A stretch of DNA of 64,000 bases, taken from NCBI GenBank assembly GCA_018268315.1, contig JAFDWU010000006.1:124001-188000 (forward strand), in the 5' to 3' direction. Positions 1 through 64,000 of this stretch are shown in pieces; within the stretch, counting starts at the first letter, position 1, and each line of letters starts with the position of its first letter. The notes under the pieces are model-generated. The model was not told the DNA's origin. It saw nothing but the letters and a program-made list of their open reading frames with translations, and searched no databases. This stretch comes from Armatimonadota bacterium. Its GTDB lineage: Bacteria > Armatimonadota > Fimbriimonadia > Fimbriimonadales > Fimbriimonadaceae. The translations under genes were made by a program, and so were the position numbers.

Positions 1-268
1 AGATGATGACGGCGGTGGTCGCTTCCGTGAACGGGTCTAGGAAGATCGTAGAGGGGTCCGGGTACAGCAGCATGTCCGATTTCTCGATGCTCTGGAATCC
101 GCGGATACTGGAGCCATCGAATCCGAGGCCGTCCTGGAATATGTCCTCGGTGAAGTCAGCGGCGGGAATGCTGAAGTGGTGCCACATGCCGAAAAGGTCG
201 GTGAATCGGATGTCGATGATTTGGACATCGTTTTCCTTGACAAATTTGACAGCGTCTTTGGGTGACAA
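1..268 (-). CDS. glnA: Glutamine synthetase type I, N-terminal part (cut by window edge)
   Basis: Glutamine synthetase condenses ammonia with glutamate using ATP in the cytoplasm. Only the first 89 codons lie in the window. The translation carries the beta-grasp region (DIRFTDLFGMWHHFSIPA) followed by GFDGSSIRGFQSI and SDMLLYPDPSTIFLDPF, all hallmark blocks of GlnA. No ATG is available. The start is TTG at 268-266, preceded on the minus strand by AGGAGG (plus 278-283) at 9-base spacing, which fixes the start well. It is divergent from the PilT-like gene. The family is certain; the rest of the protein and its regulatory class cannot be seen. Confidence 0.93.
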   Translation of the reverse strand, partial: MSPKDAVKFVKENDVQIIDIRFTDLFGMWHHFSIPAADFTEDIFQDGLGFDGSSIRGFQSIEKSDMLLYPDPSTIFLDPFTEATTAVII

Positions 269-571
269 GTAGTTTTTCCTCCTGGTGCGCGCGCAAGCGC
301 GGGTCTCTACGATGCGTGAATTGAGATGTCCTGGGGCCCGCCGTTGGACTTTGAAAGGACTGTCCATTATGACGGAGGAGCGGCTCTTAACACACCGCAA
401 AAATATAAAGACAAGGAGAACAGTTTTCACGTGACAGACTCGCTTTCCGTCGACTGTACTGGAGGGCGAGACGATATTGGAAAGCGCTCAACCCATACGG
501 TTATTCTCTTGTGTCTCCAAGTGAAGTTATTTGCGCTAAAGGTGAGAGGCGGCGCGTGAGAAGCCGACTAT
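269..571. other. Divergent intergenic region between glnA and the PilT-like gene
   Basis: About 300 bases must hold promoters for both flanking genes. Apart from the glnA ribosome binding site at 278-283 there is a GC-rich self-complementary patch (GCGCGC...GCGCGC, about 287-299) in the glnA leader. No NtrC site, glutamine riboswitch core or convincing -35/-10 pair could be recognised. The short plus-strand reading frame at 326-559 has no ribosome binding site or recognisable product and is treated as chance. Confidence 0.5.
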
Positions 572-1657
572 TTGAATATTGTGGATCACGGCGTCGACAC
601 GAAACTCATTGATATGCCTCTGACCGAGCATGCCTCCGGTCTGGGCCGATTGCTGGAGGCGGTGCAGATATTGGATGCTTCTGACCTCCATCTTGCGCCG
701 CAAGCGCGTCCGGCGGTCCGCCTAAATGGCCACATTCGAAGGCTGAAACTGGATTCATTAACGCCGCTGGATACCGAGAACATGCTGCTTGGCATCATGA
801 ACCACGGCCAGCGAAGCAAGTTTGAAGAGGACAACGATATTGATTTCATCCATGTGCTTCCGGGTGTCGCACGGTTCCGTGTGAATGTGCTGCGACAGCA
901 ACATGGTTTGGCCGGCGTTTTCCGCCGGGTTCCGATTGGCATCAAGTCTATTGAAGACCTTGGTCTTCCAGGTTCGCTCGCAACCCTTACGAATTGCGAA
1001 CGGGGGTTGATTTTGGTTACGGGGCCGACTGGCTCTGGTAAATCCACCACGCTCGCCGCGATGATCGACCACATCAATACAACTCGCACCGGCCACATCC
1101 TTACGATCGAGGATCCGGTTGAGTTCGTGCATGAATCGAAGGGATGCTTGGTAACTCAGCGCGAAGTGGGCGCTCACACCAACAGTTTTGCCACCGCCTT
1201 GCGGGCAGCGCTTCGTGAAGACCCGGACATTATTCTGGTCGGTGAAATGCGCGACCTGGAAACCATTCAGCTAGCCATCACCGCCGCAGAGACGGGACAT
1301 CTCGTGCTTGGAACGCTCCATACCAGCAGCGCGCCCAAGACAATCGACCGAATCATCGACGTTTTCCCCGCAGCCCAACAAGGGCAGATTCGCGCGATGT
1401 TGGCTGAGTCGCTACAGGCAGTAATCACTCAAACCCTTTGTGCGAGCAAGCAGGGCGGACGCGTTGCCGCTCTCGAGATCATGGTTGGAACTCACGCTAT
1501 TCGCAATCTCATCCGCGAAGGAAAGATCCACCAGATTCCGAACGTGATGCAGACCTCGGGCGGAAGCGGCATGCAAACGATGGAGAACCATCTGCAGTTG
1601 CTTCTAAATAGAGGCGAGATCGACCGCGAGACGTTCAACTTGAAATTGGCGGCCTAA
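572..1657 (+). CDS. pilT: PilT/VirB11-type secretion ATPase (twitching motility retraction ATPase)
   Basis: This hexameric ATPase family powers type IV pilus retraction from the inner face of the cytoplasmic membrane. In 361 residues I see the N-terminal PAS-like domain with the SDLHL box (38-42), Walker A GPTGSGKS (151-158), the Asp box around 180 (LTIEDPVEF), Walker B with DIILVGEMRD (219-228) and the His box TGHLVLGTLHT (241-251). The order and GEMRD motif favour PilT over PilB or GspE. No AIRNLIRE variant loss is seen: the sequence AIRNLIREGK (309-318) is intact, as expected for retraction ATPases. The start used is TTG at 572; an in-frame ATG at 614 is possible because neither has a good ribosome binding site. 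No other pilus genes lie nearby. gltX follows 26 bases downstream. Confidence 0.9.
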   Translation: MNIVDHGVDTKLIDMPLTEHASGLGRLLEAVQILDASDLHLAPQARPAVRLNGHIRRLKLDSLTPLDTENMLLGIMNHGQRSKFEEDNDIDFIHVLPGVARFRVNVLRQQHGLAGVFRRVPIGIKSIEDLGLPGSLATLTNCERGLILVTGPTGSGKSTTLAAMIDHINTTRTGHILTIEDPVEFVHESKGCLVTQREVGAHTNSFATALRAALREDPDIILVGEMRDLETIQLAITAAETGHLVLGTLHTSSAPKTIDRIIDVFPAAQQGQIRAMLAESLQAVITQTLCASKQGGRVAALEIMVGTHAIRNLIREGKIHQIPNVMQTSGGSGMQTMENHLQLLLNRGEIDRETFNLKLAA

Positions 1658-1669
1658 GGCTCGCGCCGG

Positions 1670-1675
1670 TACACT
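1670..1675 (+). promoter_or_regulatory. -10-like hexamer TACACT directly upstream of gltX
   Basis: The hexamer is preceded by CCGG and ends eight bases before the gltX ATG, the spacing expected if transcription starts at or next to the start codon. No clear -35 was identified. See the finding on leaderless genes. Confidence 0.45.
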
Positions 1676-1683
1676 ATCGGCTA

Positions 1684-3237
1684 ATGACCGTTCGAGTTCG
1701 ATACGCGCCGAGTCCAACCGGAAGCCCCCATGTGGGCAATATCCGAGATGCCCTGTTCAAGCACCTTTTGGCCAAGCACCACAAGGGCGTGAACATCTTG
1801 CGCATCGAGGACACGGACCGGACGCGCTACATCGAAGGCGCGGAGCGCGACATCATGGAGAGCCTGCACTGGATGGGAATTCAGTGGACGGAAGGGCCCG
1901 ACGTCGGCGGTCCCCACGGCCCGTACCGCCAGAGCGAGCGCAAAGAGGCGGGAATTTACGCGCATTGGATCAACGTGCTGCTAGAGCGCGGCCTTGCCTA
2001 CAAGGCGTTCGATACCTCCCAAGAGCTTGAGGAGATGCGCGAGTATCAGCAGATTAACAAGCAGCCGGTGGGCTACTTTGGCGGCGTATGGCGCGATGCC
2101 ACGCCCGAGGCGGTGGAGAAAGCTGAGAAGGAAGGTAAGCCGTTCGTAATCCGCCAGCGGATTCCGCGCAACGAGACGGTGGTGATTCACGATTTCATCC
2201 GCGGGCGCATCGAGTGGGACACGAACACAGTGGACGATCCCGTGCTTATCAAGGCCGACGGCATGCCGACCTATCACTTTGCGGCGATGGTCGACGACCA
2301 TCTAATGGAAATCACCCACATCATCCGCGGCGAAGAGTGGATCAGCTCGGCCCCGAAGCATGCTCTGCTGTTCGACGCATTCGGCTGGGAGCGGCCGGTG
2401 TTTGTGCACTGCCCGGTCATCAAGGGCAAGGATGGCAAGAAGCTAAGCAAGCGGCACGGCGACACTCGCTGTCTGGATTACCGCGCGGCGGGATACATGC
2501 CGGAGGCTTTGGCGAACTTTATTGCCTTGATCGGCTGGTCGCCAGGCGAAGATCGAGAGATTCTTTCGATGGATGAGCTTGCCGAGGCGTTTGATCTCGG
2601 CGGCCTGCAGCCATCGCCGGGCGTGTTCGATATCGACAAGCTGCGCTGGATGAACGGCAATTACATTCGCGCGCTGTCCCCGGAGGCGCTGACCGCTACC
2701 GTTAAGCAGTATTTGACGGTTCCCGATATCGAGGAGTACTTCACGAGGATTCCCGAAGGCGCGGATGCGCCGATTGATGCCGCAATGCCAGCGGCGGTGG
2801 CGCTGATGCGCGAGGCTTTTGAGAAGACGCCTGAGCTTGCGGCGACTGCGTTGCTGCTTGAGCAGCCGCGCGTCACGACGCTAAGCGAATTTGCAACCGC
2901 GTGTATGTTTTTCTTCCAAGAGGAACCGCCGTTTGACGAGAAGGCGGTGGAGAAGTGGTTTGGACAGCCTCACGTTGGGCCGATGATCGAGCACTTCCAG
3001 AAGTGGTCATCGGGCCTGCAAGCGGCCACGCTTGAGGACTGCGAGAAGGCAGTGCGGGATTACGCCGAGGCTAATAGCTTTGACAAGATGGGCCCGGTGG
3101 TGCATCCCATTCGCGTGGCGCTAACCGGCAAAACGGTCGGCCCAGGTCTGTTTGAGCTGATGTCTGCCCTCGGTCCGCAGGTCATGGCCAAGCGCTTCCA
3201 GCGCGCGCTCGGCCGCATCGCGAAAGCGAACGTTTAG
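1684..3237 (+). CDS. gltX: Glutamyl-tRNA synthetase
   Basis: Charges tRNA(Glu) with glutamate, ATP-dependent and cytoplasmic; class I synthetase. The 517-residue length is normal. The HIGH-equivalent appears in PSPTGSPHVGN near residue 8, and the KMSKS-equivalent as KLSKRHGD near residue 258, followed by the alpha-helical anticodon-binding domain. A hexamer TACACT (1670-1675) ends eight bases before the ATG and no Shine-Dalgarno is present, so the message may be leaderless even though the gene lies only 26 bases after the PilT-like gene. The end overlaps the convergent aminotransferase by four bases. Whether it is discriminating or also charges tRNA(Gln) cannot be told. Confidence 0.96.
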   Translation: MTVRVRYAPSPTGSPHVGNIRDALFKHLLAKHHKGVNILRIEDTDRTRYIEGAERDIMESLHWMGIQWTEGPDVGGPHGPYRQSERKEAGIYAHWINVLLERGLAYKAFDTSQELEEMREYQQINKQPVGYFGGVWRDATPEAVEKAEKEGKPFVIRQRIPRNETVVIHDFIRGRIEWDTNTVDDPVLIKADGMPTYHFAAMVDDHLMEITHIIRGEEWISSAPKHALLFDAFGWERPVFVHCPVIKGKDGKKLSKRHGDTRCLDYRAAGYMPEALANFIALIGWSPGEDREILSMDELAEAFDLGGLQPSPGVFDIDKLRWMNGNYIRALSPEALTATVKQYLTVPDIEEYFTRIPEGADAPIDAAMPAAVALMREAFEKTPELAATALLLEQPRVTTLSEFATACMFFFQEEPPFDEKAVEKWFGQPHVGPMIEHFQKWSSGLQAATLEDCEKAVRDYAEANSFDKMGPVVHPIRVALTGKTVGPGLFELMSALGPQVMAKRFQRALGRIAKANV

Positions 3238-4505
3238 AGCGCTTCGATTGCCCGGCGGGTTCGCGAGACGATCTCATCGATCTCTTCGCGGCTCGTGGTG
3301 AGCGGAGGCGCGAACCGGAACGTGCGGTGGCGGGTTTCCTTGGTGATAATCCCTTCCTTCAGGAAGTTGCCAACCAGCTTCTGGGTATCCGTGCCTTCCT
3401 TGAATTCCAGCCCCACCAGCAAGCCGCGACCCCGAATCTCAAGGATCGACGGGTGGCCGATGGCGCTGAAACCATCCAACAGCAGCTTGCCAGCGACCTC
3501 GCTCTTTGCGGCAAGGTCGTTGGCTTCCATCTCCGCCATCGCCATGATCGCGATTGCGCAGCCAAGCGGATTGCCACCGAACGTGGAGCCGTGATCGCCC
3601 GGATGGAAAACAGAGACGACTTCCTTCGTGCCAATCGCGGCAGAAACCGGGAATAGGCCGCCGCCGAGAGCTTTGCCAACCGCCATCAGGTCCGGCTTGG
3701 CGTCCTCATGCATCCAGGCGAACTTCTTTCCGGTGCGGCAGAAGCCGGTCTGGATTTCATCCCACACCAGCAGCACGTTTTGCGCCGTGCACTCTTTGCG
3801 AACCGCCGCCATGTAGCCGTCGGGCGGGAACAAGATGCCCGCTTCGGCCTGAATTGGCTCCATCATTATCGCCGCAGTGTTGGGGGTGATGGCGCGGCGC
3901 AACGCCTCGATATCGCCAAAGGGAACGCTTATGAAGCCAGGCGTGAACGGCCCGAAGCCGCTTCGATACTGCGCCTCGGAGCTAAAGCCGATGATAGTGG
4001 TGGTTCGGCCGTGAAAATTCTCGTTGGCGACAATGATTTCCGCCTTGCCTTCTGGAATTCCCTTAACCGTATAGCCCCACTTGCGGGCAAGCTTGATGCA
4101 CGTCTCAATAGCCTCGGCGCCGGAGTTCATCGGGCAGGCCATATCTAGTTCGCTGTACTCGCAAAGCGCCTTAAGGAACAGGGCCAGTTCGCGGGTGTAC
4201 ACGGCGCGGCTGGTAAGGGTGAGGTGGTCAAGCTGCTCGCGGGCGGCATCGATTACCGACTTTGAGCGGTGGCCGTGGGCCATGGCAGAGTAGCTACCTA
4301 CGCAATCCAAATACTTGTTGCCATCGGCATCCCAGACCCAGCTTCCATCGCCCTCAACAAGGGTGACCGCCAGGGGGTGGTAATTGTGGGCGCCGAACTG
4401 CTCGGTGACTTTGATGCATTCGTCGCTGGACATGCCCTGGGTCATGGCGTGGACGCCTTTGCTCAGGATCTCTTGCCAGAAAGTTTTGGGCATGGTTTCA
4501 ATCAT
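3234..4505 (-). CDS. rocD: Ornithine--oxo-acid aminotransferase-like class III aminotransferase
   Basis: A PLP enzyme of aminotransferase class III that would convert ornithine and 2-oxoglutarate to glutamate semialdehyde and glutamate in arginine/proline metabolism. In 423 residues I see NSGAEAIETCIKLAR (phosphate-binding and substrate region), the cofactor Asp in LLVWDEIQTGFCRTGK, the Schiff-base lysine in AVGKALGGG, and HGSTFGGNPL. These blocks fit ornithine aminotransferase best; acetylornithine aminotransferase is the main alternative. The ATG at 4505 is used; a second ATG four codons in is equally possible. It is transcribed towards gltX with a four-base overlap of the stop codons and divergently from the cysteine desulfurase. 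Confidence 0.85.
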   Translation of the reverse strand: MIETMPKTFWQEILSKGVHAMTQGMSSDECIKVTEQFGAHNYHPLAVTLVEGDGSWVWDADGNKYLDCVGSYSAMAHGHRSKSVIDAAREQLDHLTLTSRAVYTRELALFLKALCEYSELDMACPMNSGAEAIETCIKLARKWGYTVKGIPEGKAEIIVANENFHGRTTTIIGFSSEAQYRSGFGPFTPGFISVPFGDIEALRRAITPNTAAIMMEPIQAEAGILFPPDGYMAAVRKECTAQNVLLVWDEIQTGFCRTGKKFAWMHEDAKPDLMAVGKALGGGLFPVSAAIGTKEVVSVFHPGDHGSTFGGNPLGCAIAIMAMAEMEANDLAAKSEVAGKLLLDGFSAIGHPSILEIRGRGLLVGLEFKEGTDTQKLVGNFLKEGIITKETRHRTFRFAPPLTTSREEIDEIVSRTRRAIEAL

Positions 4506-4579
4506 TATTGGTTATTGTTGCTGATCTGTGATGGTTCGCGGTACCCCAAACAGGGCACAGTTCACGTATGAACTAGGTA

Positions 4580-5650
4580 GTGATTGATCGGGAGAACTAT
4601 TTTGATAACGCCGCAACCACCCCGATCGACGAGCGGGTGCTTGCCGCGATGCTCCCGTATCTGAAGGAAGACTTCGGCAACGCGAACAGCCTGCATGAGC
4701 TTGGTAGACGAGCGGGTGACGCGGTTGAGCGGGCAAGAGAGCACGTCGCGGCGCTGATTGGCGCGGAAGACCCGCAGCAGATCACTTTCACAAGCGGTTC
4801 AACCGAAGCTAATCAGTGGGTGCTGGCGTTCCCGAACTGCGCAGTTTCACCCTTTGAGCATTCCAGCATCTATGAGGTGGTCCGCCATCGGGGTATCGGC
4901 GCTTTCCTGAAGCACAACGGCTTAGGCATCACGCCCGCAAACGAGGCATACGACTTGGTAAGCGTGATGGCGGTGAATAACGAGATCGGCTCGCTCTTCC
5001 ATCCATCAGCCGCGAAGGGGAAGGCGCGAAGGGTTCACAGCGACCTCACGCAGGCGGCAGGCAAGATTCCATTCCAGCTCGATGGTCTTGACTACGCCTC
5101 GCTGAGCGCGCACAAGATTCACGGCCCGAAGGGCATTGGCGCGCTCTACAGCCGCGAACTGCCTCCGCCGCCGATGATGATCGGCGAGCAGGAGCGTGGT
5201 TTCCGGGGAGGGACGCTCAACGTCGCTGGCATTGTGGGTTTCGGGGAAGCCGCGCGCATCGCAAACCTTGAGGAGGCGCAGAACCTCGAGCATGTAACCA
5301 ATCTGCGCCAACAACTCGTCGAAAGCCTCCAAGACGTGCCAGATATGAAGCTGAATGGCGGTGAATGCGTCTCTCCTTACATTCTCAGCCTCAGCTTCCT
5401 GGGAGTCGAGGGTGAGAGCCTTGTCATTGATCTTGACCGGCAAAGTTACGCGATTAGTAGCGGAGCAGCCTGTAGCAGCAAATCTTTGGAACCAAGTCAC
5501 GTGCTTTTAGCGTTAAATACTGAACCCGGTTGGATTCGCAGTACGATCCGAATTAGCCTGTCGAGGTATAATTCTTCGTCTTCTGTGCGCCTTTTGTCCC
5601 AGAATTTGAAGCGGTCTGTGGAAATTCTTCGTACAATGGGTAGGGCTTAA
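4580..5650 (+). CDS. Cysteine desulfurase (NifS/IscS family, class V aminotransferase)
   Basis: Takes sulfur from cysteine through a persulfide for Fe-S cluster or tRNA thiolation. The 356-residue protein begins with YFDNAATTP, the standard N-terminal block. The PLP lysine is in LSAHKIHGPKGIGAL and the catalytic cysteine in SSGAACSSKSLEPSHVL, which has the class I (IscS/NifS) loop. It is shorter than IscS (about 400 residues) through a compact region around VSVMAVNNEIG, but no key motif is lost. The GTG start at 4580 is used because the nearest upstream in-frame ATG (4568) is followed by a stop. No iscU, iscR or mnmA neighbour is present, so the physiological acceptor is unknown. Confidence 0.9.
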   Translation: MIDRENYFDNAATTPIDERVLAAMLPYLKEDFGNANSLHELGRRAGDAVERAREHVAALIGAEDPQQITFTSGSTEANQWVLAFPNCAVSPFEHSSIYEVVRHRGIGAFLKHNGLGITPANEAYDLVSVMAVNNEIGSLFHPSAAKGKARRVHSDLTQAAGKIPFQLDGLDYASLSAHKIHGPKGIGALYSRELPPPPMMIGEQERGFRGGTLNVAGIVGFGEAARIANLEEAQNLEHVTNLRQQLVESLQDVPDMKLNGGECVSPYILSLSFLGVEGESLVIDLDRQSYAISSGAACSSKSLEPSHVLLALNTEPGWIRSTIRISLSRYNSSSSVRLLSQNLKRSVEILRTMGRA

Positions 5651-5751
5651 ATGAATTCTCGAATTCAGATGAGTTCGCGACAACATGGCTTGCGTGGCAC
5701 AGAAGTTGCAAAGGATAGGTGTGCGAGATTAGCAGTTTAAGGTTGAAAAAC

Positions 5752-5780
5752 TTGACAGAAAGCCTTAAATTTGCTATGTA
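5752..5780 (+). promoter_or_regulatory. Predicted sigma-70-type promoter of the sigma factor gene
   Basis: A perfect TTGACA (5752-5757), a 17-base spacer and TATGTA (5775-5780) preceded by an extended -10 TGC (5772-5774). It lies about 100 bases upstream of the sigma factor start, leaving a long leader. Confidence 0.6.
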
Positions 5781-5877
5781 CATTGATAGCACTTGCAAGC
5801 CGAAGGGAAGCATGGAGGCTCGCTCCGCCTAAAAGGTGGAGGGTTCAGGAAGAACAGTCGGAGGATATTTAGAAGGA

Positions 5878-6912
5878 ATGGCAAACGAAAATGGGTTGGT
5901 AGGCGCGCCGCGACGCGGCCGCGCGATTACGGTGCGAACGCCGGGTCGGCAGTCTTATGCTGAGGCGGGCGCAAGCCCAGTTTTTGACGATCTTGGCGCT
6001 GAGCCAGCTGAAGATGATCTGTTGGAAATTGATGCGGACGACGAAGCCGAAGAGGAGGCGGTCGTTCATGATGACTCAGAAGAGTTAGAAATGTGGATGC
6101 GGCAAACTCGCCGCGCACAGCTTCTCACCCCTGAGCAGGAAGTAGATTTGGCGCGCCGCGTTCAGGCGGGCGACATGTACGCGAAGAAGGTGCTCATCGA
6201 GAGCAACTTGCGGCTTGTTGTAAGCATTGCCAAGAAGTACAACGCTCGCGGTATCCCGCTTGCCGACCTTATTCAGGAAGGCAACCTGGGCCTTATCCGC
6301 GCGGTTGAAAAGTTTGACTGGCGCAAGGGCTTCCGATTCTCGACCTACGCGACTTGGTGGATTCGCCGAGCGATCGCTCGCGCAATCATCAACCAGGGCC
6401 GCACGATCCGAATTCCGGTTTACGTTGCGGAACTGATCAACAAGGTTGTGAAGACGGCGTCTCGACTCCAGCAGGAGCTTCAGCGCGAGGCAACGGAAGA
6501 GGAAATCGCCCGAGAGGTTAGCCTTTCGGTGGATCGTGTCCGCGAAATGATGCGGGTTGCGGTTGAGCCGATTTCGCTCGAGACTCCGGTTGGCGAGAAG
6601 GACAATAGCTCGATTGGCGACTTCGTGCAGAGCACGAATATGCCGACGCCGGGCGATGTGACCTGGACCCTCATCCGACGTGAAGAGATTGATGGCATTC
6701 TTGGTCGCTTGACATCCCGCGAGCGAGATGTGGTTCGCCTTCGATTCGGTTTGGACGATGGCCGCTCGCGAACTTTGGAAGAAGTTGGCAGCGAATTGAA
6801 CGTCACCCGAGAGCGAGTGCGGCAGATCGAACTCCGAGCGATGAAGAAGCTGCGCCATATCGGCCAGGAACTCACATCGCAGGGCTTCCAGATGACGCCA
6901 ACCCCCACCTAG
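5878..6912 (+). CDS. rpoD: RNA polymerase sigma factor, RpoD/SigA type
   Basis: A sigma-70 family group 1 or 2 factor that directs core polymerase to housekeeping promoters. From the chosen ATG it has 344 residues: an acidic N-terminal stretch of about 70 residues, region 1.2, region 2 ([43 protein letters not shown]), region 3, and region 4 with DVVRLRFGL and the helix-turn-helix [20 protein letters not shown]. The near-consensus regions 2.4 and 4.2 support the primary sigma role. A GTG at 5836 would add 14 residues, but GGAGGA at 5860-5865 (12 bases before the ATG) and AAGGA just before it favour 5878. A TTGACA/TATGTA promoter lies upstream and a strong terminator follows, so it is monocistronic. 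Confidence 0.93.
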
Positions 6913-6934
6913 TTGGCGGGCTCACGAAGTAACC

Positions 6935-6972
6935 AGAGAGGCTGAAGCTGATGCTTCAGCCTCTCTTTGCTT
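6935..6972 (+). terminator. Rho-independent terminator after the sigma factor
   Basis: A perfect 14-base stem (AGAGAGGCTGAAGC, 6935-6948, pairs with 6953-6966) with a TGAT loop, followed by a T-rich stretch. Confidence 0.88.
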
Positions 6973-7051
6973 ATAACAGGTTCAGATACAGCTCCTGATG
7001 GGCGTAACAGTAGGGCTGTAAACATGATTTGCGGTAACTTTAATCTAAGCC

Positions 7052-8230
7052 ATGCAGCATCGCCTTTCTGACCGCATCAACGCCGTGCCGCCCTCCGGCA
7101 TTCGCCGCTTTTTCGATATCGCCGCCACGATGACCGATGTCATCTCCCTCAGCATCGGCGAGCCGGATTTTGTGACCCCTGCGCCGATGTGCCAGGCAGC
7201 CATCCGCTCGATCGAAGCCGGAGACACGAAGTACACCAGCAACGCGGGTACTGACCAATTGCGACAGGCGCTCAGCGGTCACCTGGAAAGGCTTTACGGC
7301 GTTAAGTACGATCCGGCGAACGAACTCAACATCACGGTCGGCGTTTCTGAGGCGCTTCACTGCGCGCTTCTCGCGCTCATTAACCCGGGCGATGAGGTCA
7401 TCGTCCCTGAACCCTGTTTTGTCTCCTACAAGCCCGGCGTCATCTTCGCCGGTGGTGTGCCGGTGGTGGTGGACACCAAAGTCGAGGACAACTTCGAAGT
7501 CGACCCTGCCAAGCTTGAAGCCGCAATCACCCCGAGGACGAAGGGCATTCTGCTTGGCTTTCCCAGCAACCCAACCGGAGCGGTGATGCGCCGCCAGCCG
7601 CTTGAGGAAATCGCCCGCATCGCCGAGAAACACAACCTGTACGTGTTCTCGGATGAAATTTACGACCGCCTGGTGTATGGCATCGAGCACACCTGCTTCG
7701 CCTCGCTGCCCGGAATGAGGGAGCGCACCATCACTCTCGGCGGATTCTCCAAGTCTCACGCCATGACCGGCTGGCGAATCGGCTACGCAGCAGCCGATAA
7801 GGAAATCAGCCTTGCCATCCGCAAGGTTCACCAGTACGTGATCATGAGCGCGCCTACCGCCGGCCAGGCGGCAGCGCTGGAAGGCATCAAGAGCGGTGAG
7901 CCGTACGTGGCCAAGATGGTGGCGGAATATAACGAGCGTCGCAAGTTCGTGGTTAAGTCCCTAAACGAAGCGGGCCTCAGCACTTTTGAGCCTAAAGGCG
8001 CCTTCTACGCATTCCCGAACATCACCTCCACTGGCTTCAACTCGGAAGAATTTTGCGACAAGCTGCTGCAGGAAGAGCGGGTTGCGCTCGTGTCCGGTTC
8101 TGCCTTCGGCAAATCGGGCGAAGGTCATGTGCGGCTCAGCTACGCCGCCAGCATGGCGAGCCTGCAAGAGGCGCTAGGAAGAATTGCCCAGTTCGCGCAA
8201 AGGCATCGAACGACCGCCGCGGCCCGATAA
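7052..8230 (+). CDS. Class I PLP aminotransferase (aspartate aminotransferase family)
   Basis: Fold-type I aminotransferase of 392 residues, cytoplasmic. Seen: ISLSIGEPDF near residue 30, YTSNAGTDQLRQAL, the Asn/Pro loop FPSNPTGAV, the cofactor Asp/Tyr in FSDEIYDRLVY, and the Schiff-base lysine in GGFSKSHAMTGWRIGY; a C-terminal Arg for substrate carboxylate is in GEGHVRLSYA. These place it in the aspartate/alanine/aromatic aminotransferase group (subgroup I-gamma style), but the exact amino donor is not decidable from motifs. The region upstream contains TAATCT five bases before the ATG and no ribosome binding site. It follows the terminator of the sigma factor and is about 90 bases from secDF. 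Confidence 0.9.
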   Translation: MQHRLSDRINAVPPSGIRRFFDIAATMTDVISLSIGEPDFVTPAPMCQAAIRSIEAGDTKYTSNAGTDQLRQALSGHLERLYGVKYDPANELNITVGVSEALHCALLALINPGDEVIVPEPCFVSYKPGVIFAGGVPVVVDTKVEDNFEVDPAKLEAAITPRTKGILLGFPSNPTGAVMRRQPLEEIARIAEKHNLYVFSDEIYDRLVYGIEHTCFASLPGMRERTITLGGFSKSHAMTGWRIGYAAADKEISLAIRKVHQYVIMSAPTAGQAAALEGIKSGEPYVAKMVAEYNERRKFVVKSLNEAGLSTFEPKGAFYAFPNITSTGFNSEEFCDKLLQEERVALVSGSAFGKSGEGHVRLSYAASMASLQEALGRIAQFAQRHRTTAAAR

Positions 8231-8255
8231 GCCCAGGAAGCAAGGGGTTCTCCGG

Positions 8256-8312
8256 TATAATCCCGTGACTCAATCTGACGCCGCCTTGGCGGCGTCAACA
8301 GCGTGGAGAAGG
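8256..8312 (+). promoter_or_regulatory. secDF leader: TATAAT box, short perfect hairpin and ribosome binding site
   Basis: TATAAT at 8256-8261 (preceded by CCGG), then a 9-base perfect inverted repeat with a two-base loop at 8277-8296 (GACGCCGCC / GGCGGCGTC), then GGAGAAGG at 8305-8312 seven bases before the TTG start. The hairpin has no T-run, so it is not a terminator; it sits between the promoter and the ribosome binding site. Confidence 0.55.
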
Positions 8313-8319
8313 CTCTCAG

Positions 8320-10935
8320 TTGCAATCGCGAAGTTATCTTTTCTTACTCTTGGTACTCGGGCTTGGCTTAATCGCCGGCCTCATCTACACCAAAACCGAA
8401 TACCACTTTGGACTTGATGTCCGCGGTGGTGTGCGGCTTACGTACCAAATCGACGATAGCAAGCTGACGGTAGAGCAGCGAGCCCGCAAGAGCGAATACA
8501 AATCGCAAATCTTGCGCATTCTTGAGCAGCGCGTCATGACCGGCGTCGGCGTTGTGGAAGGCGTTGTCCTTCCCAAGGACCCGGACCAGTACATCGTTGA
8601 GCTTCCGGGCTTCACGAATCTTGATGAAGCCGCCAAGGTGCTTGGCACCAGCGCCAGCATCAAGTTCTACTGGGCCAAGAACATCAAGACCGACCTTGCC
8701 ACCTATCGCCCCTATCAGATTGGGACCAAGGAAGAGAAGGGAGACAATATTTCGGTCTCCTTTACTGACGTTTTGAATCGCGACATCAAGCCGACCATCG
8801 TCGGAGCGGACGGTCGTGCGGTTGCCAATCCTGATTACCAAAAGATCATCGACGGCTGGGATCTGATCCTTCAGGGCGACGATCTTGCCAGCGCCTCGCC
8901 GCAGGCGACCGGTCAATCCGGTTACCGCCCGCTGATGAATTTCTCCGCCAACGGCGCGCGCAAGATGGAAGCGTGGAGCCGCCAGGTCATGAACAAGCAC
9001 GAGTATCTTGCGGCGGTTCTTGACGGCAAGGTTCTCAGCATCGCCCCGCTGAAAGACAACACGATTCTTAGCGACAACGCGATCATCGAAGGCGAATACT
9101 CGGCCGAGTACGTGAAGGGTCTCACCTCGCTGCTGAACTCAGGCGCGCTTCCGGTCGACCTTAAGCTTATCGCGCAGGAGAATGAAGACCCGACGATTGG
9201 CGTTTTCGCCCTGAATCAAATTGTCAACGCGGGCCTTATCGCCTTCGGTATCGTCAGCCTCTTCCTCATCGTCTACTATGCATTCCCAGGCTTTGTGGCG
9301 TTTATCGCGCTTAGCCTTTACGTACTGTTCACGCTGACGGTTCTCAAGACCATCGGGGCCACGTTCTCACTCGCCGGCATCGCGGGCTTCATCCTATCCG
9401 TAGGTATGGCGGTTGACGCCAACATCCTTGTCTTTGAGCGATTCAAAGAGGAGATGAAGAACAAGCGGCTGGAGCACTTGGATAACGCCAAGCGGCTGAA
9501 GCCAGCGCTTGAGGCAGGCTTTAAGCGCGCGCTTCCGGCGATCATCGATGCCAACGCCTGTACGGTTCTTACATCCATCGTGCTGATGGTGCTTGGCACC
9601 GGTCCGGTTAAGGGCTTTGCCACCACGCTTATCATCGGCGTCATGATTTCGCTCTTCACCGCGGTTAGCGTCACTCGCTCGCTGCTGATGTTTGCGTTCG
9701 GTTCTGGCCTCGTAACGAATCCCAAGTACTACCAAGTGCACCGAGGCTGGTTCGGCGAGAAGTTTGAAGAGAGGGCCCACCACGAGCCGCTCAAGATCGT
9801 TGAGAACTCTAAGCGCTGGTTCTGGATCTCCGGTCTCACCATCATTCCTGGCCTTATCGCTGTAGCGATGGGCGGCATCAAGCCGAATGTCGAGTTCCGG
9901 GGCGGTTACGAAGCAACGTATCGAATTTCCAACCCTCAGCTAACCTCGCAGACAATCGGCGATGCGCTTCAAAACGCGGGTCTGAAGGGCGGTAACGTCA
10001 AGATCAGCAGTTCGAACAAGAGCACGGAGCGCCTTGCGATCATCGGCCTTCCGGACATGGAGCAGCTTCACGGCACCAAGGCGCAATCCGTCCAGACGAT
10101 TGCAACCGCCGCTGGTTTGAACGTGGCTGATAACATACAGTTCCAGAACATCGGTCCGGCGATCCAGAAGGAAACGCTGCAGAACGCCATCATGGGCGTC
10201 ATCGTTAGCTCCGGCCTCATCATCCTCTACCTATCCATGCGCTTCGGCTTTGCGATGGGCGGCTTTGTGGCAGGATTCCGGTTTGGTAGCTCGGCAATCG
10301 GCGCGCTTGTGCATGACGTGCTCGTCGTCATCGGCGTTGCGGGAATCGTGGGTCTGATCGCGCACTGGGAAGTCAGCTCGCTGTTCATCACATCGATGCT
10401 CACCATCATTGGATTTAGTGTGCATGACACTATCGTTATCTTTGACCGAATTCGTGAGCACCTCAGGCGTCCGAACAAGGACGAAGACTTCGGCCACCTG
10501 GTGGATCGCTCGATCACGCAATCCTTCGCGCGGTCGATCAACACTTCGATGACGGTTATCGTCACCCTTGCCATCCTATTCGGGTTTGGCACCGCGACGA
10601 TTGACCTGAAATTCTTCATCCTCGCGATGCTGGTCGGCATCATCTCGGGAACCTACTCTTCGATTTACAACGCCTCTCCAATTCTCTATCTGTGGGATCG
10701 CGCGATCCTGAACAAGAAGGGCAAGGAGAAGACCCTCATCGGCATGGCGCTGGCGGAGATGAAGTACTCCACGGCTGGCATGGGCCTAACGGTTCCGGTG
10801 GCGCCAACCACTCCGACGGCGACGACCGAAGAAGCCAAGCCCAATACGCCTCCAACGCGCACCTACGGACAGGTTAAGCGCCGCGCTAACGATAAGTCGA
10901 AGGGACGATTCCCGATCGACGACGATCTGCCATAA
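8320..10935 (+). CDS. secDF: Fused protein-export membrane protein SecDF
   Basis: Proton-driven SecDF helps pull preproteins out of the SecYEG channel; here both halves are one 871-residue chain, as in Bacillus and some other phyla. The SecD half shows an N-terminal membrane segment (about 5-22), the D1 motif LDVRGGV and a first five-helix RND-like bundle containing SVGMAVDANILVFERFKEE. The SecF half begins near residue 490 with another membrane segment, GIKPNVEFRGG and the second bundle with SVHDTIVIFDRIREHLRR. A Pro/Thr-rich cytoplasmic tail of about 60 residues ends the protein. The start is TTG at 8320, supported by GGAGAAGG seven bases upstream. yajC is not adjacent. Confidence 0.95.
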   Translation: MQSRSYLFLLLVLGLGLIAGLIYTKTEYHFGLDVRGGVRLTYQIDDSKLTVEQRARKSEYKSQILRILEQRVMTGVGVVEGVVLPKDPDQYIVELPGFTNLDEAAKVLGTSASIKFYWAKNIKTDLATYRPYQIGTKEEKGDNISVSFTDVLNRDIKPTIVGADGRAVANPDYQKIIDGWDLILQGDDLASASPQATGQSGYRPLMNFSANGARKMEAWSRQVMNKHEYLAAVLDGKVLSIAPLKDNTILSDNAIIEGEYSAEYVKGLTSLLNSGALPVDLKLIAQENEDPTIGVFALNQIVNAGLIAFGIVSLFLIVYYAFPGFVAFIALSLYVLFTLTVLKTIGATFSLAGIAGFILSVGMAVDANILVFERFKEEMKNKRLEHLDNAKRLKPALEAGFKRALPAIIDANACTVLTSIVLMVLGTGPVKGFATTLIIGVMISLFTAVSVTRSLLMFAFGSGLVTNPKYYQVHRGWFGEKFEERAHHEPLKIVENSKRWFWISGLTIIPGLIAVAMGGIKPNVEFRGGYEATYRISNPQLTSQTIGDALQNAGLKGGNVKISSSNKSTERLAIIGLPDMEQLHGTKAQSVQTIATAAGLNVADNIQFQNIGPAIQKETLQNAIMGVIVSSGLIILYLSMRFGFAMGGFVAGFRFGSSAIGALVHDVLVVIGVAGIVGLIAHWEVSSLFITSMLTIIGFSVHDTIVIFDRIREHLRRPNKDEDFGHLVDRSITQSFARSINTSMTVIVTLAILFGFGTATIDLKFFILAMLVGIISGTYSSIYNASPILYLWDRAILNKKGKEKTLIGMALAEMKYSTAGMGLTVPVAPTTPTATTEEAKPNTPPTRTYGQVKRRANDKSKGRFPIDDDLP

Positions 10936-10943
10936 AGAGCGCC

Positions 10944-11597
10944 GTGTCTGAATCCCTCACTCGCCGGGTCAAAACGCAAGGTGTGCGCGCTGCCTCGGTG
11001 ATTGATCTTGTCGCAATCGGCTTTTCCCAGTCAGAGGATTCCGCCAACGATGCGGAGATGGTGAGCCGTAACTTCTTGGGGCGGTTCCAGAGTGTTGGCG
11101 CAATTTCGGACGCTTCTCCCGAAGACGTGAGGGAGCTTACGGGCCTGGAAGGCTACGAGTCCCTGCGCGTGCAAGCCCTCATCGAACTTGGCCGCCGCAT
11201 TGGCACATCAAGCAAGGGCCCGATCGATCAGATCACCGATGCGGGGGATGTCTACGCGCTGTTCGACCACTTACGCCACGAAAAGAAGGAACACTTTTGT
11301 GTGCTGCTGCTTGACGCCAAGAACCAGGTGATCCGGAAATCGACCGTTCACATTGGCACGCTGAACATGAGCATCGTGGGGCCGAGGGAAGTGTTCCGCG
11401 AGGCGATTCGGGAAGGGGCGAGCAGCATAATCGTGGTCCACAACCACCCAAGCGGCGATCCAACACCCTCGCCTGAGGATATTGAAGTTACGAAGAAGCT
11501 GAAGCAGGTCGGCGAAATGCTCGACATACCGCTGCTGGATCATGTGGTGGTCGGCGAGCGAACCTATGTGAGCCTGCACACGATTGGAGCGATATGA
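10944..11597 (+). CDS. radC: RadC/YsxA-type JAB (MPN) domain protein
   Basis: RadC family, historically called a DNA repair protein, with a JAMM-like metal site whose substrate is unknown. In 217 residues there is an N-terminal helix-hairpin-helix-like segment (about 50-85) and a C-terminal MPN domain with the metal motif in VVHNHPSGDPTPSPEDIEVT and an upstream Glu in VFREAIREGASSI. The GTG at 10944, eight bases after the secDF stop, gives a normal family length. Its end overlaps the next gene by four bases (ATGA), which suggests translational coupling with the translin-like protein. Confidence 0.92.
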   Translation: MSESLTRRVKTQGVRAASVIDLVAIGFSQSEDSANDAEMVSRNFLGRFQSVGAISDASPEDVRELTGLEGYESLRVQALIELGRRIGTSSKGPIDQITDAGDVYALFDHLRHEKKEHFCVLLLDAKNQVIRKSTVHIGTLNMSIVGPREVFREAIREGASSIIVVHNHPSGDPTPSPEDIEVTKKLKQVGEMLDIPLLDHVVVGERTYVSLHTIGAI

Positions 11598-12226
11598 AAG
11601 ATTGGGACCAGATAACCGAAGCCCTGCGCGCAAGGGCGCAGCTGATGCACGAATCCCGCGAAGCGGGCCTTGCCCTAACGCGGCAGATGATCCAGACGGC
11701 AAGTAAGTGCATCCGCCACGTTCATCGCCATCAGTTCGACGAAGCCCGGGTTTTGCTTGCCAAGGCTCATGAGACGTCGGAGAAAGCGCGGGCAGCGCTG
11801 AGGGCGCATCCTGAGCTTTATTACGCGGGCTATCTGCACGACGCGGAGAAGGAAGTGGTGGAAGCCGCCGCCGTGATCTCCATCGTGCTTGAGACGCCGC
11901 TGCAGAAACCGGAGGAGCTTGGCGTCGGCATCATGAGCTATCTGAACGGCATGGGCGAGGCCGCGAGCGAAGTTCGCCGGTTTGCGGTGGATGAGATGCG
12001 GGCGGGCCGTCTTGATTCGGCAACGCGGATTCTTGGCAACATGGAAGCCATCTACTATGAGCTCATCACGTTCGATTTCCCGGACTCCATGACCGGTGGT
12101 CTGCGCCGTACCTGCGATGCACTGAGGGCGGTCATCGAGCGCACGCGAAGCGATCTTCATGCAACTGCTAGCCAGCACCAGCTTGTTGAGGAGCTACGCC
12201 TTACGCGGGAAGCGCTTAAGGGCTAA
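11594..12226 (+). CDS. Translin/TRAX-family protein
   Basis: Translin proteins are all-helical, form octameric barrels and bind single-stranded DNA or RNA; TRAX-like members are ribonucleases. The 210 residues are predicted helical throughout. The C-terminal half fits translin best: GIMSYLNGMGEAASEVRRF (about 115-133), MEAIYYELITFDFPDSMTGG and LRRTCDALRAVIERTRSDL. The start ATG lies within the radC stop (ATGA overlap). Function is not established in bacteria; sharing a coupled operon with RadC hints at a nucleic-acid role. I do not see a clear set of TRAX catalytic acidic residues, so plain translin-like binding is the safer reading. Confidence 0.75.
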   Translation: MKDWDQITEALRARAQLMHESREAGLALTRQMIQTASKCIRHVHRHQFDEARVLLAKAHETSEKARAALRAHPELYYAGYLHDAEKEVVEAAAVISIVLETPLQKPEELGVGIMSYLNGMGEAASEVRRFAVDEMRAGRLDSATRILGNMEAIYYELITFDFPDSMTGGLRRTCDALRAVIERTRSDLHATASQHQLVEELRLTREALKG

Positions 12227-12227
12227 C

Positions 12228-12662
12228 TCAAGCTTTCGCGGCGCGCAGCAGCCGCTTGATGAGCTTCACCTGTCCCATGTGGTAGGCGTTGTGGACGGCG
12301 ATCTGGGTGAGCGTGCTTACCGCCGCCTCATCCGTCTTCATCGCATGCTTGAAGGGCTCGCTCTCCGCAATTGAGCGCGCCAAACGAAAGCTGTCCAGAA
12401 AGCGATCGCGGACCGGTATCCAAGCGGCTTCTTCAATCACCGGAAAGTCGGGGAAGGGATTGGGCCGTTTGGCGCCTGTCAACCGCGCTAGCCAAAGGCG
12501 CTGCCAAATATCGGCGTGCGCGATGACTGTGGCGATGGAATAGGGCGCGCCGGGCGGACGGCGGACGGCATCGCCTGGTTTAATCGTGCCAAGCAGATGC
12601 TCGGCGCCATCAAAATCCAGCCCATCGTACACCTGCCGAAGCAGCTCCGCTACTGAGCGCAT
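12228..12662 (-). CDS. DinB-like (DUF664/YfiT superfamily) four-helix metal-binding protein
   Basis: A 144-residue protein of the DinB/YfiT type, a four-helix bundle carrying three histidines that bind a divalent metal; many members act as thiol-dependent S-transferases. The likely metal histidines are in VIAHADIWQ (about 49) and in AVHNAYHMGQVKLIKRLL (about 124 and 128). The start at 12662 is preceded at five bases by TAGAAT (plus 12668-12673) and has no ribosome binding site. It converges with the translin-like gene, leaving one base between stop codons. Substrate unknown. Confidence 0.8.
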   Translation of the reverse strand: MRSVAELLRQVYDGLDFDGAEHLLGTIKPGDAVRRPPGAPYSIATVIAHADIWQRLWLARLTGAKRPNPFPDFPVIEEAAWIPVRDRFLDSFRLARSIAESEPFKHAMKTDEAAVSTLTQIAVHNAYHMGQVKLIKRLLRAAKA

Positions 12663-12678
12663 GACCTATTCTATCTGC

Positions 12679-13338
12679 TCAGCTAACGATTTCCTGGGCT
12701 CTCACGGCTTTCAGGATTACGCTCACCTGCTCCTTGGGCAGACCGGGAATGACCCAGGGGTTTGCGGGAATCTGGCGGCCAGAGATGTAGCGGTAGATCG
12801 TGCATGCCGCAAGATAGCTTCCCAATGCGCTTGCGTGATTGCCATCGGGAGAATAGAGATCGAGTTGCGGCTGCATCTTGAGCGCTCGATCCCACACTCT
12901 GCAAACCGGGATCACTCGGGATTTCGTCGGCGTCGCAATTCGCCAATACACGTTGAGCGTGTAGTCCGTCTCATCGATGCCCCTGCGCGGCCACTCAACA
13001 AACAAATAAGGCTTAGCCCCTGCTTTCCGGGCGGTGTTGGCAAGGCTTATCGCGGTGTCTTGCGGATAATCGCGCGTGAGCGACATGCTCACCATTGCGC
13101 CTTCAAAGACTACAGCGTTCCAGCGCCCGTTCTTAATCTTGTCAAACACTCCGCGGTTGCCAGCGAGGTCTTCAAGATGTCCGGCGTCGATTCGCTCGAC
13201 TTGGACAGACTGGTGAGACCCGTCCGCCTCCCAAATCTGGCGGACCAAATTCGGTACGTCGTTAACCCAAGTGAAGCTATTGCCGATGAACAATATGCGC
13301 AATGAATGCGGAGCAAGGAGGAGCAAGTGAGAAAGCAT
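12679..13338 (-). CDS. SGNH/GDSL-like hydrolase
   Basis: A 219-residue SGNH-fold hydrolase, presumably an esterase or carbohydrate esterase. Block I is RILFIGNSFTWVNDVPN (nucleophile Ser near residue 21), and the C-terminal catalytic pair is in YSPDGNHASALGSYLAA (Asp and His). The central block GRWNAVVFEGAMVSM fits the expected oxyanion region, though the usual Gly/Asn residues are not obvious. The N-terminus is a short hydrophobic run before the first beta-strand, not a convincing signal peptide, so cytoplasmic location is likely. The start at 13338 has AAGGAAGG immediately upstream. Substrate unknown. Confidence 0.8.
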   Translation of the reverse strand: MLSHLLLLAPHSLRILFIGNSFTWVNDVPNLVRQIWEADGSHQSVQVERIDAGHLEDLAGNRGVFDKIKNGRWNAVVFEGAMVSMSLTRDYPQDTAISLANTARKAGAKPYLFVEWPRRGIDETDYTLNVYWRIATPTKSRVIPVCRVWDRALKMQPQLDLYSPDGNHASALGSYLAACTIYRYISGRQIPANPWVIPGLPKEQVSVILKAVRAQEIVS

Positions 13339-13370
13339 CCTTCCTTAGACTATTTTTGGGAGCCGTTTTG

Positions 13371-14198
13371 TTACGGCATGAGCGTGGGTTTTTGATTTCG
13401 CTTCTTGCCTTCGGAAAGGCAGGCGCCGGCAGCGATGATCATAACCAACACTGCTAATCCCGCGCAAACAATGACCAGGAACGGTTTGTCGGGAACGAAG
13501 CGGTGCATCAGGTACGCCAGCAGCCAACTGAAGACCCAGCAGCCCATGAAGATTCCGCCCGCAACCGGGTCGCCCAGTAAGAGTTGGCCGGTGCCAGGAA
13601 CGAAGAAGCTCATCGCGGCCGCCATTTTGGGGGTCGTGACTACATCCTCCTTAGCGATGAGCAAAGGGTTTTCCCCCGCGCGCATGGCCTCAACCATCGC
13701 GGTTGCCGCGCTGGTTCGCAGCACTACGTTGGCATACTTCTTCTCCAACCCCGCGCTCTTTGGGTTGTAATAAAGGGCCTTCTCGTAATACTCCTTGGCC
13801 TGCGGCCAAGCCAGGCGCTCGGCAAATTCATCCCCCATCATCTCCAGCACCTGCGGTGACTCCGGCGCGACCTGCTGCATTTGGCGGATCAGCTCAGTTG
13901 CCTGGGCGGCCTGGCCCCTGCGTTTGGCAACTTGAACCTGTCTAGCAAGGTTATCAAGCGCGGCGATCTGTTGGCCCGTCAGCGGTGTTGGTGCCGCTCG
14001 CTGAGCTGTTTCTTCAACGGCATCGGGAGGCAGCATGCTTAGGCGCTGCGCAGTCTTGTCGATGTCGCTCTTGATCTGCGACAGGTGCTCCTGAAGGGCC
14101 TTCTGAACGTAAGGATCCTTCTCCTTATGAAGGCTGGTTTCCACCTTTTGCGCTTGCGCCTGCAAGCGCTCTATCTTTTGCTGAAGCTTTTCCCGCAT
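13371..14198 (-). CDS. Coiled-coil/TPR protein with C-terminal membrane segments
   Basis: A 275-residue protein of unknown function. Residues about 1-60 are charged and heptad-like (coiled coil), residues about 80-165 contain a TPR-like repeat (PQVLEMMGDEFAERLAWPQA, EYYEKALYYNPKSAG), and the end carries FFVPGTGQLLLGDPVAGG followed by two or three membrane helices (about 195-260). The PGxGQ...GDPVAG loop resembles that of small TM2/DUF5683-like membrane domains. The topology suggests a cytoplasmic scaffold tethered to the inner membrane. No enzymatic motif is seen. It is in a minus-strand run with the SGNH hydrolase and the 143-residue protein upstream. Confidence 0.7.
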   Translation of the reverse strand: MREKLQQKIERLQAQAQKVETSLHKEKDPYVQKALQEHLSQIKSDIDKTAQRLSMLPPDAVEETAQRAAPTPLTGQQIAALDNLARQVQVAKRRGQAAQATELIRQMQQVAPESPQVLEMMGDEFAERLAWPQAKEYYEKALYYNPKSAGLEKKYANVVLRTSAATAMVEAMRAGENPLLIAKEDVVTTPKMAAAMSFFVPGTGQLLLGDPVAGGIFMGCWVFSWLLAYLMHRFVPDKPFLVIVCAGLAVLVMIIAAGACLSEGKKRNQKPTLMP

Positions 14199-14241
14199 CG
14201 ACTGAGGTTAAGACGCAGGCGCGGGCCGGTTCATCGCGCGG

Positions 14242-14673
14242 CTAATTGAATTCCCAATTGTCGCACGGTCCAAGCAGGTGGTTGAAGTCCTTTCGGCTGA
14301 CTGCCGTTCGATAGATCGCCTCAATTCGCTCCAGAAGATTGAGGAGGGGACGTTCAAGCGGATCGGAGAGATCAAGGATCTCGTCCATCGAGTGCAAGAC
14401 GCCGAGACCGGGCGGCAGCTGCGGCAGGCTCACCATCCGGATCGCGGCAAGATGGCCGTTTATGGTCGCTCTCCAGAATTCGCAGGAGGAGATGATATCG
14501 TCCGGCTCCAGCGCATGGTCTTCCAGCATCTTTTCAACCGCGCTAACGGAGCGTGAGAGAGCCTCTAGGAACTGATGGCTCCATTCAGGGTCGCCACCAT
14601 CGTAGGTTACAGGTGGGCATATTCCGGGCGGAATACGAGACCCAAAGGATTGGGGAAGAAGCGTTGCAGACAT
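14242..14673 (-). CDS. Hypothetical protein, mostly helical
   Basis: A 143-residue protein not assigned to a family. It starts with a short Pro/Gly-rich segment (about 1-30) and continues as amphipathic helices. There is no signal peptide, membrane segment or cysteine/histidine cluster apart from single cysteines. GAGGT stands seven bases before the ATG at 14673, which supports the start. It could be co-transcribed with the TPR-membrane gene 43 bases downstream. Confidence 0.6.
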   Translation of the reverse strand: MSATLLPQSFGSRIPPGICPPVTYDGGDPEWSHQFLEALSRSVSAVEKMLEDHALEPDDIISSCEFWRATINGHLAAIRMVSLPQLPPGLGVLHSMDEILDLSDPLERPLLNLLERIEAIYRTAVSRKDFNHLLGPCDNWEFN

Positions 14674-14849
14674 GTCAAAACCTCAAATGCGAGGTAGGAA
14701 TGTATTTAGGATACGCCTTTCCTGTAAATAAGACAAGGAAATGTGCAATTTTGTATTAAAAACGTGCTTGAATCCGGACCCCGAATGTGTCCAACGTCCT
14801 AAAATGGGCCTGGATTGAATGGAAGATAGCCAGTAGAATAGTGAAGCTT

Positions 14850-15389
14850 ATGATGAAGACAGCAGTTTTGATCTCCGTGCTCGCCTTGGCGACTGCCTCA
14901 ATGGCAGACGGCCTTAAGGTTGGCCAGACGTTCCCATCATTCTCCTTGAAGGGAAGCGATGGCAAGACCCACAACCTGGCAGAGCTTTCCAAGAAGGGCC
15001 CGGTTTTCTTCTACTTCGTTAAGCAGATTTGCTCCGCAAACCCGTTCGCCATCAAGTATTTCGAAGACATGTACAAGGCGTACGGCAAGAAGGTCACCTT
15101 CGTAGGTGTTATCAACTCAGATGCCGAGGGCCAGCGGGAATGGGCAAAGGAATTCGGAGGGACGTTCATGACCCTCTTAGACAAGGATGAGAGCCTCATC
15201 CACGGCGTCAACATCACCCACTCGCAGTGGACTTTTGAAGTCGCCCCCGATGGCAAAGTGGTGGGCGTTTTCCCCGGTTTTGGCATTAACGCACTCAAAC
15301 CACTATCGGCGGAGCTGGCTCGCGTAGGCAAAGTTGCAAACGCCAAACTCGCCTTCCTGGATGCGCCCGGCCGCACCCAATTTGGCTGA
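14850..15389 (+). CDS. Exported redoxin (AhpC/TSA, thioredoxin fold) with one active-site-region cysteine
   Basis: A thioredoxin-fold protein of the AhpC/TSA-redoxin superfamily, 179 residues from the chosen ATG. The start gives a clear signal peptide (MMKTAVLISVLALATASMA, cleavage before DG); an upstream in-frame GTG/ATG at 14787 would spoil this. The mature part begins with VGQTFPSFSLKGSDGKTH, then PVFFYFVKQICSANPFA, where a CxxC or TxxC motif would normally stand; only one cysteine is seen. The final part holds the cis-Pro-type region around FEVAPDGKVVGVFPG. It is probably periplasmic. Peroxiredoxin activity is possible but not demonstrated by the motif. Confidence 0.8.
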   Translation: MMKTAVLISVLALATASMADGLKVGQTFPSFSLKGSDGKTHNLAELSKKGPVFFYFVKQICSANPFAIKYFEDMYKAYGKKVTFVGVINSDAEGQREWAKEFGGTFMTLLDKDESLIHGVNITHSQWTFEVAPDGKVVGVFPGFGINALKPLSAELARVGKVANAKLAFLDAPGRTQFG

Positions 15390-15595
15390 GCGTACTAATT
15401 CGATGACCGCCGGTCGGCGGTCAAAACTCTCCAAAGGGAATAGTTGAGCCTATAGCTCGCTAGGTCCAAAGTCCCTCTTGCCAATCGAATTTTTGCAGCG
15501 GCAAATCTTTTCAAGATTCCTGCCTTCACGTGGGGTGTAATAGCACCTAGCGCGGGGGAGCTATGCGCCCTTGCGTCAACAGGATTCATTTGGAT

Positions 15596-18238
15596 ATGAA
15601 AGCAAGAGATTTCCGCTTATTTACGGCAACCATCGTTGCGGGTGCGATGCTCATTCAAGCTCTGCCCGCTCAAAGCGTTTCGGATGACGAGGTGAGCCAG
15701 CGCGGCTCTAGCCGCGTCGCCGGATCCCAGCAGCAGCCCATGGCTCCGGTACAAACCCCGCCTCCAGCAGGACCGCCCGCCAAGGAGAAATCCTTCGAGG
15801 AATGGGTTAAGGACTACAGCAAGATGACCGGTGTTTTCACGCTGTACCGCAACAAGAAGGGAGTGAACGATTCGGTGTTGATGGAAGTGCCGGAGTCCGC
15901 GCTCAATAAGTATTTCATCTTGCAAGCAACCGCAAGCACGGGCATCGCTAGCGGCCCAGCGCAGATATTCCACGGCGCGCCGATGGGCGATACCGCTTTC
16001 ACCATCCAGAAGGTTGATGATTCCCGACTTGTGTTCACATGGCCGGATCGCGCCGTTCGGTCACCAAGGGATGCAGAGGGAGCCCGCGCCCTTGATCGAG
16101 CAGTAATGCATCGCGTCGCCGGCACCTTTGAAATCAAGGCGAAGAACAAAGAGAATGGCAACTATCTGATCGATGTCACCGACTTCCTGAAGTCGGACAT
16201 CCCCGACATCGGGGTCGGCATGGCGCCTTATCAGGTGGACCGAGCAAACACGTATATCGATTCGCTCAAGGACCTGCCGGAGAACTTCGTGGTCCGCACC
16301 ACCTATCGCCTGGTTGCGAGAACTCCGCAAACTGGAACGCTTAACGTGCCTTTCTCGGTGGTCTACATCATTTCATCGCTGCCGACTAGCGGCTACAAGC
16401 CACGCCTTGCCGATACGCGCATCGGCTACTTCACGACCAACTTCCAAGATTGGAGCAATCCGCAAGCGCAGGACAAGGTTGTGAACTACATCGCTCGATG
16501 GAATCTCGAGAAGGCTGACCCAACCGCCGCCGTCAGCGAGCCTAAGAAGCCCATTGTGTTCTGGATCGACAACGCTGTTCCGCTGAAGTATCGAAATGCG
16601 GTTAAGGAGGGGCTGGAATTTTGGAATCCGGTTTTTGAGAAGGAAGTCGGTATTCGCAATGCGATCGTTGTTAAGCAGATGCCGGATGACGCCGACTGGG
16701 ACATCGCTGACGTTCGCTACAACGTGGTGCGATGGACCACCGGTCTACCGTTCGCGATCTCGCTCTTCCGAACCAACCCGTTCACCGGCGAGATACTGAA
16801 CTCCGGTATCAACATGGATGCGGTTTTCGCCCAAAGCGAGCACTGGATTGATTACATTTTCGGTCCTGGTTCGCAGCCGAAGGCTATGAGCCCGTACCTG
16901 AAGCAATACAAGGATCAGCTTTGCTTTGATGCCGATGAAGTCGCGATGCAGCTAAACGCGGCAGCCGATTCGATTGAAGCGGTGTATGGTGTTGATGCGG
17001 CTCAGGAAAAGGAGCGGCTCATTCAGCAGTACATTGCAGAAGTTGTCGCCCACGAGCTTGGCCACAGCCTTGGCCTGCGCCACAACTTTGCGGCGAGCAC
17101 GGCTAGGACCACCGCACAGCTAGCTGATCCGGCATTTTCGAAGAATCACGCTCTTACGGCGTCGATCATGGATTACATGCCGTACAACATCTTCGCCTTG
17201 AAGCACCCGGGTGTGGATTACTTCAGCCGAATGCCGGGCGAATACGACTCGTGGGCCATCCACTATGGTTACATGAGCGTGCCTGGAAACACCCCGCAGG
17301 ATGAACTGCCGACTCTTAAGGCGTGGGCATCCCGTGACGGCGAGCCCGGTCTTCGCTTCGAAACCGACCAGCTTGCGAATGATGCCGAACCGACGGTTTA
17401 CACCTTCGATATGGCGGATAATCCTCTGGATTGGCTTGCCAAGCGGCAGACCACGATGAAGTATCTCATCGATACGCTCCCGCAGAGGAAGCCGAAGCAT
17501 GGCGAAAGCTACTACGAGTTCACGAAGACATTCACGTATCTGCTTGCCAATTACGCAACCGCCTCATCAGATGCCTTGAGGTTTGTGGGCGGTGTCGAGC
17601 TTCGGAAGAACTTCAAGGGCGATACCGGCGAGAAGCCGGTCATCAGGCCGGTGAGCGCCGAACAGCAGCGACGAGCGCTCTCGATGGCGGTGAATGGTCT
17701 TCTAAGCGAGCGATCGCTTAGCTTCCCGAAGTCGTACTACTACATGCTGACGGCAAACCCGAACGTGCCCGGTACGCAGGCATTCAGCATATTGCGTGAG
17801 ACGCCGATCTTCAACCTGATCAGTAACTATCAGGTGACCGCCCTTGGTGAAATCTTCGATCCGTCCAAGCTTAATCGCATGGTGAACAACGAGTTTCGGT
17901 CGCAGAAGACGTCCGAAACCCTGACGATGGCGACGATGTTCAACACGGTTGGCGGCGCGGTGTGGAGCGAACTTAGCACCGGGCATGAAATCAGCCAGCT
18001 GCGCCGTCAGCTTCAGCGCGCTCATCTGAAGGAACTGATCGATATGGTGGTTGATCGCCCTGCGGGAGTGCCCGAAGACGCTATCACGCTGGCATATGAC
18101 CAGCTTAAGTGGCTTCAGGAAGCAACCGCGAAGGCGGCAAAGACCGCTCCTGGTGAGTACGGCAAAGCTTATCTGAACGAGACCCACCAGCGCATCACGC
18201 AGGCGCTGACGGCATCTCTACAGAAGCACTCCGGCTAG
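15596..18238 (+). CDS. Secreted zinc-dependent metalloprotease (DUF5117/DUF4953 type)
   Basis: A large exported metzincin-like protease of 880 residues. A signal peptide (MKARDFRLFTATIVAGAML...QALPAQS) is followed by a low-complexity Pro/Gln segment. The zinc site is HELGHSLGLRHNF (about residue 485-497), the extended HExxHxxGxxH form, with a Met-turn candidate in SIMDYMPYN. The order of N-terminal DUF5117-like, zinc and C-terminal DUF4953-like regions fits the family found in Bacteroidetes, Acidobacteria and Fimbriimonas-like bacteria. An ATG at 15563 would add 11 residues; its GGGGGAG is only two bases away, while 15596 has AGGA at suitable spacing. A TGTAAT-like box lies about 20-30 bases before 15563. 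Confidence 0.9.
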   Translation: MKARDFRLFTATIVAGAMLIQALPAQSVSDDEVSQRGSSRVAGSQQQPMAPVQTPPPAGPPAKEKSFEEWVKDYSKMTGVFTLYRNKKGVNDSVLMEVPESALNKYFILQATASTGIASGPAQIFHGAPMGDTAFTIQKVDDSRLVFTWPDRAVRSPRDAEGARALDRAVMHRVAGTFEIKAKNKENGNYLIDVTDFLKSDIPDIGVGMAPYQVDRANTYIDSLKDLPENFVVRTTYRLVARTPQTGTLNVPFSVVYIISSLPTSGYKPRLADTRIGYFTTNFQDWSNPQAQDKVVNYIARWNLEKADPTAAVSEPKKPIVFWIDNAVPLKYRNAVKEGLEFWNPVFEKEVGIRNAIVVKQMPDDADWDIADVRYNVVRWTTGLPFAISLFRTNPFTGEILNSGINMDAVFAQSEHWIDYIFGPGSQPKAMSPYLKQYKDQLCFDADEVAMQLNAAADSIEAVYGVDAAQEKERLIQQYIAEVVAHELGHSLGLRHNFAASTARTTAQLADPAFSKNHALTASIMDYMPYNIFALKHPGVDYFSRMPGEYDSWAIHYGYMSVPGNTPQDELPTLKAWASRDGEPGLRFETDQLANDAEPTVYTFDMADNPLDWLAKRQTTMKYLIDTLPQRKPKHGESYYEFTKTFTYLLANYATASSDALRFVGGVELRKNFKGDTGEKPVIRPVSAEQQRRALSMAVNGLLSERSLSFPKSYYYMLTANPNVPGTQAFSILRETPIFNLISNYQVTALGEIFDPSKLNRMVNNEFRSQKTSETLTMATMFNTVGGAVWSELSTGHEISQLRRQLQRAHLKELIDMVVDRPAGVPEDAITLAYDQLKWLQEATAKAAKTAPGEYGKAYLNETHQRITQALTASLQKHSG

Positions 18239-18265
18239 TACGTCGAAAGGGTCGTAAAATAGGAC

Positions 18266-18919
18266 GTGGTAATCGTAACGTCCGCTATGGCACTAGCGAT
18301 GAACTGTGCCATTGCTGGTAGCCTCCCTCCGTCCACACAACGGCCGGGGGGAGGAGAGCTATGCCGAATCGCAAATTTTCTTGTCCCGCTCTTGTCTAAG
18401 AACAGGTGGTCAGATTGGGATGTTTGGTGGCTCAGCAAAGAAATTTGCAAAGCCAGCGGAAAACTCGACGACATCCCGAGCGAAATCGACCACTTAGTGC
18501 CTGTTTATTCCGACCGCGAGTTATCTGCTTACCTGGCTGCTATTGTTCTTTACATAACTTTCCGTCTTAGCGATGACCCGCCTGCGGTTTCTTGGCCGTA
18601 TTCAACCCGAGAAATCGTTGTGCGTCCCGGCTATCACACTACAGAGCATGTTGCGGCAAATGGTGTTTGGGGCATTGTTGGGCGCTACGCAGAGTCCGTT
18701 CGGCGTGCAGATCGGCAGATCTCTTGGCCGTGGCAAGAGAACGAGAAAGGCTCGCTTTCCCTCATCGCCGGCTGCATAGCCACTCCGAATGGGGGCGCTG
18801 TGTTCTTCGATCCCAAGGACGGTACGAAAGATATTTTAAGGTTCCTTTTGAGGGACGATGCGGTTTATAGGTTGTACTTGCAGCGCTGGAAGGCGGGGAA
18901 ACTGAAGCCGCGAGGTTGA
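18266..18919 (+). CDS. Hypothetical protein, accessory-looking
   Basis: A 217-residue protein I do not recognise. It is rich in Trp and Arg, lacks a signal peptide in the long form, and shows no catalytic motif. A start at GTG 18266 is preceded at five bases by TAAAAT (18255-18260), while ATGs at 18287 and 18299 are alternatives. The base composition is visibly lower in GC than the flanking protease and flotillin genes, suggesting acquisition. It is bounded by a strong terminator on its 3' side and is a single-gene unit. Confidence 0.6.
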   Translation: MVIVTSAMALAMNCAIAGSLPPSTQRPGGGELCRIANFLVPLLSKNRWSDWDVWWLSKEICKASGKLDDIPSEIDHLVPVYSDRELSAYLAAIVLYITFRLSDDPPAVSWPYSTREIVVRPGYHTTEHVAANGVWGIVGRYAESVRRADRQISWPWQENEKGSLSLIAGCIATPNGGAVFFDPKDGTKDILRFLLRDDAVYRLYLQRWKAGKLKPRG

Positions 18920-18942
18920 CCCAATTTGAGTGGTGTTCATCG

Positions 18943-18985
18943 ACAGCCAAGGGCGATACTCGCTCTTGGCTGTTCGTACTTTTTG
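18943..18985 (+). terminator. Rho-independent terminator
   Basis: A 14-base stem (18943-18956 with 18960-18973, one G.T pair) and a three-base loop, followed by TCGTACTTTTTG. It ends the hypothetical gene. Confidence 0.85.
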
Positions 18986-18990
18986 CACTG

Positions 18991-18996
18991 TATAAT
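18991..18996 (+). promoter_or_regulatory. TATAAT -10 box upstream of the flotillin-like gene
   Basis: A consensus TATAAT directly after the terminator of the upstream gene and 53 bases before the flotillin ATG. The best -35 candidate is TTGGCT (18966-18971) at a long 19-base spacing, overlapping the terminator stem. Confidence 0.5.
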
Positions 18997-19049
18997 GCGC
19001 CATACCGCTGCAACCGGTTTGCAGATGGAACGTACTTTCACTGATTACC

Positions 19050-20405
19050 ATGGAAAACTTGCCAACCCTTGTTGTTTACGCAGGCATTGCCATTGCCGTC
19101 TTATTCTTCACGGCCCTTCTCTTCACGCGGATGCTCACCACCGTCATGGCGGGCACCATCCGAATCGTGAGCTGGTACGGCGGAAGGGTGAATATCTATC
19201 GCGGCCCTTGCAAAGCCTGGGAAGTTCCCCTTTTCACAACCGCAACATCGATTCCATCGATGGCGATCACCATCGACCTCGATATCTCCGACCAGACCGC
19301 GGACGTGGATGAGCGCGGGCAGCCCAAGCCAATTAAGGTGCGTGTGCTTGCCAGCGCAATCGTAAGCGTGGGTGATTCCAATGAGCTTATCCGCACCGCG
19401 GCAAACCGCTTCTTCAGCAAAACGAATTCCGAACAGACAAATACGCTGACTGACCTGTTGACCTCGACCGGCCGCCGCGCGATCAACCTCCTTCATCACG
19501 ACGAGTTGTTTAACCTGCGAAGGGAAGCCGCTCCTCAAACAACCGCGCTTGCGATTTCCGGAGAGGAAGATGACCGCCTGGCCATCATCATCAAGAGCAA
19601 CTGCTCCCGTGAATTGCAGGACCTTGGCCTAGTCTTTAACTCTTTGAACATCAAGAGCGTGCAGAGCGACGTTGCGGAAGCGCGCCGCCGCCAATCCGCC
19701 GTTGAGGCAAAGGCAAATGCGGACATCGTGCAGGCAGACCAGGAGCGCCGCGCTAGGGAAGCTCAGTTGGCCGCCGAGCAGGCAGTAAACGACAAGCAGC
19801 GCGATCTTGATCGGCGCAAGGCAGAGAACTCTAGCCAGGTAGCCGGCGCGCAGGCCGAAATGCAGAAGGTCGCCTTCCAGTTCCGCGAAGCGGAGCTCAA
19901 AGCAACCCAGATCGCCCAGGCTTCCGCCGACGCGGAAAGGGTTCGAATTCAGGCAGAGGCAAGCGCAGATGCCGAGGCAATCAAGATCAGAGCGATTGGC
20001 GCAGCGCAAGCGGATGCGATTCGCCAGGTCAACGCGGCAATCGCCGATGGCGGCAATGCCTACCTTGCCCTGAGGCAGCTTGAAATGCTTCCGCAGATCA
20101 CGCCGGAAATTGCAAAGGCTCTCGCCCAATCCAAGATGATCAACTTTTCCAGCGGCGACACCAAGGGCGCGGCGGGCAGCGCAACCGATCAGATTGTGTC
20201 GGTTCTGCAGACGCTCCTTAGCGCTCAGTTGGTGACGGGCGTGCTGAGGCCGGATATTGTAAACCTCGGCCCGACCGGCCAGCAGGGCCAAGCAACGCCA
20301 GCTCCGTCGCCTGCGCCAAACATCACGCAGACCGTTCCGGGCGCCAAGCCTAAGGATGGCGGGTTGCCATCGCCGAAGAAGCCACCGGAATTCCAGAACG
20401 ACTAA
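19050..20405 (+). CDS. Flotillin-like SPFH (band 7) membrane protein
   Basis: Flotillins scaffold functional membrane microdomains. The 451-residue protein has one N-terminal membrane helix (about 7-29), the SPFH domain (about 30-200, with MAGTIRIVSWYGGRVNIYRG), then a long Ala/Glu-rich coiled coil (about 205-330: repeated EAxAxAxA) and a Pro-rich tail. The coiled coil and lack of an NfeD partner place it nearer to YuiD/YqiK-type flotillins than to stomatin/slipin. Transcription probably starts from the TATAAT at 18991 and ends at the terminator at 20430. Function in membrane organisation or secretion is inferred from the family. Confidence 0.85.
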   Translation: MENLPTLVVYAGIAIAVLFFTALLFTRMLTTVMAGTIRIVSWYGGRVNIYRGPCKAWEVPLFTTATSIPSMAITIDLDISDQTADVDERGQPKPIKVRVLASAIVSVGDSNELIRTAANRFFSKTNSEQTNTLTDLLTSTGRRAINLLHHDELFNLRREAAPQTTALAISGEEDDRLAIIIKSNCSRELQDLGLVFNSLNIKSVQSDVAEARRRQSAVEAKANADIVQADQERRAREAQLAAEQAVNDKQRDLDRRKAENSSQVAGAQAEMQKVAFQFREAELKATQIAQASADAERVRIQAEASADAEAIKIRAIGAAQADAIRQVNAAIADGGNAYLALRQLEMLPQITPEIAKALAQSKMINFSSGDTKGAAGSATDQIVSVLQTLLSAQLVTGVLRPDIVNLGPTGQQGQATPAPSPAPNITQTVPGAKPKDGGLPSPKKPPEFQND

Positions 20406-20429
20406 AATCGGGTTAGGAAAACGAAAATC

Positions 20430-20472
20430 GCGGGCGTCCTCTATGGCTTGGACGCCCGCTTATTTCTTTCTT
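20430..20472 (+). terminator. Rho-independent terminator after the flotillin-like gene
   Basis: A perfect 10-base stem (GCGGGCGTCC, 20430-20439, with 20450-20459), a 10-base loop and TTATTTCTTTCTT. Confidence 0.88.
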
Positions 20473-20620
20473 GAATCTAGGTTTTCCGGCTGGCTACCGG
20501 TCGTTCTTGGAGAGTTAGTTTCGGGGGATCAATCCTTCGGCTAACTGCGCTTGCTTTCACTAAGTTATTAGCTTCTGGGGGCGAAATCGTGACACCAGTT
20601 TTGAAGTTTTTGTGAAAATT

Positions 20621-21463
20621 CTATTTTTGAAGCTCAGGGAGCCACGCCGTAGTTCGCCCACCAACGGTTTCCCGCACCAGCCGGTATCCCTGGTGAGTGT
20701 CGTTGCCCTTCGATCCGCCCCAGCGCACATGGAACAGCCAGTCCTGCGGATACTTGGTGGCGTCCGCGCCATCATTTACCGCGCGTTCAAGTATCTCAAG
20801 GGTCTTGGCGCGCATCAACTTGATCTCAGCTTCTGAAAGGGAAGAGGCCTCCCGGCCCGGCGCAATGCGCGCGTGATACAGGATCTCATCCGCCAGCCAG
20901 TTGCCGATGCCGCTAATCCAGTTCTGATCCATGAGCAGCGCCTTGATGGGCGCTTTACGCTTGCCAAGTTGCTTCTTCAACTCCTCGACGGTGGGCATTG
21001 CCTGCCAGGCGTCGGGGCCGAGGGTTTTCACGCGGGGGTCGGTTTCCGCGTTCGGGGCAAGCCAGATGCGTCCAAGCCGCCTGCCGTCGGTAAACACCAC
21101 CTGCCTGCCGTTGTCTGACTTGAGGCGCAGCTTTAGGAAGCGTGGGCGGCCGTTCTCGTCGTCCATCGGCGCTTCGCCGTGCTCGCGCAGACGAATTGTG
21201 TGGGCGCCCATCTCGCGAATCCAGCCCGCCATCCCGAGATGCCCAAACACCCACGGCGATTCTGCGAATTCAATCCACCAGAACTTGCCCTTGCGTCCAA
21301 TTGCGGTCACCGTGCGACCCTCAAGCGCGGATGTCACCGCCTCGGGCGGCGCGCCGCCGAGGACAATGCTGTCGGGGGCAACTTCGGCTTCGACGATCTT
21401 ATGGCCGACGAGCACCGAGCGCATAGTGCGGCAGGCGGTTTCAACTTCTGGCAGTTCGGGCAT
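20621..21463 (-). CDS. mutM: Formamidopyrimidine-DNA glycosylase with a zincless finger
   Basis: A base-excision glycosylase/AP-lyase removing oxidised purines. The chosen ATG gives the catalytic N-terminus PELPEVET after Met removal (Pro and Glu essential); a longer frame exists but would bury this residue. A conserved lysine is near residue 57 (GRKGKFWWIEF) and the helix-two-turn-helix is seen in LLMDQNWISGIGNWLADEIL. The C-terminal zinc finger has no cysteines: it reads RWGGSKGNDTHQGY...VGGRTTAWLPELQK. That ending resembles plant/fungal Fpg, which use a zincless beta-hairpin. A GATACT (21473-21478 on the minus strand) lies nine bases upstream without a ribosome binding site. The 280-residue length is normal. 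Confidence 0.9.
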   Translation of the reverse strand: MPELPEVETACRTMRSVLVGHKIVEAEVAPDSIVLGGAPPEAVTSALEGRTVTAIGRKGKFWWIEFAESPWVFGHLGMAGWIREMGAHTIRLREHGEAPMDDENGRPRFLKLRLKSDNGRQVVFTDGRRLGRIWLAPNAETDPRVKTLGPDAWQAMPTVEELKKQLGKRKAPIKALLMDQNWISGIGNWLADEILYHARIAPGREASSLSEAEIKLMRAKTLEILERAVNDGADATKYPQDWLFHVRWGGSKGNDTHQGYRLVRETVGGRTTAWLPELQK

Positions 21464-21641
21464 GAGGGAAAGAGTATCCCAGCAGACTGACAGCCTGCTC
21501 GCCAAAATCAGCCTGGTAATTACGCTGACGGCATGGTTGCCAGTTTGTAGTAATCCCTGTTAACTCGCACAGGGTTCGTTGCAGGAAAGTGACGGAAAAT
21601 CAATCGTGGCGATAAGCCGCTGAAGGGGGAGCAGAAATCAA

Positions 21642-21740
21642 ATGGGATATCACCTGGTAGTGATCCTGGTTTCAATGGCCGCATTTGCGGGTGCGGTAGG
21701 GCTGTTAAAAGAAGCTCTGAAGGAGCAAGAGCTAGCCTAA
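21642..21740 (+). CDS. Small single-pass membrane protein (32 residues)
   Basis: A short gene in the gap between mutM and trpA. The ATG at 21642 has GGGGGAG (21625-21631) about ten bases upstream. The product starts MGYHLVVILVSMAAFAGAV, a single hydrophobic helix, and ends with a charged amphipathic tail (LLKEALKEQELA). The ribosome binding site, compact helix and charged tail make it look real, but no family is known to me and its length is too small for statistical certainty. Confidence 0.5.
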   Translation: MGYHLVVILVSMAAFAGAVGLLKEALKEQELA

Positions 21741-21827
21741 GAATAAGCGGGCGAAATTCTTGCTCGGAGCGGGAAGCTGAATCAGTCGGCTTTCCGCTTC
21801 GACCGTTTTTCAGGTAGCTTAGCTTCA

Positions 21828-22628
21828 ATGCCGTCCAGCCAAGCCTCTATTCAAGATCGATTCTCGAAGCTGCGAGGTTTGGGCGAAAAGGCGCTTGTCC
21901 TGTTCGTCACCGCCGGCGATCCACCCTTGGCGGAGCTTCCAGCCATCTTGGGAGCGCTGGAAGAAGGCGGCGCGGATCTCATCGAGATCGGCATTCCCTT
22001 TAGTGATCCCATTGCCGATGGCCCGACCATCCAGGCAAGCTCGCAGCGGGCGCTGGATCGCGGCGTGAACATGGAAGGCGTGCTGAGCGCCGTAAAGGCG
22101 GCCAGCGTAAGCATTCCCATCGTGGCGATGGGCTATCTGAATCCGATTCTGAGGATGGGAGTTCGCGAAGCGGCGCAGCGGTTTGCGAGCGCGAGCATTA
22201 GCGGCACGATCGTCAGCGACCTCACTCCCGAGGAAGGCGCGGACTGGATCAAGGCGTCTCGCGACCAGATGCTGGATACGATCTTCCTCGCCGCCCCCAC
22301 CAGCACCGACGCTCGGCTTGATTTGGTCTGCAAGGACTCAACCGGATTCGTATACGCGGTCTCAAGAACCGGCGTGACCGGGACTGGTAGCGCGGTGCCG
22401 TCCGATGTGCTCTCGCTTGTAACGCGAATCAAGGAGCGGACTCAGCTGCCTGTGTGCGTAGGGTTTGGCATCTCGAAGCCAGAGCATGTGCGCATGGTTT
22501 GCGGAGCCGCGGATGGCGCGGTAATCGGCAGTTGGTTGGTGCAGTGGCTTGCCGCGAATTGGCAAGGCGGCGCTGGCCGCGCCGCCTTGATAGAGCAGAT
22601 TCGTGAGCTAAAGGCCGCTACGCGCTAG
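21828..22628 (+). CDS. trpA: Tryptophan synthase alpha subunit
   Basis: Cleaves indole-3-glycerol phosphate to indole and glyceraldehyde-3-phosphate, working with TrpB. The 266 residues show the catalytic Glu in ADLIEIGIPFSDP, the Asp in FSDPIADGPTIQ, and the phosphate-binding stretch FGISKPEHV plus DGAVIGSWLV. The protein is of standard length. It is isolated from trpB and other trp genes in this window, so the operon is split in this organism. The 3' end overlaps the convergent aminopeptidase by 11 bases. Confidence 0.95.
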   Translation: MPSSQASIQDRFSKLRGLGEKALVLFVTAGDPPLAELPAILGALEEGGADLIEIGIPFSDPIADGPTIQASSQRALDRGVNMEGVLSAVKAASVSIPIVAMGYLNPILRMGVREAAQRFASASISGTIVSDLTPEEGADWIKASRDQMLDTIFLAAPTSTDARLDLVCKDSTGFVYAVSRTGVTGTGSAVPSDVLSLVTRIKERTQLPVCVGFGISKPEHVRMVCGAADGAVIGSWLVQWLAANWQGGAGRAALIEQIRELKAATR

Positions 22629-23856
22629 CCCATTCACCGGAGCGCATCAGCGGAACCCGCGAGCCGTCCTTGTGGACGCCATCGATATCGATCTCACCTG
22701 AGCCGATCATCCAGTCAACGTGGACCGCGCTCTCGTTCGCTCCAGCGGCAAGACGCTGTTCTGGAGACAGATTCTCGTAGCCGGTCATGTTCTCGCCGAT
22801 GCATCGCCCGAAAGCGATGTGGCAGGCCGCGTTCTCATCGTAAAGGGTGTTAAAGAAAAGCAGACCGGTGCGGGATACCGCTGCGCTATTTGGCACAAGG
22901 GCGACCTCACCGAGGCGCCGAGCGCTTTCGTCGGTATCAAGCAGGCCGATGAGGGTTGACTCTCCTTGTTCTGCTTTTGCTTTAACCGCGACGCCGTCCT
23001 TGAATTCAACTTGAATCTTGTCCACAATCTGACCGCGCAGGCTCAGGGGCTTGGTGCTACTGACCACGCCGTTAACCCGTAAGCGGTGCGGCATGCCAAA
23101 TACTTCCTCGGTGGGAATATTCGGCGCGCAGCGCACGCCATTTCGCGCCTGGCCCCATCCGCCGATGAACCGATTGTTCTCGGCAAGGCCGATTTCCAAG
23201 TCTGTGCCCGGTCCCTTGAAGTGGAGGGAGTAGAAGTTGAGGTTATTTAGCCAGTCCTTGCGCTTTGCAAGCTCGTCACAATGGTCTTGCCAAGACTTCA
23301 GCGGGTCTTCGGTATCCACGTGGCTGCACTGGAAGATCGCGTCCCACAGCTTGGCCATCGCGACTTCGTCGCTCTCGCCCGGAAAGACCATGCGCGCCCA
23401 CTCCGGCGACACCGAAGCGACGATATTCCAATTGATGGTGAAGTTGCCGATGAATGCCGCAAGCTTTTGGGTGGCGATGGCCTGCGCCTTGCTGGCAATA
23501 CGAACGAGCTCGGGATCCACCTGCTTTAGCAGTGCCGGATTGCCGCCGTGGACGACGAGCCGGCAGGCGTTCTCTTCCATCGCGCGCGCCATGCCGTCAA
23601 TGAACCAACCTGCGGTGTACTCGATCGCCTCGCGTGAGCCTTCGCGGTAGCGGGTGAGAATGTTCACCTCATCTGAGTAGAAGACGGTTACGTTCTTTGC
23701 GCCGACCTTGTAGGCCTCTGCGGTCGCAAGACGCGCGAAGGGCGCGTCGTTGATATCGGCGCTGATGATCAGTTCTTGACCAGGTTGAACATTAACCCCC
23801 AGGCGGACGGCAAGCTTGGCGTAGAGGGCAAGTTTCTCTTCAAAGGAACGCGGCAT
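22618..23856 (-). CDS. M29 family aminopeptidase
   Basis: A cytoplasmic metallo-aminopeptidase of the thermophilic M29 type (AmpS, aminopeptidase T), 412 residues, normal length. The dinuclear metal ligands expected for the family are in PTEEVFGMP, RRLGEVALVP, NTLYDENAACHIAFG and the C-terminal HVDWMIGSGEIDIDG. A CATACT hexamer (23864-23869 on the minus strand) ends seven bases before the ATG and no ribosome binding site is present, so the transcript may be leaderless. It converges on trpA with an 11-base overlap, meaning neither gene can have a terminator between them. Confidence 0.93.
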   Translation of the reverse strand: MPRSFEEKLALYAKLAVRLGVNVQPGQELIISADINDAPFARLATAEAYKVGAKNVTVFYSDEVNILTRYREGSREAIEYTAGWFIDGMARAMEENACRLVVHGGNPALLKQVDPELVRIASKAQAIATQKLAAFIGNFTINWNIVASVSPEWARMVFPGESDEVAMAKLWDAIFQCSHVDTEDPLKSWQDHCDELAKRKDWLNNLNFYSLHFKGPGTDLEIGLAENNRFIGGWGQARNGVRCAPNIPTEEVFGMPHRLRVNGVVSSTKPLSLRGQIVDKIQVEFKDGVAVKAKAEQGESTLIGLLDTDESARRLGEVALVPNSAAVSRTGLLFFNTLYDENAACHIAFGRCIGENMTGYENLSPEQRLAAGANESAVHVDWMIGSGEIDIDGVHKDGSRVPLMRSGEWASA

Positions 23857-24068
23857 GCGAAATAGTATGGGCGAGCCAGGGTTCAGGTGTTTGGCGATTT
23901 AGGGGTTTTGACCCTAATTTGATCACAAAATAGCGGATTTACTTTCCCTTGCGATGAACGATGACCGCAATAGTTACTCGTTAGCTGAAAAAGGTTGCAG
24001 GTTGATGCGTAGTGTGAGATATCCTATATGCGTTCGTTGCACTTGCGGCGACACTTGGAGAGGTTTGT

Positions 24069-24692
24069 ATGTCTTTGAAACTGAACATAAGCTTGCTAGC
24101 AGCAGCCGCACTGAGCGGCTCGGCGTTTTCAAATCTGGTTGTCAACGGGGATTTTGAGAACGAGCCCAACTATTCCTTTGGCAGTGGATACAATCTGTTC
24201 TTTGGAACGCAGATTCCCGGGTGGACCATTGCCGCCGGTCATGGTGCAACCATTCACGACACCACGACTTATCCTCACATCGCCGGATTTAGCCTGAACA
24301 CCGATGGCGAGGGTTACAACGGGCACAACGTTGATATGTCCCAGAACATCGCAAGTGTGAACGGCCTAGGATATGAGCTGAGCTTCGACTGGGAAGGCTG
24401 GATTGGCAGCCAGTGCGGATTTGAGATTTCAGTTACTGACACCGTTACGAATTCCGTGCTCGCCAGCGTTACGCGAAGCTTCTCTGACAGCCTGGTAGTC
24501 CATCACGAAGCCGCATCCTTTGTCGGTACCGGCAACGCGCTGAATGTTCGTATTTTCGAGAATCCGGAATCGACCTACAACGACAACTCGTTCATCATCG
24601 ACGACGTCGCCGTCAATGCGGTTCCAGAGCCAGCTTCGATGACTGCGCTTGCCGCTGGCATCGCAATCCTCATTAAGCGTCGCCGCAAGTAG
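24069..24692 (+). CDS. PEP-CTERM sorted secreted protein
   Basis: A 207-residue exported protein with an N-terminal signal peptide (MSLKLNISLLAAAALSGSA) and the three-part C-terminal sorting signal VPEPAS, a hydrophobic stretch and RRRK. Such proteins are processed by exosortase at the cytoplasmic membrane and displayed or released. The body begins NLVVNGDFENEP, the opening of DUF642/carbohydrate-binding-like beta sandwiches. GGAGAGG before the ATG is a good ribosome binding site. A strong terminator follows. No exosortase gene is in the window. A second PEP-CTERM gene lies at 47569. Confidence 0.88.
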   Translation: MSLKLNISLLAAAALSGSAFSNLVVNGDFENEPNYSFGSGYNLFFGTQIPGWTIAAGHGATIHDTTTYPHIAGFSLNTDGEGYNGHNVDMSQNIASVNGLGYELSFDWEGWIGSQCGFEISVTDTVTNSVLASVTRSFSDSLVVHHEAASFVGTGNALNVRIFENPESTYNDNSFIIDDVAVNAVPEPASMTALAAGIAILIKRRRK

Positions 24693-24716
24693 CGGATCAG
24701 GCGCTGAAGGTTTGTG

Positions 24717-24746
24717 GGGGTAAGTCTTTTGGACTTACCCCTTTCT
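24717..24746 (+). terminator. Rho-independent terminator after the PEP-CTERM gene
   Basis: A 10-base perfect stem (GGGGTAAGTC, 24717-24726, with 24732-24741), loop TTTTG, then TTTCT. Confidence 0.82.
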
Positions 24747-24808
24747 AGCATAGGAGCTTGATCTTGCGGCGCAATCTCGATTGTCGTGCGCGGGTATGTT
24801 CAGTACTA

Positions 24809-25141
24809 ATGGAAAAGGCGACAGTGCATGGCGTTGCAGTAAGACTGACCCGGGCGGGAACCTGCCTGCTAGTTTCAGGGGTGGTTCTGTTTACGATCTC
24901 GCAGTTCCTACCCAAGTATTCCGCTAGAGATCTGGTGATGAGTCCATTCCTTGTGACGCTCCAGGCGTTCCTGTACTTTCTCGGCGACATGGCAATCCTG
25001 GCATCCCCGCTTTTCATCGTCGCGGCGAACCTATGTGGAGCGATTGATGCTGCGCTAAGCGAGGGGTTCACATTCATTGCCGAGCGAGACCTGTCGCTCG
25101 AAGCAAAGCGGCAGCCCCCGGGGCAGAGCGAAGCAAATTAG
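24809..25141 (+). CDS. Small two-helix membrane protein of unknown function
   Basis: A 110-residue protein with two predicted membrane helices (about 17-35 and 50-78) and a charged C-terminal tail. No family is recognised. The ATG at 24809 is chosen because TATGTT (24795-24800) ends eight bases before it, in keeping with leaderless genes in this window; a longer frame from 24758 would start inside that box. The end overlaps the convergent MOSC gene by four bases. Confidence 0.55.
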   Translation: MEKATVHGVAVRLTRAGTCLLVSGVVLFTISQFLPKYSARDLVMSPFLVTLQAFLYFLGDMAILASPLFIVAANLCGAIDAALSEGFTFIAERDLSLEAKRQPPGQSEAN

Positions 25142-25794
25142 CCAAGGAGCCTTGCGATTCCGTCTTTCCAAAGCTGGGAAATCTCGGGTATCGCCCCCAG
25201 TTCCGCCACTGCCTCTTTATCGGAACGGTTGAAAACGTAGACATCAAAGGCTCTGCGTATGGTCCAGTGCGGATGGGGCCGCGCGGTTAGACGCAACGTC
25301 TCACCCGCCTCGATTTGCCCGTGGGAAATCGCGCGGACGTACCAGCCGCCGCACTTTGCATCCATGATCTTGCCCACGATCTCCGGCGCTTCCAATCGGC
25401 GTCCGAGGTTGGAGCAGGGAAGTCGCGGTTGGCTGACTTGCAGCTGGACGCGGTCGGTTTCCCAAATATCGCCGAGACAGACGTCGTCTTCCAGAAGCGA
25501 GTCAACGGTCAGATTTTCCCCAAAGGAGCCCGGTTCCAAAAACCGTCCCAAATGCGCTTCCCAGTGGGGGTAGTTCCGCTGGCCGAAGATGAGCATCGCT
25601 CGATCCGGTCCGCCGTGAACAGCGAGGTTCTCTTGCCCATCGCCGATCAATCCGGTATCGGAGAGCGTTGCCGGACCCTCGATTTTGCTTTTGAAGATGC
25701 CGGAGCGCCAAGTGCGTTCTTCGCCGTCGGAACGACCAGCGTAGGTCATTTCTTTGGGCATGCCGACCTGAATCGAAAGAATCTTCGCTGTCAT
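25138..25794 (-). CDS. MOSC domain protein (YiiM-like)
   Basis: MOSC domains transfer sulfur or bind molybdenum cofactor; YiiM-type proteins reduce 6-hydroxylaminopurine. In 218 residues I see HGGPDRAML, FGENLTVDSLLEDDVCLGDIW, QVSQPRLPCSNLGRR with the family's conserved cysteine, and a C-terminal helical extension (about 165-218) typical of YiiM. The start is at 25794; a CAGAAT (25801-25806 on the minus strand) ends six bases upstream. The molybdenum cofactor role is inferred. Confidence 0.85.
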   Translation of the reverse strand: MTAKILSIQVGMPKEMTYAGRSDGEERTWRSGIFKSKIEGPATLSDTGLIGDGQENLAVHGGPDRAMLIFGQRNYPHWEAHLGRFLEPGSFGENLTVDSLLEDDVCLGDIWETDRVQLQVSQPRLPCSNLGRRLEAPEIVGKIMDAKCGGWYVRAISHGQIEAGETLRLTARPHPHWTIRRAFDVYVFNRSDKEAVAELGAIPEISQLWKDGIARLLG

Positions 25795-25854
25795 ACGCCC
25801 ATTCTGGCAGTAGTTCGGGCCGTTTAAGGTTACAAAAATGATGTCAGTGTTCGT

Positions 25855-26265
25855 CTATTGAGCCGAACGACGTCTGTTAACTGACGCCACGAAGGAATCG
25901 AGAACGAAAAGGTTCAACAGCGGCCAGCAAACCGCAACGCAGATGTCGCGCAGAATGGCTAGCGGTCCGAATCCATATCTCATTTGCAAAAAGAACACCC
26001 AAAGCGAGCCGATGACCATGAGGGCAAATGGCGCCTTCTTGAGACTCTGGAACTTCAGCATGAGGGCATTGAAGATCGCGAACAAAAGCAACTCGAGTCG
26101 CAGATTATCCAGGCTTGCGATCTGCCACTCGGCGCCGAAAACCAATTGGAATAGATTGAGGGCGAGGACGGAGACGACGGAAGCCCAAACGACCGCCGCG
26201 ATGGCGACGACCACCTTGTTTTGCCTTGCGAGAGTTTGACCGACGTGAGAAACGCGATTGATCAT
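25855..26265 (-). CDS. Hypothetical polytopic membrane protein
   Basis: A 136-residue protein with four likely membrane helices (about 18-43, 57-72, 80-97, 106-124) and a basic C-terminus (VNRRRSAQ). It has no motif I can assign. The ATG at 26265 has a purine-rich stretch (GGAAGAAGC) directly upstream on the minus strand, which is a plausible ribosome binding site. It stands alone, with MOSC 60 bases further on. Confidence 0.55.
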   Translation of the reverse strand: MINRVSHVGQTLARQNKVVVAIAAVVWASVVSVLALNLFQLVFGAEWQIASLDNLRLELLLFAIFNALMLKFQSLKKAPFALMVIGSLWVFFLQMRYGFGPLAILRDICVAVCWPLLNLFVLDSFVASVNRRRSAQ

Positions 26266-26438
26266 GCTTCTTCCCTTCCTGACGTTATTGTAGTACCGCT
26301 AAAGCCATTCCAAAGAGGCCCATGGGCCTTCCGGCTTAGGAGACCGCCGTACGGCTTGGTTTTGCGATGGGCGATTGGGTCCGGTGTCCGTACCGCTTTG
26401 GCAATTGCAGTACGATAATCACAAAGGCGAGCGTATAA

Positions 26439-26756
26439 GTGAAGAAATCAAAAGTGCCAAAGGTGGACCTGGATTTTGAGGCGACCGTTATTAGAAAGGT
26501 AAGTGGGAAGCCCGTATCCGATGGCGTGGAGCGCGACATTCGACTTCACCTACGGTTGTCTCGCGAGCAAGCAGAGATCATAGAACCCAGCCAAGCGCGA
26601 CTAAAGGCGATCATCGACAGCAATGTGGATAAAGAGACGGTGAGGCAGGCGATCGAAGAGGAACGCAGAATCGTACAAGGAGCGCTAACTTGGCGTCAAA
26701 AGCTGGGGATTTACTGCCAGCTAATGCGAGCCGTCTTGACCACGAAGCGCAACTAA
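26439..26756 (+). CDS. Hypothetical small cytoplasmic protein
   Basis: A 105-residue, charged and largely helical protein with no membrane helix, cysteine motif or recognised domain. The first 14 residues are basic (MKKSKVPKVDLDFE). GTG at 26439 is the start, with AAAGGCGAG about 12 bases upstream. An imperfect terminator hairpin follows. It is a single-gene unit; no function is proposed. Confidence 0.5.
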   Translation: MKKSKVPKVDLDFEATVIRKVSGKPVSDGVERDIRLHLRLSREQAEIIEPSQARLKAIIDSNVDKETVRQAIEEERRIVQGALTWRQKLGIYCQLMRAVLTTKRN

Positions 26757-26772
26757 CCTCAAAAACGTAGAG

Positions 26773-26804
26773 AGGGCGCCCGGCAAATGCTGGACGCCCT
26801 TCTT
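26773..26804 (+). terminator. Probable terminator hairpin (imperfect)
   Basis: A 12-base stem with one mismatch (26773-26784 with 26789-26800) and loop AAAT, followed only by TCTTT. Confidence 0.55.
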
Positions 26805-26829
26805 TGGGGGTTGCGTAACGGGAGAGAAA

Positions 26830-27195
26830 TTAGGTCGCTCTCACGAACTTGTAATACTTCTTGCCACCGCTGTAGAAGGTGTGCTTCACGTACTTGTGTC
26901 CGTGGCTGTAATAATAGCCCCTCTTAAAGATGGCTGCCCTTCGGCGGTCATCCGCGCTCTGGCTCTTTCGGTCCTGCTCATAGCGGTTTGCCGAGTAAGC
27001 GGCGCCCGCAATGCCGGCAACGGTAAGGAAGGTATCTCCCTTCACCAAGCCGTAAAGGCCAACTGCGGCGGAGCCAATCGAAAGATTGCGCCACTGATTC
27101 TTCATGTTTTGTCGGTGCTGATCGGCGCTCAAGGGAGCGAGCGACGTTACGGCCAGCAGTCCTAGAGTCAACAGATTTCCAGTAATGTTCTTCAT
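26830..27195 (-). CDS. Hypothetical exported glycine-rich protein
   Basis: A 121-residue protein with a signal peptide (MKNITGNLLTLGLLAVTSLA, cleavage near LSA-DQ). A short hydrophobic, glycine-spaced segment (about 38-70) resembles a glycine zipper that might insert into a membrane. The C-terminus is rich in Tyr, Lys and His (KRGYYYSHGHKYVKHTFY). AGGAG stands upstream of the ATG at 27195. No catalytic motif; localisation outside the cytoplasmic membrane is inferred. Confidence 0.6.
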   Translation of the reverse strand: MKNITGNLLTLGLLAVTSLAPLSADQHRQNMKNQWRNLSIGSAAVGLYGLVKGDTFLTVAGIAGAAYSANRYEQDRKSQSADDRRRAAIFKRGYYYSHGHKYVKHTFYSGGKKYYKFVRAT

Positions 27196-27277
27196 GTTGT
27201 TTCTCCTGTGTAAATGGTTAGACGCCTAATTCACGAAAAAACGGTCGGTTTTTCGGGCAAAAAGTCCCCTTTTGAAC

Positions 27278-28108
27278 TTATTTTGGCTTTGCGAATTCGC
27301 CAGATTTGATGAGTTCCATCGTCTCGCGGATGTCTTCGACGGTGTTCATCACGAATGAGCGGTACTGGATGATCGGCTCGTTTAGCGGCGCAGCCGCGAT
27401 GAAAAGGCACTTCACTCCCTCCCCGCCTGCGGTGATCGTCACCGCATCACCGCCTGCAAGCACGACTAGCTCAGGCGCCTTCGCATCTTTGCCGCCTACG
27501 GTTGCCGCGCCGTAGTACATGTAAACGGCGACGGCGTCGCCGGTTGCGGTCGGAATTTCAACCGTTCCACCCGACGTGATAGAAATATTGAGAACGGTTG
27601 GGTTTACGGCGATGCCATCAAGGGGGCCCTCGATGCCCCGGAAATCGCCCGCGATGACCGCGATGTCACCATCGCCCGATGCGACGTGCGGTACGGATGC
27701 TGCACCTCGGTAAGCGGCGGGGATGCGCTTCCTATCGCGGGGAAGGCTAAACCAGAGCTGCAGCATTTCAGAGCCCTCCGCGCCGGGAATCATCATCTCT
27801 TCGTGATAGATGCCGTCACCCGCCGTCATCCACTGGGCGCCGCCGGGGCCGACCTGCCCCTCGTTACCAATCGAGTCTTTGTGCTTCACATCACCTCGTA
27901 GAACGACGCTTAGGGTTTCAATGCCGCGATGCGGATGGCGGTGGAAGCCAACTACGTTTGAGCCCGCGGGAGTGCTGGCGTGATCCAGCAGCATGAAGGG
28001 GTCAATGATGGCTAGGCGGTCTCCGCCAATCGCGCGGCGGATCGTCACGCCTTTGGCTTCCGAGACCTCGGTGGGGGCGAAGGAAAATGCGGCAACTCGT
28101 TGGATCAT
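27278..28108 (-). CDS. Pirin family protein
   Basis: A bicupin of the pirin family; some members act as quercetin dioxygenases. The 276 residues show the metal site in GFHRHPHRGIET and GDGIYHEEM (three His and a Glu), with the second cupin in the C-terminal half. The ATG at 28108 gives a natural N-terminus (MIQRVAAFSF); an upstream GTG at 28147 would add 13 residues with no support. TAAGAA (28114-28119, minus strand) lies five bases before it. It is divergent from the GNAT gene. Whether it acts as an enzyme or regulator is unknown. Confidence 0.88.
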   Translation of the reverse strand: MIQRVAAFSFAPTEVSEAKGVTIRRAIGGDRLAIIDPFMLLDHASTPAGSNVVGFHRHPHRGIETLSVVLRGDVKHKDSIGNEGQVGPGGAQWMTAGDGIYHEEMMIPGAEGSEMLQLWFSLPRDRKRIPAAYRGAASVPHVASGDGDIAVIAGDFRGIEGPLDGIAVNPTVLNISITSGGTVEIPTATGDAVAVYMYYGAATVGGKDAKAPELVVLAGGDAVTITAGGEGVKCLFIAAAPLNEPIIQYRSFVMNTVEDIRETMELIKSGEFAKPK

Positions 28109-28194
28109 GAGAATTCTTACGATTGCAACAGCGTAAACAGAACGCACTTCGCTTATTCGTTAACATTGCGCGCGGTATGTTAGAACACTCGCCG

Positions 28195-28761
28195 ATGGAG
28201 AAGCTTTACGAATCCCCGCTAGTAACCGAACGCCTGCGGCTTCGCCCGCCTTGCGCGGCCGACGCCCCGGCCCTCTTCGATATCTTCTCCGATGGCGAGG
28301 TGATGCGCTACTGGAGCAGCCTGCCTTGGAAGAGCATGAAGGAGGCGGAGGAATACGTGACGCACTCCATCGAGGACCTCAAGGGCAGTGAGGCGCTTCA
28401 GCTTGGAATTGAGCTTGCGGAAAGCAAGCGCATCATCGGCACCGCGACCCTCTTCCACTTCCACAAGCCTTCTCGCCGCGCCGAGATCGGCTACGCGCTG
28501 GGCCGTAATTATTGGGGCAAGGGGTACATGATCGAGGCGATGACCGCCCTCATCAACCATAGCTTTAACACGCTCGGACTGAATCGCCTGGAGGCCGACA
28601 TCGACCCCCGCAACATCCCATCCGCGAGGTTGCTGGAAAGGCTGGGCTTTGAGCGCGAAGGCGCGCTGAGGCAGCGCTGGATTGTGAACGGCGAAATCTC
28701 GGATACGTGGCTCTACGGCCTTCTGCACGAGGATTGGCGTCGGGCAAGGGAAGTATCTTAG
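28195..28761 (+). CDS. GNAT acetyltransferase, RimJ/RimL type
   Basis: Acetylates N-termini or small amines using acetyl-CoA. The 188 residues contain TERLRLRPP at the N-terminus, RRAEIGYALGRNYWGKGY (acetyl-CoA loop, motif A), and ADIDPRNIPSARLLERLGFEREG, typical of RimJ/RimL. ATG 28195 is chosen because the conserved domain begins directly; TATGTT stands 13 bases upstream. The actual target is unknown. The next gene begins four bases after the stop. Confidence 0.85.
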   Translation: MEKLYESPLVTERLRLRPPCAADAPALFDIFSDGEVMRYWSSLPWKSMKEAEEYVTHSIEDLKGSEALQLGIELAESKRIIGTATLFHFHKPSRRAEIGYALGRNYWGKGYMIEAMTALINHSFNTLGLNRLEADIDPRNIPSARLLERLGFEREGALRQRWIVNGEISDTWLYGLLHEDWRRAREVS

Positions 28762-28765
28762 AAGG

Positions 28766-29395
28766 GTGCCGGTAAGCATTGAAGAGCTGAAAGGGCTGCT
28801 GCCCCCACCCGATACCGCCGAGGGAGTGCTGCGGCTCGTTCTTTCCTCGTGTGCCCGGGCAGAGACGGTGGAACCCAATTTCAGCCAATGCCCGAATTGC
28901 GACAAGCCGGTCGCTTCCGCGAGGACGCCTTACTGCAGCGAGTTCTGCAAGGAGATGTCCGCCTTCGTTCGCCAGTTCCGTAGCGCCCTGGCCACCGGGA
29001 TGATTCGCGAGCAAGAGCGCCAAATCGCGATGGGGCAGAAGCTGTGGCATCTGCTTGGCGGCGGGTATCCGCTGCGGCTAACGCTTATTCCGGAGAAGAC
29101 CAAGGCCAAGCTACTGCACGCAAGGCCATGCGCGGTGTGCGGCGTCGAGGCGGTCGGTTTCGATCACCTGGGCAGCGGTTGAAACCGGCCGATCAATCTT
29201 CGCGCGGTCTGCGCGAAGTGTGCGGTCACCAAACCCTTCGGCGATCCTGAGCTTCTCGCTCGCCCCGCCGTGCAGGCGCTGCTTGGTGAGCTTTCGGAGC
29301 GCGTTTGCGCGGCGGAGCCGCTTCGGGTTTGCGATGATCCCGATGGCTGGGATTGGCGGGCCTACCTTGCCCAGCGGGCGCTGATGACACTTTGA
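28766..29395 (+). CDS. Zinc-ribbon plus HNH-type protein, interrupted by an in-frame TGA
   Basis: The frame from GTG 28766 runs to a TGA at 29180-29182 and continues open in the same frame to TGA 29393-29395 (209 codons plus stop). The first part (138 residues) has CPNCDKPVASARTPYCSEFC, a zinc-ribbon, then the first half of an HNH/zinc-knuckle, CAVCGVEAVGFDHLGSG. The continuation gives NRPINLRAVCAKCAVTKPFG, the second CxxC half. Thus the codon lies inside one domain. Explanations are a nonsense mutation (pseudogene), a sequencing error, or recoding. The product is probably a metal-binding nuclease-like protein; no HNH catalytic His pair can be fully confirmed (DH is present). Confidence 0.75.
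29198..29218 (+). promoter_or_regulatory. Perfect hairpin just after the in-frame TGA (SECIS-like in position)
   Basis: An 8-base perfect stem (CTTCGCGC/GCGCGAAG) with loop GGTCT; the loop begins 23 bases after the TGA. Position, loop size and a G in the loop's first two positions fit bacterial SECIS rules as I know them. The same sequence also simply encodes NLRAVCAK, so chance is possible. Confidence 0.3.
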
Positions 29396-29440
29396 TCTGC
29401 GTTTAACCTTTCTCCTGCCGCCTTCGCGCAAAGTGAAGGC

Positions 29441-29746
29441 GTGATTACCGTTTTCATCGAATACAAGCTCGATCCCTTCAAAATCGACGAGTTCACCGCT
29501 TATGCCCGCCGCTGGCTTGACATCATCCCGAAATGCGGCGGCGACTTGGTGGGTTACTGGCTGCCGCACGAGGGGACGAACGACGTCGCCTACGGCCTCA
29601 TCAGCTTTGCGTCTCTGGCCGACTACGAGGCGTACCGCCAGCGGCTGAAAGCCGATAGCGAAGGAAAGGCGAACTTCGAGTTCGCAATGCAGCACAAGAT
29701 GATCCTGCAAGAGCGGCGAACTTTCTTGCGAAAGCTCGAAGCCTAG
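29441..29746 (+). CDS. NIPSNAP family protein
   Basis: A 101-residue ferredoxin-like alpha-beta barrel protein with the NIPSNAP pattern: [12 protein letters not shown] at the start, [17 protein letters not shown] in the middle and a C-terminal helix. Members form dimers; most have unknown roles. The start is GTG at 29441. The ArsR-type regulator begins two bases after its stop, so the two form one transcription unit, and the regulator may control it. Confidence 0.8.
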
Positions 29747-29748
29747 CC

Positions 29749-30462
29749 GTGCATACTTCTTGTTATGACCCTTCGCCGAGGGCGATTTTGAAGTCAGACG
29801 GCCAGGCGCTGGCCGACCTGGCAGGCATGCTCGCTGATCCCACGCGGGCGGAGATTATCCTCGCCCTGATGGATGGGCGGGCGTTCCCAGTCAGCCAGCT
29901 TGCTGCCATCGCCCACGTTTCCGTACCAACCGCCAGCCATCACCTCACGGCGCTCGTGGATTCCGGATTGGTAGTGGTGAATCAACAGGGGCGGCATCGG
30001 TACCACGGCTTAGCCAGTCAACAGGTTGCAGATCTGATTGAGAGCCTAGGCGCTTTTCGAATAAGGAGCGGCGGGCGGGTGGTGCTGTCACGGCAGCAAT
30101 ATCTGTTGGCGCAGGGGCGGACCTGCTACAGCCATGCGGCGGGCAAGCTCGGCGTTCGTTTGCGGTTGAGCCTGGAACAGCAAGGAATGTTAACAAGCGA
30201 AGACGGGCAGTACCGGCTTAATACCAAAGGGGCTGTGTATCTGCGCGAGCTTGGAGTTAGTAAGTCGGCTTGCACACAACCGGCTAAGATGTGCCTGGAC
30301 TGGACCGAGCGGGTGCCGCACATCGGCGGACCACTGGGCGCTGGGCTTCTAAAGCTGCTCCTTGAAAGAGAATGGGTTAGACGGGATGAGATTCCACGCA
30401 ACTTGGAGGTCACGCCGCTCGGGGTGGAGCGCATCGAAGAGGTATTTCCGTTAGAGCCCTAA
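29749..30462 (+). CDS. ArsR-type winged-helix regulator with a C-terminal domain
   Basis: A 237-residue transcription factor. The N-terminal ArsR-like winged helix covers about 18-100 (LAGMLADPTRAEIILALMDG, VSVPTASHHLTALVDSGLV). The C-terminal half (RTCYSHAAGKLGVRL, CLDWTERVPHIGGPLGAGL) is the extra domain seen in ArsR proteins that often regulate exporter or transport genes. There is no CxC metal site at the usual place, but cysteines occur at about 124, 179 and 186. The GTG at 29749 is used; a TTG at 29788 with GAGGGCGAT in front is the alternative. Downstream VOC, FMN-reductase and MFS genes are candidate targets. Confidence 0.85.
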   Translation: MHTSCYDPSPRAILKSDGQALADLAGMLADPTRAEIILALMDGRAFPVSQLAAIAHVSVPTASHHLTALVDSGLVVVNQQGRHRYHGLASQQVADLIESLGAFRIRSGGRVVLSRQQYLLAQGRTCYSHAAGKLGVRLRLSLEQQGMLTSEDGQYRLNTKGAVYLRELGVSKSACTQPAKMCLDWTERVPHIGGPLGAGLLKLLLEREWVRRDEIPRNLEVTPLGVERIEEVFPLEP

Positions 30463-30483
30463 TTTGGCGTAGAAAGAATCATA

Positions 30484-30921
30484 ATGACTCCCCTAAAGCT
30501 TGGCCATGTACACCTTAAGGTGCGGAGCCTTGATCGCTCTCTGCCGTTCTATCAATCCATCGCGGGACTCGAAGTGACTGAGAGGGCAGGTCCATACGCT
30601 TTCCTTTCGGACGGCGTTGAGCATCATTCTCTTGCCTTACAGGAGCTTGGCGAAGGGGCAGCCGGACCGGGTAACCGCTCTGTGGGGCTCTACCACATCG
30701 CTTTCGAAGTCGCGAACGAAGAAGAATTTGAAGAGGCGGAGAAGCGAGTAAGGAAGCTCACTCGGTTCGCTGCCGTTGACCACGGTATCTCCTGGGCGAT
30801 TTACTTCGATGACCCCGACGGCAACGGCATTGAAATCTATCTTGATCGTCGCGGCAAGCCGGGCTCACGTGAAAGTTGGCAGGGCATTTCCAAGGCGCTG
30901 GTTGACAGCCATAATGCGTAA
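30484..30921 (+). CDS. VOC family protein (glyoxalase/extradiol dioxygenase-like)
   Basis: A 145-residue vicinal-oxygen-chelate fold protein. Metal ligands are likely in LGHVHLKV (His 8 or 10), YHIAFEV (His near 62) and GIEIYL (Glu near 116), as in catechol 2,3-dioxygenase halves. The substrate is unknown. The last base of its stop is the first base of the FMN-reductase start (TAATG), showing tight coupling, and the pair may detoxify quinone-like or reactive carbonyl compounds. Confidence 0.82.
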   Translation: MTPLKLGHVHLKVRSLDRSLPFYQSIAGLEVTERAGPYAFLSDGVEHHSLALQELGEGAAGPGNRSVGLYHIAFEVANEEEFEEAEKRVRKLTRFAAVDHGISWAIYFDDPDGNGIEIYLDRRGKPGSRESWQGISKALVDSHNA

Positions 30922-31493
30922 TGCCTGACCGAAATGTTGCAGTAATCGTAGGAAGCCTTCGCAAGAACAGCTATAGCCAAATGGTCGCCGACGCGCTCAT
31001 AGCGCTTGCGCCGAAGGGGCTCAAATTTGAGTTCTTGGAGATCGGCAACCTCCCGTTCTACAATCCCGACCTCGAAGCAGAAAAGACGCCCAAAGAGTGG
31101 GTCGCTTTCCGAGCGCAGATCAGTAAGGCTGACGCCTTCCTCGTCGTTACTCCCGAATACAACCGCTCGATACCGGGCGTTCTCAAGAACGCGCTTGATA
31201 TCGGTACGCGGCCCTACGGTCACAATGGCTGGACCGGCAAGCCGGCGGGCATCGTGAGTTCCTCACCCGGCGGAATCGGAGGATTTGGCGCGAATCATCA
31301 CTTGCGGCAAGTCATGGTTGGCTGCGGCATCAAGGCGATGGCAACCCCGGACGTCTATCTGGGCGGCGTAGGAGCCCTGTTCAACGAAAGTGGCGAACTG
31401 ATCAACGACAAGACCCGCGAGTTTCTTACGAAATTCATGGCGGCGTTTGGCGACTGGATTGAAGCCAATGCGGCGGAACCGCGAAAGCCCTGA
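30921..31493 (+). CDS. NADPH-dependent FMN reductase (ChrR/azoreductase family)
   Basis: A flavodoxin-like reductase of 190 residues that reduces quinones, azo dyes or chromate with NAD(P)H. The FMN phosphate loop is VGSLRKNSYS (10-19), and TPEYNRSIPGVLKNALD carries the FMN isoalloxazine contacts; SSSPGGIGG is the third loop. The start overlaps the VOC stop. Together with the ArsR regulator and the MFS exporter, it makes a plausible stress-response cassette, though the inducer is not visible. Confidence 0.9.
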   Translation: MPDRNVAVIVGSLRKNSYSQMVADALIALAPKGLKFEFLEIGNLPFYNPDLEAEKTPKEWVAFRAQISKADAFLVVTPEYNRSIPGVLKNALDIGTRPYGHNGWTGKPAGIVSSSPGGIGGFGANHHLRQVMVGCGIKAMATPDVYLGGVGALFNESGELINDKTREFLTKFMAAFGDWIEANAAEPRKP

Positions 31494-31512
31494 CTGGTAA
31501 CATCTCAGCTTC

Positions 31513-32763
31513 TTGAGCCTGCCTTACATCAAGCCGACCACGGCTTTCAAGTATCGCGATCTGCGCCTTCTGCTGACATCGGTTTCGCTGGGCCGCCTCT
31601 CTCTGACGGCGATGCTCACGATGCTGGCGTTCCGCATTTACGACCTGACCGGCAGCAAGAGCGCGCTCGGAACATTGGGTCTTGCCGAGGCGATTCCTGC
31701 CCTTGCCCTGCTGCTGCTGGGCGGGCACTGGGCGGATAGCGGCGACCGCAAACGGATACTTCTGGGCTCCAGCGGCGTCTGGGTTCTATCGGTTGGCGTG
31801 ATGGCCGCGTTCTGTCTTCAGGGCCACGAATCGCTGGCCCTTTTCTACATCACGGTTGTGATCATGGGCTTCATGAGCGGCATCAACACGCCTGCGATGC
31901 AGGCGACTGAGAGCCAGGTTCTCCCCGTCGAAGTCTCGGTTGCCGCCTCGGGCTTGATAGGCGGCATCATGTCTTTCTTCGGCTTACTTGGACCGGCGTT
32001 AGGTGGGCTGCTTTATGACCGCGTCGGCTCCGCGAACGGATTTGCAATCCTGACGGGCGGGTTGTTGCTTTCGCACTTGGCGCTCTATCCCATGGGCCAC
32101 TATTCGGCGCGAAAGCCGGAACTTGACGAGCCCCAGATGCCGCTGATGGAGAGCATTTCGCAGGGCTGGCGATACGTGCGCGGCAATCAGGTGCTGTTTG
32201 GCGCGATGTGTCTGGACCTGTTTGCGGTGCTGTTTGGCGGGGCGGTTGCGATGATCCCCGTGTTCGCCAAAGACATCCTGCATGTGGATAAACCTCACGC
32301 GGGGTACATGGCCTCGGCTACTTCAGCGGGCGCGCTCATCGGCATGCTGCTCAGCGTGAGGGTGAGACCCGCCCAGCGAGCCGGCCGTAATCTGCTTTTA
32401 GCGGTTGGCGGCTTCGGCGTTTCGATTCTGGTCTTTGCGTTCAGCAAGAACTACTGGCTGTCCCTTGCCGCGCTGATGTTCAGCGGCGTTTTCGACGGTT
32501 TCAGCATGATCATCCGCCGCGTGCTATTCCGCACGGTGGTGCCTAACGAACTGCGGGGCCGGGTCGGCTCTGTGAACATGATGTTCATTGGCGCGAGCAA
32601 CGAGATCGGCGCGGCGGAGAGCGGTTACGCCGCGCAGCTGTTGGGCACGGTGCCCTCGGTGGCGGCGGGAGGAATCCTGTGCCTGTGCGTGGTGGGGGTG
32701 GCCTCGTTTGCGGCGAAGGAACTGCGCAACTTCCGGGTCGATCCTGCGACGGCGGCAAAATAG
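31513..32763 (+). CDS. MFS transporter, EntS/MFS_3-like exporter
   Basis: A 12-helix exporter in the cytoplasmic membrane, 416 residues. The family signature is seen in GHWADSGDRKR (loop 2-3, the motif A variant), and hydrophobic stretches are regularly spaced. Its nearest type is the enterobactin-exporter-like MFS_3 group. The start is TTG at 31513; TAACAT (31498-31503) ends nine bases before and no Shine-Dalgarno is visible, so it could have its own leaderless transcript. Substrate not inferable. Confidence 0.85.
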   Translation: MSLPYIKPTTAFKYRDLRLLLTSVSLGRLSLTAMLTMLAFRIYDLTGSKSALGTLGLAEAIPALALLLLGGHWADSGDRKRILLGSSGVWVLSVGVMAAFCLQGHESLALFYITVVIMGFMSGINTPAMQATESQVLPVEVSVAASGLIGGIMSFFGLLGPALGGLLYDRVGSANGFAILTGGLLLSHLALYPMGHYSARKPELDEPQMPLMESISQGWRYVRGNQVLFGAMCLDLFAVLFGGAVAMIPVFAKDILHVDKPHAGYMASATSAGALIGMLLSVRVRPAQRAGRNLLLAVGGFGVSILVFAFSKNYWLSLAALMFSGVFDGFSMIIRRVLFRTVVPNELRGRVGSVNMMFIGASNEIGAAESGYAAQLLGTVPSVAAGGILCLCVVGVASFAAKELRNFRVDPATAAK

Positions 32764-32787
32764 GTCTGCGCGGCGTCGGTATTAGCG

Positions 32788-33513
32788 ATGTCTCATCAAC
32801 GCCAGCAGAAAATGACAGTACGTTGCGCCGTCTCCGGCACGGAAATCCCGATTAATGAGGCGGTTCCGGTCGACCTCGTGCGCGAGTCCCTCCTCAAGAT
32901 TCTCAAGGAGTCTCAGCCGAACCTGGATACGAACGGCTACATCAGCATGGCTAAGCTGGACGAAGCCCGCTTCAAGTACGCCGAAAACCTGGCGGCAAGC
33001 GAGCTGGGTGAACTTGCCGAGCTGAAGCGACAGGTTGCGGAAAGCCTGGAAAGGCAAGAGGTCCTCACCCGAAACGTGGACGCGATGTTTGAGCAGAAGG
33101 CAACAATGGGCGAAAAGATCGCCGACAAGGTAGCCGCCTTCGGCGGCAGTTGGACCTTCATTATCATATTCGGCGTGATCCTCTTTACGTGGATGGGCAT
33201 TAACAGCGTGGCCCTGCTTGGCAAGCCGTTCGATCCATTCCCGTTCATCTTCCTGAACCTGATCCTCTCGTGCCTTGCCGCCATCCAAGCGCCGGTGATC
33301 ATGATGAGCCAGAACCGGCAGGAGACGAAGGACCGTCTGCGAGGCGAGAACGATTACAAGGTGAACCTGAAGGCGGAGCTTGAGATTCAGCACATTAATG
33401 AGAAGATCGACAAGCTGATCAACGACCAGTGGAAGCATTTGCTGGAGATTCAGCAGATGCAGATGGAGATGATCCAGGAGTATCGAGGCGCGCAAAAGGG
33501 TGGCAATTCGTAG
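32788..33513 (+). CDS. DUF1003 membrane protein
   Basis: A 241-residue inner-membrane protein of the DUF1003 family (function unknown, often small and linked to magnesium or membrane stress). Two helices are predicted at about 123-142 and 150-171; the conserved core is DPFPFIFLNLILSCLAAIQA followed by MMSQNRQ. The N-terminal 110 residues are cytoplasmic and charged, ahead of the helices; the C-terminal 65 residues form a coiled coil. A GGTATTAG stands just before the ATG at 32788. Confidence 0.88.
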   Translation: MSHQRQQKMTVRCAVSGTEIPINEAVPVDLVRESLLKILKESQPNLDTNGYISMAKLDEARFKYAENLAASELGELAELKRQVAESLERQEVLTRNVDAMFEQKATMGEKIADKVAAFGGSWTFIIIFGVILFTWMGINSVALLGKPFDPFPFIFLNLILSCLAAIQAPVIMMSQNRQETKDRLRGENDYKVNLKAELEIQHINEKIDKLINDQWKHLLEIQQMQMEMIQEYRGAQKGGNS

Positions 33514-33536
33514 GTCCGTCCGGGCATCATGGCGGA

Positions 33537-34355
33537 ATGCGGTGGGTTTGTTGCCTAATCTTTGCGATTAGCCTGTTCGGCTGCGGTCAAGTGCCGGACA
33601 AAGCCGAGGAGAGCAACGACCCTAATAAGCTGATCGTTGGCACTTGGGCGCCGGAGGGCGACAATTCCGGGTTGGGTGTCATCACGTTCACCGAGAACGG
33701 GGAAGTCACGAGCCCGTTTGCGGACGCAACCACTCCCACTGGCCACTACACTCTGAGCGGAGACATGCTGACGATGGTGGTGAGGGTTGATTCTCCAGTC
33801 AAGATGCATTTCTTGTTCGACGGGAAGAATCACGTCGATCTAACCCCTGATTTCGGCACGAAGCTCACCATGCACATGCGGCGCATCAGCGCCGAAGAGC
33901 TTGCCGAACTGAAGACGTCTGGTAAATCGAAGACCACCACCGGCGGCCAGCCGGAGAAGCCCGTTGATCAAACCACGGAATGTGTGTCCAACATCAAGAT
34001 GATGGCGGTGGCGACCTTGATGTACGCCACGGATTACGATGGCGTGATGCCCGGTCAGAATTGGACAACGCACCTAACCCCTTACGTAAAAGACCCCGCC
34101 ATTTTCACCTGCCCCACGATGCATGACCAAGGGAAGGAGGGCGGCTATGCGATGAATCAGGCGCTTCTGGGCTCCTTCACATCGAAGATTCAGTCGCCTT
34201 CAACGACGCCGCTTTACTTTGAGGTTGCCGACGAGGGGTTGAATCGGACGGCGAATCCGCTCAGTTTCGTTTCGCCGCCAAGGCATGGCGGGAAGCGGAC
34301 GGTGGCTTATGCGGATGGGCGATCGAAGGCTCTCCTCAGCGATCAGCAGCCGTAG
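33537..34355 (+). CDS. Lipoprotein with a C-terminal DUF1559-like domain
   Basis: A 272-residue lipoprotein. The N-terminus MRWVCCLIFAISLFGC has a lipobox (LFGC; predicted lipidated Cys 16). Residues about 30-125 resemble a lipocalin-like beta-rich domain (LIVGTWAPEG, GHYTLSGDMLTM). The C-terminal part reads NIKMMAVATLMYATDYDGVMP, YVKDPAIFTCP and FVSPPRHGGKRTVAYADG, the pseudopilin-like DUF1559 pattern of Planctomycetes-type proteins. Unusually the N-terminal prepilin leader and helix are absent and are replaced by the lipoprotein part. The ATG at 33537 is chosen to produce the signal peptide. Confidence 0.75.
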   Translation: MRWVCCLIFAISLFGCGQVPDKAEESNDPNKLIVGTWAPEGDNSGLGVITFTENGEVTSPFADATTPTGHYTLSGDMLTMVVRVDSPVKMHFLFDGKNHVDLTPDFGTKLTMHMRRISAEELAELKTSGKSKTTTGGQPEKPVDQTTECVSNIKMMAVATLMYATDYDGVMPGQNWTTHLTPYVKDPAIFTCPTMHDQGKEGGYAMNQALLGSFTSKIQSPSTTPLYFEVADEGLNRTANPLSFVSPPRHGGKRTVAYADGRSKALLSDQQP

Positions 34356-34363
34356 GTTTTTGT

Positions 34364-34394
34364 GGGGCCGATGCTTTTGGGCATCGGCCCCTTC
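34364..34394 (+). terminator. Terminator-like hairpin between convergent genes
   Basis: An 11-base perfect stem (GGGGCCGATGC, 34364-34374, with 34381-34391), loop TTTTGG. The T-tract on the plus side is only TTC and on the minus side there is none, so termination could serve either strand weakly. Confidence 0.55.
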
Positions 34395-34399
34395 AAACG

Positions 34400-35632
34400 T
34401 CAGGCCTGGCACAGCTCCAGTTCCGGCGTCCTTTCCCACCGCTCTGCCGCAGACGCGATGGCGCTATCGGCGCATGTGCGGTGGCTCAGCAAGTGCTCTT
34501 GCAAGGCGCTCATCCCCACATCGTCTGGCACGAGGCTCGCGAATTGCGAACCGCGCCCATCGCCGGGGAAGAAGCGCTCGAATAAGGTTGCCCTTTGGTA
34601 CGCCGACGGGTAGCCGATCTCGATGCGGAGATCGATGCGTCCCGGCCTGATGAGGGCGGGATCGAGTTGCTCAGGGTGGTTGGTGGTCATGAAGACCACG
34701 CGGCCCTGAGAACTGCACACGCCATCCAGCGCGTTCAGCAGTCCGCTGAACGTGAGGTTCTTATTGCCGCTCTCGCCGCGCTTACGGCCAACGAACGCGG
34801 CGTCGATATCCTCCAGCACCAAGATGCTCTTGCGGGGGATTTCCATCAGCAGCTTCATCAGCACCGCATCGCTAAGCCAAGTGGCGCTGATTGGAATCCA
34901 ATACAGCTGGCACTTCAGCTCAGACGCCACCGCCAATATGGTGGAAGTTTTGCCCGAGCCGGGTGGACCGTGCAGCAGCACGCCGCGTCGGTGCGGGATG
35001 CTGAGGTTGGCATACCATTGGCCAGCGCTGAAGAAGCCGCGAAGGTCTTCGATGAGCGATTCCATGACGCCTTCAGGCAGGACGACGGACGCCGCCGAAC
35101 GCTCCGGCAGCGACTCTTGGTAGTCCCAGCCTTCGCATCCTGCGGTGCGAAGCTGGATGCCCCGCTCATTTTCGACCAGGTGCAGTTCAAGCGCCTCTCG
35201 CAGTATCTCTTTGAGGAGATCATGCTTGCGCCCAAACATGTACAGGTGATAGCTCACCCGCACCTTGTGCGATCGCTCGGATTCCTTGACGTGCTTGTAC
35301 ATGATCACCCGCTTGCCCCGGAATTTGAAGGCGTGCAAACCTTCGCCCGGGGTGAGGGCAATCACTTTCTCGAACGGCGTTTCGTGCTCGGGATAGCTAT
35401 CGAGGGTCCTCGCATGGGTTGTTCGGACCTTCTTGATATCCTTGTGCTTGCTCATCCAGAGTTCCAGCCATCGAAACGCGGCTTGGCCGCTATCGACGCG
35501 CATGGAGACGCTGAATATGCGTTCTGTAAGATCGGTGGCGGACTCTTTTAGCTGCCGCCAAAATGCGCCAATGGCGGCGGCAACACCAGCCATCAGCACG
35601 GGATTCTCTTTGAAAAATTGGGTTATGACCAT
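34400..35632 (-). CDS. BCS1-like AAA+ ATPase
   Basis: A 410-residue AAA protein resembling mitochondrial BCS1, which moves folded Rieske protein across the inner membrane. From the ATG at 35632 (AAAGGA five bases upstream) there is one membrane segment (about residue 12-30), a BCS1_N-like domain (about 35-200, with VRVSYHLYMFGRKHDLL), then an AAA module: Walker A GPPGSGKT, Walker B SILVLEDIDAAF, and the second-region-of-homology stretch TTNHPEQLDPALIRPGRID. The N-terminal membrane anchor ahead of the BCS1_N domain fits the family. Bacterial BCS1-like proteins have no established role; no Rieske gene is near. Confidence 0.85.
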   Translation of the reverse strand: MVITQFFKENPVLMAGVAAAIGAFWRQLKESATDLTERIFSVSMRVDSGQAAFRWLELWMSKHKDIKKVRTTHARTLDSYPEHETPFEKVIALTPGEGLHAFKFRGKRVIMYKHVKESERSHKVRVSYHLYMFGRKHDLLKEILREALELHLVENERGIQLRTAGCEGWDYQESLPERSAASVVLPEGVMESLIEDLRGFFSAGQWYANLSIPHRRGVLLHGPPGSGKTSTILAVASELKCQLYWIPISATWLSDAVLMKLLMEIPRKSILVLEDIDAAFVGRKRGESGNKNLTFSGLLNALDGVCSSQGRVVFMTTNHPEQLDPALIRPGRIDLRIEIGYPSAYQRATLFERFFPGDGRGSQFASLVPDDVGMSALQEHLLSHRTCADSAIASAAERWERTPELELCQA

Positions 35633-35951
35633 ATGTTCCTTTGGGGACAGGGCGAACCACCAATGGCCAATGACGGCGCAGAAGGGGGTCGCGGCAGACA
35701 ACGCATCGGGCTCGCTCGTAGAGCGGCAGCAGGATTAGCTTGGGCGTTGTGCGATTCGGAACATTTCGTCCTCCTAGATTTCTAGGCGAGGAACATTATT
35801 GCACAAGGCGGCGCGATATTCATAGTACGTGGGATGTTGGGCCTGCTTGGAAGGTGTCTCGGCCTGCTGTGATGACCGAATAGTAGGTTCACTGTGTGGC
35901 CACTCAAGTTCACTATCTTGGGGCCTTCCGCGCATAATTGAGCCTTACCGC
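35633..35951. other. Divergent intergenic region upstream of BCS1-like and NAT genes
   Basis: About 320 bases. The minus side carries the ribosome binding site of the BCS1-like gene at 35635-35640. The plus side has CATAAT (35933-35938) 13 bases before the NAT ATG, the likely promoter. Nothing else coding or repetitive was recognised; the frame that opens at 35829 continues into NAT but lacks a ribosome binding site or conserved residues. Confidence 0.5.
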
Positions 35952-36773
35952 ATGCCTTACGCCTACGATCTTGATGCCTACCGCCGCCGAATCGGATTTC
36001 AGGGCCCGTTTGAACCAAACCTGGCGACGCTTCGGCAGATCGCCGAGAGGCACGCCCAAAGCATCCCCTTCGAAAACCTGGACGTGCTGCTCGGGCGGGG
36101 GATAAATCTTGATCCCGAGGCGCTGGAGCGCAAGCTGGTGCACGAGGCGAGGGGCGGATACTGCTTTGAGCAGAACGGCTTGGCGCTCGGCATCTTACGG
36201 CAGATTGGGTTCAGGGTGACCCCGCTCTCGGGCCGGGTGAGAATTGAATCACCGCGCGACTTCATCCCTGCGCGCACTCACCTCCTGCTTATTATCGATC
36301 TCGACGGCGAGGAGTGGCTGCTAGATGTCGGGGTGGGCGGTTACTCGCTAACTTCACCGTTGCGGCGAGTGCTGAACGAGGAGCAGGAGACACTTCACGA
36401 GAAGCGCCGACTGGTCTGCGAGGATGGCATGTTCTACCACCAGGTTTGGACCGGATCGGATTGGCTAGACGTCTACGAATTCACGGGCGAGGTGATGCCG
36501 GAAATTGACCGCGAGGTCGCCAACTGGTGGACCAGCACCAGCCCCAAGGCGAAGTTTAGCCAGCGTCTGGTGTGCGCTCGGGCGCTGCCTCAAAGCGAAA
36601 GGCTTAGCTTGCTGAATGACCGTCTGGTGCGGCGTCGTGGGCCAGAGATTTTGGAAGAGTTAACGGTGACTTCGGCAGATCATCTGCTGGAGATTTTGGA
36701 ATCTCGGTTCGGAATTAGGTATCCGGCGGGAACGCGTTTCGGCTCCGGGGATAAGCCCTGGCCCACCAGATAA
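35952..36773 (+). CDS. Arylamine N-acetyltransferase
   Basis: Transfers acetyl from acetyl-CoA to arylamines and hydrazines. The 273 residues begin with MPYAYDLDAYRRRIG, the normal NAT start. The catalytic triad is Cys in RGGYCFEQN (about residue 70), His in PARTHLLL and Asp in LLDVGVGG. Length and N-terminal IPFENLDVLLGRGINLD block match the family. An in-frame upstream extension to 35829 has no support. A CATAAT lies 13 bases upstream. It is convergent with the DJ-1 protein. Confidence 0.93.
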   Translation: MPYAYDLDAYRRRIGFQGPFEPNLATLRQIAERHAQSIPFENLDVLLGRGINLDPEALERKLVHEARGGYCFEQNGLALGILRQIGFRVTPLSGRVRIESPRDFIPARTHLLLIIDLDGEEWLLDVGVGGYSLTSPLRRVLNEEQETLHEKRRLVCEDGMFYHQVWTGSDWLDVYEFTGEVMPEIDREVANWWTSTSPKAKFSQRLVCARALPQSERLSLLNDRLVRRRGPEILEELTVTSADHLLEILESRFGIRYPAGTRFGSGDKPWPTR

Positions 36774-36775
36774 AT

Positions 36776-36805
36776 GAAGAAGCCCCTCCCGAATCGGAAG
36801 AGGCT
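36776..36805. terminator. Imperfect hairpin between convergent NAT and DJ-1 genes
   Basis: A two-arm inverted repeat (AGCCCCTCCCGA / TCGGAAGAGGCT) with two mismatches and a short loop. It is a weak terminator candidate for one or both genes; no T-run follows. Confidence 0.35.
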
Positions 36806-36825
36806 CCCGTTATTGGACTAGCTGC

Positions 36826-38154
36826 TTACTTTCTGGAAGCAGTATCGTTGCGCATCGTTATCGACATCGTGAACTTGCCCTTTACCTGCTGATCCGCACG
36901 AACCAGCACCTCCGCGGTCCACGAGGCGCCGTCGTCGCCCTTGAACTTCCAGGTGGTCTTCTCCACGCCATCCGATTCCGAATTGGCCAACTGCCATCCA
37001 GCGGAAAGCGTCTTCTTCACGCTCTCCATGAGTTCGGTGGCCGAAGCGGGGCAGTCCGTAAGCGCCCATTCCTTGAAGAATGCGTCCGGCGCGCCCTTCA
37101 CATCGACAGTCTTGACTTTTGTCGGATCGGGAAGCTGGAAGCCTCGTCGTGCTAGCCGTCGCAAATACTTGTCTCCGAAGTTGCCGCGGGCGTAGCCCGA
37201 ATCCGGAAGCCAGTTGTATTCCATATTCATGGCAACCGACTTGGCAACGCCGGGTCCTTCAAGCACTTCAATCATGTGGAGCGCGCCTTCGATGCCGCTC
37301 GAGAGGCCGGCGGTGCAGATGATCTGCCCGTTATCCACGAACTTCTTATCCCACACGACGTTAACCTTCGGGAAATCGCCCTTCAGTTCATCAAGCAAGT
37401 TGTAGAACGTGGTGGCATTCTTACCGTCCAGCGCACCCGCGTTGGCGAGCCAGAAGGCGCCGTTGCATACCGACATCACGTGCTCCGTCTTGGGAACCAT
37501 GCTCTTAACCCAAGCAACTTGCGGGTCGCCTGCGTCGGCGATCCGGGGAACGTTCCCGCCGGGCAGGACAATCAGGTCCGGCTGCGGGCAGTTTTCAAAC
37601 GTGTAGTTCGGGGTGACCTTCATGCCAAAACCCGTTGTCAGGGCATCGGGCTTTGCGGCGACGGTGAAGACATCGTAGCCGGCCTGTCCCAAAACCTCGA
37701 AGGGACCGGTGTAGTCGATGATTTGCACGCCGGGGAAGATCAAGATCGCCACCTTCTTTCGGTGCAGATCGGTGGATTGCTTAACTTCCTTGGAGTGCTC
37801 GGCCAACAGGTAGGTGAGGCAGGATGCGCTACCGGCCAGGAAGATCTTTCCATCGATCACCGCAAAGAGGTCTGGCTGCCCGTTCATCTCCGGCATCATT
37901 GCGCATTTGCCGCCGTTCTGGACGGCGTACTTGGAGGTGTTCGTCAAGAACTCCGTCTTGTCCGACTCGTTAGCGAAGAGATATCTAAAATTGCCCGATT
38001 CGGCAAAGAGCTTCGCATCGCCCTGAACCTGCTTGCCGCTCAAGAGGGCTACTGGGTCGAGCCCCTTAAGCACGAGTGGTTTCGGCGCCGCAGTACCGCC
38101 GATAAATGGAAGAGCCGCAAGGGCAAAGCCGCTGATACAGAATAGTTGTTTCAT
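36826..38154 (-). CDS. Exported YHS-like plus DJ-1/PfpI multi-domain protein
   Basis: A 442-residue secreted protein. The ATG at 38154 (GGGAG nine bases upstream) opens a signal peptide (MKQLFCISGFALAALPFIGG). Residues about 25-100 fit a YHS-like domain (GLDPVALLSGKQVQGDAK, NGGKCAMMPE). A DJ-1/PfpI class I glutamine amidotransferase-like domain follows at about 110-310, with the nucleophile elbow in MSVCNGAFWLANAG and an acidic residue in FPGVQIIDYTGPFE. The last 110 residues are an unassigned domain. The family often acts as chaperone, deglycase or AraC-type sensor; an exported one with a YHS domain is unusual. Confidence 0.8.
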   Translation of the reverse strand: MKQLFCISGFALAALPFIGGTAAPKPLVLKGLDPVALLSGKQVQGDAKLFAESGNFRYLFANESDKTEFLTNTSKYAVQNGGKCAMMPEMNGQPDLFAVIDGKIFLAGSASCLTYLLAEHSKEVKQSTDLHRKKVAILIFPGVQIIDYTGPFEVLGQAGYDVFTVAAKPDALTTGFGMKVTPNYTFENCPQPDLIVLPGGNVPRIADAGDPQVAWVKSMVPKTEHVMSVCNGAFWLANAGALDGKNATTFYNLLDELKGDFPKVNVVWDKKFVDNGQIICTAGLSSGIEGALHMIEVLEGPGVAKSVAMNMEYNWLPDSGYARGNFGDKYLRRLARRGFQLPDPTKVKTVDVKGAPDAFFKEWALTDCPASATELMESVKKTLSAGWQLANSESDGVEKTTWKFKGDDGASWTAEVLVRADQQVKGKFTMSITMRNDTASRK

Positions 38155-38363
38155 TTGTTTTTCTCCCACGATTCGTTTCGTGTGAGATAACGATATCGCC
38201 ACCAAATGGCCCTTCTTCCTCACAGTCAGCGAACTGTTATTCTCATGCAGTGAATGGCATGAAGTGGTGAACGAGCGGCTGGCTGGGTGGGACCGGTCTG
38301 GGCCGATTTGGGACCGCTGGTGAAACCCTTACGCTAAGATATCGGTGGCAGGTCGAAAGAATA

Positions 38364-39464
38364 ATGCTTCCTTCAAGAACACGAAACATGATATGGGCGG
38401 TCTCCATCGGAGTCTGGCTGATCGTTGGCTTCCTCTACGGCAGCCAAGTGTTCATCGACATGCTGGAGATGCACCACAGCTACTGGAAGCTGGCCCTGTG
38501 GGGAACCGCTTTCGGACTGCTTTGGGGCGTCTTTACTCCGCCGATCATTGAGATTACGCGCCGGTACCCGTTCGAGAAGCCGCAACTCGGCAAGTCCGCG
38601 CTTGTGCACGTGGCAGCTTTTATGGTCTTTCATCTGGGGAGCGCGCTTTGGGTAACGACGCTGAATGTCCTGATCCACCCATTTGATCCTATGTCCAGCA
38701 CCGCACCGTTTATCAACCAATTCGTTGAGCGGTTTCGTTTTAGCTCGGTAGGCGCGGTGTTCCTGTACGCGCTGCTCGTTTGCGTTGGGCACATCGTGGA
38801 GTACGGACGCCGGGCGCGCCAACGCGAGATGCAAGCGACCGAGTTGCAGACGATGCTTGCCCAGGCCGAAGTGGCTTCACTCAAGAGCCAGCTTCAGCCG
38901 CATTTCCTTTTCAATACGCTCAACGGCATTGTGAGCCTGGTTCGATGCGGCGAGAACGAGAGCGCGGAGAAGATGATCGTTGGCCTAAGCCAGCTGCTCC
39001 GCCATTCGCTTGACGATATGGGCAAGACGGAAGTGACGCTTAAGGAGGAATTGGATTTCCTTGGCCTATACCTTGGCATCGAGCAGATGCGGTTCTCGGA
39101 CCGCCTGAGGGTTTCGGTCAAGGTTTCGCCCCAGGCGCAAACTGCCCAGATTCCAACCCTCTTGCTGCAGCCGCTGGTTGAAAACGCAATCCGCCACGCC
39201 GCAGCCACCCGGCTTGCGCCGACTTCTGTGTGCGTTGGGGGCGATGTAATGGATGGACGCTTGCGCCTTTCGGTGACCGACGACGGTCCCGGTCTGCCAT
39301 CCGGCTTCTCGCTAGAGGAGGCGAGTGGAATCGGCCTGCACAATGTTCAAAAGCGGCTACAGGCGCTGTATGGCGATAACCAGACAATGTCGATAGAGAC
39401 TCGGCCGGAGGGCGGAGTGGCGGTGCGGATCGAAATGCCGTTTCTACAGGCGGACGAGGTATGA
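38364..39464 (+). CDS. LytS/AlgZ-type sensor histidine kinase
   Basis: A membrane sensor of the His_kinase (PF06580) type, 366 residues. Four membrane helices (about 10-28, 44-62, 76-97, 128-147) are followed by a coiled-coil linker and the H-box QPHFLFNTLNGIVSL (His near 184), the N-box LLQPLVENAIRHAA, the G-boxes VTDDGPGLP and GIGLHNVQKRL. It overlaps the response regulator by four bases (ATGA). There is no extracellular ligand domain, so the signal is probably membrane-borne. No good ribosome binding site is visible. Confidence 0.9.
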   Translation: MLPSRTRNMIWAVSIGVWLIVGFLYGSQVFIDMLEMHHSYWKLALWGTAFGLLWGVFTPPIIEITRRYPFEKPQLGKSALVHVAAFMVFHLGSALWVTTLNVLIHPFDPMSSTAPFINQFVERFRFSSVGAVFLYALLVCVGHIVEYGRRARQREMQATELQTMLAQAEVASLKSQLQPHFLFNTLNGIVSLVRCGENESAEKMIVGLSQLLRHSLDDMGKTEVTLKEELDFLGLYLGIEQMRFSDRLRVSVKVSPQAQTAQIPTLLLQPLVENAIRHAAATRLAPTSVCVGGDVMDGRLRLSVTDDGPGLPSGFSLEEASGIGLHNVQKRLQALYGDNQTMSIETRPEGGVAVRIEMPFLQADEV

Positions 39465-40237
39465 GCGAGATCATCCAAGCCTTGATCGTGGACGATGAGC
39501 CGCTCGCTCGCCGGAACCTGAAGGGCTTGTTGAAGGGCAAGACCGACATCCATGTGGTGGCCGAGTGTCGCAACGGCGCAGAGGCGATCGCCCAGCTAAA
39601 GGCCCACCCAGTGGACTTGGTTTTCCTGGATATCCAGATGCCGGAGATGGATGGCTTTCAGGCGGTCGCGGAGATGCCGCGCCCGCTTCCGGTGATCATA
39701 TTCGTGACCGCTTACGATCAATTCGCATTGCAGGCGTTCGATGTGAATGCGCTCGACTATCTGCTTAAGCCTATCGACCAGGAGCGTTTTGAGGTTGCTT
39801 TGGCGCGGGCAAGGGAACAGCTCAAGGCAAAAGATTTTCGAACGCTGGAAGCCAAAATCGATGCGGTGCTGGCGATGCGCTCTCAAGCCACGGAGCCGGA
39901 GTCGGAGTTCCTTAAGCGCATTTCGGTGCCGTCAGGCTCGCGGCTTATTTTGATCGACGTGGACGAGATTGACTTCATCGAGGCGAACGATTACTATGCT
40001 GCCATTCATGTGGGGGCAAAGTCGCATCTGGTCCGGCAGTCGATGAAAGAGCTGGAGGCGCGCCTTGACCCAGCAGTTTTCGTTCGCATTCATCGCTCCG
40101 CGATCGTGAACATCTCGCGGGTTACAGAATTTCGCAAGAGCCCGAGCAGCGGCCATTCGGTGGTGCTGCGGAGCGGGCAGACGCTGAAGCTCAGCCGCTC
40201 CCGGTGGGACGAAGTCCGAGCGCGGCTGACGAAATAG
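39461..40237 (+). CDS. LytTR-family response regulator
   Basis: A 258-residue DNA-binding response regulator paired with the preceding kinase. The receiver domain (about 1-120) has the acidic pocket VDDEP, the phosphoacceptor Asp in VDLVFLDIQMPEMDG, and a C-terminal Lys in LLKPID. The LytTR domain (about 150-255) shows IDVDEIDFIEANDYYAAIHV and FVRIHRSAIVNISRVTEF. Family members bind direct repeats upstream of surface or competence genes; no such repeats were recognised here. Start and kinase stop overlap (ATGA). Confidence 0.92.
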   Translation: MSEIIQALIVDDEPLARRNLKGLLKGKTDIHVVAECRNGAEAIAQLKAHPVDLVFLDIQMPEMDGFQAVAEMPRPLPVIIFVTAYDQFALQAFDVNALDYLLKPIDQERFEVALARAREQLKAKDFRTLEAKIDAVLAMRSQATEPESEFLKRISVPSGSRLILIDVDEIDFIEANDYYAAIHVGAKSHLVRQSMKELEARLDPAVFVRIHRSAIVNISRVTEFRKSPSSGHSVVLRSGQTLKLSRSRWDEVRARLTK

Positions 40238-40242
40238 CCAGG

Positions 40243-40773
40243 TCAGCGGGTCGCGGCTAGCGCAGCCTTTTCCTTTACCAGCGCGGAGTTGAGCTGATAC
40301 GGCGAGCCATCGGGGGCAAAAGCGGTGCGGAAGTTGAATGCCTCAGGCGTTGGGCCGTGCTCGTGAAGGTAATCAAACTTCTCTGCGGCTTGGGCGAAGG
40401 AAGGCTCCTCGCCGTCGGCGATCCACCAAGCAACATAGGTTGGGAGGTCATCGGCTTCAAACCAGTCGCGACGATTCGCGAGCGCCTCTGCGTGATGCCC
40501 GCGATACGCATAGGCGGCAACCGACTCCAAATCTTGCCACATGGAGAGCGTTGCGGCAAGCAACTCCGGATCGCAATCGTAGCACTTCGGGGATACCACC
40601 TCGCCCCAAGACTGGGTCCACGTTTCGATGTCGCGCCGAGAGCGGTCGATGAAGCCGGGCGAGTGACCGGCTTGATCGTAAGTGGCGGGGACGCGGTCGA
40701 TGAAGCCTTGAACGATGGCATCGCCAACCGGCGCCCGCAAGCGGCCGATGGTGGCAAAGGCAATTCGTGGCAT
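40243..40773 (-). CDS. DUF3291-like protein
   Basis: A 176-residue protein with a ferredoxin-like dimeric alpha-beta fold related to antibiotic-biosynthesis monooxygenases. Seen motifs include FIDRVPATYDQAGHSPGFID, TWTQSWGEVVSPKCYD, SMWQDLESVAAYAYRGHHAEA and DLPTYVAWWIADGEE, the conserved blocks of DUF3291. It has no assigned function. The start at 40773 has TAAATT (40780-40785, minus strand) six bases upstream and no ribosome binding site. Confidence 0.75.
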   Translation of the reverse strand: MPRIAFATIGRLRAPVGDAIVQGFIDRVPATYDQAGHSPGFIDRSRRDIETWTQSWGEVVSPKCYDCDPELLAATLSMWQDLESVAAYAYRGHHAEALANRRDWFEADDLPTYVAWWIADGEEPSFAQAAEKFDYLHEHGPTPEAFNFRTAFAPDGSPYQLNSALVKEKAALAATR

Positions 40774-41106
40774 TGCCGCAATTTACCCGCTTGGGTTGCA
40801 GAGATCGAGTGCGAGTCAATGTCGTGAGGCTCGATTGGCAGGTACACGAGAGCGCGAATGCAATGTGAAGGCCCCGGGCCCCTACGAAGGTCCAAGGTAG
40901 AATAGCCGAGCTGCAAGAACCAGGGGACTTTGCGGACGGCGGCGTATGCCAAACCTCCGCCTGGACAGCGCCCCGAACTTTGCAGCTTTTCGATAACGGT
41001 TAAAGTCGGCGAGGCGAGGGCAGCCGAAAGGCAGGCCAGTTCCGGTTAAGCGGGTGCAAAACCCCCACCGTAATCCGCCGCTCTCGCCAACCGGCGAACA
41101 AGCATC
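40774..41106. other. Intergenic region with a candidate structured RNA before the SPFH gene
   Basis: About 330 bases of divergent intergenic DNA. Towards the SPFH gene (41009-41090) the sequence folds on paper: GGCGAG pairs with CTCGCC to close a region containing GCC-GAAA-GGC (GNRA tetraloop), CGGT/ACCG and GGGT-GCAAA-ACCC. It resembles a structured leader but matches no riboswitch core I know (cobalamin, SAM, glycine, c-di-GMP checked by eye). A minus-strand open frame of 92 codons covers part of it and looks spurious. Confidence 0.35.
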
Positions 41107-41835
41107 ATGGCAATCTTTACGCGCAAGGTCACGGTTTATGAAGGGCACGTAGGGCTCCACTTTCGTGGAGGTCTGATTGTTGGCGTATTGCCGGCTGGCC
41201 GAACCAGGATTCCGCTTTTCAAGAGCGAAATCGTGCGCCTTGACGTGCGTCCGAGGACCGATGTGGTTGGCGGACAGGACGTGACCACCCTTGATGGCGC
41301 AACCCTAAGGGTGACACTTTCGGTGAGCTCACAGGTGGTGGATGCAATGGCTTACTACCGCTCGGGGCCGGATGTTTTGGGCAGCGACAAGATGGCCTCT
41401 CCGCAGTTGATGCGCGTGCATCAGGCAGCCCAGATCGCGCTTCGCGAGTGGGTGATGGCGCGGGCGTTTAAGGACGCTTTCGAGCAGCGGGTTGCGCTTG
41501 CCGCCGATATCCTTCCGGCGGTTAGCGCCGCTACTGTCGCAAGCGGCATTCAGGTGCTTGCGCTGAATCTGCTGGATGTGAACGTGGTGGGCGCTCTGCG
41601 CTCCTCGATGGCCGACCTGCTGAAGGCGGAGATGGAGGGCGAGGCCGCGCTGACCCGCGCTCGCGCGGAGGCGGCAACCATGCGGAGCCTGCTGAACACT
41701 GCTCGGTTGGTGCGGGAGCATCCGGGGCTGCTTGAGCTGCGGGTTCTTTCGAGCGGGCAGAAGCCGAAGGTCACATTTGTGGTCGGCGGGGACGGGAAGG
41801 GCGTTGTTGCGGCAGCGGGTGAGACGGGCCGGTAG
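41107..41835 (+). CDS. SPFH/band 7 domain protein without a membrane anchor
   Basis: A 242-residue SPFH-domain protein, shorter than flotillins and stomatins. The SPFH core spans about 5-190 (RKVTVYEGHVGLHFRGGLIV, EIVRLDVRPRTD, GATLRVTLSVSSQVVDAMAY). It has no N-terminal membrane helix, only a short amphipathic start, and ends with a small helix-rich part rather than a long coiled coil. It could bind the membrane peripherally or via partners. It begins after the potentially structured leader. Its role is unknown. Confidence 0.78.
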   Translation: MAIFTRKVTVYEGHVGLHFRGGLIVGVLPAGRTRIPLFKSEIVRLDVRPRTDVVGGQDVTTLDGATLRVTLSVSSQVVDAMAYYRSGPDVLGSDKMASPQLMRVHQAAQIALREWVMARAFKDAFEQRVALAADILPAVSAATVASGIQVLALNLLDVNVVGALRSSMADLLKAEMEGEAALTRARAEAATMRSLLNTARLVREHPGLLELRVLSSGQKPKVTFVVGGDGKGVVAAAGETGR

Positions 41836-41909
41836 ACTGAGGCTCAGCAGTACGACAAATTGTTAAGTGGTAGTTCTAGCTGCGCTTGGGATTCTTAGAG
41901 AGTCAACGA

Positions 41910-44588
41910 CTAAGGCGCGGAGGGCCTTCGCAGGACATTTACCCTTAGTTCGACCGGTTTACCACTAATTGTCCCAATACTCTTCCGGACGTGGTGAGTG
42001 TCCGTCGATTTCTCAAAGCAAGTTAGGGCTCGCTTTACTGAAACTCCCCAACTTTCTGCGACAGCCTCGAGTGCGATCCCAAGGAGCGTCCGAGAGTAAA
42101 ACTGCTCAGTCTCCCATCCCTCTTTGATACGGATTGGCCAGTCGATTGTCGTCCGGCTGTCCCGATCTCCTTGCAAAACTGAGACTCTGCCTGTATCCAC
42201 AACCAATACATTTGGATTGAGCATAGCGTGATGGGTTCTACCAAACCTAGCGTAAAGTGTTACGCTTGATAGGAAAATCACTTCATCACCCCAATTCAGC
42301 TTCGCGATTTGCTTCCGGTTCAATAAACCGAACGCGCTGTCCGCAATCGGGAACTCACCGATGTCGCCTCCGAGCTCTTGAACGATGTTGACATAGTCCT
42401 TCTCTTCTGTATCGTTGTCCTCTAACGCAGACAATTTCCGGATCTGACCTTTTTGGTCCGTTGCCCAGGCCGCGATCGCCGATTCCTCGACTAAAGGGAT
42501 TGCCGAGTTTCTAACTGCAGTAGTGGGGGCCCCCAGTAATATGCCTGCGAGTTGGCCCAAACCACATGATCGGAGCCCGCCAACGGTCACGATACCAGGG
42601 GCGTTAATCCGGGTTGGAAATCCACCTTCTTTATCGTTAACCAACGTACTTTTGGCAAGGCATATGCGCCCGACTGCCCTTCCTGCATTGTCGTTCAGTA
42701 GCTCAAGGTCCGGACCCGTCTCCTCGATGAGGCGTTCCTCTGCCTCGTCGTGCTCGGCATTGAGGCCACCGCGCCACCTTATGCGACGCAGAAGATCAGA
42801 GCCTGGCAATGTCATCCAATCGTTCGGCTCTACGGCCGTAACCAGCGATACGGCGTCATTGACATCTAGTTGAACATCGAGCGTTGGGCAAAGGTTTGCA
42901 CAACATTCCCACAAGCTTTGCTTGCTTTCGCGGTTCCAGGGCGAGCTCAATAAGTTCCCTATTATCCCATCGGTTTTAAGCCAAACCTTGACCCTCGTTC
43001 CACCGTCGATAAGTTGTTCGTGTGATTTTGCAGGTCGCAATATTGGTCTTGACTCAAGTCCGTCCGTAAACTCAAGAACGATCGTTTGATCTCGACCCTT
43101 GTCGGCACGCCTCGTGACAACTTGGACACGATCGCCCCACATGAAGACAGAGAAGAACCCGATACCGAATTGGCCCGTCGAGGCATATCCCTTTGCTTGC
43201 AAGCCAGGGAACTCCTTGTGCATCAGCGTCGAACCCCAGAACGAGGAGCCAAAGTCAAGAAACGGACCGGTCAGCACTTCCGCTGACATGCCGATGCCGG
43301 TGTCCTCAACTTCGATCCATTGTTTGTCAACCTCTCCTGACCAGCGGACGGTGATGCTGCCCCAGTCAGGAGCGAGGTCGTCCTTCAGCCGCCGCGCGTT
43401 TACGGCATCCGTGCCATTCTGGATGAGTTCACGGAGTGGGACGGTCATGTCGGAGCCATACAGCTTTTCGCCGCCAAGCATTTGCGCAAGCTTGGCCACA
43501 TCGCCAACCTTGATTCTTGCGTCAACAGGAAGCCAATCCTTAGTCTTCACGATCTCGACCATTCGTGAAGGGCTATCGGCGCCAATAACTCCTCTGGCCG
43601 CAAACCGCGGCAGTCCAGATGCAATTAGCAGTTCATCAACATGCCGGAGCTCGCTATCGAGGTCGCTTAGCGTGTCAAAACATAACCACCACGCAGCGGT
43701 TTCCCTCTCGGTTAGCGGCCGCTTCGATGAGAACCGAAGGCGGTCGCCATCGACGATCGGTTTATTCAAATTCTGCTGGAAAAGCCAGTGTACTTCGCTC
43801 TCGCCTTTCAGTTTCCGGATAGCCGCGAGCATGCTGGGAGCTCTCCGGTCGTCCAGATGGGCAAAGTCTGCGCATCGGAGAATGCAGGCCAACTTCAGCG
43901 GTTCAACGACCCACGTCCGATCAAAATCTCCTGGCGCTGTCTTTTTTCCGTGAAACTTCTGCCTAAGGATATCGATGGACATCCAGTGACTCGCCGCAAT
44001 ATCTCCCATCACTGGCCCGAATGTGCTGCGCAGATAAGAATTCTCGATGAGAAACAGCTCTTCGCCGTTTAGGCCCTTCCAAGATGTTAGAGCGAGTTCA
44101 CTCGCCCTCTCAGCGTGATGCTCACGCAGGGCGATCGCAGTGGCTTGCTCGACGACGTCGCTCGACGCATTTTCTATTTCATCTTGCTTTGGAGGTCTTC
44201 CAAGTTGGCTCTTGAGGATGCCAACAACCGTATCCTTCCACAGGACTTCAGCCTTAACCGATTCAAGGCCCTCCGGGTACGCCGATAGTCCCATGCCCAA
44301 GTCATGGATCAGGAAGGCACCGCCAAGCACGAAAGCCTCGGTCGGAGTCAATTCGTAACCAGGACCACAAATTATGTCCGCCATTTCCCAAAGGGCGTCC
44401 GAGTGTGTTAAATCATGGACTGTAAAACTCGGGAGTACCCTGCTGATCTCCGAGGCAAGGGCGTCAGCACTCTTTCGGAATCCTTCGTACGCGGCCCGCA
44501 ACTTTTCCCGGTCAGCGGAAAGGGAATCGTTGCCACCCTGCTCGGCAAGGGTCCTCTGCCAAAGCCCAGTTCTTCTAAAGTCGGTCAT
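41910..44588 (-). CDS. Large HD-like plus Hsp90-like (GHKL) ATPase protein
   Basis: An 892-residue cytoplasmic protein joining an HD-like N-terminal domain to a GHKL ATPase of Hsp90 type. The HD part (about 50-250) has VHDLTHSDAL, FLIHDLGMGL, REHHAERA and ADFAHLDDRR. The ATPase part (about 380-500) has the N-box RELIQNGTDAVNARR, G1 VEDTGIGMS and G2 STGQFGIGFFSVF, close to HtpG. The C-terminal 350 residues are unassigned. The gene is lower in GC than its surroundings and sits with an MNT antitoxin relic, which points to acquisition. It could be a defence or signalling protein; this is inference. No named family can be assigned. Confidence 0.8.
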   Translation of the reverse strand: MTDFRRTGLWQRTLAEQGGNDSLSADREKLRAAYEGFRKSADALASEISRVLPSFTVHDLTHSDALWEMADIICGPGYELTPTEAFVLGGAFLIHDLGMGLSAYPEGLESVKAEVLWKDTVVGILKSQLGRPPKQDEIENASSDVVEQATAIALREHHAERASELALTSWKGLNGEELFLIENSYLRSTFGPVMGDIAASHWMSIDILRQKFHGKKTAPGDFDRTWVVEPLKLACILRCADFAHLDDRRAPSMLAAIRKLKGESEVHWLFQQNLNKPIVDGDRLRFSSKRPLTERETAAWWLCFDTLSDLDSELRHVDELLIASGLPRFAARGVIGADSPSRMVEIVKTKDWLPVDARIKVGDVAKLAQMLGGEKLYGSDMTVPLRELIQNGTDAVNARRLKDDLAPDWGSITVRWSGEVDKQWIEVEDTGIGMSAEVLTGPFLDFGSSFWGSTLMHKEFPGLQAKGYASTGQFGIGFFSVFMWGDRVQVVTRRADKGRDQTIVLEFTDGLESRPILRPAKSHEQLIDGGTRVKVWLKTDGIIGNLLSSPWNRESKQSLWECCANLCPTLDVQLDVNDAVSLVTAVEPNDWMTLPGSDLLRRIRWRGGLNAEHDEAEERLIEETGPDLELLNDNAGRAVGRICLAKSTLVNDKEGGFPTRINAPGIVTVGGLRSCGLGQLAGILLGAPTTAVRNSAIPLVEESAIAAWATDQKGQIRKLSALEDNDTEEKDYVNIVQELGGDIGEFPIADSAFGLLNRKQIAKLNWGDEVIFLSSVTLYARFGRTHHAMLNPNVLVVDTGRVSVLQGDRDSRTTIDWPIRIKEGWETEQFYSRTLLGIALEAVAESWGVSVKRALTCFEKSTDTHHVRKSIGTISGKPVELRVNVLRRPSAP

Positions 44589-44628
44589 AGTGTTGCTTCA
44601 TCAGTATTCCTCATACGATGCTACTAAG

Positions 44629-44743
44629 CAACAAAGGAACTTCTATTTGCTTGATACCATGACCCGGCAAGCGCATTGCTACAACCGAGAGGGACTGGAT
44701 TTACGACGATCTACAGGAGTGGTCCTGGCGCGCAGTCTTTCAT
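44629..44743 (-). other. Possible remnant of a HEPN (HepT) partner gene
   Basis: An ATG overlaps the MNT stop (ATGA), the exact arrangement seen in MntA-HepT pairs, but the frame closes after ten codons (MKDCAPGPLL). The bases beyond have no recognisable HEPN helices (no RxxxxH) in any frame. It looks like a decayed or replaced toxin gene, but a coincidental ATG is possible. Confidence 0.3.
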
Positions 44744-45021
44744 ATTGCGATTGCCTCGCTGAGGATGCGGTCCTTCATGTAAGGCGAAATGCCACCTTCT
44801 TCCACAACGTCGACCTTGATTCCGAGCGCTTCTTCAAGCGCCTGCTTGAAACCAATCAGCTTAAGAAGCGTGGCAGGCTTGTTGAACCGGACGAGAACAT
44901 CAAGGTCGCTGTCGGTGCGGGCGGTACCGCTTGCCATCGAGCCGAAGACGCTTACGCTGGCAATCCCGCTCTTTCTGGCGAGTGCGCGAATTATCTCCTT
45001 CTGCTGAGCGCTGAGTCCCAC
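44740..45021 (-). CDS. MNT-type nucleotidyltransferase (MntA-like antitoxin)
   Basis: A 93-residue minimal nucleotidyltransferase as found in HEPN-MNT toxin-antitoxin pairs, where it adenylylates the HEPN toxin. The signature GSMASGTARTDSDLDVLV matches GSx10DxD with two Asp metal ligands; a third acidic residue is in IKVDVVEEG. The GTG at 45021 is the only reasonable start. The expected HEPN gene is missing: an ATG overlaps the stop but closes at once. It lies between the HD-Hsp90-like gene and the epimerase, in acquired-looking DNA. Confidence 0.82.
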   Translation of the reverse strand: MGLSAQQKEIIRALARKSGIASVSVFGSMASGTARTDSDLDVLVRFNKPATLLKLIGFKQALEEALGIKVDVVEEGGISPYMKDRILSEAIAI

Positions 45022-45082
45022 GGCATAGATGTTACATCACCGAGTAAATGGTGTCTCCATGAGAATGCCAGACTGTTAGACA

Positions 45083-45961
45083 ATGAAGGTTTTTGTGACC
45101 GGCGGGACAGGGTATTTCGGCGCGCATCTCGCGCGAGAGCTGGTCGCTGGCGGGCACGAGGTCACCGTCCTTGCCCGCAATCTGGCGAAGGCGCCGAGAC
45201 TGCCGGGGGTGAAGGTGGTCCAAGGAGACCTTCTCAAGTTTGAGGAAGCCGCGTTGGATGGCCATCAGGCGCTGATCCACAACGCCCTCATCTGGGACGA
45301 AAGGCCGACGGAACTGGAGATGAAAGACACCCGCGCCGCCGCCAAGCTCTTCGAGGCGGCAGGGAAGTGCGGCATCGAGCAAGTTATCTACAGCTCGGCG
45401 GTGGCCGTGCACCGTCCCTTCCTGCCAAAGATGAATGAGGATTCACCTATCCGCCCGGCGGATTACTACGGCGCGACCAAAGCAGCCGGAGAGACGTTCC
45501 TTTGGGCGGCATCGCACCAATTCAACATCCGGTGCAATGCCATCAGGCTTGGCCCGGTGGTTGGCGCCCCGGGATTGGAGGGTGCACCGTTCAAGTCCCA
45601 CTCCCAGTTCTTCGAGATTGCAAACGGAGCGCTGGCGGGCGGCGAGATCGTGGTGACCAAGGGTGACGGCCGCCAGTTCGTAAGCGCGCAGGATGCCGCG
45701 AAGGTCTATCGGGCGCTGCTGGAATCGGACCTCAATCGTCAGGCCCTCCTTTGCACCGATAAGGAACCCACTACCTGGGAAAGCATCGCGCGCCTTTCGG
45801 TGGAGTTATGCGGCTCGCGCAGCCGGGTGGTTGTCGAAGAGAAACCCGTCCCACAGGGCCATTTTGATGTAAGCAAGCTCAAGAAGGAGCTTGGCTTCAC
45901 CCTCGATTCCAGCGATGCGATGCGCGGCCACATCGAGTCTGTGCTGCACAGCCTTAAGTAG
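45083..45961 (+). CDS. NAD-dependent epimerase/dehydratase family (extended SDR)
   Basis: A 292-residue Rossmann-fold protein. It has the dinucleotide-binding TGGTGYFGAHLA at the N-terminus, the catalytic YxxxK in DYYGATKAAGE, and a Ser in YSSAVAVH. These place it in the extended/atypical SDR group that includes sugar epimerases, cinnamoyl-CoA-reductase-like and 3-beta-HSD-like enzymes. Substrate unknown. The small membrane-protein gene follows after 18 bases and may be co-transcribed. Confidence 0.88.
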   Translation: MKVFVTGGTGYFGAHLARELVAGGHEVTVLARNLAKAPRLPGVKVVQGDLLKFEEAALDGHQALIHNALIWDERPTELEMKDTRAAAKLFEAAGKCGIEQVIYSSAVAVHRPFLPKMNEDSPIRPADYYGATKAAGETFLWAASHQFNIRCNAIRLGPVVGAPGLEGAPFKSHSQFFEIANGALAGGEIVVTKGDGRQFVSAQDAAKVYRALLESDLNRQALLCTDKEPTTWESIARLSVELCGSRSRVVVEEKPVPQGHFDVSKLKKELGFTLDSSDAMRGHIESVLHSLK

Positions 45962-45979
45962 CTTCATACTGGACTGCAA

Positions 45980-46390
45980 ATGGAGAAGCTGAATCGCTTC
46001 CGGCCCTGGTTCTACGCCGCTGCTGCCTACAACTTGCTGTGGGGTGCATGCGCGGTCCTGTTTCCAAACGCGATGTTCCGGATGCTAGGCATGCCGCTTC
46101 CAAATTATCCCTCCTTTTTTCAAGCCATCGGCATGATGGTGGGGGTTTACGCCATTGGCTACTGGCTTATCGCCCGCAACCCCTTGCGATACGGCCCGTT
46201 TGTTTACATCGGTTTGCTTGGCAAGCTTTGCGGCCCAATCGGCCTTGCCTTCGCGGCGATGCAAGGCGAGCTTCCTTGGCGATTTGGTTGGATTAACCTG
46301 ACCAACGACATTATCTGGCTGCCCGCTTTCATCGCTTTTGCGTTGCAGGTTTGGCGGGTCGATAGGGAAAGCGCAGGACCCACCGGTTAG
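45980..46390 (+). CDS. Small four-helix membrane protein
   Basis: A 136-residue inner-membrane protein with four predicted helices (about 10-28, 45-62, 70-92, 105-124) and short loops. No catalytic motif or recognised family. CATACT (45965-45970) ends nine bases before the ATG with no ribosome binding site, consistent with a leaderless start of its own. Adjacent to the epimerase and the lipase-like gene. Confidence 0.65.
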   Translation: MEKLNRFRPWFYAAAAYNLLWGACAVLFPNAMFRMLGMPLPNYPSFFQAIGMMVGVYAIGYWLIARNPLRYGPFVYIGLLGKLCGPIGLAFAAMQGELPWRFGWINLTNDIIWLPAFIAFALQVWRVDRESAGPTG

Positions 46391-46417
46391 GCTGGCGAAA
46401 TCGCCATAATTCGCCCG

Positions 46418-47488
46418 ATGCTTGCCGCGCTCATAGTTTTAGGATCAACGCCACCCTCTCTGCCGGCGCCGTCCGGCCCTTTTGCGGTCGGAACCGCGAC
46501 GCAATCCTATACGGATACTTCTCGAAGGGACCTGCAAAATCCTGCGGCGCCACGGTCGATCATTGTTCAGTTCTGGTATCCGGCTAAACGCACCAGCAAT
46601 CCGCAGACAGAAGCGTACATGAGCGCGCAGCTCCTCGCTGCTTTGCGGGCGGATCAGTACTTGAATGTCGATGTAAAGCTGCTGAATGGCTGGGACCGAA
46701 TCAGCACCCACTCCTACCGCAACGCGACACCGGTAGCGCAGCCGTTTCCCTTCTTTCTCTTTGCGCCTGGTTTGGGCATGTCGCGGGCGAGTTATACAAC
46801 GCTGGCCGAAGAACTGGCAAGCCGCGGCATCATCGTCGCTATGGCAGACCATCCGTATTGCGGGCTTAGCGTCTATCCCGACGGTAAATTGCGCGCTTAC
46901 ACGGCAATCAAACGTAAGGCGGAAGAATTGGTGCAGGACATCGCGGATGACCAATCATTCCTCCTGCAAGAACTCTCAAAAGCGACGCCCTTTGGGCTGA
47001 AGATCGACTGGAGTCGCGTGGTTGTCGGCGGTCATTCCATTGGCGGCGCTGCTGCGCTGCAAACCGGCCGCGGCAACGCGACAATCAAAGGCGCCATCGA
47101 TCTCGATGGCGATGTATGGGGGGATGTTGAGGCGAGCGGGACGCGAAAGCCCTTCTTGACTTTACTGAACCGCCCGGGGCTTCCCGTTCAAATTCCGCTT
47201 GGGATGCAGAAGGAGCGAACGGAGGAGTGGGAAAGCGTTCTCGCGAAGTCCGATGTGACGGCAAGGGTGATTACGATCGGCCCCGCCTATCACTTCACGT
47301 TTAGCGATGTGCCGTTCCTGCTTCCGCTTCGCGTCCTCAGGGAATCTGGCGCGACCATGGATCCGATGAGGAGCCGGAGCGTTATCGCAAGGCTAATCGA
47401 GAGCTACATAAAGAGTGATCGAGGGAAGTTTGACAAGGTTGCCGCCTCGATTGATGAGGCGCAGGTGCTTCTGAGGAAGGATCGCTGA
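46418..47488 (+). CDS. Platelet-activating-factor acetylhydrolase-like alpha/beta hydrolase
   Basis: A 356-residue alpha/beta hydrolase resembling PAF acetylhydrolase. A weak signal-peptide-like N-terminus precedes PRSIIVQFWYPAKR; APGLGMSRASYTTLAEELAS shows the oxyanion-side loop. The nucleophile elbow is VVGGHSIGGAAA (Ser near 210), with Asp in AIDLDGD and His in AYHFTFSD. CATAAT (46405-46410) ends seven bases before the ATG and there is no ribosome binding site, one of the clearest leaderless candidates. Substrate is likely an ester of short chain. Confidence 0.85.
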   Translation: MLAALIVLGSTPPSLPAPSGPFAVGTATQSYTDTSRRDLQNPAAPRSIIVQFWYPAKRTSNPQTEAYMSAQLLAALRADQYLNVDVKLLNGWDRISTHSYRNATPVAQPFPFFLFAPGLGMSRASYTTLAEELASRGIIVAMADHPYCGLSVYPDGKLRAYTAIKRKAEELVQDIADDQSFLLQELSKATPFGLKIDWSRVVVGGHSIGGAAALQTGRGNATIKGAIDLDGDVWGDVEASGTRKPFLTLLNRPGLPVQIPLGMQKERTEEWESVLAKSDVTARVITIGPAYHFTFSDVPFLLPLRVLRESGATMDPMRSRSVIARLIESYIKSDRGKFDKVAASIDEAQVLLRKDR

Positions 47489-47553
47489 TCAAGCGCATCC
47501 GAGTAGGCAGGGCAGTCGTGGTGGTTGGCTCCCAAAAATAGTGCCTTTCGCCG

Positions 47554-47559
47554 TATACT
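47554..47559 (+). promoter_or_regulatory. TATACT -10-like box nine bases before the second PEP-CTERM gene
   Basis: TATACT followed by AGGA and ATG; the AGGA could also act as a ribosome binding site. No clear -35. Confidence 0.5.
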
Positions 47560-47568
47560 AGGATTGTT

Positions 47569-48222
47569 ATGTTGCATTTTAAGAGGCTGAGTTTGATTGC
47601 AGGGGGCTTGGTAGCTTCGGCGCTCGCATCCGCAGATCATTTCTCGTGGATTCAATGGACGGATTACTCCGCTGGCGTTGCCCATGGCACGATCGCCAGC
47701 AACCAGGGAACCGTCAATGTAACCCTTACGGGAGGATTTGACTACCTGGATTACGGCTATCCAAGCTGGGATCCGACGAACACTTGGGCCGATGGCAGCG
47801 TCATCGACAACCACGTCGATTCCAACGGTATCGCTCACATTTCGCAGGAGGGATCGTACACCCTTACCTTCGATAAGGCGGTGAACCACCTTGCCTTCGG
47901 TATCTGGAGTCTGGGCAACGGTAACGAAACCGTTGTATACGATTTCAACAAGACCTTAACCTACGTCACCGGCGGCCCAAACGCGGAGTATGGCGGAAGC
48001 AGCATCAATATGCTTTCGAACCATTCCTTCTCGGGCAACGAAGGCAATGGTAGCGTGATCATTGAGGACTCGATGACCTCGCTGACCTGGAACATCATCG
48101 GCGCTGAAAACTGGCATGGTTTCACGCTGGGCCTGCGAAGCGATCAAGCGGTTCCGGAACCGGCTTCCATAACCTTGCTTGGCCTCGGCGTTGCCGCTTT
48201 GATCAAGCGCCGCCGCAACTAG
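47569..48222 (+). CDS. PEP-CTERM sorted secreted protein
   Basis: A 217-residue exported protein with a signal peptide (MLHFKRLSLIAGGLVASALA) and the C-terminal sorting signal VPEPAS, a hydrophobic run and RRRN. The body is beta-rich and Asp/Gly-rich; phrases such as YTLTFDKAVNHLAFGIW resemble PEP-CTERM ice-binding/DUF4465-like proteins. It shares only the terminal signals with the PEP-CTERM protein at 24069. Exosortase processing is inferred. Expression may start from the TATACT nine bases before the ATG. Confidence 0.88.
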   Translation: MLHFKRLSLIAGGLVASALASADHFSWIQWTDYSAGVAHGTIASNQGTVNVTLTGGFDYLDYGYPSWDPTNTWADGSVIDNHVDSNGIAHISQEGSYTLTFDKAVNHLAFGIWSLGNGNETVVYDFNKTLTYVTGGPNAEYGGSSINMLSNHSFSGNEGNGSVIIEDSMTSLTWNIIGAENWHGFTLGLRSDQAVPEPASITLLGLGVAALIKRRRN

Positions 48223-48247
48223 GCTTTCTCTCGCGACTGGTTTTGCC

Positions 48248-48907
48248 CTAGCTCACTCGGAATAGGGCAAAGCCATCGTGCCCTTTCGTGCCAACAAGCT
48301 GTAGGGCAGTGCCGGTTACGTTCTCGTACCCTCTGCTCTCGCGCATCAGGGTCTGAACGCCTACTGCTTCCGGCTCAGGGTTAACCTCGTTAATGACCTT
48401 GCCTCCGCGCACCACGTTGTCCACAACGATCAGCGTGCCCGGGCGCGAGAAGCGCACGGCGTGACGGAAGTAATGCGGGTTGTTATCCTTGTCCGCATCG
48501 ATGAAGATGAAATCGAACGGCGCGTAGCCGCCGAGTTTTGGCAGAGTCTCCAGCGCAGGGCCGACCTTGATTTGAACCTTGTCCGCCTGTCCCGCTCGCT
48601 CCAAGTTCTTCTGGGCCACCTGCGCGTGTTTGGGATCAATCTCAAGGGTGATGAGGGTTCCGCCCAGAGGCAGGGCTCTGGCCAGCCAGATAGTGCTGTA
48701 GCCGCCAAGGGTTCCAACTTCCAGAATTCGCCGAGCGCCAACCGAAAGAGCTAACAAGTACAGGAACTTGCCCGTAAGCGGAGTCACTTGGATGGGCGGC
48801 AAGCCTTCCGACTCTGCGGTGGCCAGCGCCTCGGAGAGAGCAGGGTCTTCCTCAATAAGTTGTTGCTCTAGCCAGTTATCAACGGCGTGAATGGTTGCCT
48901 CTTCCAT
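48248..48907 (-). CDS. Class I SAM-dependent O-methyltransferase (caffeoyl-CoA OMT-like)
   Basis: A 219-residue methyltransferase. The SAM-binding stretch is RRILEVGTLGGYSTIWLARA, followed by TLITLEIDPKH (Glu/Asp at motif II) and DFIFIDADKDNN (catalytic/metal motif of the O-methyltransferase family 3), then PGTLIVVDNVVRGGKV. The fold and DAD(K)xN motif match catechol/caffeoyl-CoA O-methyltransferase. It starts two bases after the stop of the 47-residue gene and closes the VapBC-led operon. Substrate unknown. Confidence 0.9.
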   Translation of the reverse strand: MEEATIHAVDNWLEQQLIEEDPALSEALATAESEGLPPIQVTPLTGKFLYLLALSVGARRILEVGTLGGYSTIWLARALPLGGTLITLEIDPKHAQVAQKNLERAGQADKVQIKVGPALETLPKLGGYAPFDFIFIDADKDNNPHYFRHAVRFSRPGTLIVVDNVVRGGKVINEVNPEPEAVGVQTLMRESRGYENVTGTALQLVGTKGHDGFALFRVS

Positions 48908-48908
48908 G

Positions 48909-49052
48909 TCAGTACATTACTTTAGACGAAATGCTTGATTTCAGTTTCGCCATATGTTCCGCAGGTACGCCATCGGATTTTGCCGTAGCTTCGTGGTTGA
49001 TGCTCCGAAGGACTTCCAATTGATTGCCAGTGAGGGCGGCTTTGTACTTCAC
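48909..49052 (-). CDS. Small 47-residue protein coupled to VapC
   Basis: A short gene between vapC and the methyltransferase. Its GTG start overlaps the vapC stop (GTGA) and its TGA stop is one base from the ATG of the methyltransferase. The product (MKYKAALTGNQLEVLRSINH...SSKVMY) is Lys-rich, helical and lacks membrane or cysteine motifs. The overlap geometry supports translation, but it is too short to be sure. It might be an accessory regulator or a chance frame in a tight operon. Confidence 0.5.
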   Translation of the reverse strand: MKYKAALTGNQLEVLRSINHEATAKSDGVPAEHMAKLKSSISSKVMY

Positions 49053-49477
49053 AGATTTGCGGCATCAATCACGGGTAGACCAAACTTCGCCCAATTCGCA
49101 TCACTGGTCAGAAAATAGTCGCAGCCACTCGCTTGCCCTGTGGCAATATGGATCGCATCTGGAAGCCGGATTCCGTGCTCGGCACGAAGGGTAGCGGCAG
49201 CGGCGGCTATCTGCTCATCCACGTCGACCATGCTGCAAACCGATGGGTGAATGAGGCGACGGTAATAAGTCTCCAGCGTAAGGTCTGCGTTTTGGATGGG
49301 TTTCACAAGGACTTCCGCAAGCGTAATCCAACTACACACTGCCTCGAGATCGCCGCTTTGAAGCGGCGACACAAAGGCTGCCTGGAGGTTTGGAAATAGG
49401 TGTGGCGCTTCGAGAGCGTAAATCCAAACGTTGGTGTCAACGTAAATCTTCTTGCCAACCAGGAGATCGCTTACCAT
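49049..49477 (-). CDS. vapC: VapC-type PIN domain toxin (RNase)
   Basis: A 142-residue PIN domain ribonuclease toxin. The metal-binding acidic residues are Asp in IYVDTNVWIY (about 14), Glu in ITLAEVL (about 55), Asp in PDAIHIA (about 107) and Asp in TSDANW (about 126), all four kept. It overlaps the antitoxin by seven bases and the 47-residue downstream gene by four, giving a tight operon. The target RNA is not known. Codons and GC are near the local average. Confidence 0.9.
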   Translation of the reverse strand: MVSDLLVGKKIYVDTNVWIYALEAPHLFPNLQAAFVSPLQSGDLEAVCSWITLAEVLVKPIQNADLTLETYYRRLIHPSVCSMVDVDEQIAAAAATLRAEHGIRLPDAIHIATGQASGCDYFLTSDANWAKFGLPVIDAANL

Positions 49478-49758
49478 TCGTTGCGAAGCTCGTTGACATA
49501 AGCATCCACCTGCTCACGTGACTTGAATGCGCTGGGGCAATGCGGAGCGTTGGCGAAAATGTCGCTGATGTCCGGCACGTCCTTTTTAGCCTTGGAAGTG
49601 GATTTACTTCGAGAGACGAAGTGCTGGAGACCCGCGCGAATGATCCGGTCCAGCGCTTCATCGGCGCTGATGTGCTGTGCCTGGGCAAGCTGCCTAATCT
49701 GGGGTTCGTATTGGTCAGGGATATCGTAGCTCACGAAGGGTTTAACTCCTGTCTTCAT
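49471..49758 (-). CDS. vapB: VapB-type antitoxin partner of VapC
   Basis: A 95-residue protein upstream of and overlapping vapC by seven bases. It has an N-terminal helical region (YEPQIRQLAQAQ, SADEALDRIIRAGLQHFV) resembling ribbon-helix-helix/CopG-like or DUF2191 antitoxins and a disordered C-terminal part that would wrap the toxin. The ATG at 49758 is chosen; an upstream frame to 49794 adds 12 residues without need. It presumably autoregulates the operon. Assignment relies mainly on position. Confidence 0.75.
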   Translation of the reverse strand: MKTGVKPFVSYDIPDQYEPQIRQLAQAQHISADEALDRIIRAGLQHFVSRSKSTSKAKKDVPDISDIFANAPHCPSAFKSREQVDAYVNELRNEW

Positions 49759-49838
49759 TGTACGTGCAAATTGCCCAAAAGTTGAGGGGCGCACATTGGA
49801 GGAGCGGGTTAAAGATGGCGACGGGAATTGCTTGCCGG

Positions 49839-50912
49839 TTAACCGATAACCGCTCGGACCTCCTCTTTGCCTTTCTTGTTCACCCGCCAGATGTAGGCGT
49901 CCAGCACGTAGTGCGTGACCTGCGGCATCGTCAGCAGCGGCACCAGAATCACCAGCATCGTCGCCGAAGCCGACGCATAGAACGGCCCGAAAATCTCAGC
50001 GTGCTCTTGCCACACAAACCAGTCCCAAATTGCCTCCTCGAAATACGCCAGTCCCATCAGAGCCAGGATGTACAAGGGCACATATTTAAGTTGAAAGAAC
50101 CTGAGGAACCGGTTGCTGGCGTGGGCGCGGTTTGCTCGCTTGCGATACTGGTAGATCCAAATCAGCGCCATGTACGGCACGCCGTGCGAGACGATGTTGA
50201 TGATGGTGAACGTTAGGTCGCCGTTGAACAGGATGATGCCGGTGCCCCACGCGGCGGCGGTCGCCACCAGCAGCAGCACCTTGCCGGCGTTGAAAACGCC
50301 GGTTTCGCGCCACTTGAGTCCCTCTTTCAGCAGAAAGCCGCCGATCGAGGCCACGTAAACGATGCGGCAAATCATCTCCGGCCAGGTGACGGGGATGTGG
50401 ACCACGTCAAAATCGCTGAACCACTGGAAGTTACGCGGGTAGGTGTGCCAATACACCAGCGGATACACCGTCGCCATGTAGATCGCAAGCTGATCTAGCC
50501 GGTAGCCGAAGCCACCGACCGGCTCGCCTCGGCGATACAGCATCAGAAAGCCGTATTGCTGGCGCACGAAGTGGTAAATGGCAAAGTAGGCGACGCCGGA
50601 CCAGAAAAACTTCGGCCCCGCAAAGGCATAAAGCGCGATGCCTCCCAGCCAGCAGGCGGCGGGGACAACTAGGTAGAGGGTGCGCCGCCGCTGAAACTCC
50701 TCTTTATCCAGATAGGTTCGAAACAGCGAGCTGTACACGTGGGCGACATCCACGCCCAGCACCAGCAGCACCCACAGCCAAGGCGGGGTATCGCTGATTT
50801 GGCTTAGCTTATTTCCCCAGATCAGCACGAGCAGCGTCACCGCGACCGGCGGGCCGATGATGGCGGTGAGGTCGAACTTAGGCGAATAGATCCACGGAGT
50901 GGAGACGCACAT
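49839..50912 (-). CDS. Polytopic membrane protein with conserved histidines
   Basis: A 357-residue protein with eight to nine likely membrane helices. Histidines occur at regular sites: DVAHVYSSLFRTYLD, AIYHFVRQQYGFL, NIVSHGVPYMALIW and VTHYVLDAYIWRV. This pattern recalls Brp/Blh-type carotenoid dioxygenases or membrane desaturases, where histidines bind iron, but I cannot assign a family. The start abuts the stop of the GyrI-like gene (no gap), indicating a shared transcript. Function unknown. Confidence 0.7.
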   Translation of the reverse strand: MCVSTPWIYSPKFDLTAIIGPPVAVTLLVLIWGNKLSQISDTPPWLWVLLVLGVDVAHVYSSLFRTYLDKEEFQRRRTLYLVVPAACWLGGIALYAFAGPKFFWSGVAYFAIYHFVRQQYGFLMLYRRGEPVGGFGYRLDQLAIYMATVYPLVYWHTYPRNFQWFSDFDVVHIPVTWPEMICRIVYVASIGGFLLKEGLKWRETGVFNAGKVLLLVATAAAWGTGIILFNGDLTFTIINIVSHGVPYMALIWIYQYRKRANRAHASNRFLRFFQLKYVPLYILALMGLAYFEEAIWDWFVWQEHAEIFGPFYASASATMLVILVPLLTMPQVTHYVLDAYIWRVNKKGKEEVRAVIG

Positions 50913-51377
50913 TTATAGAACCGGCATGTAGAGTTCGGTGATGAGCTGATCGGGCGCGGTGTCGCTAGGGTCGTTCACGTACACCTCGAACGCCGGGTTC
51001 TCGCTAATCTTCCTGCCCATCGGCCCTTCAATTTGCTTGGTGAGCTCGGTCCAGGCCGCCGCGAGGTTTTCATACGGCCCCACGCATTTTGTGGTGGCGT
51101 ACGCTCCGCCTGCAACTTGGCCAAGCTCTACTGGCTCGCTGCCGGCGGGCATTTGGAAGCCAGCGGGAACCTCAACGCACGCCGCGGAGCGAAGCTGGGC
51201 GGCGGGAGTGTAGTCGGTGTTATCCCAGTAAAGGCCAAGCGTGCGGATGGCGGGCACATTGTTCTGTCCGATCCAGCCCCAAAGCTGGTCGAATTTCGGC
51301 CCGATCTGGTCGTACGGCCCCTTATGGCGGATCATCGCAATCGGGAAGGGAGCAAGCTGAATTACCTGGGCGTCCAT
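50913..51377 (-). CDS. GyrI-like/AraC effector-binding domain protein
   Basis: A 154-residue stand-alone GyrI-like (SOUL/AraC effector-binding) domain. Characteristic stretches are PIAMIRHKGPYDQIGPKFDQL, CVEVPAGFQ, VAGGAYATTKCVGPYENL and DQLITELYMPVL. It binds small molecules or proteins in the cytoplasm. The ATG at 51377 is preceded at six bases by TACAGT (51384-51389, minus strand) with no ribosome binding site; a longer frame to 51485 runs through that promoter. The membrane protein follows without a gap. Confidence 0.85.
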   Translation of the reverse strand: MDAQVIQLAPFPIAMIRHKGPYDQIGPKFDQLWGWIGQNNVPAIRTLGLYWDNTDYTPAAQLRSAACVEVPAGFQMPAGSEPVELGQVAGGAYATTKCVGPYENLAAAWTELTKQIEGPMGRKISENPAFEVYVNDPSDTAPDQLITELYMPVL

Positions 51378-51448
51378 AGTCTTACTGTATCTTACTAGGC
51401 TGGGGCGTTGGAGGTTGCCGTTTATCTGCTTGGGCGTAAACTGCGCGC

Positions 51449-51811
51449 GTGAAAGAAGTCGATGAGTACATCGCCGCCGCTCCATCGCCTGCCGCGCGGG
51501 AGACTCTAGCGAAGCTGAGGAAGCTGATAAGTGAGACTGCGCCGGAAGCGCAAGAGACGATGAGCTATCGCATTCCTACCTTCAAGTTCCACGGCTTCCT
51601 CGTCAGCATTGCGGCGTTCAAGAATCATTGCTCGCTCTTTCCCGGCCACACTGTTGCCGACTTCACTGATCGGCTGAAGGGATATAAGCTTTCGAAGGGC
51701 ACAATCCAGTTCCCGCACGACAAGCCCCCGCCGGACGAGTTAGTGAAGGACATCGTCCGCGCGAGGATGGCGGAGAACTTGAAGGCGAAAAGCACCTCCC
51801 CTCGCAGCTAG
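51449..51811 (+). CDS. DUF1801 (YdhG/YjhA-like) protein
   Basis: A 120-residue protein with the YdhG fold: VDEYIAAAPSPAARETLAKL at the N-terminus, ETMSYRIPTFKFHG, HCSLFPGHTVADF and KGTIQFPHDKPPPDELVKDI. Function unknown; iron-associated in some species. The GTG at 51449 is used. It is divergent from the GyrI-like gene and followed by dnaK. Confidence 0.85.
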   Translation: MKEVDEYIAAAPSPAARETLAKLRKLISETAPEAQETMSYRIPTFKFHGFLVSIAAFKNHCSLFPGHTVADFTDRLKGYKLSKGTIQFPHDKPPPDELVKDIVRARMAENLKAKSTSPRS

Positions 51812-51847
51812 ATCATGCCCTGAAGACCCAAATTGTGGGAACCGATT

Positions 51848-53831
<1,984 letters not shown>

Positions 53832-53859
53832 ATGGGAGACTTTGTGATAACCGTTAGGG

Positions 53860-53892
53860 CCAGGAGGGGCAATTCCCCTTCTGGCGCCGATT
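53860..53892 (+). terminator. Terminator hairpin after dnaK
   Basis: A 10-base stem (53860-53869 with 53875-53884, one G.T pair), loop CAATT, then a weak T-rich stretch (ATTATTTCC). It lies 29 bases after the dnaK stop, making the 75-codon frame across it (53832-54059) unlikely to be real. Confidence 0.65.
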
Positions 53893-54071
53893 ATTTCCTG
53901 AGTAGCTTTGGCGACCAGGGCTTGATGTTAGGAAGCAGACCATTTTCGGGTTTCTTTCCTTACCGAAAGGCGTTCAGATTTGTCGTGAACGGAAGCATCT
54001 TTAAGTGCTTCCTCGCGAGTCAACATTCTTTTGAGCCAGTGGAGTTCAAGTTTAAGTAGGTTCTGCCAGTC

Positions 54072-54698
54072 TTATTGCTTCTGCTTGAGCAACTGTATGA
54101 GGTCGTGAAACACTGCGTGGTCGGGGTCGAGACCAGCAGTCCCCATTGTGAGTAGTTCACCGAGCGGGCAGTTAGAACGCCCCCGGCATTTTGCGGCAAT
54201 TGCTGCATGAACCCGCATCTTATCTTGCTGACTCAAGCTTGTCCATTCATCAACTCCGGTTGCTGATGCATAGACTTCCAAGGGCTGCTTAACGTCGGGC
54301 CATTTCTCGTACAACGCCTCGATGCACAGGGTCTCGAGCGATCCGGGGCGGTTACGTGGAACTGAAGCAAGACTTTGGGTGGGCAGTGTCAGCCCTCTCG
54401 TCTTCTTCCCGGCTTCAACAGACTGGGATCTCGCAGTTCTTAAGGCCTTTTCGGGATCGTCATCGCTATCAACGATGATGAGTATTGAGCTTTTCCTTCG
54501 ATACTTCGGATCGGCGGAAGCGCTAACCAACCATCCGCCTAGGGCAGTAATCCCCTTGGTTACCTTTCCCTTTCCGTTGGTGTATTCCATCTCGTGAACA
54601 TCAAAGACTTCGTCAAGTTTATGAGCTTCCAGAAATCGTTCGAAGAAATGCCTGTCGGTCTTGCCCTCACAGAGCAAAATATTCGGTTGAGCACCCAT
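54072..54698 (-). CDS. TOPRIM (DUF3226-like) protein paired with the ATPase
   Basis: A 208-residue TOPRIM-fold protein, probably a nuclease subunit. The Glu is in ILLCEGKTDRHFF (Glu 11) and the DxD-type acidic cluster in LIIVDSDDDPEK (Asp 77, 79-81), the DUF3226 arrangement. The ATG at 54698 begins seven bases after the ATPase stop; an upstream TTG (54725) would overlap it. The gene order ATPase then TOPRIM resembles the split OLD/PARIS layout (AriA-AriB), but there the TOPRIM is DUF4435. Base composition is lower in GC. Function as an anti-phage effector is inference. Confidence 0.78.
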   Translation of the reverse strand: MGAQPNILLCEGKTDRHFFERFLEAHKLDEVFDVHEMEYTNGKGKVTKGITALGGWLVSASADPKYRRKSSILIIVDSDDDPEKALRTARSQSVEAGKKTRGLTLPTQSLASVPRNRPGSLETLCIEALYEKWPDVKQPLEVYASATGVDEWTSLSQQDKMRVHAAIAAKCRGRSNCPLGELLTMGTAGLDPDHAVFHDLIQLLKQKQ

Positions 54699-54705
54699 TT
54701 GCTTC

Positions 54706-55755
54706 TTACTCGCCACGAACTTCAAAACCGTTCCTCAGGGCTCCACAAAGCTGCTCTCCCTCAATCTGCGTGGCTGTGACAGCGGAGCCGTCATAGGCTA
54801 GCTGAATGAGTGAAAAGTCTGACGGTTTGCTTCCAGCGACTTGAAGTACGCCTGCGAGACATTCTCGACTGTGAGTTGTGACGAAAAGCTGGGAGTTTCT
54901 AGCAGACGCTTCTTCATAAAGCATTTTCCAAAGTGCCCCGTATCTGCCGAAATACGTGCCGTTTTCCAGCTCATCAATGAGAAAGACGATGTTTGGAAGA
55001 TATCCGAGGCTGATTGAGTACCGTAACCAGTGCACAAAGCCACTTGAGATGTTGTAGATGGGCAGTGCTTTCGGTTCATTACATACCCTTGCCAAGATGA
55101 TTGGGTTCCCCAATGTGTCCTGGCCGTGATAGAGGTCTTCGATGAATGGGAATTCTCGGTGGACTCTTTGAAGGATGGTCTTAAGCTGTCCCGCTTGTTG
55201 CAACTCTGAGAACAAACCTGTTAGTTCGTACGATGGTTCACTAGTATTGATGAATATGGGAGTCAACGGCGGGGGGAATTGAATTGGCAAGGGTGACATT
55301 GGATCCAACCTTACGACGTTGTTGACCACAGAAGCCGAAAAGGACGCAGCATCGTTGCTTGGGAACTCGTAGGTGACGTCAAAGGGTAAGTCACGATTTG
55401 GCTGCACATTGAAGCAAGAAAGTCGGCTAAATCCATCCTTCGGTGCAATCCTTATTGATCTTCCCTCGCCCCTATCTGCATCGCATCCAACTTCAATAGG
55501 GAGTTGGGGGTTGCGAATCATCTCGAACGTTGCCAACTCTATTGCAACGCGGTTCGGATCAGGGAACTGACGCGTTCTTGCCTGTTTGAGGGAGATTGGC
55601 AAATCGGGTCGGCCCCCACCCAGAAGCGCAATAGCTTCAAGAAGCGTGGTTTTACCGCTAGCGCTGTCGCCAACAACAATGTTCACGCGCTTGAGATTGC
55701 TCAATTCAATCTCGCGAAAAGCACGCAGGTTCTTAATTCTGAGATTAGTTATCAC
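54706..55755 (-). CDS. ABC/OLD-type AAA ATPase (AAA_15/21)
   Basis: A 349-residue ATPase of the OLD/AAA_15 type, cytoplasmic. Walker A GDSASGKT is at 29-36, an ABC-signature-like NISSGF at 235-240, Walker B IVFLIDE at 256-262 and an H-loop TTHS at 293-296. The N-terminal MITNLRIKNLRAFREI is the usual opening. There is no fused TOPRIM domain; that function is in the next gene. The start is GTG at 55755, overlapped by 11 bases by the end of a 26-codon frame. With the TOPRIM protein it forms a two-gene module akin to PARIS or split OLD systems. Role in immunity is inferred. Confidence 0.82.
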   Translation of the reverse strand: MITNLRIKNLRAFREIELSNLKRVNIVVGDSASGKTTLLEAIALLGGGRPDLPISLKQARTRQFPDPNRVAIELATFEMIRNPQLPIEVGCDADRGEGRSIRIAPKDGFSRLSCFNVQPNRDLPFDVTYEFPSNDAASFSASVVNNVVRLDPMSPLPIQFPPPLTPIFINTSEPSYELTGLFSELQQAGQLKTILQRVHREFPFIEDLYHGQDTLGNPIILARVCNEPKALPIYNISSGFVHWLRYSISLGYLPNIVFLIDELENGTYFGRYGALWKMLYEEASARNSQLFVTTHSRECLAGVLQVAGSKPSDFSLIQLAYDGSAVTATQIEGEQLCGALRNGFEVRGE

Positions 55756-55825
55756 GTTGCGCTATCGGTGTCGTAAAAGGCCATTGTACATCCACAGATT
55801 TCTTGCAGTGTGAAAAGAAAGTCAC
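55745..55825 (-). CDS. 26-codon ORF linking the antitoxin to the ATPase
   Basis: A GTG overlaps the antitoxin stop (GTGA) and the frame runs 26 codons (VTFFSHCKKSVDVQWPF...) to a TAA inside the ATPase start. The coupled position on both sides suggests either a leader peptide or what remains of a toxin gene replaced by the ATPase module. No similarity can be judged at this length. Confidence 0.35.
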   Translation of the reverse strand: MTFFSHCKKSVDVQWPFTTPIAQRDN

Positions 55826-56112
55826 CCGTCAAGTCGGGTCAGCTCTTTCTTTATATCCGCGCATGCCTCTTCAACGCCTTGGACCTCGCCCGCCTGAACA
55901 GCGCGCTCGCTTTCCCGCATCGCGGCAATGAAGCGCACCCGATCAAGCTCATCCACCATCTTCTGGAACGTCTCCGCGTCCTGCACCACAACCTGAGCAT
56001 CCCCGTTCACCGTCAATGCCATCGGGCTCTTCGTCTCGCGGATGATCTGAATATAGGTCTTCGCATTTCGCGTGAAATCGGTGACCGAATGGATGTTGGT
56101 AGCCTTGATCAT
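55822..56112 (-). CDS. Phd/YefM-type antitoxin without a recognisable toxin
   Basis: A 96-residue Phd/YefM family antitoxin. From the ATG at 56112 it reads MIKATNIHSVTDFTRNAKTY with the fold continuing in SPMALTVNGDAQVVVQDAETF and a long C-terminal helix. The upstream ATG (56136) would add eight residues. No RelE/YoeB or Doc toxin follows; instead a 26-codon frame and the ATPase-TOPRIM genes. It could be an orphan antitoxin or a repressor of the module. Confidence 0.82.
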   Translation of the reverse strand: MIKATNIHSVTDFTRNAKTYIQIIRETKSPMALTVNGDAQVVVQDAETFQKMVDELDRVRFIAAMRESERAVQAGEVQGVEEACADIKKELTRLDG

Positions 56113-56229
56113 GAGATTATCAGAATAATTATACATCTTATTCCATGCTTAACCAAAGACTGGAGTGTCACCACAGAAGAATGTGACGCGCTTCATGTTC
56201 GCCTATTGACGAAGTAAACTTGTACTCGC

Positions 56230-56670
56230 GTGGGCAAACGACCAAGCGTTTCGGATGCAAGAGAGGAGGAGCCTCTACTGAGGGCTTTCATCGGCCCTAA
56301 AGCTTCGCGTCGGTATTACTTTGCCGCGATGGTAATCGTGGCGCTTGTAGCGACCAGCTTCATCTTTGCGGGACTAGCAACGCTGTCGCCGAGCGGCATC
56401 TTTTGTGGATTGGTGATTGCGCTTGCGGGTGTCTTCTTTCACTACATCTCGCTTCCGCAGATCGATGGTTACGACCATCGAGTTTATGCAGATAGGATCG
56501 AAATGATGAACTCTGAAAAGGTGACCGTGATACCGTTCTCTCAAGTAAGCCGAATAATCAATTCCGAAGGAGGCCCCGATCTTGTTCTCGTGGACGGCAG
56601 AAGGATTCCATTTCCGTACTTTCCATACCACGACCTGACAGCGGTGATGAAGGGTATTCCGCATTCCTGA
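56230..56670 (+). CDS. Two-helix membrane protein with a PH-like C-terminus
   Basis: A 146-residue protein with a charged N-terminus, two membrane helices (about 30-52 and 57-75) and a beta-rich C-terminal part (HRVYADRIEMMNSEKVTVIP, GGPDLVLVDGRRIPF) reminiscent of bacterial PH-like domains. No known family. Start GTG at 56230. Its 3' end is 14 bases from the antisense SRP RNA. Confidence 0.6.
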   Translation: MGKRPSVSDAREEEPLLRAFIGPKASRRYYFAAMVIVALVATSFIFAGLATLSPSGIFCGLVIALAGVFFHYISLPQIDGYDHRVYADRIEMMNSEKVTVIPFSQVSRIINSEGGPDLVLVDGRRIPFPYFPYHDLTAVMKGIPHS

Positions 56671-56683
56671 GCTGCAGCCCGTT

Positions 56684-56768
56684 GTCCCCCGAACATGGGC
56701 AACCGATAATTAGCTTTGGCTGCTTCCTTTCCGGAGTAGGAACCGTCAGTGTCATGGGTTCGGCTGAC
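56684..56768 (-). ncRNA. ffs: Signal recognition particle RNA (4.5S-type), approximate ends
   Basis: On the minus strand the core reads CCGGAAAGGAAGCAGCC, matching the nearly universal SRP domain IV (GGAAGGAAGCAGCC) with one extra A that makes the GGAA loop a pentaloop. Arms pair around it: CCGAAC with GTTCGG, and GTC with GAC across a small internal loop. It would fold as a hairpin of at least 85 bases. Ends are estimated from the pairing. SRP RNA binds Ffh in co-translational targeting. No T-rich terminator is visible. Confidence 0.68.
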
Positions 56769-56873
56769 TCCCTCCGCGAATCAGCGAGCCGATGAGGTAA
56801 TAATAAGAAGCCGCTGCACTTCAACGATGCAGGCGAAGCGGTGTATCCCGAACCTTAAAACCGGAGACCGATT

Positions 56874-57890
56874 TTGACGAACAAAGCTCCCACCAAGCTT
56901 GATTTTCCTGCATCACTCATAAAACACGATTACGAAGAGATGCTCTTTATGCGCATCTTTGAGGAAAAGTGCCAGTTTGCCTTCCGAAACGGAAAGGCGG
57001 GCGGATATCTGCACCTGTACGTCGGCATGGAGCCGCTCGCTACCGGCTGGCTGAATAGCATCCGCAAGGGCTACGACTACGTGATCACCGCTTACCGCGA
57101 TCACGGGCATGCGCTTGTGCTGGGCTCTGATCCCCTGGCCGTTATGTGCGAAATTCTGGGCCGCAAGGGCGGACTTTCCAACGGCAAGGGCGGATCGATG
57201 CACCTATACGACGCCGAGCATCAGCTTTACGGCGGATGGGGAATCGTCGGCGCGCACACCGCGCTTGGTCTTGGCCTTGCCTTTGCCGCAAAGTATCGCG
57301 GCGAGGACCGCGTAACCCTTTGCTACCTAGGCGATGGCGCGGCGAACGCAGGCATCTTCTACGAAAGCTTGAACATGGCGGGACTGTGGGACCTGCCCAT
57401 CATCTACATCATCGAGAACAACTACTTCGCGATGGGCACTCGGCTTGAATATCACGCGGCTGACACCAACCTAAGCAAGCGCGGCTATCCGTTCGGCATC
57501 GAAAGCGAGCAGCTTGACTCGATGGATGTGATGGAAGTCCGAAAGGATGCGGCGAGGATCATCGAGATGGTCCGTAAGGAGCAGAAGCCGTATTTGGTGG
57601 AGGCGCTGACCTACCGCTTCGTGGGCCACGGCGCGGCCGATAACAGCCAGGAGCTGTACCGAACCAAGGAAGAGGTCGCAAAGGCGCGCAAGCGAGACCC
57701 CATCCACCTGCTGCACGACGTAATTCTGGAGCACAACATCCTGACCCAGGGCGAGCTGGAGGCTCTTGAAGAGAAGTTCCGCGCCGAGGTTGATGAGATT
57801 TACGCGAAGGCGGAAGCCAGTCCGCATCCCGATCCCGAGGACGTTTACACCAACGTTTACACGGACATCAGCCCGGAGGTGGGCCACTAA
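56874..57890 (+). CDS. pdhA: Pyruvate/branched-chain 2-oxoacid dehydrogenase E1 component alpha
   Basis: The thiamine-diphosphate E1 alpha subunit, 338 residues, length typical of PdhA. Seen: RNGKAGGYLHLYVGMEP, GKGGSMHLY, the TPP Mg motif GDGAANAGIFYESLNMA (GDG...N) with YIIENNYFAMGT, and the C-terminal TYRFVGHGAADN phosphorylation-loop-like region. TTG at 56874 is the start (GGAG about eight bases upstream). It is coupled to pdhB by TAATG. E2 and E3 genes are not in the window. Pyruvate as substrate is the likely reading, 2-oxoisovalerate the alternative. Confidence 0.92.
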   Translation: MTNKAPTKLDFPASLIKHDYEEMLFMRIFEEKCQFAFRNGKAGGYLHLYVGMEPLATGWLNSIRKGYDYVITAYRDHGHALVLGSDPLAVMCEILGRKGGLSNGKGGSMHLYDAEHQLYGGWGIVGAHTALGLGLAFAAKYRGEDRVTLCYLGDGAANAGIFYESLNMAGLWDLPIIYIIENNYFAMGTRLEYHAADTNLSKRGYPFGIESEQLDSMDVMEVRKDAARIIEMVRKEQKPYLVEALTYRFVGHGAADNSQELYRTKEEVAKARKRDPIHLLHDVILEHNILTQGELEALEEKFRAEVDEIYAKAEASPHPDPEDVYTNVYTDISPEVGH

Positions 57891-58864
57891 TGAGCGTGAT
57901 GATTTACCGCGATGCGATCCGCCAGGCGCTGATCGAAGAATTAGATCGCGACGATAACGTGTTCCTCATCGGCGAGGACATCGGCCGCTATCAGGGCACC
58001 TTCCGCGTCACCCAAGGTTTGTACGAGAAGTACGGCTCACGCCGAGTGGTCGACACACCAATTACCGAGCCCGCAATCGTTGGCTTGGCCAACGGCGCCG
58101 CGATGGCGGGCCTACGGCCCGTGGTTGAGATGATGACGATGTCTTTCTCGATCCTAGCGCTGGACCAGATCATCAACCACTCGGCGAAGATCCACTACAT
58201 GTCCGATGGGCAGCTCAAGGTTCCGCTGGTAATCCGCGGCCCGGGCGGCGCTGCGAATCAGCTCAGCGCCCAGCACAGCCATTCGATCGAGGGTTGGTAT
58301 GCCCACGTGCCTGGTTTGAAGGTGGTGGCGCCATCGACTCCGGACTGCGCAAAGGGCCTTCTGAAAGCCGCAATTCGCGACGACAACCCGGTTATCTTCA
58401 CCGAGAACCCGGGCTTGTACGGCCTGAAATCGGAGGTCAACGACGATCCGAATTACGTGATCCCGTTCGGCAAGGCGCGGGTCGCCCGAGAAGGGAAGGA
58501 TATTTCGCTCATCGCCTACAGCCGCATGCTCCATGTATGCGAAGCGGTGGCCGAGAAGCTGGAAGCCGATGGGATTTCTGCCGAAGTCATCGACGTTCGA
58601 TGCCTGAAGCCGCTCGACACCGAGACGATCTTTGCTTCCGTTCGCAAGACTCATCGCGCAGCGGTGGTTTACGAAGATTGGAAGTTCGGCGGGTTCGGCG
58701 GCGAGATCGCTTCGCAGATCAGCGAAGAGTGCTTCGACGACCTTGATGCGCCGGTGCTGAGAGTTGGCGGATTGAACGTTCCGATGCCGTACTCAAGGGT
58801 TCTGGAGCTTGAGTGCATCCCGGAAGTGCAGGATGTGCTCGCAACGCTGAAGAAGATTCTTTAG
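57890..58864 (+). CDS. pdhB: Pyruvate/branched-chain 2-oxoacid dehydrogenase E1 component beta
   Basis: The E1 beta subunit, 324 residues, partner of pdhA in the oxidative decarboxylation of pyruvate. The protein has NVFLIGEDIGRYQGTFRVT, TPITEPAIVGLANGAAMAG (including the TPP-activating Glu), HSHSIEGWYAHVPGLKVVAPS (active-site His) and DVRCLKPLDTETIFASV. It starts on the last base of the pdhA stop (TAATG). mqnD follows after 43 bases. Confidence 0.95.
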   Translation: MSVMIYRDAIRQALIEELDRDDNVFLIGEDIGRYQGTFRVTQGLYEKYGSRRVVDTPITEPAIVGLANGAAMAGLRPVVEMMTMSFSILALDQIINHSAKIHYMSDGQLKVPLVIRGPGGAANQLSAQHSHSIEGWYAHVPGLKVVAPSTPDCAKGLLKAAIRDDNPVIFTENPGLYGLKSEVNDDPNYVIPFGKARVAREGKDISLIAYSRMLHVCEAVAEKLEADGISAEVIDVRCLKPLDTETIFASVRKTHRAAVVYEDWKFGGFGGEIASQISEECFDDLDAPVLRVGGLNVPMPYSRVLELECIPEVQDVLATLKKIL

Positions 58865-58890
58865 TTCGCTCCAGCAACAGGCTATTCGAT

Positions 58891-58907
58891 ACGGGTATCA
58901 CACCCGT
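58891..58907 (+). promoter_or_regulatory. Perfect inverted repeat touching the mqnD start codon
   Basis: ACGGGT and ACCCGT with a five-base loop, the second arm ending directly at the ATG of mqnD. It could be an operator or a translation-blocking hairpin; it contains GGTATC, similar to the local -10 boxes. No ribosome binding site is present. Confidence 0.35.
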
Positions 58908-59768
58908 ATGAGTTCGCCTGCTGCGCTGAAAATCCGTTTGGGCCATAGCCCTGATAGCGATGACGCTTTTATGTTTTGGGGCCTTGCCAAAGGCGAGGTC
59001 CAAAGCGACCTTGAGTTTGAGCACATCCTGCGGGACATCCAGACCCTGAACGAATGGGCGATGGAAGGCAAGCTGGAGTCCACCGCGATTTCCGTCCACG
59101 CCTTTGCCTATGTGGCGGATAAATACGCGCTTTTAAGGCACGGTGGCAGCTTTGGCGACGACTACGGCCCCATGATTGTGGCCAAGCGCCCGCTGAACCT
59201 GGAAGAGCTTAAGGACATCACGATTGCCGTTCCCGGCAAGCTCACAAGCGCGTTCCTTCAGCTCAATCTGTTCTTTGCCGAGAAGTTTGGTAAGGGCGTA
59301 ACCCCAAAGTTTGAAGTCGTGCCCTTCGATGAGATCATTCCTGCGGTGCAGGAGGGCAAGTACGAGGCCGGCCTCATCATCCACGAGGGCCAGCTAACCT
59401 ACGAGCGGGATGGTTTGAACCTGATCGCCGACATGGGCGTTTGGTGGAAAGCCCGAACCGGCTTGCCGCTTCCGCTTGGTGTGAACGTGGTCCGCAAAGA
59501 CCTTGGGCCGGATGTTGTCGTGGAAGTAAGCCGCTGCATGAGGGAGAGCATTCATGCAGGTCTGAAAGAGCGAACGAAGGCGCTTGATTACGCGCTGCAG
59601 TTCGCCCGCGGCATGGACGAATCGACCAGCGACACCTTCGTTGGCATGTACGTTAACAACCGCACCCTCGATATGGGAGACGAAGGGGTCCGCGCGATCC
59701 GTCTGCTTCTGAAAGAGGGCGCTGAAATTGGACTCGTGCCCCAAGTTGAAGTCGAAGTGGTTGATTGA
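58908..59768 (+). CDS. mqnD: 1,4-dihydroxy-6-naphthoate synthase (menaquinone, futalosine pathway)
   Basis: MqnD converts cyclic de-hypoxanthine futalosine to 1,4-dihydroxy-6-naphthoate. The 286-residue protein has the MqnA/MqnD fold: LGHSPDSDDAFMFWGLA at the start, AISVHAFAYVADKYALLRHG, and EAGLIIHEGQLTY (catalytic His region). The first motif distinguishes MqnD from MqnA. It is not next to mqnA, B or C. It overlaps the ion-channel gene by four bases. Confidence 0.93.
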   Translation: MSSPAALKIRLGHSPDSDDAFMFWGLAKGEVQSDLEFEHILRDIQTLNEWAMEGKLESTAISVHAFAYVADKYALLRHGGSFGDDYGPMIVAKRPLNLEELKDITIAVPGKLTSAFLQLNLFFAEKFGKGVTPKFEVVPFDEIIPAVQEGKYEAGLIIHEGQLTYERDGLNLIADMGVWWKARTGLPLPLGVNVVRKDLGPDVVVEVSRCMRESIHAGLKERTKALDYALQFARGMDESTSDTFVGMYVNNRTLDMGDEGVRAIRLLLKEGAEIGLVPQVEVEVVD

Positions 59769-60877
59769 TATTCCTTAACGGGCTCCTTGCCCTTCTGGGC
59801 ATCTACCTGATTGGCACAGCGCTGGTGGACATGTTCACCAGCATTCTGCTGCCGCGTACGGTGAATGCTCACAACCGTTTTGCCGCGGTTTATTACCGCT
59901 TCACCTGGCGGCACTACTCCCGCTTTGCCGAAAAGCGCAAAGCAAAGGATGCGTGGCTGGCCTTCTTCGGTCCGCTCTCGCTCCTCATCCTGTTCGCCCT
60001 TTGGGCGGGCCTGATGATCGTCGGCTTCGCGTTGCTGATGGTTGGGATGCAGCTACCGCTGCAAGGCGGCGAACCGAATTTGCCGACTTCGCTCTACGCC
60101 AGCGGGGTTACGTTCTTCACGCTGGGATTTGGCGACGTGGTGGCGACGAGCGGTTTTGGTCGTACTCTTTGCGTTTTGGAAGCCGGCGTTGGTTTCGCTT
60201 TCCTTGCGATCGCCATCAGCTATCTGCCGGTTATTTATCAGTCTTTCTCGCGCCGCGAGGCCCAGATCCTTCTCTTAGACGCCCGCGCCGGTTCGCCAGC
60301 CTGCGCGGTCGAATTCATCACTCGATACACAAGCGTGGGGGACTTTGAAGGCTTGCGTGAGCATCTCATTCAGTGGGAACGCTGGGCAGCGGAGCTTCTG
60401 GAGGGAACGCTCTCCTACCCCGTCCTCGCCTTTTATCGTTCCCAACACTCTACGGATAGCTGGCTGGCCGCGGTCACGATGATCATGGATTCTTGCGCGC
60501 TCTTGCGGGCAAACATGGACGGCGCTCCCCATGAATGCACGAGGCTCCTCCGTCAGGCAGAACTTACATTCGCAATGTCCCGCCACGCGGTCGTGGATTT
60601 GTGCCTGATATATGGCATGAAGCCGGAACCTCCTAACCCTCCTCGCCTGTCAGAAGAAGAGTTCGATCGGATAGCGGAATACGTTTCCGAGCGGGGATAT
60701 GTGGTGCGCGATGTGGTGGGGACTCGGGCCAAGCTGGAGGAGATTCGATCTTATTACGAACCATACGTTCACCGTATGGCTTACGGATTTTCGCTTACCT
60801 TGCCCACCTGGATGCCCGAGCCAGGAGCGATGGATAACTGGCAAACCAGTTCTTATGGCAATGTAATGCACCTATAG
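59765..60877 (+). CDS. Potassium-channel-like (Ion_trans_2) membrane protein
   Basis: A 370-residue protein with about four membrane helices (about 3-20, 68-98, 108-125, 133-157) and a large cytoplasmic C-terminal domain. Between helices 2 and 3 lies the pore loop FFTLGFGDVV, where the filter reads TLGFGD, the variant seen in bacterial two-helix and Kir-like channels. The C-terminal domain has no RCK motif I can recognise. The TTG at 59765 overlaps the mqnD stop. Ion selectivity is inferred from the filter. Confidence 0.82.
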   Translation: MIFLNGLLALLGIYLIGTALVDMFTSILLPRTVNAHNRFAAVYYRFTWRHYSRFAEKRKAKDAWLAFFGPLSLLILFALWAGLMIVGFALLMVGMQLPLQGGEPNLPTSLYASGVTFFTLGFGDVVATSGFGRTLCVLEAGVGFAFLAIAISYLPVIYQSFSRREAQILLLDARAGSPACAVEFITRYTSVGDFEGLREHLIQWERWAAELLEGTLSYPVLAFYRSQHSTDSWLAAVTMIMDSCALLRANMDGAPHECTRLLRQAELTFAMSRHAVVDLCLIYGMKPEPPNPPRLSEEEFDRIAEYVSERGYVVRDVVGTRAKLEEIRSYYEPYVHRMAYGFSLTLPTWMPEPGAMDNWQTSSYGNVMHL

Positions 60878-60905
60878 ATTTGCCGAGAATGATTAAGAAG
60901 GCTAA

Positions 60906-61994
60906 ATGAAGAAGAGCGTAGTGTTGGTAAACCATGAGATGGGAATGGGTGGTGCAGAGCGCCAATTCTCGATCATGGCTAACAACTTGGCTGGGCGCGG
61001 GTGGGATGTTGGAATCGCCACCTGGGTGGACGAGCCAAGCTACTACGAACTAGCCCCGGGCGTTGAGCATATTCGGATGGGGGCATCTGAACACGGCAAG
61101 AATGCATTGCAGGGTCTGGTCCTAAATCGGGAGCGAATCCGCCGCTTACGAGCCGTCTTGGCCGAGCGCAAGCCATCGGTCGTCATCTCTTTCAACCACC
61201 GCAACAACATCCGCTCCATTCTTGCCGCAAGACCGTTAGGCATCCCCACGATTGTGATGGAAGCCAGCGATCCATTCCGCGAGCCACTTGAGCGGGAGTG
61301 GAAAATTCTCCGCACGCTGCTGTATCCAACCTGCGCGTCGGTAGTGCTCCAGACCCAAGCGGTTGTGAGCTACTTCCGACCCAACGTGCAGCGCATTGTG
61401 GAGGTAATCCCCAACCCCATCGTTGATCCTGGATTTCGACGCAAGCCAAATCCCAGCGGACGTTCGGTCGTAAGTCTCGGAAGGTTGGTGGAGGTTAAGG
61501 GGCAGGATCTTCTTCTCAAGGCATTTAGTTTGGCTTCCAAACAAAAACCTGATTGGCGCTTAACACTGTACGGGGAGGGCGAAAGCAGGGAAGAGCTTGA
61601 GGCCATTCGAAGCGAGTTGAAGCTGGAGAAGGTCGTTGACCTCCCCGGCGCAGTCGCGAAGCCCTATGAAGTCCTCGCCAAGGCGGACCTATTCGTGATG
61701 TCCTCTCGTCGAGAGGGCTTCCCGAACGCGCTGTGCGAAGCGATGGCGGTTGGCTTGCCGGCTGTCAGTTTTGACTGCCCATACGGCCCAGGCTTCATCA
61801 TTCGAGAGGGAGTTGATGGATTGCTGGCAAAGCCAGAGGACGTAGAAGACTTGGCCGCAAAGCTTGTCGAGTTGATGAGCGACGATGAGCGGCGCGAAGC
61901 GATGTCGGTCCGGGCGCCAGAAGTTTTGGATCGCTTTGGCGAGCAAAAGGTGATGGATCAGTGGGAAGCCTTGCTTAATAAGGTAGCCAAATGA
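60906..61994 (+). CDS. Glycosyltransferase family 4
   Basis: A GT-B fold glycosyltransferase of 362 residues. The acceptor domain begins MKKSVVLVNHEMGMGGAERQ with the GGAE signature of GT4. The donor half carries VVSLGRLVEVKGQDLLLKAF and the E-x7-E motif region SSRREGFPNALCEAMAVGLP. It may make surface or storage polysaccharide. AAGAAGG precedes the ATG. It overlaps the next gene by four bases (ATGA), indicating one operon. Confidence 0.92.
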   Translation: MKKSVVLVNHEMGMGGAERQFSIMANNLAGRGWDVGIATWVDEPSYYELAPGVEHIRMGASEHGKNALQGLVLNRERIRRLRAVLAERKPSVVISFNHRNNIRSILAARPLGIPTIVMEASDPFREPLEREWKILRTLLYPTCASVVLQTQAVVSYFRPNVQRIVEVIPNPIVDPGFRRKPNPSGRSVVSLGRLVEVKGQDLLLKAFSLASKQKPDWRLTLYGEGESREELEAIRSELKLEKVVDLPGAVAKPYEVLAKADLFVMSSRREGFPNALCEAMAVGLPAVSFDCPYGPGFIIREGVDGLLAKPEDVEDLAAKLVELMSDDERREAMSVRAPEVLDRFGEQKVMDQWEALLNKVAK

Positions 61995-62737
61995 TCCTGT
62001 ACCGTAAGAGCGGGTTGCTCATCGAAGAGACATGGTTTGGAGAGCCTGACTCTGGCAGCGCGGACATCGTCTACGCCTACCAGCTAACCTCGCCGAACCC
62101 CTCCGCACAGGAGAATATTGAGTTCCACACGCTGGTTCTCGATCTTCGTAAGGAACCCGAAGATTTAATCGCGGGCTTTGCGTCCAATACGCGAAACGAG
62201 GTTCGGCGATCGGAGAAGGATGGGGTAACCGCCCGATCATTCTGTCCGGCACCCGGTGAGCGAATTCAGGAATTCGTGCATTTCTATTCCGAATTTGCTG
62301 CCGGTAAGGGCCTTGAGCCGGTCGACCCTCAGCAGCTCAGCCAAATGGCGGCCGAGGGCCGCCTTTGCCTTTCTCAAGCGGTTGGGCCGGATGGTGCGGT
62401 CATTGTGTGGCACAGCTACTACCTGCATCGTGGGCGCGCGCGCCTGCTGCTGTCTGCCTCGCTATTTCGGGAGTCGGAGTCTAAGGAGGATCGAGCCCTC
62501 ATCGGGCGGGCAAACCGTTTCCTTCACTTTGAGGACATGAAGTTCCTTAGGTCGAGCGGCTGCGATACCTACGACTTTGGCGGCTGGTACCACGGAACGG
62601 AAGATGAGGGGTTGCTGCGAATCAACAAGTTTAAGGAAGGCTTTGGCGGCTCGGAACTGACCGAATACCACGCGGTTATCGCGAGAACGATGAAGGGAAG
62701 GCTTGGCCTTGCCGCTAAGAAGATGTTGAAGCGCTAG
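61991..62737 (+). CDS. FemAB/GNAT-like protein of a polysaccharide operon
   Basis: A 248-residue protein with a GNAT-like fold related to FemAB and BioF2/CelD acetyltransferase-like proteins: LVLDLRKEPEDLIAGFASN at the N-terminus (substrate loop with RNEVRRSEK), HRGRARLLLSASL, then DMKFLRSSGCDTYDFGGWY. These motifs occur in proteins acylating exopolysaccharide or peptidoglycan. Coupled to the upstream glycosyltransferase. Convergent with mazG, overlapping by 23 bases. Confidence 0.7.
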   Translation: MILYRKSGLLIEETWFGEPDSGSADIVYAYQLTSPNPSAQENIEFHTLVLDLRKEPEDLIAGFASNTRNEVRRSEKDGVTARSFCPAPGERIQEFVHFYSEFAAGKGLEPVDPQQLSQMAAEGRLCLSQAVGPDGAVIVWHSYYLHRGRARLLLSASLFRESESKEDRALIGRANRFLHFEDMKFLRSSGCDTYDFGGWYHGTEDEGLLRINKFKEGFGGSELTEYHAVIARTMKGRLGLAAKKMLKR

Positions 62738-63695
62738 CCGCTTCTTCGGCTTTGGCCGCGCACCACAATTCGTCCCACCGCTCGGCGCTCAGCTCTGCCA
62801 AAGGGGCTTCCGCCATTGCTTCCATCCGCATGAACCGCTTCGTGAAGCGGGCCAGCATCTTCCGTAGGGCTTCTTCCGGCTCTATCTTCGCCCAGCGGGC
62901 GATATTGACGGCGGTGAACAGCAAATCGCCAATTTCGCCTTCTATTTCGCTTGCATCTCCTGCTTTGAGCGCTGCCTTCAGCTCGTTCTCTTCTTCGCGC
63001 AGCTTCTCAAATACTGCTTCGATATCGGGCCACTCAAAGCCAGACCGGGCGGCGCGCTTGCTGATTTCATGCGCCCTCAGGAGCGCGGGCATGGTTGCAG
63101 GCACCCCTGCCAAGATCGATGCAGGCTCCTTCTTTTCCGACTTCTTGATGGAGTCCCAATTCTTTAGCACCTCTTCAGGCGTGGAGGCGGAGAGGTTGCC
63201 AAACACGTGCGGATGCCGCCGCTCCATCTTGTCGACAATGCCCTGGCAGACAGCGTCGATGTCGAACGCGCCGTCTCGCAAGGCCATCGCCGCGTGCATC
63301 ACCGGCTGAAGAATCAAATCGCCAAGCTCTTCGCAAAGCTGCTCTCGCGAGTCCCCATCGATTGCGTCGAACACCTCGTATGTTTCTTCCAGAAGGCAGC
63401 GTTTAAGGGTTTCGTGGGTTTGGGCGCGGTCCCATGGGCAGCCGCCCGGACCTAGCAAGCGATCAATGAGCGCCACCAGGCGCGCAAACGAGGGGTGCTC
63501 TTTGATCTCGCTTTCAGAGATAAGCAGCACGCCATCGGCGGGCAAATCGCCGCTTTCTAGCGGGCGAACCGGAATTCCAGCTTCAACCAGCAAGCCGTAG
63601 CTAGAATGCAGCGGGTCTGAATGATAAACGACTCCCAGCTTGCGAAGCGCCTCAATATCTGGCGCAGCACCGGCAGGGAGCCGTATAACCTTCAC
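62715..63695 (-). CDS. mazG: Nucleoside triphosphate pyrophosphohydrolase MazG
   Basis: Hydrolyses (d)NTPs to monophosphates, a house-cleaning enzyme. The 326-residue protein has a 65-residue N-terminal extension, then two MazG repeats. The first has RLLGPGGCPWDRAQTHETLKR..EETYE and EELGDLILQPVMHA; the second has EENELKAAL and GEIGDLLFTAVN (EExxE and ExxD metal motifs). GTG at 63695 follows the TAA of the upstream gene without a gap, suggesting translational coupling. The N-terminal extension is atypical for bacterial MazG. Confidence 0.92.
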   Translation of the reverse strand: MKVIRLPAGAAPDIEALRKLGVVYHSDPLHSSYGLLVEAGIPVRPLESGDLPADGVLLISESEIKEHPSFARLVALIDRLLGPGGCPWDRAQTHETLKRCLLEETYEVFDAIDGDSREQLCEELGDLILQPVMHAAMALRDGAFDIDAVCQGIVDKMERRHPHVFGNLSASTPEEVLKNWDSIKKSEKKEPASILAGVPATMPALLRAHEISKRAARSGFEWPDIEAVFEKLREEENELKAALKAGDASEIEGEIGDLLFTAVNIARWAKIEPEEALRKMLARFTKRFMRMEAMAEAPLAELSAERWDELWCAAKAEEAASASTSS

Positions 63696-64000
63696 TTACT
63701 GACCCGCGCCGGGGGCAGCGTTTCGCTCTTTAAGGTACTCCTCGATGAGCTTCTTGAAGGCGACGGAGAATTCCTTCTCTTTGATATCGATCTTCGCCTT
63801 GGCGAACATGTCCGCCATTTCCTTGCGAATATCGTTCTTTACCTTGCCGCGATCCTGCATGAGCTGTCTGCGAACCTTGCGCTTGAGCGAGTCGTTAAGC
63901 TCCAATTTTGATTCCGGAATAACGTTTTCAACCAGGAAGCGCACAAACGAGCCGTTAGAGTTCATCCACGGCGTGATGCCGCCGGCTTTAAGAGGGTTGA
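63696..64000 (-). CDS. C-terminal fragment of an unknown protein (cut by window edge)
   Basis: About 100 codons end at 63696, directly in front of mazG. The fragment (GGITPWMNSNGSFVRFLVEN...NAAPGAGQ) is rich in Lys and Glu, helical, and shaped like the helical end of a parvulin/SurA-type peptidyl-prolyl isomerase; the family cannot be confirmed from this part. The frame stays open to the window end, so the real start lies outside. Confidence 0.55.
   Translation of the reverse strand, partial: NPLKAGGITPWMNSNGSFVRFLVENVIPESKLELNDSLKRKVRRQLMQDRGKVKNDIRKEMADMFAKAKIDIKEKEFSVAFKKLIEEYLKERNAAPGAGQ

Follow-up and report, generated by a model that had tools for sequence, protein, structure and literature searches.

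The UGA codon at position 29180 of the window (the whole stretch of 64,000 nucleotides that was analysed) is almost certainly decoded as selenocysteine (Sec), and the gene that contains it would accordingly encode a selenoprotein. On the plus strand, the frame 28766-29395 starts with GTG and runs for 138 codons to the TGA at 29180-29182, continues for 70 more codons and ends with a second TGA at 29393-29395. A previous sequence-only reading had described this frame with its in-frame TGA, with CxxC...DH upstream and NLRAVCAKC downstream of it; all coordinates and distances were re-derived and are correct, and both motifs are present in frame. Since the gene's own terminator is TGA, UGA is also an ordinary stop codon in this genome. 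TGA-form genes of this family are split in two by automatic annotation. The predicted features are compiled in Table 1.

Table 1. Coordinates of the predicted features of the candidate selenoprotein gene in the window
Feature	Position	Strand	Basis
Whole predicted selenoprotein gene	28766..29395	+	GTG start, 209 residues including Sec139, 41-member family alignment
N-terminal predicted zinc finger C42-x2-C45...C57-x3-C61, YacG-like treble clef	28889..28948	+	Weak NCBIfam YacG matches in 17/19 members; Cys invariant
Predicted HNH-fold domain, approximately residues 102-164: C122-x2-C125, D133-H134, U139-N140-R141, N144, C149-x2-C152	29069..29257	+	Actinobacterial PF01844 alignment, AlphaFold, VIA-align
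In-frame UGA, predicted selenocysteine, residue 139	29180..29182	+	TGA in 22 homologues, TGC/TGT in 19
Outer part of predicted hairpin	29187..29227 (pairs 29187-29191/29223-29227 and 29194-29195/29219-29220)	+	Single-sequence fold only
Predicted SECIS core hairpin	Stem 29198-29205/29211-29218, apical loop GGUCU 29206-29210	+	Covariation in 22 TGA genes; loop and spacing fit bSECIS model (PMC13188914)
C-terminal motif DDP..WDWR, residues 190-198, post-UGA	29333..29359	+	Near-invariant D190, D191, W195, W197, R198

When 61 genomes of relatives were searched with the read-through protein, 18 of them gave matches with approximately 45-54% identity, the majority likewise containing one internal TGA. 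A profile search covered 113 genomes of the class and 291 genomes of the phylum, and every clear member was taken. Altogether, 41 homologous genes were found in 40 genomes (39 Fimbriimonadaceae, Armatimonadota), and the family was thus confined almost wholly to one taxonomic family. At the codon of interest, 22 genes had TGA and 19 had TGC or TGT; no other codon occurred, and TAA and TAG were never seen. The TGA genes come from 21 genomes, are approximately 45-50% identical to one another and share the motif DHxGSG-U-NRPINLRAVC, and the Cys genes read D/E-H/N-x-x-x-x-C-NRP-I/L-N/H-L. As the site holds Cys wherever TGA is absent and never an unrelated residue, the alignment indicates that residue 139 is interchangeable with Cys only. 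On the best tree, built with the site left out, at least approximately seven changes between TGA and Cys are required (5-8 over bootstraps), of which well-supported branches force only two.

The part of the frame behind the TGA is maintained as well. In the closest pair of TGA genes (L089 and L090), dN/dS was 0.04/0.24 before and 0.07/0.33 after the UGA, and the values of other pairs were consistent with this as far as dS was unsaturated. These figures indicate similar purifying selection on both halves of the gene, and the decay of the reading frame that the earlier reading had considered was not observed. The post-UGA motif DDP..WDWR near the C-terminus is nearly invariant in the 41-member alignment. 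Judged from this conservation, the protein can exist only if ribosomes read through UGA 29180.

Some members of the family deserve separate mention. L090 (genome G097) contains an extra TAG near position 1444, 3' of the Sec site, that is absent from its close sister L089; it reflects either a truncated C-terminus or an error. Genome G052, which belongs to another family (f5) and has 6% contamination, contains two TGA copies (L120 and L019), one of them without the C-terminal motif, pointing to either transfer or contamination. Another member (L057) is found in a record titled Methanoregulaceae archaeon SJ84 (G010); a genome search puts this record in the bacterial family of the window, and the assembly is probably mislabelled.

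Downstream of the TGA, the perfect 8 bp stem with the loop GGTCT was confirmed; it starts at the 16th base past the TGA, and 23 bases separate the TGA from the loop. The likeness of this loop to that of E. coli fdhF, which the sequence-only reading had suggested, turned out to be an identity in BLAST: a 48-base query matched fdhF in E. coli genomes, where the UGA is followed by ...TTGCA-GGTCT-GCACC.... The loop [N]G[U/C]NU at a distance of 23 nt satisfies the published constraints for bacterial SECIS elements (PMC13188914). A search of the region against Rfam gave no match. The window hairpin folds with -23.7 kcal/mol, which is only mildly better than in shuffled sequences (z = -1.69; 15 of 200 shuffles fold equally well) and therefore insufficient alone for claiming a SECIS.

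The 22 TGA genes together gave a much clearer picture. In this set, 86% of the stem cells are paired vs 76% in shuffles, and five of the eight stem pairs have changed on both sides, for example CGC/GCG, GGC/GCC, CGG/CCG and CGG/TCG at codons 146 and 150. The covariation score reached 0.291 as compared to 0.130 in shuffled alignments, and none of 500 shuffles scored as high. In the same columns of the 19 Cys genes, 55% of the cells are paired, exactly the shuffled level (55%), so the stem is not imposed by the protein code. RNAalifold, unprompted, returned the same seven pairs for the TGA set (-10.5 kcal/mol) and an unrelated fold for the Cys set (-1.1 kcal/mol). The stem is imperfect or interrupted in four TGA genes (L019, L107, L111 and L123). 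Because TGA occupies the same codon in 22 genes, the stem covaries in these genes and it is absent from the Cys genes, the signal lies far above chance, and we infer that the hairpin 3' of the UGA is a SECIS element.

The main alternatives named in the earlier reading, a nonsense mutation or a sequencing error, would make the gene a pseudogene or a misread and the hairpin a chance feature of GC-rich DNA. Such an accident would agree with the unremarkable score of the window hairpin against its shuffles; however, it leaves unexplained the same-codon TGA in divergent genes without any TAA or TAG, the purifying selection 3' of the TGA and the covarying stem. With 22 independent TGA genes a sequencing error is untenable, and the homologues refute both alternatives, to which we attach next to no probability. 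Pseudogene, sequencing error and reassignment of UGA as general explanations were ruled out in the same way, by the homologues.

All four genes for selenocysteine synthesis and insertion for which the earlier reading had advised a search were found in the window genome. SelA (474 bits) and SelB (366 bits) were both above the cut-off, a tRNA-Sec with the anticodon UCA scored 75 bits, and selD was above the cut-off and contained an in-frame TGA and a hairpin of its own. SelA was found in 20 of the 21 genomes with the TGA form but in 8 of the 19 genomes with the Cys form (Fisher p = 0.0003, uncorrected for kinship); with phylogeny taken into account, the association between Sec machinery and TGA offered too few well-supported contrasts for significance. 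The sole TGA genome without a SelA match (G035) is incomplete (74%), but its selB and tRNA-Sec are above the cut-off and it contains a selD fragment with TGA. Within genus g19, SelA was present in the four TGA species, and the five Cys species were without SelA above the cut-off. Likewise, the Cys species G006, placed within a supported TGA clade, was without selA and selD, and its selB was not above the cut-off. With respect to its preferred interpretation, Sec recoding in an HNH-like protein, the sequence-only reading was supported: missing selenocysteine genes, unrelated residues at the site and a decaying frame, which it had named as counting against that interpretation and which were tested, did not occur.

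The selD gene of the window genome (G000:C2:239148-240062, locus L130) reads VSGAGUASKLGQ across its in-frame TGA, and the hairpin behind this codon has a GGUUCUCC apex; most relatives have the same arrangement, and G005 and G108 have Cys at the TGA position. SelD (selenophosphate synthetase), a known selenoprotein family, thus shares with our gene the in-frame UGA, a hairpin whose apex is of the G-G-U type and Cys in some genomes, but is an unrelated protein. A Sec-type formate dehydrogenase was searched for in the window genome, with only sub-cut-off molybdoprotein matches, none of which had an internal stop.

A further explanation is that the UGA is read as another residue, by Trp/Cys reassignment or a suppressor tRNA, or that it is leaky without any SECIS and yields two products. 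The open frame kept in all 22 genes would suit this explanation, and so would partial termination at the UGA, which is expected of any selenoprotein. Against it, UGA serves as terminator of the window gene and of several homologues, and homologues without TGA have Cys only. The presence of tRNA-Sec(UCA), SelA, SelB and SelD together with a selD gene bearing the same kind of UGA, the absence of SelA from most Cys genomes and the specificity of the hairpin for TGA genes also speak against it, and we regard it as very improbable. For decoding as selenocysteine, the route can be drawn from the known bacterial mechanism: SelA would make Sec-tRNA(UCA) using the selenophosphate of SelD, SelB would bring it to the ribosome on binding the hairpin loop, and Sec would enter as residue 139 of a stand-alone protein of approximately 209 residues.

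The origin of the protein was less obvious from direct profile searches. No NCBIfam model was above the cut-off in any of 19 members, and direct Pfam matches were below the cut-off, the second half showing weak resemblance to IscB and HNH. A tblastn search of plasmids matched actinobacterial HNH proteins (E 6e-13 and 1e-11, 30-33% identity in the search and approximately 25-33% across most of the protein), two of which pass the PF01844 threshold; one makes up the final part of a type I restriction subunit, and another adjoins a ligA. In the ungapped alignment of the active-site loop, DHIDGDSNDPENLQLLC vs DHLGSGUNRPINLRAVC, Ser stands opposite Sec. The AlphaFold model of the protein has a pLDDT of 95, and VIA-align related its second half to the HNH domains of Cas5-HNH, Cap5 and Cas9 with modest Z (maximum 5.1); Foldseek against PDB and BFVD gave nothing at E <= 0.001. 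The assignment is based on the sequence bridges together with the VIA-align Z values up to 5.1, which alone are weak. Homology to PF01844 and the predicted fold identify the family as an HNH descendant.

The plasmid-borne Actinomycetota proteins (WP_043795086 of Pseudarthrobacter chlorophenolicus and the C-terminal domain of the Frondihabitans HsdR-like WP_082764216) share the order of zinc finger and HNH domain and the spacing of the active-site loop with the window family. They differ in having Ser at the site, a canonical C-x2-C-H with the third His and no in-frame UGA. The best structural match of the model, the HNH domain of the Cas5-HNH Cascade (PDB 8zp7, 8yha; Z 5.1 over 65 residues), differs in being part of a CRISPR complex and in its longer loop without Cys or Sec. 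In the Frondihabitans type I restriction endonuclease subunit (L152, 2806-6564 of NZ_CP014516.1), the canonical two-zinc HNH module with Ser occurs as a C-terminal fusion.

Within the family, the zinc-binding cysteines C122, C125, C149 and C152 around the active-site loop are invariant (41/41), as is (Sec/Cys)139-Asn140-Arg141. At position 134, 32 of the 41 members have His and 9 have Asn; at position 144, 32 have Asn, 8 have His and one has Lys. None of the 41 has the third HNH His, expected at position 153, and the catalytic His-Asn-His triad does not occur. The term "HNH-like" of the earlier reading thus held for descent and fold but not as an assumption of a nuclease: with the last catalytic His missing from all 41 members, nuclease activity is not to be assumed. 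Seven Cys genes and one TGA gene (L111) form a clade in which His and Asn have traded places between D-H and N-L (E-N...L-H-L); one His is thereby kept, but on the other side of the active-site loop. This swap at 134/144 argues against the canonical HNH mechanism. Together with the lost third His and the invariant (Sec/Cys)-Asn-Arg, the reappearance of His at 144 in the E133-N134 clade suggests that the active site was rebuilt and not simply lost.

Sec139 would sit in the loop connecting the D-H and N-L strands, at the Ser position of ordinary HNH relatives, and the protein would act on or bind nucleic acid. We see roughly even chances that Sec139 is part of a rebuilt HNH active site, either as metal ligand or as reactive residue; what makes this probable is the invariant (Sec/Cys)-Asn-Arg despite the lost third His. 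A redox-switch or structural role appears nearly as likely as this favoured one. Stated in full, this reading has Sec139/Cys139 either coordinating a structural zinc or controlling DNA or RNA binding through its redox state, in a protein that is not an enzyme; it is rated a little below even chances. Absence of the third His throughout the family and the exchange or replacement of H134/N144 in ten members would be expected if catalysis had gone, and a site with only Sec or Cys is typical of redox and metal sites. On the other hand, the HNH zinc site already has four invariant cysteines besides residue 139, the strict (U/C)-N-R, G99-G100 and D/E133 resemble an active site and not a spare ligand, and Sec is seldom retained for structural zinc alone.

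More tentatively, the protein may still cut nucleic acid as an HNH nuclease, with Sec/Cys139 replacing the lost His as catalytic-metal ligand. The full-length similarity to HNH proteins, one a type I restriction fusion and one near ligA, is consistent with this, and so are the coincidence of His153 loss with Cys/Sec139 gain and the retention of D/E133 and one His (134 or 144) in nearly all members; nuclease activity of the protein is possible but rather doubtful. Similarly guarded is our suggestion of an enzyme that depends on selenium to act on nucleic acid, descended from HNH proteins but without their third His, in which Sec, or Cys in Sec-less species, would serve as metal ligand or nucleophile of a new DNA or RNA chemistry.

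The majority of selenoproteins known so far are redox enzymes of the thiol type or metal oxidoreductases. A selenoprotein descended from HNH proteins would place selenium beside nucleic-acid chemistry, and the family provides a natural series at one site, from Ser in canonical HNH proteins to Cys and Sec, in which the Sec form turns back to Cys where the machinery is lost. With bacterial selenoproteins of the bSECIS type, such as E. coli fdhF, it shares the in-frame UGA, the interchange of Sec and Cys and the sel genes, the identical GGUCU loop of fdhF, and the hairpin at 16-37 nt with a G-rich apical loop. Sec in an HNH-like protein was expected by the sequence-only reading to be new, and the most comprehensive catalogue located, a 2026 review that lists 119 families of prokaryotic selenoproteins, indeed has no HNH, zinc-finger or endonuclease entry (PMC13188914). 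None of the listed families is a relative of an HNH or zinc-finger nuclease, unlike the window family, which has (U/C)NR in an HNH loop and no CxxU or UxxC. A 2025 deep-Sep paper and a 2022 review do not mention an HNH selenoprotein, and the open-licence full-text literature contained nothing relevant on selenocysteine with HNH, Fimbriimonas or Armatimonadota. As far as tested, the protein family and its Sec-bearing HNH fold are new, while the decoding mechanism is already known.

Finally, the surroundings of the genes were analysed. Clustering of the ORFs that lie up to 4 kb from each of the 41 genes gave no neighbour common to more than five loci, so no operon partner can be named. The PADLOC defence models gave no family match up to E = 1, and no relative of the family was found in phages and viral contigs. 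Seventeen viral contigs (L153-L169) fit the loose TGA pattern GGNTGAAAYMGNCCNATHAAY, probably by chance. Elsewhere in the window, the ORF at 24069-24692 combines an N-terminal signal-like stretch with the C-terminal VPEPASMTALAAGIAILIKRRRK, a PEP-CTERM-type sorting signal.
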